Part shown: positions 1 through 64,000 of the stretch, piece by piece | Position numbering within the stretch: the first letter of the stretch is position 1 | How the letters are laid out: each line of letters starts with the position of its first letter | Assembly: GCF_009649845.1 (NCBI RefSeq) | Contig: NZ_WJIE01000013.1 | Coordinates: 1 to 64,000 of the forward strand | From: Polyangium spumosum | GTDB taxonomy: Bacteria; Myxococcota_A; Polyangia; Polyangiales; Polyangiaceae | DNA length: 64,000 bases | Direction of reading: 5' to 3' | The notes under the pieces: model-generated | The model's database searches: none | What the model saw: only the letters and a program-made list of their open reading frames with translations | What the model was told of the DNA's origin: nothing | Translations under genes and position numbers: made by a program

Positions 1-1115
1 CTCACGTATGCGCGATCGATGTACACCTCGTCAATTTTGTCATTCCTCGGGGATCGTGAGAGATCCTTCGCGAGGTCTGCCGCGCCCTCGCCTTCGGGAC
101 GATTGGCAGGTGTAACAGACACGGCCAGGATCAGCTCGGTATCCAGATCGTTCGCGATATGTTGTTTGTAGCCCTTGAAGCGCTTGGATTTGCTCTTGCG
201 CCCGTGGCGCATCTGCGGATCCTCGATCGACACACGCCGATCTTTGGCAACGCCTTCGCGGATGCGGGGCTTGCCGCCTCCCGGCGGATCCGGTTGGAGA
301 TCTTGGGCGCGCAGCTGCGCAATACAATCGAACAGCTCCTTCAGCGGCGCCTCGTCGGCCGCGGCGCCGGCTTGCCTGCGAATCCACGCCTCCAGCGCGT
401 CGATCTGCCGCGTGAGCTCGACGATCGCGTCCGCCTTTTGCTCGGGATCGAACCAGTCGATGTCCAGGCCCGTCTTGATGCTTGGCGCCAGGAATACAGG
501 GGCTCCCGCGCACGCCGCGATTTGCTCCGCTTTCAGCTCGAGTAACGCGGCCGCTCCGCGCAGGAGCTTGAAGGCCGCATGGCCGAGTAGGTTTATCGTG
601 TCCTCGACACGACCCGCGCCTTCCAGGGGACGCGAGTCGACCGCCAGGCGCAGCGTCGTCGGCAACTTTTCCCAGTCGAACCCCTGGGTTTTCTTGGCGA
701 GCTCGATGGTGCGCTCGAGCATCCGGAGGTCCATACCATGCGCGATCATCCGCTCGCGGAACGCCTGCAAGGTGCTCTGCCCGAACGCCTGCGTTTCAGC
801 TCCCAAGATGCTCAGCACGAGCTGCCAGCGCAGATCGACGACCGTCAACTCGACCGCCTCGCGATCGGATACGCCGTGATACGCCTGTAATAACAAGACC
901 ATCGCCAGCAAGGCTGGAGGTACAGGCAGCCTGCCTTCGCCGGTGTCGCGGTACATGGCCGCGAGTTCGTCCTGGAAAGCGTCGTCGAACAACTCCAGGC
1001 GATGCTGATAAAGGAACGCGAACAGCTTCCGGTGGTTGCCCAGCCGGGCCAGGAGCATCTGCTCCCTACGAGTCGCGACAGAGCTCGGATTCCAGCGCGG
1101 GACGGGGGTCGACAT
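1..1115 (-). CDS. IS1182-type transposase, C-terminus beyond window
   Basis: The reverse strand is open from an ATG at 1115 to the window edge, about 371 codons with no stop. It begins with MSTSTPVPRWNPSS and contains ELFDDAFQDELAAMYR, VSDREAVELTVVDLRWQ, LEGAGRVEDTINLLGHA and the stretch VSIEDPQMRHGRKSKSKRF, which I recognise as typical of IS1182-type DDE transposases; the last stretch leads into the catalytic region. The 3' part, with the remaining catalytic residues and one terminal repeat, lies outside the window. The frame stays open upstream of the ATG to about 1233, with an in-frame GTG at 1163, so the start is not certain. I found no convincing terminal inverted repeat. Completeness and activity cannot be judged from here. 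Confidence 0.85.
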   Translation of the reverse strand, partial: MSTPVPRWNPSSVATRREQMLLARLGNHRKLFAFLYQHRLELFDDAFQDELAAMYRDTGEGRLPVPPALLAMVLLLQAYHGVSDREAVELTVVDLRWQLVLSILGAETQAFGQSTLQAFRERMIAHGMDLRMLERTIELAKKTQGFDWEKLPTTLRLAVDSRPLEGAGRVEDTINLLGHAAFKLLRGAAALLELKAEQIAACAGAPVFLAPSIKTGLDIDWFDPEQKADAIVELTRQIDALEAWIRRQAGAAADEAPLKELFDCIAQLRAQDLQPDPPGGGKPRIREGVAKDRRVSIEDPQMRHGRKSKSKRFKGYKQHIANDLDTELILAVSVTPANRPEGEGAADLAKDLSRSPRNDKIDEVYIDRAYV

Positions 1116-1159
1116 GGACGTGCCTTCTCCGTTTGGCTGGGCGAGCCGCGGAGAGTGGA

Positions 1160-1612
1160 TCACGTCGGCAAGCGCCTGTCGATCCCCCTCGTGTAAGTAC
1201 GCGGAAGGATCGGGGAAGTTGAAGGGATCGGCGCTCTAGGTGCCACGCTCGTCACCGAGGGGCGCGGGACCAGCGCGCGGCGCGCGTGGCCGCTCGGCCT
1301 AGTCCCTCGACGGCCAGCGCGCCGCAGCACGGACTCGACGAGCGCTGCGTCTCCGAGGCTCTCGGCAACGGTGACGGCCTCACGGTAGAGGTCGACACCG
1401 CGCTCGGGAGCGAGGAGGACGAGCGCGTCGACGAGGAGGAGCCGCCTTGAAACGCACTCCCCCGGGTTCTCACCGACGACTCTTTCGCCCCGTCGCCACC
1501 CCCTGGTCCTCCATGGCAATGGTACGCCGAGCGCCTCGTGGAGGAGCTCCGCGGCCATCACCGGCCGGTTCCTGAAGAGCTCGACGATCGCCTCGTGCAG
1601 CAGGGAGGGCAC
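1160..1612 (-). pseudogene. Chimeric ORF with the N-terminus of a conserved myxobacterial protein
   Basis: The ORF could encode 150 residues. Its first ~33 residues (MPSLLHEAIVELFRNRP, then AAELLHEALGVPLP) look like the start of a widespread family of hypothetical proteins in large myxobacterial genomes that normally run on for over 200 residues. After residue 33 the sequence becomes Arg-rich and unlike that family, apart from a helical-looking stretch (DLYREAVTVAESLGDAALVE) that could come from another gene. The simplest reading is a truncated gene joined to unrelated sequence next to the insertion element. Expression is doubtful. Confidence 0.4.
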
Positions 1613-1684
1613 GGCGCGTGCGTACGCTGGGTCGTCCGCACGGTCAAGTAAAACGTTTTACCGGGAGCGATACGCCTCCCGGCG

Positions 1685-2359
1685 TCATTTCCCCGGGGGC
1701 GCCACGTCGAAGAAGAGCGCCGCGAAAAACACCCGGTCGTGGACCCACCCCGAGGCCTCCTCCCGGCTCCGGAGCATGAAGCCCGCGTCGAGGCGCGTCG
1801 TGGGGTTGAGCTGGCGCGCGAGGCCGATGAGCGCGCGGTTCTGGTTCAGGCCGAGCCCCGAGAGGTCCACGAGCACCTCGTCCCAGACGAACGGCATCCA
1901 CTTCGCCCCCTTCGGCGCGTAGTTGATGCGGAGCTGATTGCGATAACGATACCGCGTCTCGGCCTCGCGGAAACGAGCCTCGAAGCGGTTCCGGTCGTTC
2001 CACGTGAAATCACCGATACGCCCGAAGAAGTTCGGCTCGAACTCGAAGCGCGCCTCCTGGTCGAACGCGCCCGACGCCAGGCGATCGGCGTAAATCGTGC
2101 CCTGCACGCCGATGAACAGGAAATCGGTCAGGAAAAACAGGGGGCCCGTCCGGAGGAACGATTGATGCAGGCCGTCGCTTCGACCGTTCAAACGCGACTC
2201 GGCGTAGACGCGCAGGTCGATACGCGGGAACGTGGGCTTGTCCGCCCGGACGATGGGCACGCGGTTTTCGGCCCAGAGCCAGACTTCGTAATCGGCGCTC
2301 GCCTCCTGTGCGAGGAAAAAAGCGAGGAGGGCGGCAGGGACGGAGAGGGCGCGCTTCAT
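1685..2359 (-). CDS. DUF2490-type secreted protein
   Basis: The product has 224 residues when started at MKRALSVPAALLAFF; an upstream in-frame ATG at 2377 would add six residues before the signal peptide and fits less well. The signal peptide probably ends near ASA-DYEVW. The mature part (YEVWLWAENRVPI, NRFEARFREAETRYRYRNQLRI, aromatic-polar alternation, C-terminal DAGFMLRSRE) matches the DUF2490 pattern of secreted, probably outer-membrane beta-structured proteins. No catalytic motif is visible. Its function is unknown. It stands just downstream of the kinase gene on the same strand, 47 bp from that gene's stop, so cotranscription is possible. Confidence 0.75.
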   Translation of the reverse strand: MKRALSVPAALLAFFLAQEASADYEVWLWAENRVPIVRADKPTFPRIDLRVYAESRLNGRSDGLHQSFLRTGPLFFLTDFLFIGVQGTIYADRLASGAFDQEARFEFEPNFFGRIGDFTWNDRNRFEARFREAETRYRYRNQLRINYAPKGAKWMPFVWDEVLVDLSGLGLNQNRALIGLARQLNPTTRLDAGFMLRSREEASGWVHDRVFFAALFFDVAPPGK

Positions 2360-2406
2360 GGCCCGAAGTCGAGCCACAGGTTTCGTTGGTGGTCAAGCGA
2401 TCGAGG

Positions 2407-4536
2407 TCACGAGCCCTGCTCGAGCACCGCGGACGTGCTTTGCCAGCTCCCGATGTCCCGCGGCACGAGGTTCGCCCCGCCACCACGCGCGTCCACGACA
2501 CGCGCCCCCTCGTGCGTGAACGTGATCCCGACGAGCGGCGGCGCGCCGGCGTCTTTTTCGTAATACGTCCGCCACACCGCCGTGGTCCCGCCCGCTTGCC
2601 GGCGCATCACCGACGACATCGTCACGAGCCACGGCAGGCCCACCGGGTCGAGCCCCATCACCACCGGCCGATCCTTCGCCTCGACCTCCTCGGGGATCAC
2701 CGCCCCGCGATCGAGGCCGAGGACAAACCCCTCGCCCGCGGCCCACGCGAGCCGCTCGCCGCTGCAGAGCGCCGTGAGCAGCGCGGGTTTGTCCTGCACG
2801 CCCGTCGCGTACACCGTCGTCTGTCCGTCGTAACTCGCGAAGAGCGCCCGGCCGCGCGTGCCCTTGCCGTTCGCGCCGACGACGAGCATGCCGTACGGAC
2901 CCGAGGAGAGCGCGAGCACGCGGCCGGCGAGTGGGAGCGCGACGGGCGCGGACCAGGACTCGTCGTTCCAGAGCCAGAGCTCCGGCAAGCTGTCCTCGTC
3001 GCCCTCCACGGCGGCCGTGACCACGGCGAACGTCTGCCCATCACCGAGCGCCGCCTCGATGGGGCTCGCGCGTGGAGGCAACCCGAGCGGTACGATCCGG
3101 CCGGGCCGCACGAGCTGCACGTGCGAGGGGCCGACGAGCGCGAAGCCCGCGTGAGGACCCCGCACGACGAAGGTCGTCGCGGCGACGACGGGCGCGTCCT
3201 TGGGCCCGACGGGGATGGGCAAGGCGCGCGGGCCCCAGAGGTACAGGAGGCGCCCGCCGAAACGCGCGAGCGCGCGGCCATCCGGCTGGAACGCGATGTT
3301 GCCCGGTCGCAGCGGCGGCAGCATCACGTTCTTGATCTCGACGGGCGGCAGCTCGACGATCTGCGCCGTCGGTTCGAGCGTGACCGCGGGGGACGCGAGC
3401 GCCTGCGTCGTGCGGAACGCGGTCGTCGCGCGGTCCTCGCGCGCGGCGCGGGCCTTCCAGCGCGCGGCGGCGGACTCGAGCAGGGGCAGGAGCACGTCGG
3501 CGAAGGCGCGGGCCGATTCGAAGCGGGAAGGTGCGTCACGCGGGGCGAGCGCGCGCGCGCTTTCGAGGTCGCGCAGCGGCTCGGGCAGGGCCGGCGAGGC
3601 GCCCTTGCCGAGCACGCGGTCGAGCTCGCCGAGGGTCACGCGATCGGCGGCGAAGCCCGGGTGCAGGCGCGGGGCGGTGACGAGCGAGCGCCGCTCCCCC
3701 GTGACGAGAAAGCCGTTGTCCCAGGGTCCGCGGCACCAGTGCTCGCCTCCCAGCACGAACCACACGACGGCGGCGAGCGCGTGCACGTCGGTCCACGGGC
3801 CGATGAGCGGGTTCTTCTCGCCGGGGCGCGAGAGCCACTGCTCGCTGCCGGCGTACTCGCGCGTCAGCGCGGCGATCGTGTAGGTCGAGTCGGCGACCTT
3901 GGAGATGCCGCAGTCGGCGATCTTCGGCGTCTCGTCGCCGACGGGCCCGACGATGAGCACGTTGTCGGGCTTGAGATCGCGGTGGATGATGTCCTCGTCG
4001 TGGAGCGCGAGCACGCCCTCGACGATGCCGCGGCAGAGGCGCAGGGCGCGGATCGGATCACAGCCGTCGGGCGCGCGCGTGACGCGATCGGCGAGCGAGG
4101 AGCCGTCCTGCCCTCCGTCGACGTATTCGAGCGCGAGCCACGGCAACTTCACGGTCCTGCCGCGCACGTCGACGGGCGCCTCGCCCATGCCGTAGAAGCC
4201 GACGACGAACTCGGTGGGCGGCGTGCGATCCATGATGCGGCCGAGCGCGGTGGCCTCGCGCTGCGCGAGCTGGCCGGCGAAGATCCCCTCCTGCATGAGG
4301 TCGGAGACCATCGCGGGCTTCATGATCTTGACGGCGATACGCGGCGGGCAGATCGGCGAGAGCGCGCTCGAACGCCGGGCCGTATCGACCTCGGCGAGGA
4401 ACACGCTCGACATGCCGCCGACGCCGAGCAGCCGCGCGAGGCGCGCGCCCGTGGGGCTGCCCCACGCGTCCGAGAGAGGGGGCGCGCCGCGCGCGAGGTC
4501 GCGGAGTTCGACGTCCTGGGAGCGAAGGAGCGGCAT
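2407..4536 (-). CDS. Ser/Thr protein kinase with C-terminal propeller-like region
   Basis: This 709-residue cytosolic protein starts with a Hanks-type kinase domain: glycine loop GVGGMSSVF (38-46), Lys70 in AVKIMKP, catalytic HRDLKPDN (185-192), and KIADCGIS at 205-212 in place of the usual DFG. The domain ends near residue 370. Residues ~400-700 are short beta-rich segments (PGNIAFQPDGRALARFGGR, LWLWNDESW, MLVVGANGKG) that suggest a WD40- or propeller-like sensor or scaffold. No transmembrane helix is visible. The Cys in place of Phe in DFG is seen in some active kinases, so activity is plausible but not certain. Substrates are unknown. The gene precedes the DUF2490 gene. Confidence 0.88.
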   Translation of the reverse strand: MPLLRSQDVELRDLARGAPPLSDAWGSPTGARLARLLGVGGMSSVFLAEVDTARRSSALSPICPPRIAVKIMKPAMVSDLMQEGIFAGQLAQREATALGRIMDRTPPTEFVVGFYGMGEAPVDVRGRTVKLPWLALEYVDGGQDGSSLADRVTRAPDGCDPIRALRLCRGIVEGVLALHDEDIIHRDLKPDNVLIVGPVGDETPKIADCGISKVADSTYTIAALTREYAGSEQWLSRPGEKNPLIGPWTDVHALAAVVWFVLGGEHWCRGPWDNGFLVTGERRSLVTAPRLHPGFAADRVTLGELDRVLGKGASPALPEPLRDLESARALAPRDAPSRFESARAFADVLLPLLESAAARWKARAAREDRATTAFRTTQALASPAVTLEPTAQIVELPPVEIKNVMLPPLRPGNIAFQPDGRALARFGGRLLYLWGPRALPIPVGPKDAPVVAATTFVVRGPHAGFALVGPSHVQLVRPGRIVPLGLPPRASPIEAALGDGQTFAVVTAAVEGDEDSLPELWLWNDESWSAPVALPLAGRVLALSSGPYGMLVVGANGKGTRGRALFASYDGQTTVYATGVQDKPALLTALCSGERLAWAAGEGFVLGLDRGAVIPEEVEAKDRPVVMGLDPVGLPWLVTMSSVMRRQAGGTTAVWRTYYEKDAGAPPLVGITFTHEGARVVDARGGGANLVPRDIGSWQSTSAVLEQGS

Positions 4537-4570
4537 GCTCGGAGCCGCGATGGTAGGCGGGGAGGGTGGC

Positions 4571-4700
4571 TCACGTCAAAGAGGCAGGTGGGCGGGGCGG
4601 GAGCGGCGTCTCCAGATGGAAGGCGAGCCCGCCGCGCATGACGTCGCTGTCGGGATGGAGCTCGAAGGCCACCGTCCGGGGGCCACCGTGGTCGCTTGCC
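4571..4700 (-). pseudogene. Possible 3' remnant of a gene cut by the ABC cassette
   Basis: One reverse-strand frame reads GGPRTVAFELHPDSDVM, then RGGLAFHLETPLPP, and stops at 4571-4573. It looks more protein-like than the other frames here and would be the end of a gene transcribed towards the kinase. Its upstream part gives way to stop codons before the divergent ABC gene at 4810. I do not recognise the family. The stretch from 4537 to 4809 otherwise holds only the ABC gene's leader. Confidence 0.3.
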
Positions 4701-4809
4701 CGTTGTTGACTACCGTACGGAAGGCGTGGTAGGCGAGGTCGCGGAACCGTCGTCGTATTGCCATTTGCCCTGGGCGCGTTCGTCGTCCGCGGCTTTCTTC
4801 TGCAGGGAC

Positions 4810-5700
4810 ATGATGCTCGCCATCCGCAATCTCGGCAAGACCTACGCCAATGGCGTTCACGCGCTGAACGATGTCACCCTCGACATTCCGCGCGGCATGT
4901 TCGGCCTGCTCGGTCCGAACGGCGCCGGCAAGTCGTCCTTGATGCGCACCCTGGCGACATTGCAGGAAGCCGACAGCGGCAGCGCCACGCTGGAGGGCGC
5001 GAACGGCGAAATCATCGACGTGCTGCGCGACAAGGACGCGGTCCGGCGCCGGCTCGGCTACCTGCCGCAGGACTTCGGCGTCTATCCGAAGGTGAGCGCG
5101 GAGGACATGCTGACGCATTTCGCCGTGCTGAAGGGTCTCATCGACCGCAAGCAGCGCCGCGAGGTCGTGGACGGGCTGCTCCAGCAAGTGAACCTGTGGG
5201 ACGTGCGCAAGCGCAAGCTCGGCACGTATTCGGGCGGCATGCGGCAACGCTTCGGTGTCGCGCAGGCGCTCCTGGGAAATCCGCGCCTCGTGATCGTCGA
5301 CGAGCCCACCGCCGGCCTCGATCCCGAGGAGCGCAATCGCTTCCTCAACCTGCTCGCCGAGATCGGCGAGAACGTCGCGGTGATCCTGTCCACGCACATC
5401 GTCGAGGACGTCACCGACCTGTGCCCGACGATGGCCATCATGAACAAGGGCCAGGTGCTGCTGACCGGAAAGCCGAGTGACGCGATCGCCGCGCTCGCCA
5501 ACCAGGTATGGCGCAAGCAGGTCACGAAAGCGGCGTTGCCCGAATACGAGGCGCGCCACGTCGTGCTGTCGACGCGGCTGGTCGCCGGCCGTCCGGTGAT
5601 CCACGTATTCAGCAGCGAGCACCCGGGGGAAGGCTTCGAGCAGGTCGCCCCGAACCTCGAGGACGTGTACTTCCAGCTCCTGCGCGTGCAGGCCGCCTGA
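4810..5700 (+). CDS. ABC transporter ATP-binding protein
   Basis: The product has 296 residues from the first of two adjacent ATGs, with a purine-rich GCAGGGA just upstream. The open frame extends further up but without protein-like sequence. Motifs are Walker A GPNGAGKSS, Q-loop GYLPQDFGVYP, signature YSGGMRQR, Walker B LVIVDEPTAGLDP and the switch His in ILSTHIVED. This is the CcmA/NatA-like exporter class that powers ABC-2 permeases. The next gene starts 8 bp after the stop and encodes such a permease, so the two should form one operon and one complex at the inner membrane. What the complex moves is unknown. Confidence 0.92.
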   Translation: MMLAIRNLGKTYANGVHALNDVTLDIPRGMFGLLGPNGAGKSSLMRTLATLQEADSGSATLEGANGEIIDVLRDKDAVRRRLGYLPQDFGVYPKVSAEDMLTHFAVLKGLIDRKQRREVVDGLLQQVNLWDVRKRKLGTYSGGMRQRFGVAQALLGNPRLVIVDEPTAGLDPEERNRFLNLLAEIGENVAVILSTHIVEDVTDLCPTMAIMNKGQVLLTGKPSDAIAALANQVWRKQVTKAALPEYEARHVVLSTRLVAGRPVIHVFSSEHPGEGFEQVAPNLEDVYFQLLRVQAA

Positions 5701-5708
5701 GCGTTGCC

Positions 5709-8700
5709 ATGATCCGCGAACTCTTCCGCTTCGAGCTGCGCGAGCAGCTCCGTTCTCCGCTGCTCTGGCTCGTCGCCGGCTTGTTCGGGTTGCTGGCCTT
5801 CGGTGCGGCCAGCAGCGAGGCCGTCCAGGTGGGCGGGAGCATCGGCAATGTCTTCCGCAATGCGCCGACCGTCGTCGCCACCTGGCTCGCGCTGTTCACC
5901 TTGATCGGGATGCTGGTCATCACGATCTTCATCAGCAGCGCCCTCTTGCGCGACTTCGACCAGGGCACCGCGGAGCTGTTCTTCGCCAGCCCGATCCGCA
6001 AACGCGATTACCTGCTCGGCCGGCTCGGCGCGGCGCTCGCGGCGAGCCTGGTCGTGTACCTCGTGATTGGCCTGGGCATGTTCATTGCCCAGTTCATGCC
6101 CTGGATCGATCCTGCGCGCCTCGGGCCGGTGTCCCTGAAGCCCTACCTGTGGGCGTTCGGGGTGTTCGTGATCCCGAACCTGCTGTTCACCGGCGCGCTG
6201 CTTTCGCTGATGGCGGCGGTGACACGCAGCATCCTGTGGGTCTACATCGGCGTGCTCGGTTTCTTCGTGCTGTACGGCACGAGCGCGGTGTTGCTGCGTG
6301 ATCTCGACAATGTCTGGATAGCGACGCTGATGGATCCGCTCGGCGCGCGTGCCCTCGAGCGCACCATTCGTTACTGGTCGGCAGAAGAGCGTAACACCGG
6401 GCTGCCGGCGATCGGGGGCTACCTCCTCGGCAACCGCGCGCTCTGGACCGCGATCGCCGCGGCGCTCTTGGTCGCGACCTTCGCGCTGTTCAAGACCGAG
6501 CGCAGCGGCACCGGCCGCCGGCGCTGGGGCCGGAAGGTGAACATGGACGCGCTCGCCGCGGCGGAGCGCGCGGCCCGGCCCGTCGCCGTGGCGGCGGTGC
6601 GGAGGCCGGAGCCCATCTTCACGACCCGCACGGTAGGGCGGCAGCTCTTGCGTCAACTGCGCTTCGACACCGTCGGCGTGTTCCGTAGCGTGCCGTTCCT
6701 GGTGATGCTCGCGTTTGGCATCGCCAACTTCATCCCGTCCGCGCTGTTCCGCCAGACCATGTATGAAACACCGATTCATCCGGTGACCTCGCAGATGCTG
6801 TCTGCGCTGCAGGGCAGTTATAGCTTCCTGCTGGTGATCATCGTGCTGTTTTACGCCGGCGAGCTCGTGTGGAAGGAGCGCGGCGCGAAGATCCACGAGG
6901 TCACCGACGCGATGCCGGTGCCGAGCTGGGTGCCGCTCCTGGCCAAGCTCGGGGCGCTTCTGGCGGTGATCGCCACATTCCAGCTTGTCGGCGCGGCCGC
7001 CGCGATGCTCATCCAGCTCGCCAAGGGCCATACCCAGCTCGAACCGCTGCTCTACCTGAAGACGCTGGCGCTCGACTCGGTCGTGTATGCGCTGATGGGC
7101 GGCCTGGCGTTGACCCTGCAGGTGTTCAGCAACAACAAGTTCGTCGGTTATGCGCTGCTGATCCTGGTGCTCATCCTGCAGACCGCGCTCGGCTTGATGG
7201 ACTTCACCCATCACCTCTACAATTTCGGGAGCTGGCCGAACGCGCCGTACTCGGACATGAACGGCTATGGCCACTTCTTGCCGGCGCAGCTCTGGTTCCA
7301 GGGGTACTGGGGCCTCTTGCTGCTCTCGCTGCTGCTCTTGTCGGTGGCGTTCTGGGTGCGCGGCAGCGTCGGCAGCCGCCGCGAGCGCTTCGTCGTGGCG
7401 CGGCGACGGCTGCGCGGCCGGCTGGGCGTGGCCTTCGGCTCGAGCCTGCTCGCGTTCGCGTCCGTGGGCGGCTTCCTCTTCTGGAACACCAACGTCCGCA
7501 ATGAATACCGCTCGCCGGAGCAGAAGCTCGACCTGTCGGCGCGTTACGAGAAAGAATACGGCGCCTACAGGGATCTGCCGCAGCCGAAGATCCTGGCCTC
7601 GTCCACGCAGATCGACCTGCATCCGGAGACGCAGGTGCTGCGCATCGATGGGGTCTACCGCGTGCACAACCCCCACGCCTCGCCGATCCCCGAGGTGCAC
7701 ATCAACCTCGCCGACGACAAGGCGCTGCTCGCGATCGAATTCGGCGGCGCCGAGCTCGTGAAGCACGATGCCCCGCTGGGCTACCGCATCTACCGCCTCG
7801 ATCGCCCGATGCAGCCGGGCGACGAGCGCGATGTGCGCTTCACGCTCGACTACCACCCGAACGGCATCACCAACGATCGTTCGCCGACGCAGATCGTCGA
7901 GAATGGGAGCTTCTTCAACAACCGCATGTTCCCGCAGTTCGGCTATGACGAGCGCGCGCAGATCGACGACCGGAACGACCGCCGCAAGCGCGGGCTGGGC
8001 GAGCCCACCCGCATGCCGAAGCTGGAAGACCAGGCGGCGCGCGCGAGCACCTATATCGGTGACGACGCGAACTGGCTCGATTTCAAGACCACCATCTGCA
8101 CCGCGCCGGATCAGATCGCGCTCGCGCCGGGCTACCTGCAGGAGGAGTTCCAGCGCGACGGCCGTCGCTGCTTCAGCTATGCCATGGACCGGCCGATGCT
8201 GAACTTCTACGCCTTCCTGTCGGCGCGCTGGCAGGTGAAGAAGGGGTTCTACAAGGAGGGCACGCCGGAGCAGATCCCGATCGAGATCTATTACGACCCC
8301 AAGCACCCGTACAACGTCGATCGTATGATCGCCGCGGTGCGCAAGTCGCTCTCCTATTACGAGGCCAACTTCACGCCGTACCAGCACCGCCAGGTGCGGA
8401 TCATCGAGTTTCCGCAATACGAGAGCTTCGCCCAGAGCTTCGCCAATACCATCCCCTATTCGGAGTCGATCGGCTTCATCGCCGACCTGCGCGACGAGAC
8501 CAACATCGATTACGTGTTCTACGTGACGGCGCACGAGATCGCGCACCAGTGGTGGGCGCACCAGGTGATCGGCGCCAACGTGCAGGGGGCGACGGTGCTG
8601 TCGGAGTCGCTCTCGCAGTATTCGGCGTTGATGGTGATGGAGCAGGAGTACGGCCGCGCCAAGATGCGACGCTTCCTCAAGGAGGAGCTCGACAAGTACC

Positions 8701-9317
8701 TCTCCAACCGCGGCCGCGAGCGGGTCGAGGAGCTGCCGCTCTACCGGGTGGAGAACCAGCAGTACATCCACTACCAGAAGGGATCGCTCGTGTTCTACCG
8801 CCTGCGCGAGGAGATCGGCGAGGCGGCGCTCAACCGCGCGCTGAAGAAGTTCCTGCAGGACAAGGGTTATCAAAAGCCGCCGTACACGACATCGGCCGAG
8901 CTCCTTTCCTACATCCGCGCCGAGGCCGGTCCGGCACACGAGGCGTTGATCACCGACCTGTTCGAGAAGATCTGCTTCTACGACAATCGGGTGCAGGCGG
9001 CGACCGCGCGCAAGCGCGACGACGGCAAATACGAGGTGACCCTCGACCTGTTCGCGGACAAGCGCTACGCGGACGGCAAGGGCAAGGAGACGGCGGGCGA
9101 GCTCGACGACTGGATCGAGGTCGGCGTCTTCGCCCGCGGCAAGTCCGGCAAGGAGGCGGACGAAGAGGTGCTGTACCTGGAGCGCCACCACGTGACCAAG
9201 CAGCAGGTGAAGCTGACCGTCGTGGTCGACGCGGAGCCCTACGAAGCCGGCTTCGATCCGAACAACAAGCTCATCGACCGCGTCTCGTCGGACAACCGCA
9301 AGCGCGTGGATCTCTAG
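5709..9317 (+). CDS. ABC-2 permease fused to M1-family aminopeptidase
   Basis: The product has 1202 residues; ATG 5709 follows the ATPase stop by 8 bp. The N-terminal ~600 residues carry two blocks of membrane helices (for example LLWLVAGLFGLLAFG, WVYIGVLGFFVLYG, FVGYALLILVLILQTALG), as in ABC-2 permeases. The C-terminal ~550 residues are an M1 gluzincin domain with zinc motif HEIAHQWW (His942, His946) and a Glu in LSESLSQY about 20 residues on. It would be a membrane protein holding a peptidase domain. Such fusions next to an ABC ATPase are known in several proteobacteria; their role is not established. Leucine and valine codons here are often CTG and GTG, whereas flanking genes prefer CTC and GTC, which hints at transfer. 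Confidence 0.9.
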   Translation: MIRELFRFELREQLRSPLLWLVAGLFGLLAFGAASSEAVQVGGSIGNVFRNAPTVVATWLALFTLIGMLVITIFISSALLRDFDQGTAELFFASPIRKRDYLLGRLGAALAASLVVYLVIGLGMFIAQFMPWIDPARLGPVSLKPYLWAFGVFVIPNLLFTGALLSLMAAVTRSILWVYIGVLGFFVLYGTSAVLLRDLDNVWIATLMDPLGARALERTIRYWSAEERNTGLPAIGGYLLGNRALWTAIAAALLVATFALFKTERSGTGRRRWGRKVNMDALAAAERAARPVAVAAVRRPEPIFTTRTVGRQLLRQLRFDTVGVFRSVPFLVMLAFGIANFIPSALFRQTMYETPIHPVTSQMLSALQGSYSFLLVIIVLFYAGELVWKERGAKIHEVTDAMPVPSWVPLLAKLGALLAVIATFQLVGAAAAMLIQLAKGHTQLEPLLYLKTLALDSVVYALMGGLALTLQVFSNNKFVGYALLILVLILQTALGLMDFTHHLYNFGSWPNAPYSDMNGYGHFLPAQLWFQGYWGLLLLSLLLLSVAFWVRGSVGSRRERFVVARRRLRGRLGVAFGSSLLAFASVGGFLFWNTNVRNEYRSPEQKLDLSARYEKEYGAYRDLPQPKILASSTQIDLHPETQVLRIDGVYRVHNPHASPIPEVHINLADDKALLAIEFGGAELVKHDAPLGYRIYRLDRPMQPGDERDVRFTLDYHPNGITNDRSPTQIVENGSFFNNRMFPQFGYDERAQIDDRNDRRKRGLGEPTRMPKLEDQAARASTYIGDDANWLDFKTTICTAPDQIALAPGYLQEEFQRDGRRCFSYAMDRPMLNFYAFLSARWQVKKGFYKEGTPEQIPIEIYYDPKHPYNVDRMIAAVRKSLSYYEANFTPYQHRQVRIIEFPQYESFAQSFANTIPYSESIGFIADLRDETNIDYVFYVTAHEIAHQWWAHQVIGANVQGATVLSESLSQYSALMVMEQEYGRAKMRRFLKEELDKYLSNRGRERVEELPLYRVENQQYIHYQKGSLVFYRLREEIGEAALNRALKKFLQDKGYQKPPYTTSAELLSYIRAEAGPAHEALITDLFEKICFYDNRVQAATARKRDDGKYEVTLDLFADKRYADGKGKETAGELDDWIEVGVFARGKSGKEADEEVLYLERHHVTKQQVKLTVVVDAEPYEAGFDPNNKLIDRVSSDNRKRVDL

Positions 9318-9392
9318 ACCCGGTCACGCGACGAACGGGCGAGGGTTCGTCAATGCTCGAGATCTACGATGTCGTTCCATGAATGGGTCGGG

Positions 9393-9432
9393 CTGGCGGG
9401 GGCAGCGCCTTGTGGAGCGCTGCCCCCGCCAG
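9393..9432. terminator. Strong hairpin between convergent genes
   Basis: A perfect 16-bp inverted repeat (CTGGCGGGGGCAGCGC and its complement) is separated by 8 nt. It lies between the permease-peptidase stop at 9317 and the end of the convergent RCC1 gene at 9454. It has no T-tract, so it is best read as a bidirectional, GC-rich terminator or RNA 3'-end stabiliser. Confidence 0.7.
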
Positions 9433-9453
9433 GGTATCCGGTCCGTTCGCCGC

Positions 9454-12400
9454 TCAGAGCACGGTCACCACGATGGGAAAATTCACCATCGGGCTGCCAT
9501 TGCCGAGCTGCCCCTGATCCACGGTTCCCCATGCCGCAGCCGAGCCCGCCCCACGGATCACGGCGGTGTGGCGGTTGCCGGCGCTGATGTTCACCGCGTC
9601 GGCCATGTTCATGACGGGCACCGGCGTGAGCGCATTGGCCGTCGAGTCATTGCCCAGCTGTGCGTAGCCGCCGCTACCCCAGCAGAACGCGCCGCCGAGG
9701 GCCGTGACCGCGCAGGTGTGCGTTTCGCCCGCGCTCACCTGCACGACATTGGAGAGGTTCGGGACCGCGACAGGGATGGTGACGTTCGTCGTCGCGCCAT
9801 TCCCGAGCCGCCCGCTCCCGCCGCTGCCCCAGCAGCTCACCGCGCCCGTGCTGTGCACCGCGCACGTGTGCGCGTACCCCACGTCGATCGCGATGGCGTC
9901 GCTCAGGGCCGTCACCGCGACCGGCGTCGTCGAGGTCGTCAGGGTGGCGTTTCCAAGCTGTCCGCTCGTCCCGGTGCCCCAGCACGAGACGGCGCCTGTC
10001 GCGTGCAAGACGCACGTGTGCCCCTCGCCAGCCGCGACATCGATGGCGTCTGTCACGCCGACCACGGCGACAGGCGAGGTCTGGTTGGATGTGGCCCCGT
10101 TCCCGAGCCGTCCGTTCTGCCCGTAGCCCCAGCAGCGCACTTGCCCGGTCTTCAGCACGGCGCACGTGTGGTAACCACCCGCGCTGATCGCGGCGACGTC
10201 CGTCAAATTCGACACCGCGGTGGGCGTGGTGCTGTCCGTCGACCCGCCGTTTCCGAGCCGGCCATAACCGCCATCGCCCCAGCACCGCGCCTGCCCGCTC
10301 GCGAGCACGGCGCAGTTGTGAAAACCACCCGCGCTGACCTGGACGGCGTCCGTCAGGTTGGATACGGTGACGGGGGTCGTTTGCCGCGTCGTGGAGCCAT
10401 TTCCGATCTGACCCTCGGAGTTATTGCCCCAGCACTGCACCTGGCCGTTCTGGCGCAGCGCGCACGTGTGCTGGTAACCCGCGACGATCTCCACCGCGTC
10501 AGCGAGGTTCACCACAGGGGCCGGCACCGGCGCGGTGTTGATCGAGCCGTTTCCGAGCTGCCCTGCGTCCCCATCTCCCCAGCAGCGGATCTCCCCGGAG
10601 CTTCGCACGGCGCACGTGTGATACATGCCGAGCGCCACGGCTTGCGCGTCGTTCATGTCCAGCACGGCGACCCCGCCCGAGCTCGAGGCGTAGGCGCCCT
10701 GCCCGAGCTGACCATCGAGGCCATATCCCCAGCACCGGATCGCGCCGCTCTTGCGCAGGGCGCACGTGTGGCCCCATTGCAACGGGTCTCCGTTGCTGTA
10801 ATTGGCGGCGCTGCTCGTCTCGATCGCCACGGCGTCGGTCAGGTTCAGCACCGCGACGGGCACGAACATGTCGCTCGTCGCGCCGTTGCCGAGCTGGCCA
10901 TTGCCCCCTCGACCCCAGCAGACGGCGCTGCCGCTGGCCCGCACGGCGCAGCCATACCTCCAGCCGGCCGATATCGCGATCGCGTCGTTGACGCCGAAGA
11001 CGGCCACGGGCGTCGTCTGATTGGCGGTGAGGCCATTGCCGAGCTGGCCCGCGCTGCCCGCACCCCAGCACACGACGGCGCCGGTCGAGCGCAGCGCGCA
11101 GGTATGGGCGCCGCCCGCGTCGACGTCGACGGCGTCCGCGAGGTTCGAGACCGTGACCGGCGTCGTCGCGTCCGTCGTCGCTCCGTGGCCGAGCTGGCCC
11201 GCGCTGCCCTCGCCCCAGCACACGACGGCGCCGGTCGAGCGCAGCGCGCAGGTGTGTTCGGCTCCGGCGTCGAGCGCCACGGCGTCGCTGAGACCGGACA
11301 CGGGCACGGGCGTCGTCGCGCCCGTCGTGGTTCCATTGCCGAGCCGGCCACCCGCGCCCCAGCAGACCACGGCGCCCGTCGCGCGAAGCGCGCACGCGTG
11401 GTATGAGCCCACCGCGACGGCCACCGCGTCCGTCAGGTTCGAGACCGGCGTGAGCGTGCCCGTCGAGACCGTGGTGCCATTGCCGAGCTCGCCGTTGATG
11501 CCGTTGCCCGAGCAGTAGACCTTCCCGCCCACGACAGCGCACGTGTTGCGCTCATTCGCGCTGATCGGGCTCTTCTCGCACGCGCCGCCCTGGATCCAGG
11601 CCCCCTCGACGCACGTCGTGCTCTGCACGCCGCCGGGGCACGTGGCGAGCTCCACCGCGTTGTCGACGCACTCGTCGGGGTCGACGCACGCGCCGGTGTC
11701 CACCCACGCGCCCGTCGTGCAGGTCTGGAGCTGATCGCCACGCCCGTTGAGCCCACACGAGAGGGTCTGGGTCGTGTCGTTCACGCAGACGTCGGGGTCG
11801 TCGCAGGCGCCGCTGTCCTGCCACTGGCCATCGGTGCAAAGCTGCGGCTTGGTGCCCGCGCCATTGTAACCGCAGCTCGCCTGCTGGGTCGCGCCATTGA
11901 CGCAGACGTCGGGGTCGACGCAGGCGCCGCTGTCCTGCCACTGTCCGGCGGTGCAGGTCTGGGGCTTGGTGCCCGCGCCATTGTAACCGCAGCTCTCCTG
12001 CTGGGTCGCGCCATTGACGCAGACGTCGGGGTCGACGCAGGCGCCGCTGTCCTGCCACGTTCCGGCGGTGCAGGTCTGGGGCTGCAGGCCGGCGCCGTTC
12101 AGGCCGCAGGCGATCTGCTGGGCCGCGCCATTCATGCAGACGTCGGGGTCGACGCAGGCTCCGCTGTCTTGCCACGTTCCGGCGGTGCAGGTCTGGGGCT
12201 GCGTGCCGGCGCCATTGAAGCCGCAACTCGCCTGCTGGGTCGCGCCGTTCACGCAGACGTCGGGGTCGGCGCAGGCGCCGCTGTCCTGCCACGTTCCGGC
12301 GGTGCAGGTCTGGGGTAACGTGCCGGCGCCGTTCAGGCCGCAGGCGACCTGCTGGGTCGTACCATTGACGCAGATATCGGGATCGGCGCAGGCGCCGCTG

Positions 12401-12960
12401 TCCTGCCACGTTCCGGCGGTGCAGGTCTGGGGCTGCGTGCCGGCGCCGTTCAGGCCACAGGCGACCTGTTGCTCGCTGCCCGTCTTGCACTCGTCGGGAT
12501 CGACGCACGTGCCCGGCTGCCAGGCGCCGACCGTGCAGGTCTCGGTCTCCGTCCCGGCGCCGTTGAGGCCGCAAGGCTTGGTCTGCTGTGTCCCGTCGAC
12601 GCACATGTCCGGATCGTTGCACGCGCCGTCGTCGACCCAGACGCCCTCTGCACAGACCTGCGCCTGCTGGCCGTTGCCATTGAGGCCGCAGGGCACGTTC
12701 TGCGACGCGCCTGGCGTGCAGCCGGTGCCTCCACCGCCGCCGCCGCCCGTCCCGCCAGCCCCGCCGGACCCGCCGGTGCTGCTGGCGCTGCTGGTGCTGC
12801 TGGCACCGTCCCCGCCAGCCCCGCCCGGGTCGCCGGTGCCTGGATTGTCGCCACACGCAATGGCCACGAGCGCGACGAGGGGGACGATCACCCGCGCGAA
12901 CAGCGCCCGACCCGATGCAGTCCAGCGTCCCTCACGGCGAGGGCACCTCCGAGTATCCAT
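9454..12960 (-). CDS. RCC1-repeat lipoprotein with Cys-rich N-terminal repeats
   Basis: The product has 1168 residues. A lipoprotein signal is followed by lipobox VAIAC (Cys36) and a Gly/Ser-rich linker (~40-78). Next come nine full and one partial Cys-rich repeats of about 39 residues (pattern CGLNGAGTQPQTCTAGTWQ, SGACVDPDVC), to about residue 470. The rest is 14 RCC1-type repeats (pattern AVVCWGAGSAGQLGNG, TTPVAV), which would fit two seven-bladed propellers. Location is probably the outer-membrane surface, and the role is probably binding, with unknown partner. The signal-peptide region and 5' flank are duplicated near 20.6-21.0 kb. Paralogue families of this type are common in Polyangium-like genomes. 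Confidence 0.9.
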   Translation of the reverse strand: MDTRRCPRREGRWTASGRALFARVIVPLVALVAIACGDNPGTGDPGGAGGDGASSTSSASSTGGSGGAGGTGGGGGGGTGCTPGASQNVPCGLNGNGQQAQVCAEGVWVDDGACNDPDMCVDGTQQTKPCGLNGAGTETETCTVGAWQPGTCVDPDECKTGSEQQVACGLNGAGTQPQTCTAGTWQDSGACADPDICVNGTTQQVACGLNGAGTLPQTCTAGTWQDSGACADPDVCVNGATQQASCGFNGAGTQPQTCTAGTWQDSGACVDPDVCMNGAAQQIACGLNGAGLQPQTCTAGTWQDSGACVDPDVCVNGATQQESCGYNGAGTKPQTCTAGQWQDSGACVDPDVCVNGATQQASCGYNGAGTKPQLCTDGQWQDSGACDDPDVCVNDTTQTLSCGLNGRGDQLQTCTTGAWVDTGACVDPDECVDNAVELATCPGGVQSTTCVEGAWIQGGACEKSPISANERNTCAVVGGKVYCSGNGINGELGNGTTVSTGTLTPVSNLTDAVAVAVGSYHACALRATGAVVCWGAGGRLGNGTTTGATTPVPVSGLSDAVALDAGAEHTCALRSTGAVVCWGEGSAGQLGHGATTDATTPVTVSNLADAVDVDAGGAHTCALRSTGAVVCWGAGSAGQLGNGLTANQTTPVAVFGVNDAIAISAGWRYGCAVRASGSAVCWGRGGNGQLGNGATSDMFVPVAVLNLTDAVAIETSSAANYSNGDPLQWGHTCALRKSGAIRCWGYGLDGQLGQGAYASSSGGVAVLDMNDAQAVALGMYHTCAVRSSGEIRCWGDGDAGQLGNGSINTAPVPAPVVNLADAVEIVAGYQHTCALRQNGQVQCWGNNSEGQIGNGSTTRQTTPVTVSNLTDAVQVSAGGFHNCAVLASGQARCWGDGGYGRLGNGGSTDSTTPTAVSNLTDVAAISAGGYHTCAVLKTGQVRCWGYGQNGRLGNGATSNQTSPVAVVGVTDAIDVAAGEGHTCVLHATGAVSCWGTGTSGQLGNATLTTSTTPVAVTALSDAIAIDVGYAHTCAVHSTGAVSCWGSGGSGRLGNGATTNVTIPVAVPNLSNVVQVSAGETHTCAVTALGGAFCWGSGGYAQLGNDSTANALTPVPVMNMADAVNISAGNRHTAVIRGAGSAAAWGTVDQGQLGNGSPMVNFPIVVTVL
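11580..12730 (-). repeat. 117-bp coding tandem repeats
   Basis: About nine direct repeats of 117 bp encode the 39-residue Cys-rich modules of the RCC1 lipoprotein. The middle copies are the most alike (TGTCCTGCCACGTTCCGGCG recurs almost unchanged on the plus strand), suggesting recent unequal exchange, while the outer copies have diverged. The period is a multiple of three, so changes in copy number keep the frame. Confidence 0.8.
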
Positions 12961-13114
12961 TCGAATCCTCCATCACGAGATCGTGGGAGGGTAGGAAGAC
13001 CCGGAACCTGGACCCGTGTCAAGGTCCACCAAGGGGGCGCATCTGGCGATTCCCACGCACACGCGCCTCCGCTCCCGCGCCCGCTCACGGGCTGGCGCGT
13101 CACGACTTCCGCGG
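12737..13114. repeat. 378-bp direct repeat, copy A
   Basis: This segment matches 20599-20976 in the same orientation with a constant offset of 7862 bp. I count six mismatches and no gaps. It covers the first ~74 codons of the RCC1 lipoprotein gene, its 5' flank, and the last codons plus stop of a CHAT-type gene. Confidence 0.92.
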
Positions 13115-13142
13115 CCCTGTCACTCCATTTCCATGAGCCGAC
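13101..13142 (-). pseudogene. Remnant of a second CHAT-protease gene
   Basis: Bases 13101-13114 match the 3' end of the intact CHAT gene (20963-20976). Directly after that, 13115-13142 match 21249-21276, inside the same gene, at 26 of 28 positions. Relative to the intact gene, 272 bp (20977-21248) are missing at the joint, and similarity ends after 13142. This shows that copy A once also had a CHAT gene next to the lipoprotein gene. Confidence 0.7.
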
Positions 13143-13157
13143 TCCCCGGCCTGCGGC

Positions 13158-13468
13158 TCACGTGACGGAGACTTTGTCGTCCGTGTACACGATCACGAAG
13201 CGCGTGTCCGTCGGCTCGCCGTCGGCGTCGAAACAGGCGACGTCGGCCTGTGCATTGGCCTCGTCACCGCTCCAGCTCACGACCTTGCAGTACTCCGATC
13301 CGGTGCCGTAGGACGTCACCTGGACGTTCGATCCCGTCGCGTTGTCCGCCCAGGCGTAGCTGTAGGAAGATGGCCATTGATCCGCGCCGAGTTCGCGAAG
13401 TTGAGGTCGAATCCGCTATCCGACAGGCCCCCCAGCGTCTGCCGGATCGCCGCGTAGGAGTCAGCGCG
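13158..13468 (-). pseudogene. Frameshifted remnant of a secreted protein gene
   Basis: Two reverse-strand frames join near 13370. The upstream frame reads ADSYAAIRQTLGGLSDSGFD and LNFANSARINGHL. The downstream frame reads SYSYAWADNATGSNVQVTSY, YCKVVSWSGDEANAQADVAC and FVIVYTDDKVSVT before the stop at 13158-13160. The second part resembles the C-terminal YAWADN/CKV-W/V-C-F pattern of a family of secreted proteins seen in myxobacteria and actinomycetes. The 5' part of the gene is lost; a CCCTCTCCCGG-type sequence lies at the break near 13470. The rest of 13469-13698 shows only the leader of the next gene. Confidence 0.6.
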
Positions 13469-13698
13469 ACCGGGAGAGGGGTCGGGGGTGAGGGAACTCC
13501 AACCCAGGACCGGCCCCCGAGCTTGATGATCTCTCGCATGGGTCGGAACCGTGAACCTGATTGTGCTCTCCGCGCGGGGCGCGATGCTCGATGCGCTACC
13601 GACGAACCCATTCGTCCGAGACACCTGGGTTTTTGAAAAGCTAACTTCTTGAAATACATCTTCGATCTCGTATCCTGAACAGGAAAGGAATCGAGTGT

Positions 13699-14514
13699 AT
13701 GGGAAAATGGCGCCTCGAGAATATCACCATATTCGCCACGAACCGCACCAGCGCCGAGGTTCTCGGCCATAACGTCCACGCGTTGTTTCGGATGCGGTAT
13801 GATGCCTCGCGGATCAGCAGGTTCCGCGAGACCCCGAGGCTCCTGTGGCACGAGCATATCATCTGCATGGAAATTCGGGGGCGGCCCAGCCCGGCCGGGG
13901 ATGCCGTCGACGCAGATGCGATCACGCCTGTCGCCGCGCAGACCGAGGAGTCACGGACGTGGTGGGAGGTCAGCGTCGACCAGTACGCGCGTAACCCCGG
14001 CAGCCCCAACTTCGCGCCATGGCTCGCGCGGTACCGCGAGGGTTATCGCTCCGCCGTCGGGATGCCGGGCTCTGTCATTCGGGGGGGCGCGCAGCTGTTC
14101 CACCGGCGAGGCGGGGACGCGCATCCGAGGACGGAGGACGTCCATACGGCGGACGACCAGGCAGAGGCGAGCCGCCGCTACCTTGGAAAGAAGGGCGGGA
14201 TCCTCACGATAGAGATACACGATGTCCCCAGCATCGGCCTCAGCGGCGATTGGGATGTCAAGGAGCGGTATCTCTTCTTCACGCTCGGCGTCCAGGGCGG
14301 CACGGTCTGGAGGAGGGTGAGGCAACACCTGCGCGTCGACAAGTCGCTGCCGCCGGACCTGTGGACGAGGACCTTGGAGGTCGAGCCTCTCGAGCCCGGC
14401 GTCCAGCCCGGTTGGGAGACGAATGTAGATACCACCGGGTTTACCCGGGTCGATCCGCCGGCCCACTTGACACGAGTGAACCCACCGCTCCTGACGGGGG
14501 GTGAATTCGTTTGA
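13699..14514 (+). CDS. Hypothetical protein
   Basis: The product has 271 residues. ATG 13699 is preceded by the purine-rich AGGAAAGGA about ten bases upstream. No signal peptide or transmembrane helix is visible. The middle (TWWEVSVDQYARNPGSP, APWLARYREGYRSAVGMPGS) and the end (LEPGVQPGWETNVDTTG) are rich in Trp, Arg and Pro. I do not recognise a family. It could be a cytosolic or effector-type protein, but nothing in the sequence decides this. Codon usage is like that of the neighbours. It is followed directly by a broken gene whose frame begins at its stop codon. Confidence 0.65.
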   Translation: MGKWRLENITIFATNRTSAEVLGHNVHALFRMRYDASRISRFRETPRLLWHEHIICMEIRGRPSPAGDAVDADAITPVAAQTEESRTWWEVSVDQYARNPGSPNFAPWLARYREGYRSAVGMPGSVIRGGAQLFHRRGGDAHPRTEDVHTADDQAEASRRYLGKKGGILTIEIHDVPSIGLSGDWDVKERYLFFTLGVQGGTVWRRVRQHLRVDKSLPPDLWTRTLEVEPLEPGVQPGWETNVDTTGFTRVDPPAHLTRVNPPLLTGGEFV

Positions 14515-14920
14515 CCCGGGCGGTGGCACTGGAAGGGGACACCTTGGCGCTCGGAGGCGGCGCCGGGTGCCGGATCTTCTCGCGGGTCGGCGGCGACTGG
14601 ATCCAGGTGGCCGCGCCCTGGCCCACCCCGCAGCTTGGATGGGACTATTTCGGCGTGACGCTGGCGAGCTGCTCTCGTGCGCCGCGCCGGATGTGTGTCA
14701 CCTGCCGGGATCATGCTATACGTCGACGGGTATGTGCGAATATGCCTTGATCAACCACGAGGATCCGGAGTGCGCGTGCGGGGTTCCAGGGAGCGGTTCG
14801 GGGCTGGGCGAGCTCTCCGGACTCATGATGCTCGCGCTCGCCGCGACGGCCGCTCGGCGTTCGCGGGGGCGGCGTCGAGCGCGAGCTCTGGACATGTCGG
14901 AAACAATCATGGGCTCCTGA
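14511..14920 (+). pseudogene. Frameshifted gene with MYXO-CTERM-like tail
   Basis: The first frame reads AVALEGDTLALGGGAG, FSRVGGDWIQVAAPW and WDYFGVTLA, the pattern of FG-GAP-like propeller repeats. Near 14660 the protein-like frame changes to SCAAPDVCHLPGSCYTSTG, CACGVPGSGSGLGELSG and LMMLALAATAARRSRGRRRA. That ending combines a Cys-Gly motif, a hydrophobic helix and an Arg cluster, as in the MYXO-CTERM surface-anchoring signal. The gene therefore seems to be the decayed 3' part of a surface protein; its first TTG/ATG region abuts the previous gene's stop. Confidence 0.6.
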
Positions 14921-14932
14921 AGACAGCGCGCG

Positions 14933-15523
14933 ATGCACTTCCACTTCACGCATGAGATTTCGATCGAAGGACTCCCGGGTGGACTCGCTTTGGATCTCCC
15001 CGAGTCGTGCTGCAACTGCGGTGCGACCGAGAGCATATCGTGGGTAGATGCGCGTCTCGTCAGGACCACCTTCGTGCCCTTTCCGGTCGTGTTCGGGAGT
15101 GAAGTCACGCTTCCCATCCGCCTGCCCTCGTGCCCGCGATGTACCCGGACAATGAATCGCCTCGCTCCCACGCTGGTGGGCCTCGCCTTGCTCACCTTTC
15201 TGGTGTTCCTTGTCGCAGTATTTCCCATCTGGCCCATCGCCGGTATGTTCGTCGAGACGGGGCCAGAACGGATCGAGCTCACGCTCTGGATCACCATCGG
15301 TCTCACGGCGCTCTGGCCGATGCTGTGGTACGGAGCTATCCGGCGTCCTCGCAATGGTCAGACGACGGCGTTTCAACCCATCCGCTTGGTTGGTGTTCGG
15401 CGCCGGTGGAGGAGTGGCGATATCAGGCACGTCACTCTCGCGTTCACGAACGACGCCTGTCGAGCGAACTTCGTCGAGCGCAATCCAGCACTCCTGCGGG
15501 CTGGTGTGGTGCGCGTAAGATGA
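14933..15523 (+). CDS. Hypothetical zinc-ribbon membrane protein
   Basis: The product has 196 residues. The N-terminal part has two Cys pairs (CCNCG at ~27-31 and CPRC at ~68-71), which could bind zinc. Two transmembrane helices follow (TLVGLALLTFLVFLVAVFP and ELTLWITIGLTALWPMLWYG), then a basic cytosolic tail (VGVRRRWRSGD, TLAFTNDACRANF). ATG 14933 follows the previous remnant by 12 bp. No named family was recognised. The pattern of ribbon plus two helices is shared by many small bacterial membrane proteins of unknown role. Confidence 0.65.
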   Translation: MHFHFTHEISIEGLPGGLALDLPESCCNCGATESISWVDARLVRTTFVPFPVVFGSEVTLPIRLPSCPRCTRTMNRLAPTLVGLALLTFLVFLVAVFPIWPIAGMFVETGPERIELTLWITIGLTALWPMLWYGAIRRPRNGQTTAFQPIRLVGVRRRWRSGDIRHVTLAFTNDACRANFVERNPALLRAGVVRVR

Positions 15524-15652
15524 CCATCGGAGCAATTGCCCAACGAGGTTCTGATGGCGTGCTCGATCCCACCCTGGCACGCCTCGTCTACCGCCGCGCT
15601 TCCTAGGAAAAGCGTCCTGGCCCCTCTCCCGGGACCGGGCTGACCATTCATC

Positions 15653-16797
15653 TCATCGCAACAGCCCCGCCTCATCGAGCTGTTGCAGCGTTTCTGCTAC
15701 GGGGGCCAAGCGTTCGAGCCCTCGACCGATGGTGATGGATCCTGGCGGGCCTCCGGAAGACTTGCCCGTGTAGCCGCCGAGCTCCGCGATCCACTGTGTT
15801 GCGATGCCGATCGTCAGGATCCCATCGGGGATCCCGGGATTCTTCCTCTTGCGCCTCTTGAGGATGAGCGCGTCGATCTCGTAGCGCGACAGCTCCTCGG
15901 TTGCGGGCAGATCGGGCTGGTTGCGTGACAGGTACTTGAGTCTCTCGATGCGCATGGCCACGGCAGCCAGCAGCGTAGCCCATCGTTTCACGTGTTCGCT
16001 GGTCTGGAGCTGCGTCGCCTCGACGTTGCAGCCGCCCTGCTTCCACGTGCGATGAAACTCCTCGATGCGCCAGCGCTGCGTATAACCGAAAACCACGAGG
16101 CAGGCGTCTTCGAGGGTCGTGATCGGATGGTTGGTCAAGAGCAACCACTCGATACGCTCCTCTCCCTCCGGGACCCGACCTTTCTCGCGTACCCACACCA
16201 CGTTCGTGTGCAGCGGGTGTCGTTTGCTCGTCTGCTTGTCTGCTTGTCGCGCACGTCGAGCGTGAGGCTCGCGGTTCGGATGCTCGTTCGTGCTGTCCTC
16301 GCAGTCCTGCCAGGTCCCGCGGACACGTGTAGCGTGTACGTGCCCATGGGCTTTCGACTCGCCAGCACGTCGAGAAGGTATCGGCGCTGAGCGCCCGTTT
16401 CGCGCACCCTTCGGTTCCAGCTTCCGCGGACGGTGTACGTGTGTCCCGTCGATGCCAGGTGCTCCAGGATCGGCCAGGCGTCTGCCTCTCGATCGAGCTG
16501 AAACCAGAGGAGCTTGGGACCGCTTTCGACGCCCAGGTGCTCGATGGCCTGGTCGACCGTCTCGTTCCAGTACCGAAGCTCTTTCTCCTCGAGCGTGCGT
16601 TTCGTGCGCGTACGAGCGACGCCTTGCTCGGCTGGCCGGGCCCAATACGTCATCGCGGCGACCCCCAGCGGTACGCCCTCCGCGCTGACCCCGAGCGCGC
16701 CGATCAGCTTCAATCCTCGGCTTTTTTGCTTCTGGGTTCCGATGGGACCGAAGTCCTTGCAGCACGCACGATCGACATGGAACCAATGGTCAGCGCA
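15653..16797 (-). pseudogene. IS4-like transposase, 5'-truncated and frameshifted
   Basis: From 16797 one frame reads ADHWFHVDRACCKDFGPIG, LKLIGALGVSAEG and LWFQLDREADAWPILEHLA up to about 16250. The next frame continues with KRHPLHTNVVWVREKG, EWLLLTNHPI, RWRIEEFHRTWKQGG and ends QLDEAGLLR at 15653. RWRIEEFHRTWK is the typical Y-(2)R-(3)E-(6)K region of IS4-type transposases. The frame changes at an 8-bp tandem duplication (TCTGCTTG twice, 16231-16246); removing one copy would join both halves. The N-terminal third is missing where the element meets unrelated sequence near 16800. No terminal repeats were identified. Confidence 0.82.
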
Positions 16798-16814
16798 TGC
16801 AGGGGTGGGCGGGT

Positions 16815-16996
16815 CACGAACGCTCCAGGATCAACGCCATGGCCAGCGCGCCTGGCTCTCGTACACGCTGCCGAGCGACAAGCTCCGCCTGGCGTGGATC
16901 GAGGTCGAGCACCTCGATCGCAGGGGCCGCATCGGCCCGGTCCGCGCGGGGCGCGCGAGCACGGACGTGCGCGCGGGGATCGCGTTTCGGTTCTGA
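16815..16996 (+). pseudogene. C-terminal fragment of a probable outer-membrane barrel
   Basis: The frame reads RTLQDQRHGQRAWLSYTLP, KLRLAWIEVEHLDRRGRIG and ends ASTDVRAGIAFRF with a stop at 16994-16996. Alternating hydrophobic residues and a C-terminal Phe are typical of the last strand of an outer-membrane beta-barrel. The 5' part of the gene is gone, apparently replaced by the truncated IS4-like element that ends near 16800. Confidence 0.45.
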
Positions 16997-17023
16997 GTTG
17001 GTAAGGCGGAGGCGGCGGCGGGG

Positions 17024-17078
17024 CCGGGTGACGGCTCCTGCGCGAGGGTGAAATCGGCGGGTTATTTACCTTGAGCGC
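17024..17078. repeat. Left arm of a ~55-bp long-range inverted repeat
   Basis: Its reverse complement (AAATAACCCG, then ATTTCACCCTCG, GCAGGA, CCGTC) matches 20546-20600 with about five substitutions in the 40-bp core and one gap near the GCGCTC end. The CCGTC side faces outward in both arms. The unit between them is about 3.58 kb and contains no transposase gene. Confidence 0.7.
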
Positions 17079-17100
17079 CGCCCCTTGTCCGAAGCAGCGA

Positions 17101-18855
17101 TCAGAGCGATATCATCGTCTCACAGCAAAGCGTGCCCGCCGTGGTGTTGTTGGCGCAGCCGCCGAAGTAGCTGTTGTCGGTATCGCCCTCGTAGCCGCAG
17201 TTGATCCAGTTGCAGGAGTTGCCCAACGGGTCGGTGGTGCTGGGGGCGCACGCGCGCATGGGCTGGTTGCAGGTCGTGCCCGTGGTGGCGCTCACCGAGC
17301 AGTTGTTGCTCCCCGTGCCCGAGTACTTCAGGGTGGTCGACGTCCAGTAGTGATGCGTGGGCGCCTCGGCGGGGCCGCCGCCGTACCTGTTGTTCTCGTA
17401 GAACTCCTCGGCGCTGCACACGTGGTACCCCGTCTTGCAAAGCGTGCCTGCGTTGGCCTTTGTCACGGTCCCGGCGCAGCCGAACATCGTCTGGTCGTAG
17501 AAGCGCTGCACGTCCTTCACGCTCGAGGTGTTGGCGCAGCCGCCCGTGTCCACGCCGAGCGTCAAGCTGCCCTCCAGGTCCGAGAGCACCTCGCTGAGCG
17601 CCCCGTTGTCGTCGACGCCGCCATTGGCGAAGGCGAGGTAAGCCAGGTCGAGCTCCGGATACACCGAGATGACGGAGCGCATCGAGGCCAGATCGCCGGT
17701 GTGCGCCATCCGCGTGTAGTTGAGGACGGCGCCGGTCTTCTTCGAGGTGCCGAACCCGTAGTTGTACGTGGTGAACTCGGTCCCGTGCACGTCCTTCCAC
17801 GCCTGCGACTGCTCGCGCAGGTGGGCCGTCCCGTATTTCGACCAGTCGTAGATGTCGAAGCCGAAGCCGCCCGCCCCCGGCGCCAAGCCGTATTCCCCCG
17901 GGTCGTTGATGCCGATCAGGTTGAAGCTCGTGTTGTAGGAGCGGACGAACGTGTGATCGAGGTACTGGTCCTTGTCCTTCGGGTAATAGTAGTCGTCCCA
18001 GTAAGGCCACACCACGCCTGCCTCGATCTCGAAGACGTCGTCCACCGCCAGGTTGTAGACGTGGGCCCACACGTAGCTGTAGTCCATGCCGTAGGGCTCG
18101 ACGAGGTGGGTCCGCGCATACTCGACGAACTCCATGCCCGACCACTTGTCGATGATCGACTGGGCGATGGCGAAGTTCAGGTTCTCGTAGTCGTAGGAGT
18201 TGATGGCGGTGCCGGTGCAGTCTGCCAGGTAGCCGACGGGGAGGACGCCGCCGATGATGTTCGGCGTCACGGTCCCCTTGAGCCACCTGTCCAGCAGCTC
18301 CTCGCGGGTGAAGCTGCTCCAGCCCGCGGGGAACTGCGGATGCGAATAGACCACGGTACCGTCGGCGCAATCGAAGCCCGAGCGGTGGGCCACCAGCTGC
18401 CGCAGGGTGACGTCGGCCCGGTCGTCGCTCACGCCGTTATGGAAATAGGCGCGCGGCAGCTGCAGCGCGGTGGCCAGCGTCGTGTCCCAGGTCAGCGCCG
18501 TCTCCTGGATGAGCATGGAGAGCAGCAGCGCGGTCATGCTCTTGGTGTTCGAGCCGATGTTGAAGATGGTATCCAGGCTCATCGCCACGCCCGCCGGATA
18601 CTCGCCGTCCGGGAGCCGGGCATACCCCGCCTTGCCGAGCGCCACGATGTGGTTGCCCTTGATGACCGCGGCCACCATGCCCGGCGTCGCCTTCCCCGCG
18701 AGCCAGTGCCCCGCGTGCTCGCTCAGCATGGAGTCGAGGTTGGCCGCGCCCGGAATGACCTGCGGCGGCGCCGCCTCGGCGCTGCCCGGGAGGGCGAGGC
18801 AGAAGGCGAGGGCGCCTGCTGCGATGACGGGGTTGACTGCCTTGAGTACACGCAT
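17101..18855 (-). CDS. Secreted serine hydrolase (beta-lactamase family) with Cys-rich C-terminal domain
   Basis: The product has 584 residues from ATG 18855, which follows a good AGGAG. Upstream in-frame starts would place Arg-rich sequence before the signal peptide (MRVLKAVNPVIAAGALAF, cleavage near AEA-APP). The class C/penicillin-binding-protein fold is shown by SNTK in FNIGSNTKSMTA and a Tyr-x-Asn in YDYENLNFA; a GYARLPDGEYPAGV segment fits the family. After ~residue 445 comes a Cys-rich domain (FGCAGTVTKANAGTLC, HYWTSTTLKYSG, DPLGNSCNWINCGY, FGGCANNTTAGTLCC) found at the ends of many myxobacterial secreted proteins. It is probably an exported esterase or peptidase; its substrate is unknown. 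Confidence 0.88.
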   Translation of the reverse strand: MRVLKAVNPVIAAGALAFCLALPGSAEAAPPQVIPGAANLDSMLSEHAGHWLAGKATPGMVAAVIKGNHIVALGKAGYARLPDGEYPAGVAMSLDTIFNIGSNTKSMTALLLSMLIQETALTWDTTLATALQLPRAYFHNGVSDDRADVTLRQLVAHRSGFDCADGTVVYSHPQFPAGWSSFTREELLDRWLKGTVTPNIIGGVLPVGYLADCTGTAINSYDYENLNFAIAQSIIDKWSGMEFVEYARTHLVEPYGMDYSYVWAHVYNLAVDDVFEIEAGVVWPYWDDYYYPKDKDQYLDHTFVRSYNTSFNLIGINDPGEYGLAPGAGGFGFDIYDWSKYGTAHLREQSQAWKDVHGTEFTTYNYGFGTSKKTGAVLNYTRMAHTGDLASMRSVISVYPELDLAYLAFANGGVDDNGALSEVLSDLEGSLTLGVDTGGCANTSSVKDVQRFYDQTMFGCAGTVTKANAGTLCKTGYHVCSAEEFYENNRYGGGPAEAPTHHYWTSTTLKYSGTGSNNCSVSATTGTTCNQPMRACAPSTTDPLGNSCNWINCGYEGDTDNSYFGGCANNTTAGTLCCETMISL

Positions 18856-19132
18856 GATCGGTCTCCTGGGTATGGAACGGTCAATCACCGTTCGGCTTCG
18901 GAGACCCCCCATAGCAACAGTGGTGCCAGCCCCGCGCCGCACGGCTCCGCCGCGCTTTCGTGGCCGGGACCGCTGCGCCAGCACGGGCCTTCCGCGGCGT
19001 GCCCCGCCCGCGTTGCCCCCGGAGCAACAACGGTTGCCTGCCGAGCAGCTTGCGATGCTGTCTGTCATGCTCGACACGCGCGCTTTAGCCACGGCTGTCG
19101 AATGCGGACTGTCTTCGGCGCAACAGGAGAGA

Positions 19133-19598
19133 TCAAGCCTCCGGGCGCCCACGGCTCCGCTTCAGATCGTACTTCCAGAGCAGCCGATACAGGTAGACGC
19201 GATCCACGCCGGCGGCGCGCGCGGCCTCTCCAGCGCGGGAACGCCTCGCGCACCTGGACGTCGTCGAGCCGGGTGCCGTTGCGGCTGTTGAGATCGCGCA
19301 GCACGATCTGCCCGAAGGCCACCGAAAGCTCGCAGTGGAAGCGCGACACGAGGCGATCCGAGAGCCGGAGATCGCAGGACGGGTGTGTGCCGACGACGAC
19401 GCGCTCGGAGGTGGAGCAGATCGCCTGTCCCGCGTCCGGCCCGCTCACCACGTGGAGCCGAAAGCTCGGTACGGACAGCGACGAGGCCGGGGTCTCGGCT
19501 GGCAGGGTGCCGTCGATCGGGCGCGTGCGCGGCGAGCGGAAAATTGAAGCGACGCGCGTGCGGGCGCCTTGGGTGTTGCAGCGGCGTGACGATGTCAC
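19133..19598 (-). pseudogene. Sigma-54 regulator reduced to FHA domain plus Fis-type HTH
   Basis: From 19598 one frame encodes an FHA domain (VVVGTHPSCDLRLSD, LVSRFHCEL, LRDLNSRNGTRLDD). Near 19240 that frame turns into Arg-rich sequence, while another frame gives EAARAAGVDRVYLYRLLWKY and DLKRSRGRPEA with a stop at 19133-19135. The latter is the DNA-binding helix-turn-helix that closes FHA-AAA+ enhancer-binding proteins of myxobacteria. The whole AAA+ sigma-54 domain (normally ~230 residues) is missing, so this is an internal deletion plus frame change, and the regulator cannot work as an enhancer-binding protein. Confidence 0.75.
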
Positions 19599-19760
19599 GG
19601 CGGCGTAACGGCGACGTGTGATGGGCGTGGAACAGGGGCGAGGCCGCCGGCGCGTTTTGCGGGCATTGGCCGCGGATCTTGCTTTGGCGCGCCCGTTGCA
19701 AACGTGGGACTATTGAAACGACGTTTCCGATGGGACGAACGATACCGGGTAGAAAAAAAC

Positions 19761-20198
19761 ATGAAAACCAGCGTTGCTCTCGTCGCCACCCTCGCTCTCT
19801 CGACCCTCGCCGCACCCGCGCTCGCGCAAGCTGCGATCGATCCGCTCCTCACGAGGAACCTCGCTGCGGTCGCGTCGCAATACGGGGATGCGAATGGACA
19901 CCTCGTGACGACCCTCGCCTCCGGGCAATCCGTCATCTTCGCGCGCGGCCAAGGCGGATTCGTCGTTTATACGGGCGGCGACAATGTGTATACGGCCGAC
20001 GACTTCGCGTTCTGTGTGGAGGACTCGGCAGGCGGGTTGAGCTCGTGTAATCCGGGGAGCGGCGATTACGAGTGCGATCCGACCGACGGGGAGTGCACGT
20101 GCAGCGGCCTCTGGGATTGTATATGGATGATACTCGGGGAGTGCACGGAACTCGCGGAGTGGGACGGCTTCGGTAATGCTTCGTGTTCGAGTACGTGA
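19761..20198 (+). CDS. Small secreted Cys-containing protein
   Basis: The product has 145 residues starting at MKTSVALVATLALSTLAAP, a clear signal peptide with likely cleavage at ALA-QAA. The open frame extends 19 codons further up, but those residues are basic and precede the signal, so ATG 19761 is preferred (leader ...GGGTAGAAAAAAAC). The mature protein is acidic, with Gly-rich segments (RGQGGFVVYTGGDNVY) and eight or more Cys in the last 60 residues (CNPGSGDYECDPTDGECTC, DCIWMILGECTELA), suggesting disulphides after export. I do not recognise the family. Confidence 0.65.
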   Translation: MKTSVALVATLALSTLAAPALAQAAIDPLLTRNLAAVASQYGDANGHLVTTLASGQSVIFARGQGGFVVYTGGDNVYTADDFAFCVEDSAGGLSSCNPGSGDYECDPTDGECTCSGLWDCIWMILGECTELAEWDGFGNASCSST

Positions 20199-20350
20199 AG
20201 GAGACCGCGGAGGCGGACGCGGGCCCGGCAGCGAAGGCGGACGCGGGGCGCTACTCGCCTCCTCCCGGGATGATCGACGACGATTCCTTTCGCGCCTCCG
20301 TGGCGGCCGTCGCCGAAAGCCCAGCGAATAGCTGCTCGTCCGCGGTCTAG
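20183..20350 (+). CDS. Possible 55-residue ORF
   Basis: From GTG 20183, overlapping the end of the previous gene in another frame, a protein-like stretch reads FEYVKETAEADAGPAAKADA, RYSPPPGMIDDDSFRASVAA and ends ESPANSCSSAV. Codon bias is good. There is no clear ribosome binding site, so it may be translationally coupled, or it may be the 3' remainder of a larger gene. No function is suggested. Confidence 0.35.
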   Translation: MFEYVKETAEADAGPAAKADAGRYSPPPGMIDDDSFRASVAAVAESPANSCSSAV

Positions 20351-20552
20351 CCCCACGGACCTCGGGGGAGATTTCGAGCGAGGCCGAGCGCCTTGCCGAG
20401 GGCCGCGCCGTGCGTCGGGGCAATCCCCGCGGTCACGAGGAGACCGAGGAGGTGATCGCGGCGCTCGTCGGCGGGGAGCTCGTCGCGCTCGAGGCGAGCG
20501 GTCGTGGTGGTCACGACGTCGGAGCGTGCGCACGCGAAGCCCAGTGCGCTCT
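20347..20552 (-). pseudogene. 3' remnant of a broken gene
   Basis: The reverse-strand frame reads CARSDVVTTTTARLERDELP, DERRDHLLGLLVTAGIAPTH and GAALGKALGLARNLPRGPWG, then TAG at 20347-20349. It is protein-like and has the codon bias of the region, but it is cut off on its 5' side exactly where the inverted-repeat arm begins near 20546. I do not recognise the family. Confidence 0.45.
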
Positions 20553-20600
20553 AGGGCAAATAACCCGGCAATTTCACCCTCGAGCAGGAACCGTCGCCCC
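20546..20600. repeat. Right arm of the ~55-bp long-range inverted repeat
   Basis: This is the partner of 17024-17078. Its inner edge coincides with the break of a reverse-strand gene and its outer edge (20598-20600) with the start of direct-repeat copy B, so both neighbours are truncated at it. Confidence 0.7.
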
Positions 20601-20822
20601 GCCGCCGCCCGTCCCGCCAGCCCCGCCGGACCCGCCGGTGCTGCTGGCGCTGCTGGTGCTGCTGGCACCGTCCCCGCCAGCCCCGCCCGGGTCGCCGGTG
20701 CCTGGATTGTCGCCACACGCAATGGCCACGAGCGCGACGAGGGGGACGATCACCCGCGCGAACAGCGCCCGACCCGATGCAGTCCAGCGTCCCTCACGGC
20801 GAGGGCACCTCCGAGTATCCAT
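20574..20822 (-). pseudogene. Truncated second copy of the RCC1-lipoprotein gene
   Basis: It encodes the same signal peptide, lipobox (VAIACGD) and Gly/Ser linker as the gene starting at 12960, identical for ~74 residues. It then runs into the inverted-repeat arm and stops after 82 residues (GGGGATVPARG). None of the Cys-rich or RCC1 repeats remain. If expressed it would give a very short lipoprotein; it is better regarded as a decayed paralogue. Confidence 0.75.
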
Positions 20823-20976
20823 TCGAATCCTCCATCACGAGATCGTGGGAGGGTAGGAAGACCCGCAACCTGGACCCGTGTCAAGGTCCACCAAGGGGGC
20901 GCATCTGGCGATTCCCTCGCGCACGCGCCTCCGCTCCGGCGCCCGCTCGCAGGCTGGCGCGTCACGACTTCCGCGG
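20599..20976. repeat. 378-bp direct repeat, copy B
   Basis: Same orientation as 12737-13114, six mismatches by my count. Its right end lies inside the CHAT gene (last codons and stop). Its left end abuts the inverted-repeat arm. Confidence 0.92.
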
Positions 20977-22632
20977 GGGCGCGGCGCTTTTCGTCGTTCG
21001 GTGGAACAGGAGTTCCACCTCGCGAATCTGCTCCGCATCGTATCCCGCTGCGAGGCAGTTGCTCAGGAGCAGGTCCTTGAGCTCCTCGGTCCAGAAGTTT
21101 GGTTCTTTGAACTTTTCCGGTCTCCAGCGCCAGACCGCGAAGTACTTGATGGCTCCGTGGAGTTGCGGTGGTGTCAACCCGTGCGTCGTGATGGCATCGA
21201 CCAGGGTCGTCGTCGGAAACTCCAGAAGGAGGCTTTCGGGCACGGATACCCTGTCGCTCCACTTCCATGAGCCGACGCAATTGCCAAGCCATTCGAACAG
21301 AACCAGGCAGCGCGAGGCCGAATCCGGATACGAACGTTCGAGTGTCTCGCGAGCTGCGCCAAGGTCGGCGGCGGGCCCGCCGATGATGTCTCGATACGGC
21401 ATCAGGCAATCCGGGGCGGCGTGCCTCCATGCCCTTGTCTCCGCCCTTTCCAGATCTCGAAAAAGATAATCCCGGGGAGACTTGGGCGGCAGATCGACCT
21501 GCTCCACCACGGGTCCTTCAACGCTCCCGAGGTTCGTGGACAACGACGGTCGTAGCTTCCAGGAGCCGTGTTTCGCTGGGGGAAGCCTCGCGCTCAAGCG
21601 AATGCCGAAACGATCGACACCACGCCGGCCGACGAGTTGAGCGACGTTACACGACACGACATCGCCGGACTTCTCGAGAGACGTGATGTCCATGTCGTAC
21701 TCATGGGAGAATGCCATGTAGCCCAAAGTGCCGTGGTTGAATAGACGCACCTCGACGGCTCGCAAAGAAACGCGATTGATGAGGACATCCACATCGCCAC
21801 TGTTGTAGACGCGAAAATCGAGCGTACACATCCCTTCGCCCGGGATCACGTGCACCTCCGACACCTGCAATGGATGGCTCGTCGCTGCGAACGCGCCTTT
21901 GCCGACGAGCCGTGCCGCTTCGGGATCCGAGCGTCCGAATAGCTCCGGTATGTCCGCGCCTGGGAGTCCGCATAGGGTGACCAGGCTGCACCCAAGCTCG
22001 AAAGCAACCTCGACTGTCCGCCCACTCGCGATGGCCTGGTAGAACCCGACTGAGAACACGATCGCCGATTCGTCATTGATGGCGCGCTTCATCCCGATGA
22101 CCCAATCGACATGCTCCGTGATCGCAGCGGCCTGGAGCGCGCTGAAGCATGCATTCAGCACGATACACCGTTGATTCTTCAGGATCCCGAAGAGACGCGC
22201 CAGCGCTTCTACCGACACCGCCGCCGACTTTCCGTCGCGCGCCTCGAGGAGAATCACACCTTGCTTCGCGCCCTCCGCCGAAGGTTCCACGTCGAGCGGC
22301 TCGAACTCGCGCGTGGCCCGGAGCCGGCCCTGTGCGTCGGCGCGGAGCACCATGCCATGGCCGCTGAAGTGCACGACGTCCGGCTCGTATTCGAGCAAGA
22401 GCCGGTTCAAATCCACGGGCGAGACGGCAAGCTCGACGCGGACCTCGATTTCGCCCCGCCTTTGCGCACGCTCGAGCTCCGCCTGGACATCCCGGAACTC
22501 CGCGCCGATATCGAGGCGGGACGTGTCGATCGCATTGGCGCCGACGAATAAGAGCTTCAGTCGCTTGGGGGGGTGGACATCCCCCGCCGTGGCTGAGAGC
22601 CGTTCGCGTAGCCAACCGAACAATGACACCAT
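20962..22632 (-). CDS. CHAT-domain (caspase-like) protease
   Basis: The product has 556 residues from ATG 22632 (MVSLFGWLRERLSATAG). The frame stays open for another 216 codons through the tandem array, but that part is repeat translation and is left out. The caspase-HA (CHAT) fold is supported by KRLKLLFVGANA, catalytic His92 in VVHFSGHG and Cys162 in CIVLNACFSA. Residues ~235-400 look beta-sandwich-like (HVIPGEGMCTLDFRVYNSG), and the last ~150 are helical (YFAVWRWRPEKFKE, EELKDLLLSNCLAAGY). There is no signal peptide, so it is cytosolic. CHAT proteases act in several bacterial immune systems; here target and trigger are unknown. A decayed paralogue lies at 13101-13142. Confidence 0.85.
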   Translation of the reverse strand: MVSLFGWLRERLSATAGDVHPPKRLKLLFVGANAIDTSRLDIGAEFRDVQAELERAQRRGEIEVRVELAVSPVDLNRLLLEYEPDVVHFSGHGMVLRADAQGRLRATREFEPLDVEPSAEGAKQGVILLEARDGKSAAVSVEALARLFGILKNQRCIVLNACFSALQAAAITEHVDWVIGMKRAINDESAIVFSVGFYQAIASGRTVEVAFELGCSLVTLCGLPGADIPELFGRSDPEAARLVGKGAFAATSHPLQVSEVHVIPGEGMCTLDFRVYNSGDVDVLINRVSLRAVEVRLFNHGTLGYMAFSHEYDMDITSLEKSGDVVSCNVAQLVGRRGVDRFGIRLSARLPPAKHGSWKLRPSLSTNLGSVEGPVVEQVDLPPKSPRDYLFRDLERAETRAWRHAAPDCLMPYRDIIGGPAADLGAARETLERSYPDSASRCLVLFEWLGNCVGSWKWSDRVSVPESLLLEFPTTTLVDAITTHGLTPPQLHGAIKYFAVWRWRPEKFKEPNFWTEELKDLLLSNCLAAGYDAEQIREVELLFHRTTKSAAPPRKS

Positions 22633-22705
22633 GGCAGAAGCATACACCGACGAGCTCCATCGCCCAGGCCGTGCGGTTGGGGGTGAGGGAATCTCCGCCG
22701 GGATC

Positions 22706-23165
22706 GCGGCTCCGACAACCACCGCGGGCACGTCGACAAAGCCTCCGACGCTCGTCGACGAGCTCGCCGCGCACGTCGACAAAGCCCCCGACCCTCGTCG
22801 ACAAGGCTGCCGCGCACGTCGACAAAGCGCCCGACCGTTGCCGACCAGCGCGGCGGGCCTGCCGACAAAGCCCCCGACCGTTGCCGACGAGCGCGGCGGG
22901 CATGCCGACAAAGATCCCTCCCGTTGCCGACAACCGTCGCAGGCATGCCGACAAGGATCCCCCCCGTTGCCGACAACCGTGGCGAGCATGCCGACAACGC
23001 CCCCTCCCGTTGCCAACAACCGCCGCGAGCATGCCGACAAAGCCCCTTCCCGTTGCCGACAACCGCCGCGAGCATGCCGACAACGCCCCATCCCGTTGCC
23101 GACAAGCCCGCCGAGCCCGTCGACAACGCCCCACCCCGTCGCCGACAAGCCCGGCGCGGTTGCCT
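22706..23165. repeat. 43-bp tandem array, about eleven copies, with a TGCCGACAA motif twice per unit
   Basis: The GTTGCC-type landmark falls at 22837, 22880, 22923, 22966, 23009, 23052 and 23095, always 43 bp apart, and degenerate copies continue the same phase to 22708 and 23138. Each unit contains TGCCGACAA (or CGTCGACAA in the left copies) twice, about 22 and 21 bp apart, close to two helical turns. The array fills the space between the divergent CHAT gene (start 22632) and the gene at 23292. Because 43 is not a multiple of three, the long open frames across it are a by-product. Confidence 0.9.
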
Positions 23166-23291
23166 TCGACCCCTCGGCACCTCGTCCACGAACCACCCAC
23201 GCGCCAAAAGTGTGCTCCCGGCGGATGATGAATACCCGCGCCTCGTCGAACGCGCATACGGGGCCAGTTCCCCTGCACAAGGAGGATGACC

Positions 23292-23804
23292 ATGTCGGAG
23301 AACGCGATCGGGAAGTATACGGGCACGGGTATCGCCAACGCGATGCCGTTCAAGCACAAGCTCGTCGATGTCCAGCAGGGCGGGCTCGGGAGGCTCAAGC
23401 GCTCGAAGCCGGGCTGCGCGGGCGTGCTCGCCGACCTCGCGAAGTCGATGCCCGAGCACGGCCAGGAGGCGCGGATCCACCCGGATTGTTATGCCGAGAT
23501 CGTCGAGACGGTGCAGACCCTGGAGGAGATCCGCGCCCAGCGCCCCGAGGCCGACAAACTCGCCGAGGTCCTCCGGGAGAGCGAGGCCTACTACGAGGAC
23601 AAGCTCGAGGGTTTGCTCAGCAGGCTCGCCAAGACCGTCCTCGATACCGCGAAGGACGAAAACAAGCCCGCCCTGCTCGCGACGTTCGAGTCCGCGATCC
23701 AGTATCGCACGCTCTACGCGGACAAGGGCGTCGCCACCCGCCGCAAGAACCAGCAGAATGCCGGCGCGCCGGCCGGGGAGGGAGAGGGACCGAGCGAGGG
23801 ATGA
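23292..23804 (+). CDS. Hypothetical helical protein
   Basis: The product has 170 residues. GGAGG at 23281-23285 is correctly spaced for ATG 23292 (MSENAIGKYTGTGIANAMPF); the in-frame ATG at 23286 touches the binding site and is less likely. The middle is charged and helical (SRLAKTVLDTAKDENKPALL, ETVQTLEEIRAQRPEADKLA) and the tail is Gly/Glu-rich (GAPAGEGEGPSEG). No signal peptide or membrane helix. I do not recognise the family. It is divergent from the CHAT gene across the tandem array, so the two may share regulation. Confidence 0.7.
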   Translation: MSENAIGKYTGTGIANAMPFKHKLVDVQQGGLGRLKRSKPGCAGVLADLAKSMPEHGQEARIHPDCYAEIVETVQTLEEIRAQRPEADKLAEVLRESEAYYEDKLEGLLSRLAKTVLDTAKDENKPALLATFESAIQYRTLYADKGVATRRKNQQNAGAPAGEGEGPSEG

Positions 23805-24000
23805 CGCGCCCGTCTTGAAACGCCCCGCCTGATCAACCCCCCTTCCGCGCTCGGACATGCGATGCCCTCACCCCGCGAGGGCATCGTATGTCCGCCCAGA
23901 TTCACCCACCATATTTGCGCGAAGAGCCGGACCGTGGCGAGCCGCTCATCGACTTCGCCCGATCCCATCGGTGGTCTCCGATGACTTTTGCCGCCCGCGT

Positions 24001-25203
24001 TCATCGTTGGTTCGCAGCGCGCGGTGTGAGCAGGAACTTGGTTACTTCGATGTCGCCGACTCCCTGGCGCCGCTTCAACCACCACTTCGACCCGTCGCGA
24101 TAGATTTGGACGTGCCAGTAGAGCCGCCCTTCCTTCTCCGTCGTATACGAACCTTCGAGCCAAGGGCGGAAGTCATCGAGCGGAACGAGAAAAATTTGCT
24201 GCTCGGAGCCACACCCGAAAGCCACGTAAGCACGTTTGGTTTGCGTCAGAAACTCCAGGTAGTATGGGTGGAACGCGAACCAATAGGCCTCGTCTCCAGC
24301 GAAATGATGTTTCTTGGATATGGAGCAGGTAAGCCTGATCTTGTCGTCGGGGCTCGCGTAGCTCGCCCGGGTCTGCCGCACCAAGGTCGTCTTGAGCTGT
24401 TGTTCGAGTCTCGCAGCGCAGGCGTCGTGGAAGCTCACGGGCGTGAACTTCGGGCCCTCCTCGGGACGCTCGGCTGGGCCATTGAGCGGCGCCTCGCCAG
24501 GGTCTGGTTCTGCCTGCTTGACCTCCTCGGCCGCCGAAAACACGATGTCCACGATCGCGTCGATGCGGGTGAATTCTTTGGGCACCAAAATGGCATGGAT
24601 GCGGGACACGGTTTGAGGGGCTTCCACGGTCTCCTTCAACCGCATGAGCCGCATGAGCGAATCGACGCTGATGAGGCGGATGTCCCATGCATGGCGCGAT
24701 CCGCGTATTTGCGCCTCGAGATCGCCTGTGTCCTGGCGACCGACCACGATGAGGTTCGAAGAACGATCGGCCGCGACGATACCGGCCGCGACGAGCGAAT
24801 TCCTGTAGCCGGCGAGCACCCCGAGGTCGATGCGATATGCGTCTGTCGTCTTGACTTCCACGACGATTGCGTGGCCATCGCGCAATCTCCAAATGCCATC
24901 CTGACCGGGCTGCCCCTTTTGCCCTCGGTACTTGCCGTCCAAGACGTCGAAGCCGAGACGCCGGCCGACTTGATTGATGATATCTTGGAGCGCAAGGCCG
25001 GAGTCGGGGAACGGATCCTTGAGGCAGTCCTCGGCATAGCGGACGAGGACATCCGATGGGACATGGTTCAAGAACTCGCGGAACTCCTTCGACGTCTCTC
25101 CATCATCCGTGAGTTTCCCAGAACCCGCGAACGCGATGACCTGGGCCACACGCTTGTCCAGGAGCTGCTCTCGTGACTTCTTCCACAGATCGGTAAGCGC
25201 CAT
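24001..25203 (-). CDS. PD-(D/E)XK nuclease-like protein, solitary
   Basis: The product has 400 residues from ATG 25203 (MALTDLWKKSREQLLDKRVA). Residues ~80-130 show the restriction-endonuclease-like core: Asp102 in GQPGQDGIWRL, then VVEVK with Glu116 and Lys118, followed by TTDAYRIDLGVLAGYRNSL. A second part (KFTPVSFHDACAARLEQQLK, WHVQIYRDGSKWWLKRR) may bind DNA or a partner. There is no methyltransferase beside it. It could be a type IV or other defence nuclease, or a DNA-repair protein; the sequence does not decide. It is divergent from the nucleotidyltransferase gene, with 167 bp between starts. Confidence 0.72.
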   Translation of the reverse strand: MALTDLWKKSREQLLDKRVAQVIAFAGSGKLTDDGETSKEFREFLNHVPSDVLVRYAEDCLKDPFPDSGLALQDIINQVGRRLGFDVLDGKYRGQKGQPGQDGIWRLRDGHAIVVEVKTTDAYRIDLGVLAGYRNSLVAAGIVAADRSSNLIVVGRQDTGDLEAQIRGSRHAWDIRLISVDSLMRLMRLKETVEAPQTVSRIHAILVPKEFTRIDAIVDIVFSAAEEVKQAEPDPGEAPLNGPAERPEEGPKFTPVSFHDACAARLEQQLKTTLVRQTRASYASPDDKIRLTCSISKKHHFAGDEAYWFAFHPYYLEFLTQTKRAYVAFGCGSEQQIFLVPLDDFRPWLEGSYTTEKEGRLYWHVQIYRDGSKWWLKRRQGVGDIEVTKFLLTPRAANQR

Positions 25204-25370
25204 TGTCCCCGAGCCCGACGTTGGTGTCGAAGGTCGATCTTACGCCGCTACGGGCGGCGCGAGCAAGCTACACGATGCGCTGCCTTTGGGTTCGTGCCCA
25301 AGGACGGACCGAGGTCATCCGACCCGTCACTGATTCCCCTCTCGACTCAGGATCTTGCTATCATACCTCG

Positions 25371-26033
25371 GTGCACCCGCTCCAGAGCGAGCTCATCGCC
25401 ATCCTCGCCGAGGCCCGGCAGCGCTCGATCCCGCTCGTCGTTCTCGGAGCGTTCGCCGTCCGGACGTACTTGCGCGCGCCCGATCAACGGTTCACGCATG
25501 ACGTCGACCTCCTCGCGTTGCCCGACGCGCTCGACGCTCTCGGCGAGCTGCTCACCTCCCGCGGCTACCACGTCTACCGCAGCGCTCCGTGGTGGCGGGC
25601 CGAGCGAGGCAGCGGCAAGGAGAGGGTTCTCCTCGACATCGCCTCGGGTGCCGTCGTGGACATGGCGTCTTTCGAGAGCTACCCGCTTGCACCCACGGAA
25701 GCGCGGCAACGCGCCGAGCCTGGCGGCGAGCCGATCCCCGTCCCGGCGCTCGAAGACCTGCTCGCGATGAAGATTCTCTCCCACCGAGACAAGGATATCC
25801 TGGATGTCGTGGCGCTTCTGCGGGACGCGGGCGACACGATCGAGAAGGACCGGTTCCGCGCGCAGATCGAAGCGCGCGACCTCGAGCTCCCTCTGCGCCG
25901 CGGTTACCTCGAAATCGTCGCCTCCATCGAGTCCGGAGAGCTCGCCCGCCTCTGGGAGCTGCGCACCGGCGCGCCGCCGCCCGACGACCTCTTGCCAGAC
26001 GCCGTCTCCAGGCTTCATGATCTCTTCCGATGA
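25371..26033 (+). CDS. AbiEii-like nucleotidyltransferase
   Basis: The product has 220 residues from GTG 25371 (VHPLQSELIAILAEARQ). Upstream in-frame codons look non-coding. The polymerase-beta-like fold is shown by GAFAVRTYLR followed by FTHDVDLLAL, where Asp-x-Asp would bind metal, and by AMKILSHRDKDILDVVAL near residue 150, the pattern of AbiEii-type and related DUF nucleotidyltransferases. No Shine-Dalgarno is obvious, and TATCAT at 25359-25364 could be a -10 box very close to the start, so a leaderless message is possible. It overlaps the next gene by 4 bp (ATGA). Confidence 0.75.
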   Translation: MHPLQSELIAILAEARQRSIPLVVLGAFAVRTYLRAPDQRFTHDVDLLALPDALDALGELLTSRGYHVYRSAPWWRAERGSGKERVLLDIASGAVVDMASFESYPLAPTEARQRAEPGGEPIPVPALEDLLAMKILSHRDKDILDVVALLRDAGDTIEKDRFRAQIEARDLELPLRRGYLEIVASIESGELARLWELRTGAPPPDDLLPDAVSRLHDLFR

Positions 26034-26239
26034 AGCCCCCTCGCTATTTCGTCGATGCCCGGCGCTCCGTGCCCTTCGATACCCTGGAGGACGCCAAAGC
26101 GTTCGCCCGTCAGAACTTCCCGGCGGTGATCCTGGAGCGCGCGGACCAGCCGGACGGGGGCGTCTCCTGGAACGAGATCCTGCGCTTCGATTGGCGCTGG
26201 GATCCGGCCCGCGGTGAGCCCGTCATCGACTTCGCCTGA
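26030..26239 (+). CDS. 69-residue partner protein of the nucleotidyltransferase
   Basis: The ATG overlaps the nucleotidyltransferase stop (ATGA), so the pair should be translationally coupled. The protein (MKPPRYFVDARRSVPFDTLE, VSWNEILRFDWRW, ending GEPVIDFA) is small and has a compact mixed look without membrane segments. I do not recognise a family. The tight coupling suggests a partner or antitoxin role, but that is inference. A short piece similar to its C-terminus (EPDRGEPLIDFA) occurs on the plus strand near 23926-23961, a possible remnant of a second copy. Confidence 0.6.
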   Translation: MKPPRYFVDARRSVPFDTLEDAKAFARQNFPAVILERADQPDGGVSWNEILRFDWRWDPARGEPVIDFA

Positions 26240-26258
26240 TCTCCGCGCGCCGGGCGCC

Positions 26259-27410
26259 TCAGCCCGCGCCCTCCCCACCCCCCGGCGGATACCCATGCCG
26301 CCGCCCCCACGGATCCTCCACCGTCCGCCGCCCGTCCTCGCCTTCCGGACCGAGATACCCCGGCCCGATCGGCACCTTCCCGTATCCGCCCGGGATATCC
26401 AGCACGTACGTCGGCTGCGCGATGCCCGACAGACCCTGCCGGAGCTCGCGCACGATCGATTGCCCCTCCGTGATGCTCGTCCGGAAATGGCCCGTCCCCA
26501 CCGCGAGGTCTCCGTGGTGCAGGTAATACGGTTTGACCCGTAAAACGACGAGCTCCCGGAAGAGCTCCTTCAAGGTCTCCGCGTCGTCGTTCACCCCGCG
26601 CAGCAGCACCGTCTGCGACAGCATCGGGATCCCCGCGTCCACGAGCCGCCCGATCGCCTCGCGCGCCTTCGGGCCGAGCTCGCGGACGTGGTTCGTGTGC
26701 AATACGACGTAGGTCGTCAGGTCCGGCGCGCGCAGCGCTCGCGCCATCACCTCGTCGACGCGCCCGGGCTCCATCACCGGCACGCGCGTGTGCAGCCGCA
26801 GGACCCGCACGTGCTCGATCGCCGCGAGCGCGGCCGTGATCTCGGCGAGCTTGCGGGGCGGCAGGATCATGGGATCGCCGCCGCTCAGGATCACCTCCCA
26901 CACCTCCTCGTGCGCGCGGATGTACCCGAGCGCCGCCGCGAGCTCCTCGCGCGACAGGACCTCGCTGCCCGGACCCACCTTCTCGCGCCGGAAGCAGAAG
27001 CGGCAGTACGCGGGACAGACGTGCACGGGCTTCAGGAGCAGCCGGTCGGGGTAGCGGTGCGTGATGCCCTTGACCGGCGTGTGCGGATCGTCGCCGATCG
27101 GATCCACGCGCTCTTCCGGCAGGATCCGCAGCTCGCGTTTGCTCGGCACGAACTGCTTCGTGATCGGGTCGTTCGGATCACCCGGCGTGGCGAGGTCCAC
27201 GAGGTCCTTCGTGATCGCCACGCTGAAGCGCTCCGCGACACGCTCGAGCGCCTCGATCTCCCCGCGATCCACGAGGCCCTGATCGACGAGCTCGCTGACG
27301 CGGCGCGACGTCCGGCGCGTGTCGTCCTGCGCGCCCTCGTGCTCTCGCGCGTCCGTTTCGCATGCCCTCGCACCCACAGCGCCGCTCCTCCTAGACTTCT
27401 TTCGATCCAA
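26259..27410 (-). CDS. kamA: KamA-family radical SAM aminomutase
   Basis: The product has 383 residues. The radical SAM cluster motif is CPAYCRFC (Cys132, Cys136, Cys139), preceded by HRYPDRLLLKPVHV. Family landmarks are WEVILSGGDPMILPPRKL, RLHTRVPVMEPGRV, MLSQTVLLRGVNDD, KPYYLHHGDLAVGTGHF and TYVLDIPGGYGKVP, as in lysine 2,3-aminomutases. It would convert lysine to beta-lysine using PLP and SAM, or act on lysine for EF-P modification like EpmB. No epmA or lysine-fermentation genes are nearby. The first ~35 residues are poorly conserved and the true start may be later. Confidence 0.88.
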   Translation of the reverse strand: MDRKKSRRSGAVGARACETDAREHEGAQDDTRRTSRRVSELVDQGLVDRGEIEALERVAERFSVAITKDLVDLATPGDPNDPITKQFVPSKRELRILPEERVDPIGDDPHTPVKGITHRYPDRLLLKPVHVCPAYCRFCFRREKVGPGSEVLSREELAAALGYIRAHEEVWEVILSGGDPMILPPRKLAEITAALAAIEHVRVLRLHTRVPVMEPGRVDEVMARALRAPDLTTYVVLHTNHVRELGPKAREAIGRLVDAGIPMLSQTVLLRGVNDDAETLKELFRELVVLRVKPYYLHHGDLAVGTGHFRTSITEGQSIVRELRQGLSGIAQPTYVLDIPGGYGKVPIGPGYLGPEGEDGRRTVEDPWGRRHGYPPGGGEGAG

Positions 27411-27515
27411 AATCCAGCGACGTCGAGCGTCCGCTCGTTCGCCAGGCCTCTGTCGGCCCTGGAAAGCGGCCGCCCCGCGTCGTAAGAAAGAACCTGCCTT
27501 TCCGGCCCGACGAAC

Positions 27516-30290
27516 ATGCGCACGAACCGCCCCCTCCTCGCTGCCCTCTTCGCCGCCACCTTGCTCGCGCCCGCCGCGTCCTTCGCGGACGAGAAGGCGC
27601 TCTCGCGCGCCGCGATCCTCACGCAGAAGGGCGACTACACCGCCGCGGTGAAGGAGCTCGACGCGGTCAAGTCCGGGCCCGAGCGCGCCGCGGCGCTCGT
27701 CGCGAAGGCCGAGCTCGAGCTCCTGCAGGGCCGCTACGCAGACGCCGTGAAGACGGCGAAGAGCGCCGCGGCGCTCGGCAAGGACGCGAAGATCAAGGCC
27801 GCGCCCACCCTCGCCGAGGCCCTCGCGTCACAAGGGAAGGTGAGCGACGCGATCGACGCCGTGAAGGACGTCGCGGACGAGGACACCGCGCACCGGGCGC
27901 GGCTCGTGCTCGGCGAGCTCCTGATCCGCAGCGGAAAACGTGGCGCCGCGAGCGTGCCTCTGCGCAGGCTCGTCGAGGCGTACAACGACGACACGATCAA
28001 CGAGCGCGACGCCGAGGGCCTCTCGCTCGTCGGGCGCGCGGCGCATCTGCTCCGCTCGGCGCACGACGCGAACCAGGCGTACGGCGAGGCCGAGAAGGCG
28101 GGCGCGAGGACGCGGGTCGAGACGTTGCTCTGGCGCGCCGAGCTCTTCCTCGACAAGTACAACCCCGGCGAGGCGGGCGAGAGCGTCAAGGATGCGCTGA
28201 AGGTCGCGCCCAAGGATCCACGCGTCCACGTGGCCATGGCGCGCGTCAAGCTCGAGAACGCGATGGACTTCGAGGCGGCCGAGAGCGAGATCAAGCAGGC
28301 CCTCGAGGTGAACCCGAACCTGCCCTCGGCCTACGTGATCCGGGCCGGGCTCGCGCTGCGCACGATGGACATCGCGGCGGCCGACGCGGCCGTCAAGCGC
28401 GGGCTCGAGGTCGATCCGACGCACCTCGAGCTGCTCTCGATGAAGGCGGCGTCGCGCTTCCTCGCCGACGATCTCGCGGGTTACGAGGCCACGAAGAAGC
28501 AGGTCCTCTCGCTCAACCCGGAGTTCTCGACGTTCTTCCAGATCGTCGCGGAGTACGCCGAGTGGGAGCACCGCTACGAGGACATCGTCCGCATGATGGA
28601 CGAGGCGACACGCGTCGACGCGCAGGACATGAAGGCCTTCGCGACGCTCGGCCTGAACAAGATCCGCCTCGGCGACGACGACGGCGGGCTCGAGGCGCTG
28701 CGCAAGTCGTGGAAGAAGGACCGGTTCAACGTCCGCGCCTACAACACGCTGAACCTCTTCGAGAAGACGATCCCGGCCGAGTACGTGACGACGAACGGGA
28801 CCCGCTTCCGCATTCGTTACCACAAGGAGGAGAAGCCCGTCCTCGAGCGCTACGTGCCGCGGATGCTCGACGAGGCCTGGACGTCGATGGTGAAGCGTTA
28901 TGGCTTCACCCCGAAGATGCCCGTCTCGATCGAGCTCTACGCCGACTCGGAGCATTTCAGCATCCGCACGAGCGGCCTGCCGAACGTGGGCATCCAGGGC
29001 GTCTGCTTCGGCCAGTCCCTCGCGGCGCTCTCGCCCGGGGCGGGGCCCTTCAACTGGGGCAACGTGCTCTGGCACGAGCTCGGGCACGTCTTCGCGATCC
29101 AGTATTCGAAGAGCCACGTCCCGCGCTGGTTCACCGAGGGCCTCAGCGAATACGAGACCATCATCCAGAGGCCCGAGTGGCGACGCGAGGAGGACCCCGC
29201 GCTCTTCGCGGCGCTGAAGGGCGGCCGCGTCCCGCCGCTCGAAGGGTTCAACCGCGCCTTCACCCACGTCGACTCGGTCGAGGACGTGACCATGGCCTAT
29301 TTCGCGGCGAGCCAGCTCGTCGTGTTCATGGCCGATACATACGGGTTCGACAAAGTCGCGGCCATGCTGCCGCGCTGGGGCCGCGGCGAGCGCACGCCCG
29401 ACGTCGTGAAGAACACGCTCGGCGTGCCGCACGACGAGGTCGATCGGCAGTTCCGCGAATGGCTGAAGAAGCGGCTCTCGCGGTACGAGAAGCAATACGT
29501 CCCCGACCTGCACGCGCCGCCGCTCGACGAGGCGCGCAAGGCATTACGTACCGACCCGAAGAACCCGAAGAAGCTCGTGCGGCTCGCGCTCTCGCTCCTC
29601 CGGGACGGCCAGAAGCCGGAGGCGCTCGCGGTGCTCGACGAGGCGCTCTCACTCGATCCGAAGCAGCCGGACGCGAATTACATGCGCCTGCGCCTCGCGA
29701 TGGGCGAAAAGAAGCTCGACGACGCGGCGCGCATCCTCGACAAGATGGTGGCGAATGGCCACGACGGCTACGTCCTGCGCATGAAGGCCGCGGACCTCGC
29801 GGAGATGCGCAAGGACAAGGCGCGCATGAAGGCGAGCTTCGAGGCCGCGTTCAAGCTCGACCCCTCGCAGTCGGAGCCGCTCCAGGGCCTCTACGACCTC
29901 GCGAAGGAGCAGAAGGACGTCGCGGGGCAGCTCGACGCATTGCGGCGGCTCTCGCTGCTCGATCAGCACGATCGGCGCGTGTGGGTGCGGCTGCTCTCGC
30001 TGCTCGTCGAGCGCGGCCTCTGGGAAGAGGCGGTCAAGGTGGGGGAGAGCGCGATGTACGTCGACGTCTCGAGCACGAAGGTCCACCGCCTCTATGCAAA
30101 AGCCCTCGCCCGCACGGGCCGGCACATCTCGGCGATCTTCGAGCTCAACAGCGCGATCCTCACGAAACCCGAGCCGGCCGAGATGAGCGCGATCTACGAG
30201 GACCTCGCCAAGGGTTACGACAAGCTCGGCAAGGCCGACTTCGCCAAGCAGGCGCGGGACCTCGCGAAGCTCGTCGCGCCGAAGGACTGA
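27516..30290 (+). CDS. Secreted TPR protein with gluzincin (MA) peptidase domain
   Basis: The product has 924 residues. A signal peptide (MRTNRPLLAALFAATLLAPA, cleavage near FA-DEK) is followed by TPR-like helices to ~390, a peptidase domain with HELGH (520-524) and a downstream Glu in RWFTEGLSEYE, then more TPR helices to the end (DLAKGYDKLGKADFAKQARD). The MA-clan pattern HExxH plus Glu on a second helix supports a zinc peptidase exported to the periplasm or surface. TPRs on both sides suggest work within a protein complex. Proteins of this build are common in myxobacteria; the substrate is unknown. It diverges from kamA. Confidence 0.87.
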   Translation: MRTNRPLLAALFAATLLAPAASFADEKALSRAAILTQKGDYTAAVKELDAVKSGPERAAALVAKAELELLQGRYADAVKTAKSAAALGKDAKIKAAPTLAEALASQGKVSDAIDAVKDVADEDTAHRARLVLGELLIRSGKRGAASVPLRRLVEAYNDDTINERDAEGLSLVGRAAHLLRSAHDANQAYGEAEKAGARTRVETLLWRAELFLDKYNPGEAGESVKDALKVAPKDPRVHVAMARVKLENAMDFEAAESEIKQALEVNPNLPSAYVIRAGLALRTMDIAAADAAVKRGLEVDPTHLELLSMKAASRFLADDLAGYEATKKQVLSLNPEFSTFFQIVAEYAEWEHRYEDIVRMMDEATRVDAQDMKAFATLGLNKIRLGDDDGGLEALRKSWKKDRFNVRAYNTLNLFEKTIPAEYVTTNGTRFRIRYHKEEKPVLERYVPRMLDEAWTSMVKRYGFTPKMPVSIELYADSEHFSIRTSGLPNVGIQGVCFGQSLAALSPGAGPFNWGNVLWHELGHVFAIQYSKSHVPRWFTEGLSEYETIIQRPEWRREEDPALFAALKGGRVPPLEGFNRAFTHVDSVEDVTMAYFAASQLVVFMADTYGFDKVAAMLPRWGRGERTPDVVKNTLGVPHDEVDRQFREWLKKRLSRYEKQYVPDLHAPPLDEARKALRTDPKNPKKLVRLALSLLRDGQKPEALAVLDEALSLDPKQPDANYMRLRLAMGEKKLDDAARILDKMVANGHDGYVLRMKAADLAEMRKDKARMKASFEAAFKLDPSQSEPLQGLYDLAKEQKDVAGQLDALRRLSLLDQHDRRVWVRLLSLLVERGLWEEAVKVGESAMYVDVSSTKVHRLYAKALARTGRHISAIFELNSAILTKPEPAEMSAIYEDLAKGYDKLGKADFAKQARDLAKLVAPKD

Positions 30291-30299
30291 ACAGGCTCG

Positions 30300-31274
30300 T
30301 CAGAATCGCCCGCGCAGCGAGACGCCGCCGCCGAGGGGGTCGAAGCTCGGGACGAGGGCCATCGACGCGCCGCCGCTCGCCCGTTTCGCCCGCGGCGTGA
30401 CGAACCAGAGGACCCCCGCGGCCACGATGCCGCCGACGCCGACGCCGACGCCGGTCGCGGCGGTGGACTGGACCGGCTCGGACAAACCTCCCGTCGCCAG
30501 GCCCGCGGCGCCGAGGCCCGCGCCCGCGAGGAAGGCGCCCGCGCCGCCGAGCCCGAGCACGAGCGCGGCCGTGGTCGTCGCGCTCGGGGCCGCGCTCGTG
30601 CCGCCCGGATTCGCAGGGAGATCGGCGGCGACGGGGCGCGGCGCCGGGGGCGCCTCGTGTTCGCCGCGGAGCGTGGGCACGGAGAGCTCGACGGGGATCG
30701 TCGCGTCGTGCACGGCCACCACGCGGCGATAGGGTCTTCGACCGGGCGCCATGGCCTCGAGCACGTGCTCGCCGAGCTCGACCGGGAGCGGCTCGCCGGT
30801 CCACGTCGCGCGATCGAGCGGGGCGCCGTCGATCGTGACCACGAGATCGGGCGTCTCGGCGACGTCCTTCGGCACCCAGACGACGAGCCGCGCCAGCATC
30901 GCCGAGAGCGCCTCGCTGCGCAGGCGCGCGCGGCTCTCCCGGTCGCTCATGCCGGCGCGTCGCGCCTCGTCCGCGACCTCGGTGTAGAGCCGGTAGGCGG
31001 CCTCGCGGCGGTTGGTCTTCTCATAACATTCCGCGAGCCTGTATCGCGTGCCCATGGCCGGGTCGAGCCGGAGGCTCTGCTCCAGCATCGGGCAGGCCTC
31101 CATTTCGCGTCCTTCGGCCGAGAGCTCCATGGCGCGGGTGAAGAGCACCTCCGCGCGCTCGACCGGGTCGAGCTCGTGCCCGGACGCGGGATCTTCGGCG
31201 CGGGCGGGGGTGATCGTGGAGGCGAGGGTGATCGCCGCGAGGAGCGCGGCGCCCGTGTGCTTGCCGGATTTCAT
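30300..31274 (-). CDS. Secreted TPR/PEGA-like protein
   Basis: The product has 324 residues. The signal peptide (MKSGKHTGAALLAAITLAS, cleavage ARA-EDP) precedes TPR-like helices (AEVLFTRAMELSAEGREMEA, YRLAECYEKTNRREAAYRLY), then a beta domain (DLVVTIDGAPLDRATWTGE, PYRRVVAVHDATIPVELSV) of the kind that mimics PEGA repeats, an Ala/Pro linker and two transmembrane-like segments (GLGGAGAFLAGAGLGAAGLA, GVGVGVGGIVAAGVLWFV). The start lies 27 bp after the kinase gene's stop, so it is probably its operon partner, perhaps a sensor or structural target at the cell envelope. Confidence 0.82.
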   Translation of the reverse strand: MKSGKHTGAALLAAITLASTITPARAEDPASGHELDPVERAEVLFTRAMELSAEGREMEACPMLEQSLRLDPAMGTRYRLAECYEKTNRREAAYRLYTEVADEARRAGMSDRESRARLRSEALSAMLARLVVWVPKDVAETPDLVVTIDGAPLDRATWTGEPLPVELGEHVLEAMAPGRRPYRRVVAVHDATIPVELSVPTLRGEHEAPPAPRPVAADLPANPGGTSAAPSATTTAALVLGLGGAGAFLAGAGLGAAGLATGGLSEPVQSTAATGVGVGVGGIVAAGVLWFVTPRAKRASGGASMALVPSFDPLGGGVSLRGRF

Positions 31275-31301
31275 GTCGAAGCTCCTTCCTCGTTCGCCCC
31301 G

Positions 31302-32855
31302 TCAATGGCGCCCCGTGAAGGGATCGTAGTCCCGGGGCGTCGGATGCCCGCTCCTGGCCGCGGCGGATCGAGGTGGCTTTTCGCCGGTTGTCTCGCGGGC
31401 CGGAGCGAGCTCCTTCCTGGCGGACGCCGAGGCCGCCGGGACGAGCGTGGCCGCGGGCGTCCTCACGATGTTCATTTCATTCGCCACGGGCGTCACCGTG
31501 GGAGCGGGCGCCTGCGCCGCGGGCGTCGGGAATGACTCATTCGTGATCCCGAGGGGCCCGTGCACGCCGGGGGCCCTCGACTCCTCGGCTCTGTGCGTCG
31601 TGATGGTGACGTGGGGCCAGTGTACGCCGATGGCCGCGATCCCCGCGCCCGCGAGCGCCGAGAGCGCGGTCAGGCCTGCGACGAGCACGAGGCGCGCGGG
31701 CCGCGAGGGGGGTTTTGCCTGCGAACCCTCCCAGGGCCCCACGCTCCGATCGGTTTTTCCGCTCGAATCGGCGGGCTGCTCCTCGTCCAGCGTGAGGACG
31801 GGGCGGCTCGGCCTGCGCGCGCGCCTCGAGGACGGAGGGATCGAGGCCGGCAATGGCGAGAGGCCGGACGAATCCAGGGTTTCTCGCGGCGTGACGAGCC
31901 GGAGCCGGCCGGGCGGGATGCTCGAGCGACGGGCGGCGGCGGCGACGATCCGGGTCGCCTCCCCCTCCTCCTCCGCCACGCCCCAGGGGCCGAAGGGCCG
32001 GAGCGCGGCGAGCAGGTCGGTGGCGGACGTATACCGGCGCGTGGGTTGTTTGTCGAGGCAACGCAGGACGACGTCGTCGAGGCCACGAGGTACGTCCGGG
32101 CGGATCGCCGAGGGCGACTTGACGGGTTTGGCCAGGGCGGCGGCGAAGATCTCGGGGACGGTGGGGGCCTGGAAGGGGGCGCGCCCGGTGAGCAATTTGT
32201 ACAGAATGGCGCCGAGGGCCCAGACGTCGGCCCGCGCGCAGACCTTGCTCGCCGATCGCATCTGCTCGGGCGCCATGTAAAGTGGAGAGCCCATGAGGTC
32301 GCGCGCGCCGGTCATCTCCGGGTCCCCGCAATCGGGGCTCGTGTGCTTGGAGATCCCGAAATCGAGGACCTTGATGCAGGGGGATCCGTCCTTGCGGCGC
32401 GTGAGGAAGAGGTTCCCCGGCTTGAGATCACGGTGGACGATCCCGGCGGCGTGCGCCTCGGCGAGCGCGTGGCAGGCCTGCGAGACGTACAGGACGGCGT
32501 CTTCGATGGGGAAGGCGCCGCGGCGCTTCTGGAGCGCGGCGAGGTCGTGCCCTTCGAGCATCTCCATGACGATGTACGGCGCGCCGGAGTCGAGGCGGCC
32601 GACGTCGTAGACCTCGGCGACGTGCTCGCTGCGCAATCGCACCACGGCGCGCGCCTCGCGGAGGAAGCGCTCCACGGATTGCTCGCTCGACGCGTCGGGC
32701 CGCATGAGCTTCACGGCCCGGACCTCGCGCAGATCGAGGTGTGTGGCGGCGACGACGACGCCCATTCCGCCCATCCCGAGCACCTTCTCCACGCGGTACT
32801 TCCCGGCGAGGACGTCCCCTACCGAAACGATGTTCGATGCCTCCTGCTTCGACAT
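31302..32855 (-). CDS. Transmembrane Ser/Thr protein kinase
   Basis: The product has 517 residues from ATG 32855, preceded by GGAAGG; the open frame upstream is Arg-rich and not conserved. The kinase domain is complete: GMGGMGVVV, Lys49 in AVKLMRP, HRDLKPGN (141-148), DFG (165-167), and GSPLYMAPEQM. A Pro/Ser/Arg-rich linker leads to one transmembrane helix (~410-430, LVLVAGLTALSALAGAG) and a short periplasmic tail ending DYDPFTGRH. It probably works in envelope signalling with the TPR/PEGA protein encoded just downstream. The 297 bp between this gene's start and 33153 show no gene. Confidence 0.93.
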   Translation of the reverse strand: MSKQEASNIVSVGDVLAGKYRVEKVLGMGGMGVVVAATHLDLREVRAVKLMRPDASSEQSVERFLREARAVVRLRSEHVAEVYDVGRLDSGAPYIVMEMLEGHDLAALQKRRGAFPIEDAVLYVSQACHALAEAHAAGIVHRDLKPGNLFLTRRKDGSPCIKVLDFGISKHTSPDCGDPEMTGARDLMGSPLYMAPEQMRSASKVCARADVWALGAILYKLLTGRAPFQAPTVPEIFAAALAKPVKSPSAIRPDVPRGLDDVVLRCLDKQPTRRYTSATDLLAALRPFGPWGVAEEEGEATRIVAAAARRSSIPPGRLRLVTPRETLDSSGLSPLPASIPPSSRRARRPSRPVLTLDEEQPADSSGKTDRSVGPWEGSQAKPPSRPARLVLVAGLTALSALAGAGIAAIGVHWPHVTITTHRAEESRAPGVHGPLGITNESFPTPAAQAPAPTVTPVANEMNIVRTPAATLVPAASASARKELAPARETTGEKPPRSAAARSGHPTPRDYDPFTGRH

Positions 32856-33152
32856 GGTGCCTTCCGATTCAATGAAGAAAGGTATCTGGCCCACGCCCCC
32901 CCGAGGGCGCGCGGCGGAGCGCGCACGAAGACACTTCATCCGCCGCCGATCGGCGTCGCGGACGTCTCGCCGTGGCATGGTCCCGCCGGACGGGCCGTAA
33001 TGTGTCCCACGCCTGTAGCTTTGCAAGTCTCTGCAAAACCAGGCGAGCCGAGATCGCGGTGAAAACCACGAAATCATGCACCAGTTTTTTTGAGGAGGAG
33101 ATTCGAGGAGAGGCGAGGGCGATCGCGACGGAGGCGCGGTCGCCCGGGGCGA

Positions 33153-34079
33153 TTACTTCCGGGGCAGCGACACGCGGACGACCTCGCCGCCGCTCGTCCC
33201 GACCCACACCGAGGCCGAGCCTTTGCTCGTGATGAGCATCGTCGTCGGCTCGCCGCGCGCGCCGAGCGAGAGGGAGTGCGTCGGGGTCATCGGGCCGCCG
33301 CCCGCGGCGTCGAGGGTCTGGCCGTCGAAGAGCGCCGCGCGTCCATCGCCGAACCCGACGACGAGGCTCGTCTCGCTCACCGCCGCGCACGTGACCGGCA
33401 CGCCCACGTCGACCATCTTCGCCGCGAGCCGGCCGCCGCGCTGGGTCACGAGGCAGACCGCGCTGTCGCCTCTCTTGTAGAGCGCGTGGAGCGCCACGCC
33501 GCTCGCCAGGCGGTCCGCCTTTTTCGCCTCGGCGGGCAGCCCCACGCGGCCGTTCGCGCCCGGCTCCGGCGTCGGGCCGGGGTGCATGCGGAGCTCGAGT
33601 CCGCCCGGGACTTCCACGACGACCGTGGTGTCGACGGCGCCGACGTCGGCGAGCTTCACGTCGCCGCGCAGCACGAAGGGCCGCGCCTCGACCTCGTTGC
33701 CCGAGACCGAGAGCTGGATGGCGTTGCCGTCCCAGGTGAGCGCGAGCGCGTGTTCGCCCGAGGATCGGCCGCGGAGCGAGCGCACGTCGCTCGCGACACG
33801 CTCGAGCTTGGCGCGGTGGTGGATGTCGAGCACCGCCCACACCTCGTTTTCGCTTCGCACGAGGGCCACGTCGCGCGAGAGCATCGCGACCTCGTCGCCC
33901 TGGCCGAGCGAGAGGTTCACGGTCTTCGGCGTGCCGCTGCCGATCGGCAGGACGGCGAGGCGCGCGGGCGCGGCGGAGACCATGGCCACGAGGCCCGGAT
34001 TGTCGATCGCGGCGGCGCCGCGGATGTCCGCGTCGAGAGACGCGACGCGACTGGGAGAAGAGAGGCTTTTGTAGGGCAT
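33153..34079 (-). CDS. Hypothetical beta-propeller-like protein
   Basis: The product has 308 residues starting MPYKSLSSPSRVASLDADIR. Repeated short beta-rich units with small-residue turns (LVAMVSAAPARLAVLPIGSG, LALTWDGNAIQLSVSGN, SETSLVVGFGDGRAALFDGQ, ASVWVGTSGGEVVRVSLPRK) suggest a WD40- or PQQ-like propeller. No signal peptide or membrane helix, so it is likely cytosolic. It resembles the propeller part of the kinase at 2407-4536 in style, not in clear sequence. It could be a scaffold of kinase signalling; that is inference from its position upstream of the kinase gene on the same strand. Confidence 0.7.
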   Translation of the reverse strand: MPYKSLSSPSRVASLDADIRGAAAIDNPGLVAMVSAAPARLAVLPIGSGTPKTVNLSLGQGDEVAMLSRDVALVRSENEVWAVLDIHHRAKLERVASDVRSLRGRSSGEHALALTWDGNAIQLSVSGNEVEARPFVLRGDVKLADVGAVDTTVVVEVPGGLELRMHPGPTPEPGANGRVGLPAEAKKADRLASGVALHALYKRGDSAVCLVTQRGGRLAAKMVDVGVPVTCAAVSETSLVVGFGDGRAALFDGQTLDAAGGGPMTPTHSLSLGARGEPTTMLITSKGSASVWVGTSGGEVVRVSLPRK

Positions 34080-34177
34080 CGCGGTGAGCGTAATGGATCC
34101 CGCGCCCCGAGCGGAAGGGCCTTTCGCGCGGTCCCCGCAACTCTTCTCGGCGCCGCATTTTTCTGTAGGATGGACGT

Positions 34178-35929
34178 ATGCGCTTCGCCTCCCGGTCCTC
34201 CTTGTATACCCCTCGAACGATCTTCGTCGGCCTCGCGGCGCTCGCCTTGCTCGGCACGGCTTGCAGCGACGAGCCCGAGCGGTGCACCGCCTCGATCTGC
34301 GAAGACGGCGGCAGCGGAGGCACGGGCGGCGACGGCGGCGCGGGCGGTATGGGCGGCGCGGGGCCGACCGGGGACATCACGGCGAACGTGCTGCGATACG
34401 ACTACACGTTCGACCTCGCGACGGCCGAGGCGACGTCGAAGCTCGCGCTCGACGTCGCGGCGCCGGGCGGCGATTGTTACAGCGTCTCGTGCGAGGCGTC
34501 TTCACTCACGGACGTCACCTGGAACGAGGGGCCGGCCGTGTCGGCCGATTTCGCGAGCAACGTCCTGAAGACCTGCGGCGCGGGCATGCCCGCGGGGCCG
34601 ACGGTCTCGGTCGGAGCACGCACGACGGTCTCGAACGATACCTGGTGGAACCTCGACGTCGGCTTTTCGCGCAAGAAAAACCTCGCGGGCGGCGAGTTCT
34701 CGTACCTGCTCTCGTGGGTCGGCGGCTGTGATCGGTTCGGCCCTTGTGACGACGATCCCTCGAAGATGAGCGATTTCCATTTCGAGGTCACGCACCCCGC
34801 GGGCACGACCGTGCTTTGCCCCGGGACGCTCGCGCCCGGGGAGACGAAGACGACCTGCGACGTCACGAACGCGCCGACCTATTCGGCGTTCGCGATCGCG
34901 GCGGATCCGCTCTGGGAGCGGGCGCCGTTCGGCGCGTACGCCGGCGTGGACCTCGTGTTTTACGAGGTCCCGCTCGGCACGCTCGCGTCGTCGCTCGACA
35001 AGGCCAGCGTCGGCGCCTTCATGGACTGGATCGTCTCGCTGCTCGGGCCGTTCCCGTATGGCAAGGAGCTGCGTATCGCGGGCGGCCCCACGGCCTGGCT
35101 CGGCTTCGAGCACCCGGGCAACATCCTCCTGCAGGAGCAGCTCGACAAGCTGCAGCTCGATTATGCCGACGGCACGATGCACGTGCTCATGCACGAGATC
35201 ATCCATCAATGGGCGGGTGATCACACGACCCTCGCGTCCGCGACCGATTTCGTGTGGAAGGAGGCGACGGCGGAGTACCTCGCCTACGTCTTCGAGGACA
35301 TCGCGCGGCCCGAGGGCGAGGCCGCGGCCACGCGGGCGTACTGGGACGGCATTTCGCCCCAATCCAAGCACTGGCCTCGGCCGACGGACGAGCCCGCGCC
35401 CGAGGTGCAGGCGTTTTACGGCGATGTTTATGGCCCCGGGCCGATGGTGCTTTATCTCCAGCTCGAGCCGCTCATCGGCAGGACCGCCGTGCTCGCGGGG
35501 ATCGCGGATTTCCTCTCGAAGTCGGGCGGCCGCAGCGTGACGGAGCTGAAAGACGCGCTCGAAGCGGCCTCCGGGCAGAACCTCGACGCCTATTTCGACG
35601 CCTGGGTCTTCGGCCAGGGCGCGCCGGTCTGGCCCACGTTCGACGTCTCGGCCACGCAGCTCGACGGCGAGGCCACGATCACCGTCACCCAGCAGAACCC
35701 CGGCGGAAAGCTCTTCCCCTGCGTCGTCGAGGTCGAGGTGAAGGGCGCGACGGAGACGGCGCGTGTCGCCCTCGATTATGGCCTCGCTCCCGAGGCGGCC
35801 GCGGTCACGATGACGATCCCGTTCGCCGAGCCGGTCTCGACCGTGACGCTCGACCCCGATCACCGCCTCATCGGCACGAAGACGGGCGCGCAGCCGATCC
35901 TGATCTCGCGCCCCGTCTGGATCTTCTGA
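34178..35929 (+). CDS. M1-like zinc metallopeptidase lipoprotein
   Basis: The product has 583 residues. The lipobox is LGTAC (Cys29) after TIFVGLAALALL; a Gly-rich spacer (GGSGGTGGDGGAGGMGGAG) follows. The N-terminal domain has four or more Cys, and the peptidase domain has HEIIHQW (339-343) with downstream Glu in WKEATAEYLAYVFE, as in M1/gluzincin enzymes. A GFEHPGNI segment before it corresponds to the exopeptidase-type GAMEN region in altered form. It would sit on the outer membrane and trim peptides. The C-terminal ~90 residues are a beta domain. The neighbour downstream is on the same strand, ~160 bp away. Confidence 0.85.
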   Translation: MRFASRSSLYTPRTIFVGLAALALLGTACSDEPERCTASICEDGGSGGTGGDGGAGGMGGAGPTGDITANVLRYDYTFDLATAEATSKLALDVAAPGGDCYSVSCEASSLTDVTWNEGPAVSADFASNVLKTCGAGMPAGPTVSVGARTTVSNDTWWNLDVGFSRKKNLAGGEFSYLLSWVGGCDRFGPCDDDPSKMSDFHFEVTHPAGTTVLCPGTLAPGETKTTCDVTNAPTYSAFAIAADPLWERAPFGAYAGVDLVFYEVPLGTLASSLDKASVGAFMDWIVSLLGPFPYGKELRIAGGPTAWLGFEHPGNILLQEQLDKLQLDYADGTMHVLMHEIIHQWAGDHTTLASATDFVWKEATAEYLAYVFEDIARPEGEAAATRAYWDGISPQSKHWPRPTDEPAPEVQAFYGDVYGPGPMVLYLQLEPLIGRTAVLAGIADFLSKSGGRSVTELKDALEAASGQNLDAYFDAWVFGQGAPVWPTFDVSATQLDGEATITVTQQNPGGKLFPCVVEVEVKGATETARVALDYGLAPEAAAVTMTIPFAEPVSTVTLDPDHRLIGTKTGAQPILISRPVWIF

Positions 35930-36086
35930 TTCTCCCCGCTCGGCGCCAGTTCTCGTCCCTCGCGCCCGGTCGACGGCGCTCGCCGGGCGTCCGTTGGCAT
36001 CATCCTGGCAATCGCTCCGAGGCGAGGGGTCCGTGTGCCTGGGGCGCGCGCAAAACGCGCTCCCTCGGCAGGGCCGCTGGAGGGAT

Positions 36087-36620
36087 ATGGTCAGGTCGAA
36101 AGGCACGGGGTTCGGTCGATTCGCGGCATTTGCGCTTCTCCCGATCTCCGGTGTGGCACTCGCGGATACGGTCTCGCTCCTGGCGCAGCGAGGCGGGCCC
36201 GACGCAAGCATCGAGGCGCCCGCTCCACCACCCGACGACAATCCGACCGTCTCGTCGGTGTGGTCGTACGACGAGCTTTTCACGTTTCCCCTGGACAACG
36301 GCTGCTGGTACAGCGCGAGCATTCGCGGCACGGTGAGGCCAATCGTCGCCGGTCGCGAGGCCGGGCAGAAGGTCGAGCCCGATCTCGCGGTGACCGCGGT
36401 GCTCTCCTGCCAGGGCAGCCCGACCGTCAAGATCTCCGAGCGTGTGGCGGGCACGGGCCCGATCACGCGGGCGCAGGTGGAGAACCTGCTCGAGCGGCGC
36501 GCGAGCATCCTGACGGACGAGGCCGGGAGGAAATGCTCGTACGTGCCGGAAATCGACCTCGTGGGGGAGGGGCTCGTCGGGGCGGGCGTATCCTACCTCT
36601 GCCCGCTGCCGAGGCAGTAA
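36087..36620 (+). CDS. Secreted hypothetical protein
   Basis: The product has 177 residues from ATG 36087, preceded by GGAGGG. The upstream open frame adds 31 residues ahead of the signal sequence and is not preferred. Signal peptide: VRSKGTGFGRFAAFALLP, ending near ALA-DTV. Mature part: Pro-rich segment (EAPAPPPDDNP), then NGCWYSASIRGTVRPIVAG, VTAVLSCQGSPTVKIS and CSYVPEIDLVGEGLVGAG. Four Cys could pair after export. The family is unknown to me. Confidence 0.65.
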   Translation: MVRSKGTGFGRFAAFALLPISGVALADTVSLLAQRGGPDASIEAPAPPPDDNPTVSSVWSYDELFTFPLDNGCWYSASIRGTVRPIVAGREAGQKVEPDLAVTAVLSCQGSPTVKISERVAGTGPITRAQVENLLERRASILTDEAGRKCSYVPEIDLVGEGLVGAGVSYLCPLPRQ

Positions 36621-36630
36621 ATCCGCGCGC

Positions 36631-36660
36631 GGGCACGTCAAGGAAACCTTGACAATGCCC
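36631..36660. promoter_or_regulatory. Dyad overlapping a possible -35 box
   Basis: GTCAAGG-AAA-CCTTGAC (36637-36653), flanked by GGGCA and TGCCC, forms a near-perfect dyad right after the previous stop. TTGACA (36649-36654) inside its right arm could be a -35 element for the oxidase gene, which would make the dyad an operator. It could instead be a terminator hairpin for the gene ending at 36620. Confidence 0.45.
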
Positions 36661-36665
36661 GACGA

Positions 36666-36702
36666 GTCGCAGTCTCCTGAATCGACAGGAGTCAGCTGCG
36701 AC
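36666..36702 (+). promoter_or_regulatory. Leader hairpin holding the ribosome binding site
   Basis: Outer arms GTCGCAG (36666-36672) and CTGCGAC (36696-36702) enclose inner arms CTCCTG (36674-36679) and CAGGAG (36686-36691). The AGGAG, the only candidate Shine-Dalgarno before ATG 36705, is paired in this fold, so translation may depend on the hairpin opening. Confidence 0.5.
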
Positions 36703-36704
36703 CC

Positions 36705-38012
36705 ATGACCACCCTACAACACAGCACGGATGTCCTCATCGTCGGCGGCGGCACGATCGGCCTCTCGGCGGCCTATCACGCGGCGCGGCGCGGTCTACGT
36801 ACGATCCTCGTGGATCAGTTTCCCAACCAGGGAAGCGGCCCGAACGATCTCGGGAGCTCGCGTGGCCTCGAGCGGATGTTTCGTATCCTCTACGCGCAGC
36901 CCGAGCGCGTCCGCCTCGTCGAGACGGCGTACGCCATGTGGCACGAGCTCGAGCAGCACGCCCGCGTCGACCCTGCGCGCCCGCTGCTCGTCGAGCAGGA
37001 TATGCTCTTTTTCGGCAACCCCGACGTCTCCACGTTCGAGGGCAACATCTCGAACATCCAGGCGACGATGGATCAGCTCGGGGTCCCGTACGAAAGACTC
37101 GGCAGCCCGGACGAGATCGTCGCGCGTTATCCGATCTTCGAGAAGGCCGGGCTCTACACGCCCGATGGGACCGCCTACGTGGGGCTCGTCCAGAACAACG
37201 GCGCGACCATCAACGTGCAGCGCGCCTTCGAGGTCACCCGCGAGCTCGCCGAGCGGACCGGCCGCTATCGGCAGATCCTCGACCGCGTCGTCCATATCGA
37301 GCAACACACCTCGGGGGCGTGGACCGTCACGCTCGTCAATGGCGAGAAGATCCACGCCGGCTACCTCATCCTGTGCCCCGGCGTGTGGCTCGACAGCGTG
37401 CTCGCCCCGCTCGGGCTCGCCGCGTACAAGAAGGACCCTGCCTGGTCGATCTGGCAGATGACCCTGGGTTTCTTCGCGCGTGGCCCCAGCGGAAAGGACG
37501 CGCACTGGCCGATCTGGTACGAGTTCGGCAATACGAACAGCGACGCGAACCGGCTGTTCTACGGCTTCCCGGACGTCGGCTTCAGCGAGGAGACCCGCGG
37601 CAAGTTCAAGATCAGCGCCGATTACACGTACACCACCTGGTCCTCGCCCGACCAGATCGAGCGGAGCCCGGATCCGCGCATCATCGCCGATATCCAGGCC
37701 CACCTGCGGGCCCTCGTGAAGCCCGGCGTCCTCGATATCGACAACCCCACGCTCCAGGGCGCCTGCATGTACTCGATGGCCCCGGACGGCGACATCGTCC
37801 TCGGCCGGATCCCGATCGCGCCCGAGGCCACGCAGTTCCGGACGAACGCCTCGATCCTCTGCATGGCCTCGGGCCGGGGCTTCAAGTACACGCCGCTGTT
37901 CGGACGGATCCTCGTCGATCTGGCCGTGACGGGCTCGACGCCTTATCAGGTGGACCTGGGTGATTTCAGCACCACCCGGGCCCACGTCTTCCAGCGCGTC
38001 AACGACAAATGA
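36705..38012 (+). CDS. FAD-dependent amine oxidase, MSOX/MTOX-like
   Basis: The product has 435 residues. The dinucleotide-binding motif is VLIVGGGTIGLSAAYHAARR with ILVDQF; the family pattern continues with GSSRGLERMFRILYAQ and GYLILCPGVWLDSVL. Cys354 in GACMYSMAPDGDIVLGRIP aligns with the Cys that binds FAD covalently in monomeric sarcosine oxidase and N-methyltryptophan oxidase, followed by SGRGFKYTP. It should oxidise an N-methyl or secondary amino acid to imine and hydrogen peroxide. The gene has a structured leader and overlaps the 3' end of a second, convergent oxidase gene by 14 bp. No catalase gene is nearby. Confidence 0.87.
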   Translation: MTTLQHSTDVLIVGGGTIGLSAAYHAARRGLRTILVDQFPNQGSGPNDLGSSRGLERMFRILYAQPERVRLVETAYAMWHELEQHARVDPARPLLVEQDMLFFGNPDVSTFEGNISNIQATMDQLGVPYERLGSPDEIVARYPIFEKAGLYTPDGTAYVGLVQNNGATINVQRAFEVTRELAERTGRYRQILDRVVHIEQHTSGAWTVTLVNGEKIHAGYLILCPGVWLDSVLAPLGLAAYKKDPAWSIWQMTLGFFARGPSGKDAHWPIWYEFGNTNSDANRLFYGFPDVGFSEETRGKFKISADYTYTTWSSPDQIERSPDPRIIADIQAHLRALVKPGVLDIDNPTLQGACMYSMAPDGDIVLGRIPIAPEATQFRTNASILCMASGRGFKYTPLFGRILVDLAVTGSTPYQVDLGDFSTTRAHVFQRVNDK

Positions 38013-39741
38013 AGGGGTAGTCCGTCGGATCGATGATCGGCGCGACCCCGAAGAAATCGTTGAGCACCGACTCGGCCGTGCAGAAGGCGCCCTCCACCCA
38101 GGCCTGGTCGTTCGAATACGCCGAGCCCACGATGTAGACCTCGGCGTCGAGCCCCTCGACGAGCCGGCTCGGCTTGCGGATGTTCGCCATCACGTCACAG
38201 ATGTCGTAATGGGCCGCCCACGCGTGGTAGCCGGCGCCGAACGGCTTTTGCGACCAGTCCATGAAGACGGTCTCGAGCGGCGTCGGGACGAGCTCCAGGG
38301 TCGCGTCGGGGCCGTTATGCACCCGCGCGAGCTCGCCCCGGAGCATGCGGACCATGGCCTCGGGCGCGTGGCGAGGGCCGTGCAGGGGCTGGAGCTGCTG
38401 CGAGACCGGGACGAGACGATCGCGGTTCGGGCCAATCTCGAGCTCCTGCCAGAACGACGTGAAGCTCTCGTCGTCGTAACTCGCGAGCAGGGCGTAGACC
38501 GCCGGGCTCGCGCCGGACGGGGAGTTGTTGCCGAAATAATAGACCTGCCGGATCGGCAGATCCGTGATCGTCGGGCCAAACACGTTCGTCGCGCTCGGAT
38601 CGGAGCCGACGAGGCGCGGCGGGTATTTGGTTTTTTCCCACCAGGGGCTCGAGAAGAACATCGCGACCTTGTAGGACGGCTGCTTGATGACCGAGTCGCG
38701 GTAGAGCGCGACCTTCGGCTCGTTGAGCAGGTCGCCCTCGACGTTCGCGTAACGCGTCGCCTGGGCGACGAGCTCGAGGGACTCGGGCGGGAGCGCGAGG
38801 ACGACCTTGTCGGCGGTCTGGGCCTCGCCGCCGACGTAGGGGGCCTCGGCCGTCGCCGTGCGGAACGAGATCTTGCCGTGCGGCGCGGTGATCGAATGCA
38901 GCCGGTGGCGCGCGTGGTAATGGAAGCGGGGCGCGCCCTCCTTCTTGCTGAGCGCCTCGATCTCGGCGAACATCCGCGCGAACAGGGTCGAATACCCGTG
39001 GCGGAGGGTCTTGAAGGTGCCGCCGGGGGCGAACTCGCTGTTGTAGATGAGCGCGTCGGCGCTGTGCCAGTTGATGACGTTGGACTCGTAGCCCCCGCCC
39101 ATGTCGGCATAACGATATCCCTCGTTGCCGAGCACGTCGTAGAGCAGGTTCCAGTAGCCGATGTCGCGGAGCCGCTGGCCCGGCTCGAAGACGCCGCGGT
39201 ACGTGTCCGAGAGCCGGCCGTCGGAGTAGAACCGGCATTGCTCGGCGCGGTCGTCGAGCTCGAGGCCCTTCTGGATGGCCTGGTCGGCGACGTAGGTGAA
39301 GGCGTCGTCCGGGGACTTCGCGGCGTGGGGCGTGTTGTAGGGCGCGGGGGAGGTCTCGCTGATGTCGCTCGAGTAGAAGTTCTTGCCGCGCAAGAAGAAC
39401 AGCGGGTTGTCGGTGGTATTGAAGGGGACCGACTCCTCCTGGAGCCCGAGGGTCCGAATCATCGTGGAGACGAGGCGGTGGCCGCTGCCCTTCGGCGTCT
39501 CGTCCCACTCGATATAACGCATCCCGCCGACCTCGATGTAGGACTGGGTCGGGTCGTCGCGATGGTGATACGTACAAATGCGCCCCGCCGCCGCGCGGGA
39601 GCCGTGCTCCCCCTCGAAGCGGTAGTTCCCCCAGTCAAAGAGCTCGAGGGTGTCGTCGGAGCAAAACGAGCCGCTCTGAAGCAGCCGCAGAGCCACGTAA
39701 AGCCCGCCGGGGCCAGCGCCGAAGATGCAGATCCTTGCCAT
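37999..39741 (-). CDS. FAD-dependent L-amino-acid/amine oxidase
   Basis: The product has 580 residues starting MARICIFGAGPGGLYVALRL, the Rossmann FAD motif at the very N-terminus. Later parts include EVGGMRYIEWDETP (the GGM-R-flavin-binding pattern), a NADP-independent substrate domain, and a C-terminal segment EVYIVGSAYSNDQAWVEGAF that matches the last FAD-contact motif (G-x-x-x-S-x-x-x-G-W-x-E-G-A) of the monoamine oxidase/RebO-VioA superfamily. It is likely to oxidise a primary amine or amino acid. The substrate is unknown; the convergent neighbour at 36705 is a second flavin oxidase. No signal peptide. Confidence 0.8.
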   Translation of the reverse strand: MARICIFGAGPGGLYVALRLLQSGSFCSDDTLELFDWGNYRFEGEHGSRAAAGRICTYHHRDDPTQSYIEVGGMRYIEWDETPKGSGHRLVSTMIRTLGLQEESVPFNTTDNPLFFLRGKNFYSSDISETSPAPYNTPHAAKSPDDAFTYVADQAIQKGLELDDRAEQCRFYSDGRLSDTYRGVFEPGQRLRDIGYWNLLYDVLGNEGYRYADMGGGYESNVINWHSADALIYNSEFAPGGTFKTLRHGYSTLFARMFAEIEALSKKEGAPRFHYHARHRLHSITAPHGKISFRTATAEAPYVGGEAQTADKVVLALPPESLELVAQATRYANVEGDLLNEPKVALYRDSVIKQPSYKVAMFFSSPWWEKTKYPPRLVGSDPSATNVFGPTITDLPIRQVYYFGNNSPSGASPAVYALLASYDDESFTSFWQELEIGPNRDRLVPVSQQLQPLHGPRHAPEAMVRMLRGELARVHNGPDATLELVPTPLETVFMDWSQKPFGAGYHAWAAHYDICDVMANIRKPSRLVEGLDAEVYIVGSAYSNDQAWVEGAFCTAESVLNDFFGVAPIIDPTDYPFICR

Positions 39742-39804
39742 GCGTCACCTCGTAGGCGAGCCTACGGGAGAGCGCTTCTCGGGGTCAAGAGCTAGAAATC
39801 TCTC

Positions 39805-40665
39805 TCACCCCTTCACGCCGCCGGCCGTGAGGCCCGCGACGAGGTGGCGCTGCGCGACGTAAAAGAGCGCCATCACGGGCAAGGAGACGACGAGCGCGCC
39901 CGCGGCGAATTTCTCCCATTGCGCGTCGTATTCGCCGATGAACCGCTGCAGCATGACGGGCAGCGTGAACATCTCCTCCTTGTCGAGCAGCGTCGCGGCG
40001 AGGATGAACTCGTTGTACGCGCCCATGAACGCGAAGAGGGCGGTCACGGCGATCGCCGGGCGCGCCGCGGGCAGGACGACGCGGACGAACGCCGAGAAGC
40101 GCGTGGCGCCGTCGACCATCGCCGCCTCCTCGAGGTCGACCGGGATCGCCTCGAAGGCCGCGCGGAGCTGGAAAATGGAGAAGGGCACGCTCGTCGAGGC
40201 ATAACAGACGACGAGGCCCGTCCGCGAGTTCAAGAGGCCCAGTTGATTCAGGATCATGTAGAGCGGGATCGCGCTCGCCACGGCGGGGAACATCTGCGTG
40301 GCGAGCAGCGCCCGCACGCCCGACTCCTTGCCGGCGAAGCGGAACCGCGCGAGGGCGTACGCCGTCGGAATGGCGATGAGCACGCCGACGAGCGCCGTCG
40401 AGAGCGAGACGACCAGCGAATTGGCGAGCTGGCGGCCGAAGAGCCATACCTCGGCGCCGTCGATCTTGCGCGAGGCGCCCACGACCGCGGAGAGGTGCGC
40501 GAGCGTCGGCGCCTCCGGGACGGGGATCACGCGCGGCGAGGGCGTCTGCGTGCCCGAGAAGGCGAGCGCGACGACCCAGAGCACGGGATACAGCGCGAAC
40601 GCCACGGCGATCACGAGGACGACGTGGCACGCGGCCGATTCGAAGAACGATGGCTTCTTGTTCAC
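39805..40665 (-). CDS. malG: Maltodextrin ABC permease MalG
   Basis: The product has 286 residues from GTG 40665, which overlaps the MalE-MalF stop by 4 bp (GTGA). Six membrane helices are suggested (first: HVVLVIAVAFALYPVLWVVA). The EAA loop that docks with MalK is EEAAMVDGATRFSAFVRVVL. The C-terminus ends HLVAGLTAGGVKG, the usual MalG-type ending. It would form the channel with the MalF part of the fused protein. It is the last gene of the porin-amylase-malK-malEF-malG operon. Confidence 0.93.
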   Translation of the reverse strand: MNKKPSFFESAACHVVLVIAVAFALYPVLWVVALAFSGTQTPSPRVIPVPEAPTLAHLSAVVGASRKIDGAEVWLFGRQLANSLVVSLSTALVGVLIAIPTAYALARFRFAGKESGVRALLATQMFPAVASAIPLYMILNQLGLLNSRTGLVVCYASTSVPFSIFQLRAAFEAIPVDLEEAAMVDGATRFSAFVRVVLPAARPAIAVTALFAFMGAYNEFILAATLLDKEEMFTLPVMLQRFIGEYDAQWEKFAAGALVVSLPVMALFYVAQRHLVAGLTAGGVKG

Positions 40666-42923
40666 GCCGCACCTCCCGCCGCCTTCACGCTCGCCGCCGC
40701 GGAGGCCTCTTTCTCGCGCGCCTCGCGCCGCTCCGCGAGCCAATCGGAGATCCGGGTCCGACCGAAGAGAAGGAGGAAGATCAAGACCGCATACGCCGCG
40801 GCGTAGCCGTATTGCGCATTGCGGGTGAACGCCCAGCGATAGGCCTCCGTGACCAGGATCTCCGTCGTCCCGTCGGGCTCGCCGCCCGAGACGAGGAAGA
40901 CGACGTTGAACATGTTGAACGTCCAGACCGCGCCCATCGTGACAGCGGGCAGGAGGCTCGGCCGGATCATCGGCAGCGTGACGAGCCAGAGCCTCTGCCA
41001 GGGGCTCGCGCCGTCGACCTTCGCCGCCTCGAGCACGTCGGCGGGGACCGCCGTGAGCGCGCCGATCGTCACGACCATCATGAATGGAAAGCCGAGCCAA
41101 ACGTTCGTCGCGACGTTCGCCGCGAACGCGGTGGAGAAGCTCGCGAACCACGAAATGGGCTCGAGGCTCGTGCCGAAGGTCTCGTTGAGGGCGTGGACGA
41201 GCCCCGTCACGGCCCCGAATTGCCGGTGGAACATGCCCTTCCACGCGAGCGCCGTCACGTAGCTCGGCACGGCCCAGGGGATGATCAAGAGGACGCGGTA
41301 GAGCGCGCGCAGCCGGAGCATCGGCCGGGAGAGCAGGAGCGCGAGCGCGACCCCGATCGTGACGTGGAAAAACACGTTGAGCACGGTCCAGAGGACGGTG
41401 ACGAGGAGGACCACGTAAAACGATCCCGTGGCGAAGAGCGAGCCGCCGCGCGCCGTGAGGATCTGGACGAAGTTGTGGAGGCCGACGTAGTTGTGCCAGC
41501 CGACCTCTCTCAAATTCTGGATCGAGCCGCCGAGCAGCGAGGTGAGCGCGCCAATGACGAGCGGCAGGACCACGAGCACGCCGACCGCGATCACGGCGTG
41601 CGTGACGTACGCATACGCAGGCAGCGAGCGCTTCACGTCCTTCCGGAACTCCGGGTCCTTCGCGCGCCGGACGAGCGAAAAGGCGCCGAGCAAGAGCAAC
41701 GCCCCGAAGACGACGAGCCCCGGCGTGCGCGAGGCGGGCGGGGGCGCCGGGCGCCTCACGTCGTCGAATCGTCGCTTGGCCTCGGAGAGCGCGCTCTCCG
41801 GGAGCGCGTCGCCGCGGAGGACCTTGCGAATGGCCCGGTCCGCTGGCTCCCACACGGCGTCCATGGCCAGCGAGGAGGGCATCGCGACCGTATTCTTGGC
41901 TTGCTCGGCGAACGCGGCGAGGAAGGCGTCCTCCGGCGGCAAGGGGACGTCGATCCGCGCGGGCAGGGTGCGCGCTCGTTCGAGGCGGATCTTCGTGGCC
42001 TCGGGGCTCGCGAGCAGCCGCGCGAGCGCGCGCACCTCGGGCCGCGCCGCGCCTCTGGGCGTGAGCATGACGGCCTCGACGCCGAGATAAGGCTGGGGCG
42101 GCTTCCCCGCGGCGCGGATCGGGGGCAGCGGGACCACGCGATAATGGAGAGCGCGCGTCTCCGCGAGGCTCGTCGAGAGCCACGGCCCGTCGATCGCGAG
42201 CGCGGCTTTGCCCGAGCGGAAGAGGTTCGTCACGACCGCGACGTCGGTGTCCTCGGCGACGACCTTCTTCGCGCGCAACCCGAGGACGAAATCGAGCGAC
42301 CTCTCCGCCGCGGGCCCGACGAAAGCGAATGCATCGTCGGGCGTCAGCATGAGGCCGCCGAACGCGTGGACGAAGCCGGCGTGGTAATAGGTCGATTGCG
42401 AGTTGTAGGCGAGGGGGACGACGCCGGCCGGGAGGGCCTTCGCGAGCTCGGCGATCGACTCGAAATCGGCCGGGATCTCCTTCACGAGGTCCGTGTTCAC
42501 GTAAAGAGCGACGCTCTTCTGCGTGATGGGGACGCCGTAGGGCTCGCCGCGCAGCGAGACGGCGGCGAGCGTGGGCCCGGCGAACGCGCTCCCGTCGAGC
42601 GCGTCGCCCACGGGCGCGATGACCTTGCGGCCGTCGTAATCGCCGAGCCTGTTGTGCGCGTCGAGGAAGAGGTCCGGGCCCTCGCCGAACTGGACGGCGG
42701 CGGAGATCTTCGATTTGAAGCCGTCGGTGGGGAGCGCGAGCAGCTCGACCCGCTCGCCCTCGAAGCGCGCGACGATCTCTTCGAGCGCCTTCTGTTCATC
42801 GCCGCGCTGCGCGTGCCAGAGCCGGATCGGCTCGGCCCTCGCCGCGGGAGAGAAGAAGACGACCACGAAGAGCGCGCAGAAGACCCAGAGTGCGGGGAGA
42901 CGCCGCCGCTGCCTCGATTTCAC
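40662..42923 (-). CDS. Maltodextrin-binding protein fused to permease MalF
   Basis: The product has 753 residues from GTG 42923, 4 bp after the malK stop, with GAGGTGA as binding site. Residues ~1-390 are a periplasmic binding protein of the MalE type with signal sequence (LPALWVFCALFVVVFFSPAA, then RAEPIRLWHAQRGDEQ). A helix (~405-425, GLVVFGALLLLGAFSLV) links to a MalF permease with further helices (AVIAVGVLVVLPLVIGALTS) and the EAA loop EAAKVDGASPWQRLWLVTLP. Binding protein and channel are thus one polypeptide, tethered at the membrane. In most bacteria they are separate; no separate malE was found in the window. The stop overlaps malG. Confidence 0.9.
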   Translation of the reverse strand: MKSRQRRRLPALWVFCALFVVVFFSPAARAEPIRLWHAQRGDEQKALEEIVARFEGERVELLALPTDGFKSKISAAVQFGEGPDLFLDAHNRLGDYDGRKVIAPVGDALDGSAFAGPTLAAVSLRGEPYGVPITQKSVALYVNTDLVKEIPADFESIAELAKALPAGVVPLAYNSQSTYYHAGFVHAFGGLMLTPDDAFAFVGPAAERSLDFVLGLRAKKVVAEDTDVAVVTNLFRSGKAALAIDGPWLSTSLAETRALHYRVVPLPPIRAAGKPPQPYLGVEAVMLTPRGAARPEVRALARLLASPEATKIRLERARTLPARIDVPLPPEDAFLAAFAEQAKNTVAMPSSLAMDAVWEPADRAIRKVLRGDALPESALSEAKRRFDDVRRPAPPPASRTPGLVVFGALLLLGAFSLVRRAKDPEFRKDVKRSLPAYAYVTHAVIAVGVLVVLPLVIGALTSLLGGSIQNLREVGWHNYVGLHNFVQILTARGGSLFATGSFYVVLLVTVLWTVLNVFFHVTIGVALALLLSRPMLRLRALYRVLLIIPWAVPSYVTALAWKGMFHRQFGAVTGLVHALNETFGTSLEPISWFASFSTAFAANVATNVWLGFPFMMVVTIGALTAVPADVLEAAKVDGASPWQRLWLVTLPMIRPSLLPAVTMGAVWTFNMFNVVFLVSGGEPDGTTEILVTEAYRWAFTRNAQYGYAAAYAVLIFLLLFGRTRISDWLAERREAREKEASAAASVKAAGGAA

Positions 42924-42927
42924 GCTT

Positions 42928-44010
42928 TCACCTCGCGCGGAGCGACTTTCCGGTGGCCACGTCGAACAGGTGGATCGAGCGGAACACGATGGGGAGCGTC
43001 TCGCCTTTTTTGAGGCCCCGGCGGGCCTCCACGCGGGCGATGAACGGGGCGCCCGCGATCTCGCCGTGGGCATACGTCTCCGGGCCGAGCGCCTCGACGA
43101 CCGACACCACGAGCTTCGTCGTCTCCCCGCCGCCCTCGGCGAGCGCCACCTCGTGCGGCCGTATGCCGAGCGTGACCTTTCGCCCCGGCTCGAGCCCGCC
43201 CGCGAACGTGGCCTCGTCGACCGGCACGACGAGGTTTTTCGCGCGAAACACCCACGAGGGGCCCGCGCGCTCGAGCTCGCCGTCGACGAAATTCATGGCG
43301 GGGCTGCCGAGGAAGGCCGCGACGAACCTCGTCGCCGGTTTGTCGAAGATCTCCAGCGGCGGGCCGGACTGCTCGACCTGGCCCTTGTTCAGCACGAAGA
43401 TCACGTCGGCCAGCGTCATGGCCTCGACCTGGTCGTGCGTGACGTAGACGCTCGTCGCGCCGAGCTCGTCGTGCAGCTTGCGGATGTCCACGCGGACCTG
43501 CGCGCGCAGCGCCGCGTCGAGGTTCGAGAGCGGCTCGTCGTAGAGGTACAGGTCCGCCTTGCGTACGATCGCGCGCCCCATCGCGACGCGTTGCCGCTGC
43601 CCGCCCGAGAGCTGCTTCGGCAATCGATCGAGCAGCGCCCCGAGGCCGAGCATTTCGGAGGCGCGCTCGACCTGCTTGTTGATCTCGGCCGGATCCGTCT
43701 TCCGCAATTTCAGCCCGAACGCGAGGTTCTCCCGCACCGTGAGGTGCGGATAGAGCGCGTAGGATTGGAACACCATCGCGATGTTCCGGTCGCGCGGCTC
43801 GAGCCTCGTGACGTCACGATCGCCGAGCTCGATCTTGCCGGTGTCCGCCTCCTCGAGGCCGGCGAGCAGGCGCAGGAGCGTGGATTTCCCGCACCCGCTC
43901 GGGCCGACGAGGACGGCGAAATGGCCCTCCGGGACGCGCACGTCCACGCCCTTGAGCACCTCGGTTTGTCCGAACTTCTTCTTCAGGGCCGTGACGGTGA
44001 CGGACGCCAT
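42928..44010 (-). CDS. malK: Maltodextrin ABC ATPase MalK/UgpC type
   Basis: The product has 360 residues. Walker A GPSGCGKST, Q-loop MVFQSYALYPH, signature LSGGQRQRVAMGRA, Walker B LYLYDEPLSNLD, switch VYVTHDQVEAM. The C-terminal ~120 residues carry the MalK/UgpC TOBE-type domain (PATRFVAAFLGSPAMNFVDG, TLGIRPHEVALAEGGG). It powers sugar import through the MalE-MalF fusion and MalG. The start is 18 bp after the amylase stop and the MalE-MalF gene begins 4 bp after its own stop. Confidence 0.95.
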   Translation of the reverse strand: MASVTVTALKKKFGQTEVLKGVDVRVPEGHFAVLVGPSGCGKSTLLRLLAGLEEADTGKIELGDRDVTRLEPRDRNIAMVFQSYALYPHLTVRENLAFGLKLRKTDPAEINKQVERASEMLGLGALLDRLPKQLSGGQRQRVAMGRAIVRKADLYLYDEPLSNLDAALRAQVRVDIRKLHDELGATSVYVTHDQVEAMTLADVIFVLNKGQVEQSGPPLEIFDKPATRFVAAFLGSPAMNFVDGELERAGPSWVFRAKNLVVPVDEATFAGGLEPGRKVTLGIRPHEVALAEGGGETTKLVVSVVEALGPETYAHGEIAGAPFIARVEARRGLKKGETLPIVFRSIHLFDVATGKSLRAR

Positions 44011-44028
44011 GAACGGGACCTCCCGGGG

Positions 44029-45960
44029 CTATCGCTGGGACTCGGGGACGAGGACGGCGCCGCTCGAGGGCGGCAGCGTGATCGAGAGCCGCCCGTCCGG
44101 GCCGACGGTATGGGTTTGTCCGCCGTCATCGAGGACGTCGACGAGCACCGTGCCGGGCGCGGCGCCGACCTGCATGGCCTGGCCGCCGAACGCGGGCGAG
44201 CCGTCCTTCTCGATGTTCGCGTTGATCACGACGATCGCATAGGAGTCGCCCGCGTCGCCGCCCGTGCGCTCGAAGGCGAAGACATTCGCGTCCGGATCGT
44301 TCGGGCCCGTGCGGTCGCTCGCCCAGAGGATCTGGAGGTCCCCCTTGCTCAGGGCGGGGTATTTGCGCCGGATGTCCGAGAGGCGTCGAATCCACCGGAA
44401 CGTGGGCGCGTTCGTGTCGTACCCCGAGATCCAGAGGTCCTCGCGGTTGCCCGGATCGTTGCCGCCCTGGAAATCCTGCTCGGTGCCGTAATACACGCAC
44501 GGGATGCCCTCCTCGGTAAAGAGGAAGAGCAACGCGTTGTGCAGCATCTTCTGGCGCGTCTCGAACGGCAGCGGCGCGCCGAAGATCGGGTCCTCGGGGT
44601 ACATGCCCGCGCCCGTGAAGAGGAAACGCGGCACGTCGTGGTTGTCGAGGAAGTTCACGAGCAGCTTCTGCGGCGAGATGCCCTGGCCCGCCGCGTTCAC
44701 CGCGCCGCCCGCGGCCGGCGTCGCGCCGTAATTGACGGCCCGGTCGGCCCAGAGCTTCTGGATGTTCGAGGTGGGCCCGCGGTACCGGAAGACGTCGCGG
44801 ACGACCTGGAATTGCTGCGGGAAGTAAAACACGCTGTCGAGCATGTCCGGCGTCAGCGGGACGCCGTCGGTCACGCACGTGTTGTCCTTCGCGAGCTCCT
44901 CGGCCGGCGGCGGGGCGTCATTGCCGTTCTTCGTGAACGAGCCGACGAGCGGATCACGGCCGTCGAAGGCCTCGCCGAACATGAAGAAGTTCGTCTTGCC
45001 CTTCGCCGCGAGGCGCTGCCGGACCTTCTGCGTGAAATGGCGCCAGAAGCCGTTCTCGACGTGCTTGACCGTGTCGATGCGGAAGCCGTCGATGTCCGTG
45101 AGCTCGATCCAGCGCGTGTACGCGTCGACCATCGCGTCGCGGATCGGGCAGAGCTCGGTGTTGACGTCCTTCAAGCCGCCCGGGAAATCACCACGCAGGA
45201 GCTGGTCGGGGTCGTCGAAATTGTAGGTGCGGCCCTTGCGGTTGTAGGCGAGGGGGTTCTGCAGGATCTCCGGCAGCGGCGGCATGTGGTTCGACGCCGG
45301 GTCGTGCGCGAAGATGATCGGCGCGAGGCCCGACTCGCCGAGCGAGGTCTCCGCTTGCACGCCGCGGACGTCGTACGTCGGGTCGTATTCGTTCTCCTTG
45401 AAGACGTCCGGCGTCCCCGGGACGGACTGGTTCAGCGGGTCGTCCGCCTGGCCATTGCCGTTGATGTCGTAGAAGAAGAGCTGGCCCATGTGGTTCGTCA
45501 CGATGTCGAGGATCACCTTCATGTTCCTCGCGTGGGCCGCCTTGACGAGGCTCTGCAGAGCCTCGAGATCGCCGAACTGCGGGGCCGGCTGGGTGAGGTC
45601 CTGCGCCCAGTAGCCGTGGTAGGCGTCGAAGCCGGCGTCCGTGTAGACGTTCTTCACGACCGGCGAGATCCAGAGCGTCGTGACGCCGAGCTCGTCGAGG
45701 TAATCGAGGCGATCCTCGAGGCCCTTCCAGTCGCCGCCGTGCCATTTGCCGGGCGCCGAGGGGAAAATCGAATAGTTGTTCCCCCAGTCGCCGTCGGCGA
45801 ACCGGTCGACGAGGACCTGGTAGATGATCTCCTCGCGCCAGTCGACGACGTTCGTCGCGAGCTCGACCTCGGGCGGATCCGAGAACTCCATGCAGCCCGT
45901 CGCTCCGAGCGCGGAGACGACGAGGCCGAGGATCACGGCCGATGAACGCGACGGGTTCAT
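44029..45960 (-). CDS. GH13 alpha-amylase lipoprotein
   Basis: The product has 643 residues from ATG 45960, which has AAGGAG five bases upstream; an in-frame ATG at 45984 would put extra basic residues before the signal. Lipobox LGATGC gives Cys23. GH13 motifs are visible: DIVTNHMG, nucleophile Asp in DGFRIDTVKHV, acid/base Glu in FMFGEAFDG and FLDNHDVPRF, with an early segment IIYQVLVDRFADGD. It is expected to hydrolyse starch-like glucans at the outer membrane so that the adjacent porin and ABC system can take up the products. The C-terminal domain is beta-rich. It is the second gene of the operon. Confidence 0.94.
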   Translation of the reverse strand: MNPSRSSAVILGLVVSALGATGCMEFSDPPEVELATNVVDWREEIIYQVLVDRFADGDWGNNYSIFPSAPGKWHGGDWKGLEDRLDYLDELGVTTLWISPVVKNVYTDAGFDAYHGYWAQDLTQPAPQFGDLEALQSLVKAAHARNMKVILDIVTNHMGQLFFYDINGNGQADDPLNQSVPGTPDVFKENEYDPTYDVRGVQAETSLGESGLAPIIFAHDPASNHMPPLPEILQNPLAYNRKGRTYNFDDPDQLLRGDFPGGLKDVNTELCPIRDAMVDAYTRWIELTDIDGFRIDTVKHVENGFWRHFTQKVRQRLAAKGKTNFFMFGEAFDGRDPLVGSFTKNGNDAPPPAEELAKDNTCVTDGVPLTPDMLDSVFYFPQQFQVVRDVFRYRGPTSNIQKLWADRAVNYGATPAAGGAVNAAGQGISPQKLLVNFLDNHDVPRFLFTGAGMYPEDPIFGAPLPFETRQKMLHNALLFLFTEEGIPCVYYGTEQDFQGGNDPGNREDLWISGYDTNAPTFRWIRRLSDIRRKYPALSKGDLQILWASDRTGPNDPDANVFAFERTGGDAGDSYAIVVINANIEKDGSPAFGGQAMQVGAAPGTVLVDVLDDGGQTHTVGPDGRLSITLPPSSGAVLVPESQR

Positions 45961-45985
45961 GAGGCTCCTTCGATTCGCTTTCATG

Positions 45986-47713
45986 TCATCCACCGTAGGT
46001 CGTCTGCGCGTTGAACCACCACTCGACCCCGACGCCGAAGAAATGCTCCCATTCCCTCAGGCTGTAGACGTCGTCCTTCGCATACATCGAGCGCGCCCCC
46101 TCGTCGCGGTGCGTGAGGAGGTAGATGAGCCGGAGCTGCGGGCGGCTGTAGCTGCCCTTGCCCGCGGGGCTCAAGAACGGGACGAGGCCGATGCGGAAGA
46201 GGCCGCCCATGACCGGATCGGCCGAGGGCGGCGCGATGGTTTGTCCCGGCGGCGTGGCCGCCTGCGAGCGCACGCCGCGCTGCTGCGCCTGATAGGAGAT
46301 CTCGGTCGCGATGCCGCCCCACTCGGAGAGGAAGAGATGGGGGCGCGCGAGGAAGATGCCCTCGTCGACGTCGTGGTAATCGAGGCCCGGGCTCGCGTTG
46401 CGGAAGCTCCGGAAATACCCGGCCGTCATGAGCCCGAGCGGGCCCGTCTCCCAGTTGCCGGAGAGCGTCACCCATAGCTCACGCGCGCCCGACGAGGTGC
46501 GGTCGGGCGCGAGCTGGAAGGGCGAGCCGAACTCGCCGTACGCCGCGGCGCCGCCCGCATAACGGAGGAAGAGGTTCACGTGCGAGGCGTCGCGCCCCGT
46601 GAACGCGCCGAGCTGCGCGCCCACGACGAACCCCATATCGTCGGGCATGGTCTCGAACGTGCCGCGCACCTCGGTCTCGCGCTGGCCGGAGGGGATGTCG
46701 TGGAGCTCGCCGTAGAGGACCGCCTTGACGCCGGCCGTCTCGCCGACCTTCACGATATGGCTCGCCTTGAGGCTCGTGATGAACTTCTGCCGGTCGAGGA
46801 CGTTGACGTCCGTCGCGCCGACCTGGTTCAAGGCCGGCGTGCGCGCCACGGTCTGGCTGAAGAAACCCGTGCGCGGCTGGTTCAGGCCGGCGTGCCAGGC
46901 GAGGAAGGTGCGGCCATTCGCGAAATCGTAGCGGAGGCCGCCGCCCATCGTGTTGAGGTTGTCGAGGGGCCAGTAATCGATGAGGTACGCGTCGTCGCCG
47001 CGGTACATGCGCGAGCCGACCCAGGCCGAGAGGCCCTTCGTGCCGATGTTGTTCGCCTGCAAGAACAGGTTCCGCACGGCCATGCGGATCGTGAAATCCG
47101 CATTGTAATGAAAGAGCGGCGCCGAGGTGCCGAGCGTGATCACGGCGCGCGTCGTCGTGCCCGTGGCTTTCCAGTAATCCTGGCGCTGGATGTCGATCTC
47201 GAAGTACGGCGATTCGTCGAGGCGCGAGCCGCGCGCCACGATGTCGGCGTCGCGGCCGGGGCGCTTGCGGAAATCGCTCGCCGCGCCGACGCGGCCGTAC
47301 GTGCCCAGGAAAAACCCGGACTCCGGCGGCGGCGCCGCGGCCTTGTCAGCCTCGGCCTGCGCTTTCGGGGCCTCCGCTTTCGCCTGCTCGGCCGGCTTCA
47401 CGTCGCCCGCGTCGGGGCGTTTCTCGGCCCCGCCGTCATTCGCAGGCGCAGGCGCAGGCGCAGGCGGCGGCTCGGCCTGTTTGGCCGCTTCGTCGGGGGG
47501 GGCCGGCGGCGGCGCGCCTTCGGTCGCGGGGGCCTCTGGGTCGGCGGTGGGCTCGGTTTGTGCTGCCGCGAGAGACGGGGAGGCACAGAGCGCCGCGGCG
47601 AGGAGGGCCGAGGGGACGCCGTGAACACGGCTCCTCCGCAGCCCGAATTCGGTTCCGGGTCGTCGCACGTCGGGCACGGTACACCAAGGTGCGGCCCCGC
47701 GTGAAGATTGCAT
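45986..47713 (-). CDS. LamB-like carbohydrate porin
   Basis: The product has 575 residues from ATG 47713; GTG 47668 is an alternative that gives a shorter region before the signal peptide (GVPSALLAAALCASPSLAAA-Q). After cleavage comes a Pro/Ala/Glu-rich and probably coiled segment (AEAPKAQAEADKAAAPPPES), then the barrel: FFLGTYGRVGAASDFRK, YFEIDIQRQDYWKAT, PLFHYNADFTIRMAVRN and many amphipathic strands, ending FGVGVEWWFNAQTTYGG. This order fits maltoporin/carbohydrate porins. It would admit maltodextrins through the outer membrane. It starts the porin-amylase-malK-malEF-malG operon and lies 32 bp after the upstream glycosyltransferase gene. Confidence 0.85.
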   Translation of the reverse strand: MQSSRGAAPWCTVPDVRRPGTEFGLRRSRVHGVPSALLAAALCASPSLAAAQTEPTADPEAPATEGAPPPAPPDEAAKQAEPPPAPAPAPANDGGAEKRPDAGDVKPAEQAKAEAPKAQAEADKAAAPPPESGFFLGTYGRVGAASDFRKRPGRDADIVARGSRLDESPYFEIDIQRQDYWKATGTTTRAVITLGTSAPLFHYNADFTIRMAVRNLFLQANNIGTKGLSAWVGSRMYRGDDAYLIDYWPLDNLNTMGGGLRYDFANGRTFLAWHAGLNQPRTGFFSQTVARTPALNQVGATDVNVLDRQKFITSLKASHIVKVGETAGVKAVLYGELHDIPSGQRETEVRGTFETMPDDMGFVVGAQLGAFTGRDASHVNLFLRYAGGAAAYGEFGSPFQLAPDRTSSGARELWVTLSGNWETGPLGLMTAGYFRSFRNASPGLDYHDVDEGIFLARPHLFLSEWGGIATEISYQAQQRGVRSQAATPPGQTIAPPSADPVMGGLFRIGLVPFLSPAGKGSYSRPQLRLIYLLTHRDEGARSMYAKDDVYSLREWEHFFGVGVEWWFNAQTTYGG

Positions 47714-47745
47714 CCGAGAGGAGCACGAGACGCGCCGAGGCGCGG

Positions 47746-49080
47746 TCAAACCCGGACCTTCCGCGGCAGCAAGCCGCGAACCCAGCCGAGCATACGGGGG
47801 AGGCCCTCGAATGCGAGGGCGATCACGATGCCGTCGTAGGGCACGCGATACCGTACGTCGCCGAAGTAAAGCATGGCCACGAGGGCGAGCGCGACGAGGT
47901 GCGCCGAGAGCAACGCGTGCCGCGCGAGGTGCGTCCGGAAGGACGCGGCGAAGGCCACGAGCATCGGCGGCAGGAGCAGGACGTTGTGCAGATCGAGCGC
48001 TCGCCGCATGGGGCGTCGGAACGCTTCGGTGCCCGAGTCGGGCCAGGCGATATTGAAGCCCCAGAGCATCACCACGTGGGAGATCGCGTATCGGGCCTGC
48101 CGGAGGGGCCCCGTCTTCGCGACGCACCGCCGCGCGAGGGCCTCGAAAGGCTCCGGGTTCCACATCGTGCCGCGGACCGAGAGCCTCCTGCCGAACGCGG
48201 GATCGAGCCGAACGAAGGCGTCCGGATCTTTCTTGTCGCGCTTGTCGAGGTACCCCATGGGCGGCGGCAAGAACGAGGCGTAGTAGCCGCGCGAGCGCGC
48301 CTCGATGTCGACGGCGTGGCAGCGGCCGAAGGCGAAATTGAGCGGGCCGTTGGCCGAGACGAGGCCGAGCCTGTCCGTGTGGTAGTGAAAACGCGCGGCG
48401 GAGACGGCGAGCACGAGGGCGACGGGCACGAGCGCGCGCGCGAGGTGCGAGGGGCGGACACGAGGCAAGGCGCGGCGGCGCGCGAGCCAGACGAGGAAGA
48501 GCAAGGGGAGCGAGAGCAGGATCTGCGGGCGGAAGGTGGCGCCGAGCGCGACGGAGAGGCCGAAAAAAAAGGCGTCGCGCCCCCGGCCCGTATCGGCGAG
48601 GCGAAGCGAAAACAGGGCCGCGGCCGTGACGCAGACCGTGAACGGCAGCTCGCTCAGGTAGTAGCCGCCGAGCGAGATCCACGGGTAATAGAAACAAGCG
48701 ACGAGGGCCGCCGCCCGGGGCGCGATCCGGCCGCGGCCGAGCTGCTCGGAGAGGAGCGAGACGAGCGGCACGAGCGAGGCGCCGAGCGCCGCGAGGACGA
48801 CGGCGAGCGCGGCATGGTTTTCCCGGCCAAACAACACGCGGACGAGGCCGAAGAGGGCGTGGGTGCCGTACGGGAAGAAGGCGGCCGAGGGATCCTTGCG
48901 GAGGGGCGCGTCGAGCAGGGCCGTGGAGCGCTCGAAGTAGCCGGCCATGTCGGAGTAGATGTGATCGGCAGGCGGGTGGACCACGAGGTTCCACACGAGC
49001 CGGAGCGCGAGCGCGAGGAGCGTGACGGCGACGAGGAACGTGCGGCGGCGAGGGAGCCGGCGCGATGGATGGGTGGTCAT
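47746..49080 (-). CDS. GT39-like membrane glycosyltransferase
   Basis: The product has 444 residues from ATG 49080 (MTTHPSRRLPRRRTFLVAVT), overlapping the btpA-like stop by 4 bp. About ten to twelve hydrophobic helices (LVAVTLLALALRLVWNLVVH, AVVLAALGASLVPLVSLLSE and others), with an Asp-rich first loop (PADHIYSDMAGYFERS) and a periplasmic segment (RSRGYYASFLPPPMGYLD), match ArnT/PMT-like glycosyltransferases that use polyprenyl-phosphate sugars. The DMAGYFER segment resembles the acidic catalytic loop. The substrate is unknown; location beside the sugar operon is not evidence of a link. Confidence 0.75.
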   Translation of the reverse strand: MTTHPSRRLPRRRTFLVAVTLLALALRLVWNLVVHPPADHIYSDMAGYFERSTALLDAPLRKDPSAAFFPYGTHALFGLVRVLFGRENHAALAVVLAALGASLVPLVSLLSEQLGRGRIAPRAAALVACFYYPWISLGGYYLSELPFTVCVTAAALFSLRLADTGRGRDAFFFGLSVALGATFRPQILLSLPLLFLVWLARRRALPRVRPSHLARALVPVALVLAVSAARFHYHTDRLGLVSANGPLNFAFGRCHAVDIEARSRGYYASFLPPPMGYLDKRDKKDPDAFVRLDPAFGRRLSVRGTMWNPEPFEALARRCVAKTGPLRQARYAISHVVMLWGFNIAWPDSGTEAFRRPMRRALDLHNVLLLPPMLVAFAASFRTHLARHALLSAHLVALALVAMLYFGDVRYRVPYDGIVIALAFEGLPRMLGWVRGLLPRKVRV

Positions 49081-49865
49081 CGACGCGAGGCGCGGAAGGC
49101 TTCGGCGAAGCGCGCCGCGAGGTCGCGGTCGATCGGCGCGCCGGCGCGCCCGCCCGCGCGCAGCGCCGAGCCGACGATGATGCCGTGGGCTCTTCGGACC
49201 GCCGCGAGGTTCTCGGTGGTGACGCCGCTCGCGACGAAGACGGGGACGGAGACGGCGCGGAGGACGGTGTCGAGATCGGCCTCGGAGGCCGCGCGGCCGG
49301 TGCCGCTGCCGGTGACGAGCAACGCGTCGGCGAGGCCGCGCTCGGCGAGGTCGTGCGCCTCCTCTTCGATGGGCCGCGGCGCGAGGGGCGCGGAGTGCTT
49401 GACGTCGACGTCGCAGAAGATGCGGATGTGATCGGCCGAGAGCGCGCGGCGCGCGCGGAGCGTCTGGTGCGCGGCGCCCTGGACGAGGCCTTGATCGGTG
49501 ACACGCGCGCCGGTGTGCACGTTGACGCGGATCATGTCGGCGTGGGCGGCGACGGCCACGGCGAGCGCGGCGTCCGCGTCGTTGCGCAGGATGTTCACGC
49601 CGAGGAAGACGCCCTTCGCGCCTTCCCGCGCGGCGCGCGCGCACGCCGTCATGCACGCGATCGTGATCGGCGGGACGGGGCCGGGGAAGAAGGGCGCGTC
49701 GCCGAAGTTCTCGATGACGACGCCGTCGTAGCTGGCGGCCACGAGGAGCGCGGCTTCCTGAAAGGCGCGCTCCTCGGCGGGCCCGAGATCCCCGTCGGAT
49801 CGAGGGCTGCCGGGCAGGGGCGGGAGGTGGATGACGCCGAGGAGGCTGGGGAGGACGCGGGTCAC
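49077..49865 (-). CDS. btpA: BtpA/SgcQ-family protein
   Basis: The product has 262 residues with the family's characteristic sequence (MTRVLPSLLGVIHLPPLPGS, DGVVIENFGDAPFFPG, GVFLGVNILRNDADAALAVA, FVASGVTTENLAAVRRAHG). The fold is a TIM barrel. BtpA is known for photosystem I assembly in cyanobacteria, but its homologues are widespread in non-photosynthetic bacteria, where their role is not known. Photosynthetic function is very unlikely here. The gene overlaps the next by 4 bp and starts a run that continues into the porin operon. Confidence 0.85.
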   Translation of the reverse strand: MTRVLPSLLGVIHLPPLPGSPRSDGDLGPAEERAFQEAALLVAASYDGVVIENFGDAPFFPGPVPPITIACMTACARAAREGAKGVFLGVNILRNDADAALAVAVAAHADMIRVNVHTGARVTDQGLVQGAAHQTLRARRALSADHIRIFCDVDVKHSAPLAPRPIEEEAHDLAERGLADALLVTGSGTGRAASEADLDTVLRAVSVPVFVASGVTTENLAAVRRAHGIIVGSALRAGGRAGAPIDRDLAARFAEAFRASRR

Positions 49866-49878
49866 GCGGGGACCTCTA

Positions 49879-50592
49879 TCACGACGCTCCCGCGGCGCGC
49901 TTCTTCGCGGTGAACTGGTTGTAGGTCATGCGGATCGTCTCCTTCTGACCGCGGTTCAGGTAGGGATCACCGTCGAGCGTCGCGAGGAAATCGCCGCCGC
50001 CGCTCGCCGCTGCGGGCGGGGGCGGGGGCGTCTTCGTGGCCTCTTCGCGGGCCTTCGCGAGCTCGGCTTCGAGGGCCACGGCCTTCGCCTGCGACGCCTT
50101 GATCGCCGCGTCACGCTCGCGCAGCTTCGCCTCGATCTCCGCGTGTTGCTTCTGCGCGGCCTCGGCCTCGGCCGCCTTCGCCGCGCGCAGGCCCTTCGCC
50201 TCCTCGCGCGTGGTCTCCTCCATGGCGCGGGCCGCGTCTCGCTCGAGCACGAGCCGCGCGACGTCGGCCTCCATCGCCTCGAGCTTGCGCTTCGCCTCCG
50301 CGAGCTCCTCGGCCTGTTCTTTCGCGGCCTCGGCCTGTTCTTTCGCGGCCTCGGCCTCTTTCTTCGTGGCCTCGATCTGTTCCTTCGCGGCCTCGACCTC
50401 CTTCTCGGCGGCGGCGCGCTGGGACTTCTGGTGGATGAGCTCGCTCGTGGCGCGCTCGCGATCCTTGCGCTCGTCGGCGAGCTGGCGCTGCGCGATCTTG
50501 AGGCGCGCGACCGTTTGTCGCCGGAGGAGCGAGAGCATCACGCAGAGGCCGAGGGCGATGATGGTGAGCCAGTAGAGCGTGGACTGCGGCAT
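49879..50592 (-). CDS. Membrane-anchored coiled-coil protein
   Basis: The product has 237 residues. An N-terminal helix (LYWLTIIALGLCVMLSLLRR) anchors it. A long coiled coil follows (KEVEAAKEQIEATKKEAEAA, KEQAEAAKEQAEELAEAKRK), then a Pro/Ala linker and a conserved tail (DFLATLDGDPYLNRGQKETI, RMTYNQFTAKKRAAG). The tail is the only part that is not low complexity. Function unknown; perhaps a scaffold at the membrane. It is divergent from the gene at 50707, with 114 bp between them. Confidence 0.7.
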   Translation of the reverse strand: MPQSTLYWLTIIALGLCVMLSLLRRQTVARLKIAQRQLADERKDRERATSELIHQKSQRAAAEKEVEAAKEQIEATKKEAEAAKEQAEAAKEQAEELAEAKRKLEAMEADVARLVLERDAARAMEETTREEAKGLRAAKAAEAEAAQKQHAEIEAKLRERDAAIKASQAKAVALEAELAKAREEATKTPPPPPAAASGGGDFLATLDGDPYLNRGQKETIRMTYNQFTAKKRAAGAS

Positions 50593-50706
50593 CGAGCTTT
50601 GGGGCCTACGGTAACGGAAACGGCGCTTCGTTTCACCTCTCCCGCAGGGATCCGGCCTCCTCGATCCTGTGGGAAAAATTTTGGAGACGGACTAGGCTCC
50701 GCCGCC

Positions 50707-51609
50707 ATGTGGTGGCTGTGGATCGTCGCGCCGATCGCCGCGGGGCTCATCTTCGTGCTCACGGGGCAGGTGGACAGGCGGGCTCTGTCGGCAATCGAGG
50801 CCTGGCGCTCGGCGCTCGGCGCGCGGCGCGCGGGGCAGGGCAAGGCCGGGGCGAAGGCGGGCGCGAAGAAGAAGAAGGGCAAGGACACGCGCCCGAAGCG
50901 GATCGGGGGCCTCGCGTCCGATCTCGCCCGGGCGGCGGAGCTCGCGGGCGGCGGGAAGTTGCTCGGCGATTACGAGCTCGCGCCGAAGGTGGCCTTCGCG
51001 CGGTTCGTCCAGGGAGATCTCGCGGGCAGCAGCGATCATCAGACGGTGATCGCGCGCCTGGAGGAGCCCGGCCCCACGTTCACCGCGCGCCCGCTGCCCT
51101 TCGTCGACGGCAAGCTCGCGCCGAACACGGGCATCGAGTTCCGCAAGCACCCGGAGTTCATGGAGAGGTACCTCGTCGACGGCTCGGCCGCGTCGGCGAA
51201 GGCGATCGGCAAGTGGCTGACGCGCCCGCTGCGCGAGCTGCTCGTCGAGCCGGGCGAGGTGTGGGTGCGCGTGGAGGGCAAGGCCATGCTGCTCACGATC
51301 TACGGGCCGATCCGCGAGGACAAGATCGCGGCGCTGCTCGAGGTCGCGGACGTGTTCGTCGCCGAGCACGGCACAGACGGTGGACCGTCGCTCTTCGGTG
51401 AGGACGAGGAGACACGCGCGGCGCGGCTCGCGGAAGAAGAGGACGACGAAGACGACGAGGACGACGAGGACGACGAGGACGAAGACGAGGACGACGACGA
51501 CGAGCCCTCGAAGCCTTCGGCCAAGGCGCCCGCGAAGCCTGCACAGAAGGCGCCCGCGAAGCCTGCACAGAAGGCGCCCGCGAAGTCGTCGAAGCCGCAG
51601 AAGCGCTGA
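50707..51609 (+). CDS. Membrane-anchored protein with acidic and Ala-Pro-Lys tail
   Basis: The product has 300 residues from ATG 50707 (MWWLWIVAPIAAGLIFVLTG, an N-terminal membrane helix). A Lys-rich segment (GKAGAKAGAKKKKGKDTRPK) follows, then a folded domain (~60-230; YELAPKVAFARFVQGDL, VEGKAMLLTIYGP, ALLEVADVFVAEHG). The end has a long Asp/Glu run (about 25 residues) and three copies of an AKAPAKPAQ unit. I do not recognise the family. The frame continues far upstream of this start as a shadow, so the start relies on the helix. Confidence 0.65.
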   Translation: MWWLWIVAPIAAGLIFVLTGQVDRRALSAIEAWRSALGARRAGQGKAGAKAGAKKKKGKDTRPKRIGGLASDLARAAELAGGGKLLGDYELAPKVAFARFVQGDLAGSSDHQTVIARLEEPGPTFTARPLPFVDGKLAPNTGIEFRKHPEFMERYLVDGSAASAKAIGKWLTRPLRELLVEPGEVWVRVEGKAMLLTIYGPIREDKIAALLEVADVFVAEHGTDGGPSLFGEDEETRAARLAEEEDDEDDEDDEDDEDEDEDDDDEPSKPSAKAPAKPAQKAPAKPAQKAPAKSSKPQKR

Positions 51610-51643
51610 GCGCGCGGCGCCTACCAAGGGCCGGGGGGCCTTG

Positions 51644-53107
51644 TCAAGGCTCGCGAGCGCTCGGTGGGGGAATGGACTGCGGGAAGGAAAAGACGCCGTC
51701 CGGATCGTACTTCGCCTTGATGGCCGCGAGCCTCGGGAGGTTCGCCCCGTAGTAGGCCGTCGGCCAGTCCTCGACCAGGATATCGATGTAATTCACGTAG
51801 GCGCCCCTCGTGTAGGGCAACATCGCGCGGCGGAAATGGTCGACCCACGCGATGAACCTGGCCTCGTCCCTCGGATCCTCCCAGTACGACTGATACTGCA
51901 TGCTGCAGAGCGCCTCGCGGTGGGGGAACGCCGTCGCGTCGGGCGCGATCCTGGCCACCGCGCCGCCATAAGCATTGAGGTGCACGAGGCAGCGGGGGCT
52001 CGGCGCGCGCTCGAGCTCCGCGATCATCGTCGCGATCGCGTCGCTGCCGAAGGGCTCGTACGCATAGGCGGAGGTATTCTTGAATTTCCGCTGCGTCTGC
52101 CGCACGGGTGACGTCCAGGCGTCGGCGTCACCCCCGAGCTCGGCGAATTCGCCGATGGCCTGCATGTAGGGCATGCGCCGGATGGACAAACTCGTCGGCG
52201 CGGCGGCGGAGAGGAGCGGGTCGAGCAGCGCGCGGAGCTCGTCCGCTCCTCCGCCCACGAGCTGGCCCCCGCATCGGACCCTGCCGCTGCCGAGCAGGCT
52301 GAGCCCACACGTGAGGCGATCGTCGGCATACGGCGCGAAGTCCTGCCAGGCCGTGAGGACCTGGGCGAGGTCGCCCTTGCGCCACGAGAGGTCGAACACG
52401 GTGACGTCGGGGATCGGGTGAACCTCGAACGTGAAAGCGGTGACGATACCAAAATTGCCGCCGCCGCCCCCGCGTGAGGCCCAGAGGAGGTCCGGTTCGT
52501 GGGTCTCGTCCGCGAAGATCACCTCGCCCGCGGCCGTGACCATTTCGACGGCCCGCAGGCTGTCGCAGAGGAGCCCCAGCGTGCGGACGAGCGCGCCGTG
52601 CCCGCCGCCGAGCGTCAGCCCGGCGACGCCGACCGTGGGGCAAGAGCCCGCGGGGAGCGTGACGCCGACCTCGCCGAGCGAATCATAGACGTGCAGGAGC
52701 GAGGCGCCGGCCTCGATGACGGCCGTGCGCCGATCCTCGGCGACGCGTACGGTTCGCATGTCGCTCACGTCGATGACGAGCGCGTCGTCCGCGGTCGAGT
52801 ACGCCTCGTAGCAATGCCTCCCGCTCCGGGGCCGGACGGGGACGCCACGCGCGCGCGCCCATCGAATGGCGTTCACGACATCGTTTACATTCTGGCAAAA
52901 AACAATGGCGAGCGGATGCCTGGAGAAGCGCCCATTGTACGATTCGCGGGCATCTTCATATCCGAGATCTCCAGGGACGACGACGCGGCCCGTGAGGCGC
53001 TCTCCCTGCACGGCGCCGGCGGCGCCGGGCTCGAGGCCCGCCGCGAGCGCGGCGCCGCTCGCGCCGGCCATTTGCAGGAACTGTCTCCGGGAGGAGCGGC
53101 TTCGCAT
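51644..53107 (-). CDS. Berberine-bridge-type FAD oxidase, Tat-exported
   Basis: The product has 487 residues from ATG 53107. The Tat-like start MRSRSSRRQFLQMAG has the twin Arg and a following hydrophobic stretch (GASGAALAAGLEPGAAGA). The FAD-binding PCMH fold shows both sites of bicovalent flavin: His98 in VRPRSGRHCYEAYS and Cys156 in LPAGSCPTVGVAGLTLGGGH. The C-terminal berberine-bridge segment (YVNYIDILVEDWPTAYYG, LAAIKAKYDPDGVFSFPQ) is complete. It probably oxidises a sugar or alcohol in the periplasm, producing hydrogen peroxide. The substrate cannot be told from the sequence. It diverges from the methyltransferase gene. Confidence 0.87.
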   Translation of the reverse strand: MRSRSSRRQFLQMAGASGAALAAGLEPGAAGAVQGERLTGRVVVPGDLGYEDARESYNGRFSRHPLAIVFCQNVNDVVNAIRWARARGVPVRPRSGRHCYEAYSTADDALVIDVSDMRTVRVAEDRRTAVIEAGASLLHVYDSLGEVGVTLPAGSCPTVGVAGLTLGGGHGALVRTLGLLCDSLRAVEMVTAAGEVIFADETHEPDLLWASRGGGGGNFGIVTAFTFEVHPIPDVTVFDLSWRKGDLAQVLTAWQDFAPYADDRLTCGLSLLGSGRVRCGGQLVGGGADELRALLDPLLSAAAPTSLSIRRMPYMQAIGEFAELGGDADAWTSPVRQTQRKFKNTSAYAYEPFGSDAIATMIAELERAPSPRCLVHLNAYGGAVARIAPDATAFPHREALCSMQYQSYWEDPRDEARFIAWVDHFRRAMLPYTRGAYVNYIDILVEDWPTAYYGANLPRLAAIKAKYDPDGVFSFPQSIPPPSAREP

Positions 53108-53199
53108 GGCGAAGCGTCGAAGCAAGGGGCGCGCCGTGGGCCTTCGTCGTCATGCAGCCGCCTCTTGCGGACGCGTCGAAGATACCTTGAACTACAGGA

Positions 53200-55560
53200 A
53201 TGAACGCCGCCCGGAGGCTGCACGCGGAGCTGCGTGATCTGCGGATCAGGCTCCACCGCGACCTCTGCCGGAGGCACCCGGACCGAGCCCCGACCGACCT
53301 GCTCCGATCGACCCAGACCCTCCTCGATCGAGCCCTGTTCATCGCCTTCGCCGAGGAGCGAGGCCTGTCGCCGGAGGATACCCTCGAAAGCGAGCTCTTC
53401 GCGCCGAACGAGGACATCGACGGGCTCGACGTCACCGACGTGATGCGCGCCGAGCTCGCGAAGCTCGCGGCGTACGAGCATCGAAAGGACGTGTCCGTGG
53501 AGGACCTCGGCCACGTCTTCGAGCGATCGATCGCCGACCTCGAAGAGCTGCGTGGTCATCGCGGGCCCAGCCGGCGAAAGACCGAGGGGGTCTTCTACAC
53601 GCCCGCGTTTCTCGCGCGTTTCCTCGTCGAAGAGACGCTCGGGCGGGTGTTCGAGGAGCGGTGGCAGGTGGCCCTCGCCGCGCACGGGCCCGAGGCGAGG
53701 CGGGCGTATCGAGAGGACCTCCGGACGATCCGCGTGCTCGATCTCTCCTGCGGCGCGGGCGCGTTTCTGCTCGCCGCGTTCGAGGCATTCGCGCGTGAAT
53801 ACGAGCGCGTGAACGCGGGGCTCGATGTCGCGGAGACGGTGCTCCACGAGAACCTCTTCGGGGTCGACGTGAGCGCCGAGTCGGTGGAGATCACGAAGCT
53901 CTCCCTGTGGCTGAAGACCGCCGCGCGCGGGCGCAGGCTGACCTGCCTCGACGAGAACATCCGATGGGGAAACAGCATCATCACCGACGGGCGGGTCGAC
54001 CCTCGCGCGTTCGATTGGAGCGCGCGCTTCCGGGAAGGGTTCGACGTCGTGATCGGAAACCCGCCCTACGTGCGGCACGAGCTCCTCACGAGGTACAAGG
54101 AGCACCTCTCGGCGACGTACCGGGCTCATCATGGGATGGCGGATCTGTTCGTGTATTTCTTCGAGCGCGGCATTTCGGTGCTGAAGCCGGGCGGGCGGCT
54201 CGGGTTCATCGTGGCGAACAAGTGGCTGCGCGCGGGGTATGCCGAGCCGTTGCGCAGGCTCCTCGCGACGGAGACGCGCCTCGAGTCGATCGTCGACTTC
54301 GGCCACGCGCCGATCTTCCCCGACGCCGACGCTTTTCCGTGTGTCGTGACGCTCGCGAAGCCGGAGGGCCCCGCGCCCTCCGCGCTCCATGACGTGCACG
54401 TGACCATGTTCCCGCGGGAGGAGCTCTCGGCGAGCGCCGTCCCCGAATACGTCCGGCAGCATCGATATCCCGTGCCGCAATCACGATTCGACGCCGCCCC
54501 GTGGAGCCTCGAACCGCCGGCGCTCCAAGCCTTGATGGCCAAGCTCCGATCCGCGGGGGCGCCGCTCACCGAGTTTGCCGGGACGAAACCCTATTATGGC
54601 ATCAAGACGGGGTGCAACGAGGCGTTCGTCGTCGATCCCTCCACGAGGGACGCGCTCTTGCGGGCCGATCCGCATTGCGGCGAGCTCATGAAGCCATTTT
54701 TGCGGGGGCAGGACATCGATCGGTGGGTCGCGACGCCGTCGAATCTGTGGATGCTCTACATCCCCTGGGACCTCGACATCCGCCGTTTTCCTTCCGTGCT
54801 GCGTCACCTCGAAGGGCATCGTGATACCCTGGAGGGCCGCCCGGAGGTGAAGGCCGGGCGTTTTCCGTGGTTCGCCCTCAGCCGGTATGCGGCCGATTAT
54901 GCGCACCTCTTCGCGGTGCCGAAGATCTGTTATGCGGATCTGGCCTGGAGGAGCGAATTCTGCCTCGACGAGCGGGGCACGTTTCTGAGTGATCTCTGCT
55001 TCATGATCCCCACAAAGGACCCGTGGGTCCTCGCGGTCCTCAACGCGCCGCTGCTCTGGGCCTATCTCTGGCGCAACGTCGTGCACGGCAAGGACGAGGT
55101 CCTGCGGCTGAAGAGCATGTACATGGAGTCCATTCCCATCGCGACGCCGCCGCGAGCGGCCCGCGACGAGGCCGAGCCGGCCGTCGCCAGGCTGATCGAA
55201 TCGACGAAGGAGAGCCACCACGCGCGCGCGGCCGTCCTCGATTCGTTACGTTCGCAATTCGCCGTCGCGGAGCCCGGGAACAAGCTCTCCGATTTCGCGT
55301 CGCTCGACGCGGACGCGTTCGTGCAGGAGGTGTTGAAGCGTCGGCCGAAGGCCGCGGGCAAGCTGAGGGCGGCCGAGATGAAGGCGCTCCGCGAGATGTA
55401 TGCGGACGAGGCTTTGCCGATGCGGGAGCGACGGCGGGAGGCGCTCGGGCTCGAACGGCGGCTGTCGGCGCTGGTGAACGAGGCGTACGGGCTCACGGCG
55501 GAGGAGGTGGCGCTTTTGTGGAAGACCGCGCCGCCGCGGATGCCGTTCGGGCCGGGGTAG
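53200..55560 (+). CDS. Type IIG-like DNA methyltransferase lacking its nuclease domain
   Basis: The product has 786 residues. SAM-binding motif LDLSCGAGAFLLAAFEAF, catalytic NPPY at 287-290 (VVIGNPPYVRHELL), and target-recognition region ~430-640 (YYGIKTGCNEAFVVD, FLRGQDIDRW). It is clearly related to the protein at 55991-59320 but starts at the position matching that protein's residue ~226, so the N-terminal nuclease domain is absent; about 42 residues after RGL-PEDT are also missing. It should methylate adenine, if active. The start is close to weak AGGA; a decayed 5' part cannot be excluded. N-terminal helices match LRDLRIRLHRDLCRRHP. Confidence 0.85.
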   Translation: MNAARRLHAELRDLRIRLHRDLCRRHPDRAPTDLLRSTQTLLDRALFIAFAEERGLSPEDTLESELFAPNEDIDGLDVTDVMRAELAKLAAYEHRKDVSVEDLGHVFERSIADLEELRGHRGPSRRKTEGVFYTPAFLARFLVEETLGRVFEERWQVALAAHGPEARRAYREDLRTIRVLDLSCGAGAFLLAAFEAFAREYERVNAGLDVAETVLHENLFGVDVSAESVEITKLSLWLKTAARGRRLTCLDENIRWGNSIITDGRVDPRAFDWSARFREGFDVVIGNPPYVRHELLTRYKEHLSATYRAHHGMADLFVYFFERGISVLKPGGRLGFIVANKWLRAGYAEPLRRLLATETRLESIVDFGHAPIFPDADAFPCVVTLAKPEGPAPSALHDVHVTMFPREELSASAVPEYVRQHRYPVPQSRFDAAPWSLEPPALQALMAKLRSAGAPLTEFAGTKPYYGIKTGCNEAFVVDPSTRDALLRADPHCGELMKPFLRGQDIDRWVATPSNLWMLYIPWDLDIRRFPSVLRHLEGHRDTLEGRPEVKAGRFPWFALSRYAADYAHLFAVPKICYADLAWRSEFCLDERGTFLSDLCFMIPTKDPWVLAVLNAPLLWAYLWRNVVHGKDEVLRLKSMYMESIPIATPPRAARDEAEPAVARLIESTKESHHARAAVLDSLRSQFAVAEPGNKLSDFASLDADAFVQEVLKRRPKAAGKLRAAEMKALREMYADEALPMRERRREALGLERRLSALVNEAYGLTAEEVALLWKTAPPRMPFGPG

Positions 55561-55774
55561 TCGCCGAGGCGTCGCGCGCGAGCGAGGCGCGAGGCGGGTG
55601 GGCGCGTCCCGGAGGCGCGTGGGCGCAAGAAAATGTCGCGTGGGCAGGAGGCGAAGTCGCGCGCGAGGGGCGGTGGGGCGAGCGTGCGTGAGGCGCGCGT
55701 GGCGCGTGCGCGAGGTCGGGTCGCGCGCGCATGACGTGGAGATCGTTCGGGAATGTCAGGAAGGCGTGCGCGCG

Positions 55775-55829
55775 CGTCTCCAGGTCGCGCGGGCACGAGG
55801 GGAAGGCGTGCGCGCGCGACCTGGAGACG
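55775..55829. promoter_or_regulatory. 17-bp inverted repeat with 21-nt loop
   Basis: CGTCTCCAGGTCGCGCG (55775-55791) is perfectly complementary to 55813-55829. It may act as a terminator for the first R-M gene or as a protein-binding site upstream of the second. It stands eight bases before the direct-repeat series. Confidence 0.6.
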
Positions 55830-55836
55830 GGCGCAC

Positions 55837-55901
55837 GAGACCTTCGGGTATCGTGCGCGAGACCTTCGGGTCGTGTGCGCGAGACCTTCGGGTGTCGTCG
55901 A
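55837..55901. repeat. Three 22-bp direct repeats upstream of the R-M gene
   Basis: GAGACCTTCGGGT begins at 55837, 55859 and 55881, exactly 22 bp apart. A related GAGATCGTTCGGGA occurs near 55740. Equal phasing of about two helical turns suggests binding sites for a regulator, comparable in layout to the operator boxes found upstream of some R-M genes. Confidence 0.65.
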
Positions 55902-55990
55902 GGGGTGAACTTACGTTGTCCGTGGATGTGGGTGTGTGTGCTGCTTGAAGTTCTTGCGTTCGGGCGGTAGGTGCCCTTAACTGCCGCGCC

Positions 55991-58900
55991 ATGAGCCTCT
56001 CGCGGACCCGCTTGCCCCTGTTTCATGCAGGCATCCTCAAGCAGCGTCTGTCAGGACACACGTTTCCTGCGGATCTCGATGCACGCCATGAGATTTTGAA
56101 GAAATGGGTCCTGGCGCAGCGGGCCGGGAAGCTCGATTCGGCCAAGGAGGTCGAGCTGCACGGGGAGTTCCTCGGCGATGTGTTCGGTCGGGCGCTCGGG
56201 TATCGGACGCGCACCGGGTCGGGCGCGGGCGCGTGGGAGATCTCGGCCGAACGCACGATGGGGGGCGGGGGAAAGTCGGCCGATGGTGCGCTCGGGTTTT
56301 TCGCGCCAGGCAAGCCCGCCGTGGTGCTCGCGCCGATCGAGCTGAAGGGCGCCAAGCGCTCGCTCGATCACGCGATGGGTCGGGTCCACACGCCGGTGCA
56401 GCAGGCCTGGGATTACGCGAATCACTCGCCCGGCTGTCGCTTCATCCTCGTGTCCAATTACAAGGAGACGCGGCTTTACAGCACGGCCCGCACGCCGGAG
56501 GCCTACGAGAGTTTCCTCCTCTCGGAGATGGAGGACATCGAGGCGTTCAAGCGCTTCTACCTCCTCCTCGGCCGCGAGCACCTGCTCCCGGCCGAGCCCG
56601 GGGGCGTCTCGTTCGTCGACGAGCTGCTCGCCGCGTCGGTGAAGGAGGAAGCCGACGTAACGAACCGGCTCTACGTAGAATATCGTGACCTGCGAAAGAA
56701 GCTCTATCGGGACCTTTGTCGGCGACACCCGAACCTCCCCGCGGCCGACGTTCTCCAGTACGCGCAGACCATCCTCGATCGGATCCTGTTCATCGCCTTC
56801 GCCGAGGATCGGGGCCTTTTGCCGAAGGACACGATCAAGAACACCTGCGATTACCGGAATAAGTTCAGGCCGGTGCCCGTGTGGGAGAACTTCTGCGCCG
56901 TGTTCCGGTGGATCGATAAGGGGCACGAGGCGGAGCGCTTCCCCGAGTACAACGGCGGGCTCTTCGCGCCGAACACGAACATCGACGAGCTCGAAGTCAC
57001 GGACGAGATGTGCGCCGAGTTCAAGAAGCTCGCGGCGTACGACTATCGAGACGACGTCTCGGTGGACGTGCTCGGGCACATCTTCGAGCAGTCGATCACG
57101 GACCTGGAGGAGCTGCGCGGCAATTCGGGGATCGTCTTGCCCGATCAGCCGAAGCTCTCCAAGCGAAAGGCCGAGGGTGTCTTCTATACGCCCGCGTTCA
57201 TCACGCGGTTCATCGTCGATCAGACGCTCGGGCGGGTGTTCGAGGAGCGGTGGCAGGCGGCCCTCGGCGCGCACGGGCCAGGCGCGAAGAAGCTGAAGGA
57301 GGGGTCGCCCGCGTGGAAGGCGGCGTGGACGGCGACCTACGAGGCGTATCGAGAGGACATCAAGAAGATTCGCGTGCTCGATCTCTCCTGTGGATCGGGC
57401 GCGTTCTTGATTGCCGCGTTCGACGCGTTGTCACGCGAGTACGAGCGCGTGAACGCCGAGCTCTCGGAGCTGAACAAGGGCCAGGCGACGATCTTCGACC
57501 TCACGAAGACGGTGCTCAACAACAACCTGTTCGGGGTCGACGTGAACGCCGAGTCGGTGGAGATCACGAAGCTCTCCCTGTGGCTGAAGACGGCCGAGCG
57601 CGGACGGAAGCTCACGTACCTGGACAGCAACATCAAGTGGGGCAATAGCATCGTCCGCGATCCGATGATGGATCCGCTGGCGTTCGACTGGACGACGGGC
57701 GAACACGTGCGAGCCCTCTTCGATCCGCCGACGGCGCCCGAGGCGGCGGAGATCAACGCGCGCTGGCGTGAGGGGTTCGATGTCGTCATCGGCAATCCAC
57801 CTTATGTGCGGCAAGAGCTCCTGACGAAGATCAAGGATCATCTGCAGGCGAACTACCGTGCGTATCATGGAATGGCGGATTTGTTCGTGTACTTCTTCGA
57901 GCGGGGGATCTCGGTGCTCAAGCCGGGAGGGCGGCTCGGGTTCATTGTCGCGAACAAGTGGCTACGCGGGGGGTATGCGGAGGCTCTGCGTAAGCTCCTC
58001 GCGGCGGAGACGGAGCTGGAGACGATCGTGGACTTCGGCCATGCGCCGATTTTCCCGGACGCCGACGCCTTCCCATGCGTGGTGACCCTCGCGAAGCCGG
58101 CGAGCGCATCGCCCTCTCCATCTCATGAGGTGAACGTGACCATGTTCCCCCGGGAGGAGCTCGCAGCCAACGCCATTCCTGAGTACGTTCAACAGCACCG
58201 ATACCCCGTGCCACAGTCGCGCCTCACTGCCGCTCCGTGGAGCCTCGAACCATCGGCGCTGGAGGCCTTGATGGCCAAGATTCGAGCCGCGGGTGTGCCG
58301 CTCACCGAGTTCGCGGGCGTCAAGCCGTATCGGGGCATCGTGACCGGTTACAACGAAGCGTTCATCATCGACACCGCCACGCGGAACCGGCTCGTATCCG
58401 AGGATCCCCGGTCTGCAGAGGTGATCAAGAAATACCTTCGAGGCCAGGACATCGATCGTTGGGCATCCGAATGGGGGGGGCTCTGGATGATTTTTGCCAG
58501 GCATGGGTTCGACATCTCCTCGTACCCAGAAATCGAGCAGCATCTCCTGCAATTCAAGGACTCCCTCGAGCCGCGGCCGCGCGACTACCGGGGGTCGAAC
58601 TGGCCCGGTCGTAAGCCTGGCGCTTACAAGTGGTTCGAATTGCAGGACGCCGTCGACTACTGGCAACGATTCGAGCAACCCAAGATCGTCTATCAGGTCA
58701 TCCAGTTCCACCCAGCATATGCCATCGATCGCACCGGGCTGTACCTCAACGACAAGGGGTTCTTCATCCCCAGCACCGACTCGTGGCTGCTAGCCGTCCT
58801 CAATTCTCCGCTCATGTGGTGGCACAATTGGCGGTACTTGACGCATCTCAAGGACGAGGCGCTGACGCCCCTCGGCGTAAAGATGGAAAATTTGCCGATC

Positions 58901-59320
58901 GCCGCCCCAGCACAGGCGATGCGCGACGAGGCAGAGCCGGCCGTCGCCAGGCTGATCGAGCTGACGAAGAAGAACCACGACGCGCAGGCAGCCGTCCTCG
59001 ATTCGCTGCGTACACAATTCACCGTCGCGAAGCCGGGGAACAAGCTCGCCGACTTCGCCTCGCTCGACTCCGACGCGTTCGTGCACGAAGTGCTGAGGCT
59101 CCGCCCCAAGGCCGCGGGCAACCTCAAGGTCGCCGAGCTGAAGGCGCTCCGTGAGATGTACGCCGACGAGGCCCTCCCCATCCAGGAACGAAGGCGCGAA
59201 GCGCTCGGGCTCGAACGGCGGCTGTCGACGCTGGTCAACGAGGCCTACGGGCTCACGTCCGAGGATGTGGCGCTCCTCTGGGATACGGCGCCGCCGCGAA
59301 TGCCCTTCAAGCCGGCCTGA
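55991..59320 (+). CDS. Type IIG restriction endonuclease-methyltransferase
   Basis: The product has 1109 residues. An N-terminal nuclease domain carries the PD-(D/E)XK pattern Asp98 in GKSADGALGFF and Glu117-x-Lys119 in VLAPIELKGAKRSLD. Helices, then the adenine methyltransferase core follow: SAM motif LDLSCGSGAFLIAAF (~463), NPPY 602-605 in VVIGNPPYVRQELL. The target-recognition region (~790-1000; RGIVTGYNEAFIIDTATRN, KIVYQVIQFHPAYAIDRTG) differs strongly from the upstream paralogue, while the rest is highly alike. It should cleave and modify the same site, like Eco57I-type enzymes. Its stop lies 1 bp from the convergent gene's stop. Confidence 0.88.
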   Translation: MSLSRTRLPLFHAGILKQRLSGHTFPADLDARHEILKKWVLAQRAGKLDSAKEVELHGEFLGDVFGRALGYRTRTGSGAGAWEISAERTMGGGGKSADGALGFFAPGKPAVVLAPIELKGAKRSLDHAMGRVHTPVQQAWDYANHSPGCRFILVSNYKETRLYSTARTPEAYESFLLSEMEDIEAFKRFYLLLGREHLLPAEPGGVSFVDELLAASVKEEADVTNRLYVEYRDLRKKLYRDLCRRHPNLPAADVLQYAQTILDRILFIAFAEDRGLLPKDTIKNTCDYRNKFRPVPVWENFCAVFRWIDKGHEAERFPEYNGGLFAPNTNIDELEVTDEMCAEFKKLAAYDYRDDVSVDVLGHIFEQSITDLEELRGNSGIVLPDQPKLSKRKAEGVFYTPAFITRFIVDQTLGRVFEERWQAALGAHGPGAKKLKEGSPAWKAAWTATYEAYREDIKKIRVLDLSCGSGAFLIAAFDALSREYERVNAELSELNKGQATIFDLTKTVLNNNLFGVDVNAESVEITKLSLWLKTAERGRKLTYLDSNIKWGNSIVRDPMMDPLAFDWTTGEHVRALFDPPTAPEAAEINARWREGFDVVIGNPPYVRQELLTKIKDHLQANYRAYHGMADLFVYFFERGISVLKPGGRLGFIVANKWLRGGYAEALRKLLAAETELETIVDFGHAPIFPDADAFPCVVTLAKPASASPSPSHEVNVTMFPREELAANAIPEYVQQHRYPVPQSRLTAAPWSLEPSALEALMAKIRAAGVPLTEFAGVKPYRGIVTGYNEAFIIDTATRNRLVSEDPRSAEVIKKYLRGQDIDRWASEWGGLWMIFARHGFDISSYPEIEQHLLQFKDSLEPRPRDYRGSNWPGRKPGAYKWFELQDAVDYWQRFEQPKIVYQVIQFHPAYAIDRTGLYLNDKGFFIPSTDSWLLAVLNSPLMWWHNWRYLTHLKDEALTPLGVKMENLPIAAPAQAMRDEAEPAVARLIELTKKNHDAQAAVLDSLRTQFTVAKPGNKLADFASLDSDAFVHEVLRLRPKAAGNLKVAELKALREMYADEALPIQERRREALGLERRLSTLVNEAYGLTSEDVALLWDTAPPRMPFKPA

Positions 59321-59321
59321 C

Positions 59322-60323
59322 TCAATCCTCCCGCACGAGCAACTTCCGCAAGAGCTCCAGCGGGTGGAACCCCAGCATCTCCTCGAGCTCGCCATGCTGC
59401 GCGCTCTTCGCCGCCCGGTCCCAGAGTCGCTCGATCGACCCCGCCACCACGCCGTTCGAATCGACCCGCTCCATCACCTTGCGCATCGCCAAAAACGCCG
59501 CGCGGCTCGCGTCGATCCCGAGCGGGATCGCCATCGGCGCGGGCAAGGGCGAGAGGATGATGTCGCGCACGAACGCCGCGCGCGCCCACGCGCCGGGGCT
59601 CGGGTCCACCTCGAGCGCGCGGAACGTCGCCGTCTCCGCGTAACAGCCGAACGCGATCGGGCCGACGCGGTCCTCGATCGCGTGCGAGAGGTGCCGGTAG
59701 TCGCGGCGCCAGTCGCCCGAGAGCAGGCCCATGTCGCCGCGGATCTCGTCGGGGCCGAGGATCAAGCTGATCCCGTCCTGCCCGCGCTTGAGCGCCACGC
59801 TCGCCCAGAGCTCGCCGCCCTCGAAGATGCCGAGCACCAACGCCTTGCCGATCGGACACACCGCGTCGAGGCTGCGGCGCACCATGCCCGGCGTCGGGAT
59901 CGGCACGCCCCGGAGGCGCAAGGGCCACGCCGCGAGGCGGCCCGCGGCGAGCTCGTCCTGCGCGAGCGAGAAGAGCGTGAGCGTCTGCGTCGCGAGGTCG
60001 TCGCCCCTGCGCGCGCGCGCCGCGAAGCGCTCCATGATGCGCTCGAGCGTGCCGCTCTCGAGCACGATGCAGAAGCTCGCCTCGTGACGCTTCGCCAGCT
60101 CCTCGGCCGTCATCGGCCACGGGATGTCGTCGATCCCGAGCCGGCCCACGTTCGTGTGCAGGAGCTTCTGCAAGCGGCCGCGGTCGTGGACGGCGATCAC
60201 GCCGCCACGCGGGCGGTTCGGATCACGCAGCTCGCCCGAGGTTCGTCGCGGCCGGAAGAGCGACAGGACGCGGACCCAGTCCGTCGCGGTGAACCCCTCG
60301 AAACGTACGTGGGGGGAGAGCAC
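59322..60323 (-). CDS. Conserved hypothetical protein
   Basis: The product has 333 residues starting MLSPHVRFEGFTATDWVRVL. It contains no signal peptide or obvious catalytic motif. Conserved-looking parts are NRPRGGVIAVHDRGRLQKL, GTLERIMERFAARARRGDD, GGELWASVALKRGQDGISLI and GPDEIRGDMGLLSGDWRRDY. The length and mixed alpha/beta content suggest a cytosolic enzyme or regulator. I do not recognise a family. It lies 33 bp upstream-to-downstream of the VanW gene on the same strand, so both could be transcribed together. Confidence 0.7.
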   Translation of the reverse strand: MLSPHVRFEGFTATDWVRVLSLFRPRRTSGELRDPNRPRGGVIAVHDRGRLQKLLHTNVGRLGIDDIPWPMTAEELAKRHEASFCIVLESGTLERIMERFAARARRGDDLATQTLTLFSLAQDELAAGRLAAWPLRLRGVPIPTPGMVRRSLDAVCPIGKALVLGIFEGGELWASVALKRGQDGISLILGPDEIRGDMGLLSGDWRRDYRHLSHAIEDRVGPIAFGCYAETATFRALEVDPSPGAWARAAFVRDIILSPLPAPMAIPLGIDASRAAFLAMRKVMERVDSNGVVAGSIERLWDRAAKSAQHGELEEMLGFHPLELLRKLLVRED

Positions 60324-60356
60324 GGGCGCGGAGGGTAGCCCTTCGCAAGGTGGTTG

Positions 60357-62057
60357 TCAGGTCCCGCTCTCGGCCGCGGGCTTCTTCTTCTTCTTCTTGC
60401 GCTTCTTCTTCTTGCCCTTGTCGTCGTCGGCCTTCTTGTCGCCGTCCTTCTCCGCCGAGGCCGGCCGCGTCGCGGAGGCCTCGCCCTCTTGCGCGCCCTC
60501 GGCCGTGTCCTTGCTGCGGTAGTGCGAGAGGCCGAGCTTCTCGTAGTAGCCACGCTCGCCCGTGCGGCCGGGCTCGCGGCTCTCGATGGTGCCGCCGCCA
60601 GGCTCGGGCTCGGTCGTGCCCGGCGTGCGGATGTCGGGGCCCTGCGTGACCACGAGGTACTCGTCCACGACGTACTCGGGGTGATCGTCGTCCTTCAGCT
60701 TGACGTCGTCCTCCTTCGGGCCGGTGCCGACGTTGAAGATCTGCGCCGTGGGCGGGTACTGGTCGCTCCACTTGTAACGAACCGCGTGGGCGCCGTCGCG
60801 CACGACACGCGAGCTCGTGGTTCTGAAGCCAGGGATGCCGCGCTGCGCGAGCACGCGCGCGCCTTCGGGGAGCTTGGGCGTCTGGCGCTCGACCTCCTCG
60901 AACGGGATCACCTCGTCGATGCGACGGAAGTAGGTGACCGTGTGGCGGCGCTCGGGGCCGAGGATCTCGGCGCGCACGACGCCGTTCGAAACGGTCTCGT
61001 GCAGGACGATCGGGAAGTCGAAGGGGTTGCGGAAGCGGAAGTTGATCGTCGGGTAGACGACGGTCGCGTCGAGGCCGAGCTTGATGTAGTAGCTCGGCCG
61101 CGAGTGCGGGTACCGCTCGACGATGTCGAGGCCAGCGAAGAAGGCGGCGCCGTGCAGCGTGCCCGAGATCTGGCAGGTGCCGCCGCCGAGGCCGTCGACG
61201 AGCTCGCCCTGCGCGATGACGGTCGCGACGCGGTAGCCGTGGGCCTCGTCGCGCGGGCCGACGACGTCGTTGAAGTCGAAGATCTCGCCCGGCATGACCA
61301 CGGCGCCGTCGAGCTTCGAGGCCGCGAGCCTGAGGTTGTAGGTGCGGTCCTTGGCCTTCTGGCCGAGCGTGTAGCGGGTCTCGAAGTAGCCGAGCACGTG
61401 GCTGAACTCGACGTTGCCCATCTGCTCGGCGCGGCGCTTGGGCAGGACGGTCTCGACCGCCGCAAGGACCTCGTCCGCGCCCTGGCGGAAGGCCGCGTCG
61501 ATGCGCGCGATCGTGCCGTAGACGTCGAGCCTGTGGCCGTCCTTCTCGGGGACGAGCTTCTTCTGGGCGAGGTCGACGTAGGCGTCGGTCGGGGCCGCGT
61601 CGAGCTCGCTCTTCAGCGCGAGGAGTTTGTCGACGGCGGCCTCGGCGTCGAGGATGAGCGGCAAGGGCACGTCGAGTGGCTCGCCGGGGCGCTTCTCGTC
61701 GTGGACGCGGCGCAGGGGGCTGCCCTCGCGGAGGGCCTCGCGCACGAAGCCCGCGAGGCGGACGCGGTCGATCTCGGCGCCGAGCGCGCCGCGGCGGATC
61801 TTGCGGCCGGTGCCGTCGGGCAGCTTGATCGTGATCTCGCCGGAGGCGTACCTGCGCACGAGGTCGAGCGCGTTCGCCACCGGATCTCCCTGCATGGGCA
61901 CGGACATGCCGGCGACGCGGAGCTCGGGCGCGGGGCGCTTCACGGGCGCCTCGGGCGCGGGCGGCAGGAGCAGCCACGTGATGCCGAGGCCCGAGCCGAT
62001 CGCGATCGCGGCCATCGCCGCGTACCGTTTGACCTCGAAGGATCGCGGGGCTCGCAT
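60357..62057 (-). CDS. VanW-family protein
   Basis: The product has 566 residues. An N-terminal membrane anchor (YAAMAAIAIGSGLGITWLLL) precedes two peptidoglycan-binding-like segments (RKIRRGALGAEIDRVRLAGF, DAYVDLAQKKLVPEKDGHRL). The VanW core is MPGEIFDFNDVVGPRDEAHG, GELVDGLGGGTCQISGTLHG and VERYPHSRPSYYIKLGLDAT. The C-terminus is a Lys-rich tail. VanW proteins accompany some vancomycin resistance clusters, but most, as here, occur alone with unknown function, probably in the cell envelope. No resistance genes are present nearby. Confidence 0.9.
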   Translation of the reverse strand: MRAPRSFEVKRYAAMAAIAIGSGLGITWLLLPPAPEAPVKRPAPELRVAGMSVPMQGDPVANALDLVRRYASGEITIKLPDGTGRKIRRGALGAEIDRVRLAGFVREALREGSPLRRVHDEKRPGEPLDVPLPLILDAEAAVDKLLALKSELDAAPTDAYVDLAQKKLVPEKDGHRLDVYGTIARIDAAFRQGADEVLAAVETVLPKRRAEQMGNVEFSHVLGYFETRYTLGQKAKDRTYNLRLAASKLDGAVVMPGEIFDFNDVVGPRDEAHGYRVATVIAQGELVDGLGGGTCQISGTLHGAAFFAGLDIVERYPHSRPSYYIKLGLDATVVYPTINFRFRNPFDFPIVLHETVSNGVVRAEILGPERRHTVTYFRRIDEVIPFEEVERQTPKLPEGARVLAQRGIPGFRTTSSRVVRDGAHAVRYKWSDQYPPTAQIFNVGTGPKEDDVKLKDDDHPEYVVDEYLVVTQGPDIRTPGTTEPEPGGGTIESREPGRTGERGYYEKLGLSHYRSKDTAEGAQEGEASATRPASAEKDGDKKADDDKGKKKKRKKKKKKPAAESGT

Positions 62058-62288
62058 CGCCCGCGCATCTTGGAAAGAGAGGCGGGAGGCGTCAAGTCGG
62101 CGGCTCGATGCAACAAAGTTGCAAAAGCATCCGAGCTGGTTTAGAAGGCGGATGGGGCACGGCGGTTCGTTGGTCGACCGCCGTGCGTCACGGCGCTCGC
62201 GGGGGCGCGGGCTTCCCGGACCCCTTCTTCTCCCGCGCCCTCGCGAGCGTTTTTTCCCGAGAGAGGCGAGCTCGCTGCGCGACCTCGC

Positions 62289-62314
62289 GGAGCGCCGAAC
62301 CAGTTCGGCGCTCC
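62289..62314 (-). terminator. Hairpin after the OYE-type gene
   Basis: A perfect 12-bp stem (GGAGCGCCGAAC and its complement) with a tight loop starts four bases after the stop codon of the reverse-strand gene at 62318. No T-run follows, so it is an intrinsic-like terminator of the GC-rich type. The rest of 62058-62317 shows nothing further. Confidence 0.7.
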
Positions 62315-62317
62315 GTT

Positions 62318-63418
62318 TCAGCGCGTTTCGTTCGGCTGCACCAGGCCCTTGAAGCGGCCGAGGTAACGGACGAAGCCGTCGCTGAGGCCACGCGCGCGCA
62401 GGTCTTCGGGCGACATCGGAGGGCGCTTCGGCTCCCAGGCCGCGTCACGCGCGGCGCGGGGCCAGTCGGGGTTCAAGATGGCGGAGCGGCCGAGCGCGAC
62501 GGCGTCGGCGCCACGCTCGAGGAGCGACTCGGCCTCGGCGCGTGTCCAGATCTTGCCCGCGACGAGGAGCGGGATCCCGTCCGGGAGAGCGCGGCGGAAG
62601 AGCGGGACGGGATGCTCGTCCGGGCGCTTCTTCGTGTTCGCGAAACTGTCCCAGAGCGAGACGTGGAGGAAGTCGATCCCGTCGTCGGCGAGCCATCCGG
62701 AGAGGGTGAGGTTCTCGTCGAGGTCGAGGCCCTTCGACTGGGCCATGTCCTCGGGCGAGATCCGCACGCCGACGAGGAAGGAGGCGGGCACCGCGGCGCG
62801 GACGGCGCGCGTGGCCTCGCGCAGGAGGCGCGCGCGGTTCTCGAAGGAGCCGCCGTAGGCGTCGTCGCGCTTGTTGCCGGTCGCGCTGAGGAACTGGCCG
62901 AGGAGGTAGCCATGCGCGCCGTGCAGCTCGACGCCGTCGAAGCCCGCGTGGTGCGCGCGGACGGCGGCGTCGCGGAAGGCGGCGATCACGCGCTCGATGT
63001 CCTCGCTCGTCGCGGCGCGCGGGTTCGAGGGATCCTCGGGCATCTCGCTCGCGCTCCACGGTCGCGCGCCGGTGAGGCGGGCGTCGGCGCGGGCGCCGCC
63101 GTGGAAGATCTGGACCATGGAGACGGTGCCGCGCTCGCGGAGCGACGTGGCGAGGCGCGTGAGGCCCGGCAGGAGCTTGTCGTCGTAGATGCCGAGCTCG
63201 CCCTCCCAGCCCTGACCGTCGAGCAGGACGTGCGACGCGCAGGTCGCGACGACGCCGAAGCCACCCTCGGCCCGGAGCTCGAGCCAGCGGAGCTCGTCGT
63301 CGGAGAGGGTGCCGTCAGCGTGGCTCTGGAGGTTCGTCATGGGGGCGAGCGCGACGCGATTGCGCGCCGTGCGGCCGTTCCGGAACGTGAGCGGAGCGAA
63401 GAGGTCTTTCGAGGCCAT
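62318..63418 (-). CDS. NADH:flavin oxidoreductase (old yellow enzyme family)
   Basis: The product has 366 residues from ATG 63418 (MASKDLFAPLTFRNGRTARN); the ATG eight codons upstream adds a less likely start. FMN-binding and active-site parts are visible: NRVALAPMTNLQSHADGTLS, GVELHGAHGYLLGQFLSATG with the His pair, NKRDDAYGGSFENRARLLRE, and GADAVALGRSAILNPDWPRA near the end. The enzyme would reduce activated C=C bonds with NAD(P)H. It ends at a strong hairpin. Its physiological substrate is unknown. Confidence 0.92.
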   Translation of the reverse strand: MASKDLFAPLTFRNGRTARNRVALAPMTNLQSHADGTLSDDELRWLELRAEGGFGVVATCASHVLLDGQGWEGELGIYDDKLLPGLTRLATSLRERGTVSMVQIFHGGARADARLTGARPWSASEMPEDPSNPRAATSEDIERVIAAFRDAAVRAHHAGFDGVELHGAHGYLLGQFLSATGNKRDDAYGGSFENRARLLREATRAVRAAVPASFLVGVRISPEDMAQSKGLDLDENLTLSGWLADDGIDFLHVSLWDSFANTKKRPDEHPVPLFRRALPDGIPLLVAGKIWTRAEAESLLERGADAVALGRSAILNPDWPRAARDAAWEPKRPPMSPEDLRARGLSDGFVRYLGRFKGLVQPNETR

Positions 63419-63632
63419 CGTGCGCGAGGCTAGCAGCGTCACGGCCTCGGTTCATCATCGGACATACAACGTCCGAGCCGACGCGCTCGTTCATTGAAAT
63501 GAGCCTGGGGATCCATTAAAGAAAGCAGACGTACCGCGGCCGGCAGAGGGGCGCGGCGAGGGCGGGCCGGACGCGCCGGCTGCCCGCGCCGCGCGCGGCG
63601 CGGACGCCAAGCTTTTTCCCCACGAGGCTCGC

Positions 63633-64000
63633 ATGAACCTTGCTGCACAGCGCTCGCCCGCCGCGCGCGCGGGCGCTTCCGATCGATTCGTCGCCGATGA
63701 ATTCTTGAGCATTCGCGGCCGCGCGGTTCGATGGGAGCTCGCCGCATGGTCGGCGTCGATCACGCAGGCGCTCGCCCGAGCGCTCGCGCGGAGCCGCGAG
63801 GAGCGCCTCCCCGCGCTCGCCGCGTGCTTCGAGGAGGCGACGCTCGTCGCAGGTCACCTCGGCCGGCACGAGGACGCGCGCCGGATCGCGGAGGCGGCCG
63901 TCCGGTGCTTCGGGGCGATCGCCCGGCAGAAGCGCTCGGCCGAGGCGCTCGCGTTCGCCGTCTCCGCGCTCGCCTCGGTGGGCGCCGCGGAGCGCGCGGC
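63633..64000 (+). CDS. Hypothetical helical protein, cut by window end
   Basis: From ATG 63633, with GAGG five bases upstream, the frame stays open to the end (122 codons visible). The sequence is Ala-, Arg- and Glu-rich and helical (FVADEFLSIRGRAVRWELAA, ALAACFEEATLVAGHLGRHE, ARRIAEAAVRCFGAIARQKR), which suggests TPR- or helical-repeat packing. There is no signal peptide. Without the C-terminus no family can be named. Confidence 0.55.
   Translation, partial: MNLAAQRSPAARAGASDRFVADEFLSIRGRAVRWELAAWSASITQALARALARSREERLPALAACFEEATLVAGHLGRHEDARRIAEAAVRCFGAIARQKRSAEALAFAVSALASVGAAERA

What the first reader, a model, noticed from the sequence alone, without database searches (positions are those of the whole stretch)
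53200..59320. Tandem type IIG enzymes with divergent target-recognition regions and one nuclease-less copy
The two proteins are highly similar in methyltransferase core and C-terminus, but the target-recognition part (copy 1 ~430-640, copy 2 ~790-1000) differs sharply. Copy 1 has lost ~225 N-terminal residues including the nuclease. It could act as a solitary methylase with a new specificity, a protecting partner or a store of specificity sequence for recombination.
Basis: partly seen in the sequence, partly recalled or inferred. Interest (0 to 1): 0.55.

Follow-up and report, generated by a model that had tools for sequence, protein, structure and literature searches.

The report
Restriction enzyme beside nuclease-free twin
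Two neighbouring genes are sister copies of one combined DNA-cutting and DNA-marking enzyme; one copy has lost its cutting part and carries a different DNA-reading part, so it probably marks DNA at a different sequence, which is a modest new twist on a well-known bacterial defence enzyme.

Summary
Copy 1 (53200-55560, 786 aa) and copy 2 (55991-59320, 1109 aa) are sister Type IIG enzymes: about 80% identical in methyltransferase core and C-terminus, 42% in the target-recognition domain (TRD). Copy 1 lacks the nuclease and a conserved spacer segment but keeps motif I (one serine changed to alanine) and NPPY. The MTase part holding NPPY and the C-terminus are as conserved as in copy 2; the spacer and the MTase N part drift faster. 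Best reading: copy 2 restricts; copy 1 is a solitary m6A methyltransferase of different specificity. No activity was tested.

New here: the TRD is a two-part mosaic. Its halves, matching MmeI's TRD-N and TRD-C by position, have different histories: copy 1's first half groups with locus L049, its second half does not, while copy 2's second half resembles L049's. Protecting-partner and cassette-store readings have little support. None of 18 relatives with room on both sides has a second copy; one clear nuclease-less homologue exists elsewhere (L120). None of five same-genus genomes carries the pair at this variable site. New variant of a known kind.

The parts
53200..55560 (+). Copy 1: 786-aa nuclease-less Type IIG-like adenine methyltransferase (partial helical spacer, MTase, TRD, C-terminal helices)
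   Evidence: ORF; Pfam Eco57I, N6_Mtase, MmeI_Mtase above cutoff, TaqI_C just below; PADLOC REase_MTase_IIG from profile position 299 on; AF2 mean pLDDT 87.6, best PDB matches CamA
54730..54909 (+). Copy 1 variable part of the TRD-N-like half (residues 511-570), closest to locus L049 (53%)
   Evidence: alignment; identities; tree 100/98 with L049, clade with copy 2 rejected p-AU 5.5e-4
54910..55134 (+). Copy 1 TRD-C-like half (residues 571-645), outside the family's majority type
   Evidence: 41% to copy 2, 43-44% to L086 and L066; clade with copy 2 rejected p-AU 0.010
55561..55990 (.). Spacer between the two genes: a repeat dispersed in this genus, with a 22-bp tandem array at 55836-55898
   Evidence: 40 matches in the own genome (40 of 412 candidates were scored) and matches in five of five same-genus genomes, one of them weak; array
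55991..59320 (+). Copy 2: 1109-aa Type IIG restriction-modification enzyme (nuclease, helical spacer, MTase, TRD, C-terminal helices)
   Evidence: ORF; Pfam; PADLOC REase_MTase_IIG E 3.7e-134 over residues 49-1053; AF2 mean pLDDT 83.3
55991..56656 (+). Nuclease portion of copy 2 (about residues 1-222), with conserved D98, E117 and K119; absent from copy 1
   Evidence: family alignment; beta strands 82-118 and 151-176 in the model; that it is PD-(D/E)XK is inferred
58466..58669 (+). Copy 2 variable part of the TRD-N-like half (residues 826-893), a common type
58670..58894 (+). Copy 2 TRD-C-like half (residues 894-968), the majority type (single-linkage cluster of 31 of 45 sequences)
51652..59312 (.). 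Variable-site insert holding an FAD-dependent oxidase gene and the enzyme pair; flanks conserved in same-genus genomes
   Evidence: right flank aligns from 59311-59315 in 5 of 5 genomes; left flank to 51651-51662 in 4 of 5, the fifth fetched stretch showing no left-flank match

Best explanation
Copy 2 is a self-sufficient Type IIG (Eco57I/MmeI-like) enzyme that methylates adenine in one motif and cuts unmethylated DNA. Copy 1 is a sister of copy 2 that lost the nuclease and part of the spacer that couples nuclease to methyltransferase, and carries a different TRD mosaic. It most likely works as a solitary m6A methyltransferase on a second motif that differs in the parts read by both TRD subdomains, without protecting copy 2's sites. 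Shown: sequence relationships, deletions, conservation pattern, TRD tree conflict, predicted fold. Inferred: nuclease and methylase activity, base methylated, different motif, expression.
For: The core tree groups the copies 100/99 among 37 sequences, whereas the first TRD half groups copy 1 with L049 (100/98) and the second-half data reject copy 1 + copy 2 (p-AU 0.010) and copy 1 + L049 (p-AU 0.0038). Copy 1 keeps motif I (S469A aside), NPPY and 98 of 124 columns conserved in at least 90% of 24 relatives; copy 2 keeps 119 of 124; most of copy 1's misses are deleted nuclease or spacer columns. At sites where the copies differ and a majority of 20 relatives agrees, departures of copy 1 against copy 2 are 6 against 7 in the C part of the MTase (with NPPY) and 3 against 2 in the C-terminus. 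Pairwise dN/dS is 0.26 outside the TRD and 0.09-0.21 in windows over copy-2 residues 545-790. Copy 1's model is confident and best matches CamA, a known orphan MTase (Z 32.9, 540 aligned, rmsd 5.5, 22% identity). A separate nuclease-less homologue exists in another genome (L120, 797 aa). PMC4833311 (passages): MmeI's TRD-N contacts the first two base pairs and TRD-C the rest.
Against: No expression or activity data. Copy 1 departs from the family majority 15 times against 1 for copy 2 in the spacer and 11 against 2 in the N part of the MTase, which holds the SAM-binding motif I. The motif I serine, present in 24 of 24 relatives, is alanine in copy 1. The missing 38-residue spacer segment includes residues conserved in 22-23 of 24 relatives and might be needed for folding. 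dN/dS is 0.47-0.74 in the windows over copy-2 residues 246-458, which early decay would also give. A different TRD sequence does not prove a different motif. Placement of copy 1's second half near L081/L083/L086 is weak (60/52), and the first-half data do not firmly reject copy 2 + L049 (p-AU 0.056). No promoter-like site was found at 53000-59600.
Confidence: 0.65

Rival explanations
1. Copy 1 is a decaying remnant of a tandem duplicate: the nuclease and several loops are already gone and the protein is inactive or on its way out.
For: Six in-frame losses outside the TRD; faster change in the spacer and the MTase N part, motif I serine lost; other loci show truncated pieces of the family: L079 and L080 (N-terminal pieces), L046 (C-terminal pieces).
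Against: 786 codons open with no frameshift; the MTase part with NPPY and the C-terminus are as conserved as in copy 2 (6 against 7 and 3 against 2 departures); dN/dS 0.26 outside the TRD; confident MTase and TRD model.
Confidence: 0.2
2. Copy 1 is a protecting partner that methylates copy 2's own site, for example the other strand, as recalled for M.Eco57I beside Eco57I.
For: Adjacent genes; a separate methylase beside a Type IIG enzyme is a known arrangement (recalled, no call).
Against: The TRD halves are 30% and 41% identical. In 18 of 18 loci with room on both sides, 14 of them with one intact full-length frame, no second copy of this family is present, so a partner of this family is not generally needed; unrelated methylases nearby were not searched for.
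Confidence: 0.07
3. Copy 1 mainly serves as a donor of TRD sequence that recombines into copy 2 to switch specificity.
For: Homologous sequence on both sides of the TRD, with exact matches of 45, 36, 24 and 20 bp upstream and 26 and 27 bp downstream. A shift in synonymous identity near copy-2 residue 537 (permutation p 0.03) and lower GC3 in copy 2 at 546-975 (0.77-0.80 against 0.85-0.89 elsewhere) hint at a past exchange in that tract.
Against: No recombinant seen; no conspecific genome available; the TRD is near saturation at synonymous sites, so no recent exchange there; copy 1 keeps constraint in the MTase part with NPPY, which a mere donor would not need.
Confidence: 0.06

Closest known systems
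TaqII/TaqIII twin Type IIC/IIL enzymes of Thermus aquaticus (PMC5587805, passages read)
   Same: Two paralogous single-chain enzymes in one strain, differing mainly in the TRD; both motifs shown methylated there.
   Different: Both cleave DNA, are 93% identical and lie on separate plasmids; here the genes are adjacent, more diverged, and one lacks the nuclease.
CamA orphan methyltransferase of C. difficile (PMC8187626, passages read)
   Same: Gamma-class adenine MTase plus TRD without a nuclease; best structural match of copy 1.
   Different: About 22% identical, 577 aa; the CamA alignment starts at copy 1 residue 95 or later, so most of copy 1's remaining spacer has no counterpart; the passages read mention no sister restriction enzyme.
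MmeI (Type IIL; PMC4833311, passages read)
   Same: Nuclease, helical spacer, MTase, two-subdomain TRD and C-terminal bundle in the same order as copy 2.
   Different: Remote in sequence (structural alignment to copy 1 15% identical); in the passages read its TRD is described as two subdomains, not as exchanging them.
[quoted passage not shown]
   Same: Specificity units exchanged by recombination.
   Different: There whole TRDs of a separate S subunit move; here the two subdomains of one TRD in a single-chain enzyme have different histories.
BREX PglX/BrxX
   Same: Nuclease-less MTase of the same superfamily with a TRD of two subdomains (PMC11842806, passages read).
   Different: Both copies score far below the NCBIfam cutoffs (104 and 122 against 500 bits); three neighbouring genes scanned match no BREX family.

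Membership tests
Type IIG single-chain restriction-modification enzyme (copy 2) | Nuclease, spacer, gamma MTase (motif I before NPPY) and TRD in one chain | tested here: met
   D98, E117 and K119 conserved in the family, DLSCGSG then NPPY, TaqI_C TRD, model; PADLOC match E 3.7e-134. That the N-terminus is a PD-(D/E)XK nuclease is inferred from residues and strands
Type IIG single-chain restriction-modification enzyme (copy 2) | Cleavage at a distance from the site, SAM stimulation | not testable with these tools
   Needs the protein
Type IIG single-chain restriction-modification enzyme (copy 1) | N-terminal nuclease in the same chain | tested here: not met
   Residues 2-221 of copy 2 have no counterpart; the frame has only three codons upstream of the ATG; no remnant elsewhere in the window
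Orphan (solitary) m6A methyltransferase (copy 1) | Gamma-class MTase with motif I and NPPY, plus TRD, without nuclease domain | tested here: met
   one motif I serine is alanine
Orphan (solitary) m6A methyltransferase (copy 1) | No restriction enzyme of the same specificity in the cell | tested here: inconclusive
   The neighbour has a different TRD; motifs unknown; other MTases of the genome were not typed
Orphan (solitary) m6A methyltransferase (copy 1) | Methylates DNA | not testable with these tools
   No methylome
Eco57I-like RM plus protecting M pair | Both proteins read the same site | tested here: inconclusive
   TRD halves 30% and 41% identical, which speaks against it; motifs unknown
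BREX PglX | Passes the curated family score | tested here: not met
   BREX_1_MTaseX 104 and 122 bits against a cutoff of 500

The most novel reading that the evidence does not exclude
In this family the two subdomains of the single-chain TRD (TRD-N reading the first bases, TRD-C the rest) are natural cassettes that recombine separately, giving a small combinatorial code of motifs. Copy 1 is a new combination fixed in a nuclease-free, purely epigenetic enzyme beside its restriction sister.
Probability: 0.35. Interest if true: 0.6.

Novelty: new variant of a known kind. Interest (0 to 1): 0.4.

Why it matters
It gives a natural pair in which one ancestral enzyme appears to have split into a restriction enzyme and a DNA-marking enzyme with another target, and it shows which parts a Type IIG enzyme can shed when the nuclease goes (the nuclease and a spacer segment). 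If TRD-N and TRD-C really assort separately, the motif of a Type IIG enzyme might be predicted half by half from known relatives, and new specificities made by swapping halves rather than single residues.

Tried and rejected
Recombinants in the same species: not testable; no conspecific genome was offered. Five same-genus genomes have only weak matches (best E 5e-12, three candidates scored per genome) and no copy at this site.

Tandem pairs elsewhere: 44 loci examined; of 18 with room on both sides none has a second copy; of 36 with room on at least one side only L046 has extra pieces, two C-terminal remnants. The 18 include three frame-broken genes (L047, L060, L077) and the nuclease-less L120. 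With a looser cutoff, short C-terminal tails also appear downstream in L067 (26 aa) and L042 (27 aa).

Nuclease-less relatives: several short frames (L010/L077/L083, one locus; L050, L054, L063, L121) looked nuclease-less. L121 is cut by a contig end, L050 has under 300 bp of contig upstream, and the others are fragments or frame-broken. Only L120 is a clear one.

Which copy changed its TRD: evidence conflicts. Copy 2's TRD type is also in L084 (53% and 68%), a weakly supported sister in the core tree (51/58), and in the TRD copy 1 departs from the family majority more often (7 against 0 and 22 against 2); both point to copy 1. Lower GC3 inside copy 2's 546-975 tract points to copy 2. Left open.

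Defence hotspot idea: at the same site three same-genus genomes (G001, G003, G004) hold other genes, with no obvious defence genes by eye; no family search was run on them. Phages and plasmids: only relatives under 60% identity; the best-ranked is a 45% match on a Leptolyngbya plasmid. Promoter scan empty.

Papers: in the listings of seven text searches I saw no report of TRD-N/TRD-C exchange in single-chain Type IIG/IIL enzymes; the only paper holding at least three of the terms TRD-N, TRD-C, MmeI and restriction was the MmeI structure. Subscription journals and REBASE were not searchable.

Full report
Observation. Two adjacent + strand genes, 53200-55560 and 55991-59320, encode 786 and 1109 residues. 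Aligned, they share 78% identity at copy-2 residues 390-780, 42% at 800-972 and 82% at 976-1105. Copy 1 lacks copy-2 residues 2-221 and five further in-frame stretches outside the TRD (38, 8, 17, 11 and 21 residues). Both hit Pfam Eco57I, N6_Mtase and MmeI_Mtase; TaqI_C is just below cutoff in copy 1 and above it in copy 2. Both hit the PADLOC Type IIG profile PDLC03609, copy 1 from profile position 299 on and copy 2 from position 42.

Family. A translated search of genome contigs gave 39 related loci, by their record titles from cyanobacteria, Verrucomicrobia, Planctomycetes, Chloroflexi, Myxococcales, Alphaproteobacteria and others. In the own genome only these two genes are close; the other MTase hits are at most 36% identical over parts. 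Of 44 loci examined, 18 have room for a second copy on both sides and none has one; 14 of the 18 hold a single intact full-length frame. In a phylum sample 21 of 377 genomes matched copy 1 at E 1e-40 or better, the own genome included, with two candidates scored per genome. One of them, G374, holds a 797-aa nuclease-less homologue (L120:8103-10496, minus strand) with the copy-2 type of TRD; nothing in the 18-kb stretch matches copy 2's nuclease.

What copy 1 lost and kept. In 24 relatives the lost N-terminus carries conserved D98 and K119 (23 of 24 each) and E117 (at least 80%), and the lost 38-residue spacer segment (286-323) is filled in 96% of cells with W298, F305, G311 and N321-G323 conserved in 22-23 of 24. 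Copy 1 keeps 98 of 124 strongly conserved columns and copy 2 119; most of copy 1's misses are deleted nuclease and spacer columns, and within the MTase the notable one is S469A in motif I. Both copies share L465-S466 where relatives have P-A (24 of 24 at 465, 23 of 24 at 466), a mark of common descent. Where the copies differ and at least half of 20 relatives agree on a residue, copy 1 is the odd one 15 against 1 in the spacer, 11 against 2 in the N part of the MTase (which holds motif I), 6 against 7 in the C part (which holds NPPY), 7 against 0 and 22 against 2 in the two TRD halves, and 3 against 2 in the C-terminus. This fits loss of constraint on what served the nuclease while methylation stayed selected, but the fast N part of the MTase would also fit early decay. 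Pairwise dN/dS is 0.26 outside the TRD, 0.47-0.74 in windows over residues 246-458 and 0.09-0.21 over 545-790.

TRD mosaic. The TRD splits near copy-2 residue 894. By position and length the halves match TRD-N and TRD-C of MmeI, which contact the first two and the remaining base pairs of its site (PMC4833311, passages); this correspondence is inferred, not superposed. Among 45 sequences, single-linkage clusters (45% for the first half, 55% for the second) give five first-half types (a to e) covering 41; four sequences (L092, L076, L012, L101) fall outside. Type a has 13 members, 10 with the majority second half; type b 20, 17 with it; type c is L049 with it and copy 1 without; type d 3 of 3 with it; type e 0 of 3. 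So the same first half occurs with different second halves in three types; two of the three exceptions in type a (L061, L073) are remote members. Trees on 37 sequences (8 of 45 dropped beforehand as partial or remote): the core unites the copies (100/99) and rejects copy 1 + L049 (p-AU 4.5e-13). The first half unites copy 1 with L049 (100/98) and rejects copy 1 + copy 2 (p-AU 5.5e-4), though copy 2 + L049 is only borderline (0.056). The second half rejects copy 1 + copy 2 (0.010) and copy 1 + L049 (0.0038), does not reject copy 2 + L049 (0.105), places copy 2 beside L049 and L120 (86/86), and only weakly places copy 1 near L081/L083/L086 (60/52). Pairwise identity correlates 0.27 between core and first half and 0.73 between core and second half; first against second half given the core is 0.08 (permutation p 0.07). 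The first half is thus the freer one. The tested clades were chosen after seeing identities, so the p values lean optimistic.

Structure. AlphaFold2 models: copy 1 mean pLDDT 87.6, copy 2 83.3. Copy 1's best PDB matches are CamA (Z 32.9, 540 aligned, rmsd 5.5), then BrxX, M.BseCI and MmeI. Copy 2 matches the same set plus BpuSI and DrdV.

Setting. The pair and an FAD-dependent oxidase gene fill a site whose right flank (from about 59313, at copy 2's stop) aligns in 5 of 5 same-genus genomes and whose left flank (to about 51651) aligns in 4 of 5, the fifth fetched stretch showing no left-flank match; neither copy matches in any of the five stretches. The 430-bp spacer between the genes is a repeat dispersed in this genus, with matches in five of five genomes that lack the pair at this site (one, G003, only weak). 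Hence the spacer looks like local DNA, and the pair was either formed here or invaded by the repeat. Fourfold-site identity between the copies is 0.72 at residues 223-545, 0.57 at 545-800 and 0.73 in the C-terminus (breakpoint near 537, p 0.03), which may mark an exchanged tract, but the copy that received it cannot be named: TRD types point to copy 1, GC3 to copy 2.

Precedents. TaqII and TaqIII are twin enzymes differing in the TRD with two motifs methylated in one strain (PMC5587805, passages). CamA is an orphan gamma MTase (PMC8187626, passages). TRD movement is known for S subunits (PMC3077401, passages). For PglX, residue changes across its motif were designed and tested (PMC11341690, passages). 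The combination here (adjacent sisters, one nuclease-less, with a mosaic TRD) is a new variant of a known kind.

Verdict. Copy 2: Type IIG enzyme. Copy 1: most likely an active solitary m6A methyltransferase of different specificity (0.65).

Noticed in passing
window 55561-55990: The spacer between the copies is a GC-rich repeat dispersed through this genus (40 matches in the own genome, where only 40 of 412 candidates were scored, and matches in five of five same-genus genomes), with a 22-bp tandem array.
   Followed up: partly
window 51652-59312: Genus-level variable site between two apparently convergent conserved genes; in four same-genus genomes 7.5-12.1 kb of other DNA lies between the flanks, in a fifth at least 12.8 kb.
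   Followed up: partly
L120:8103-10496 (minus): Separate nuclease-less homologue of 797 aa with copy-2-like TRD halves (57% and 73%) and no match to the family's nuclease in the fetched stretch.
   Followed up: partly
L046:4671-5347; L067:13478-13555; L042:7259-7339: C-terminal remnants of the same enzyme family lie downstream of the intact gene (L046 two pieces, L067 a 26-aa tail 96% identical, L042 a 27-aa tail 59% identical), as if copies had come and gone at the 3' end.
   Followed up: no
L058:7104-11348; L062:2954-7180; L065:5700-9755: Enzymes of about 1350-1415 aa share the TRD (51-57%) and C-terminus (45-57%) of copy 2 but are longer at the N-terminus and have a long insert in the MTase domain, suggesting exchange of C-terminal halves between enzyme types.
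   Followed up: no
L079:8413-9417 (minus); L080:7003-7605 (minus): Truncated N-terminal pieces of the family (nuclease plus start of spacer; nuclease part only) in other genomes, without an MTase match in the fetched stretch.
   Followed up: partly
window 51644-53125 (minus): Berberine-bridge-type FAD oxidase gene inside the variable site; only 34-43% identical proteins in the five same-genus genomes.
   Followed up: no
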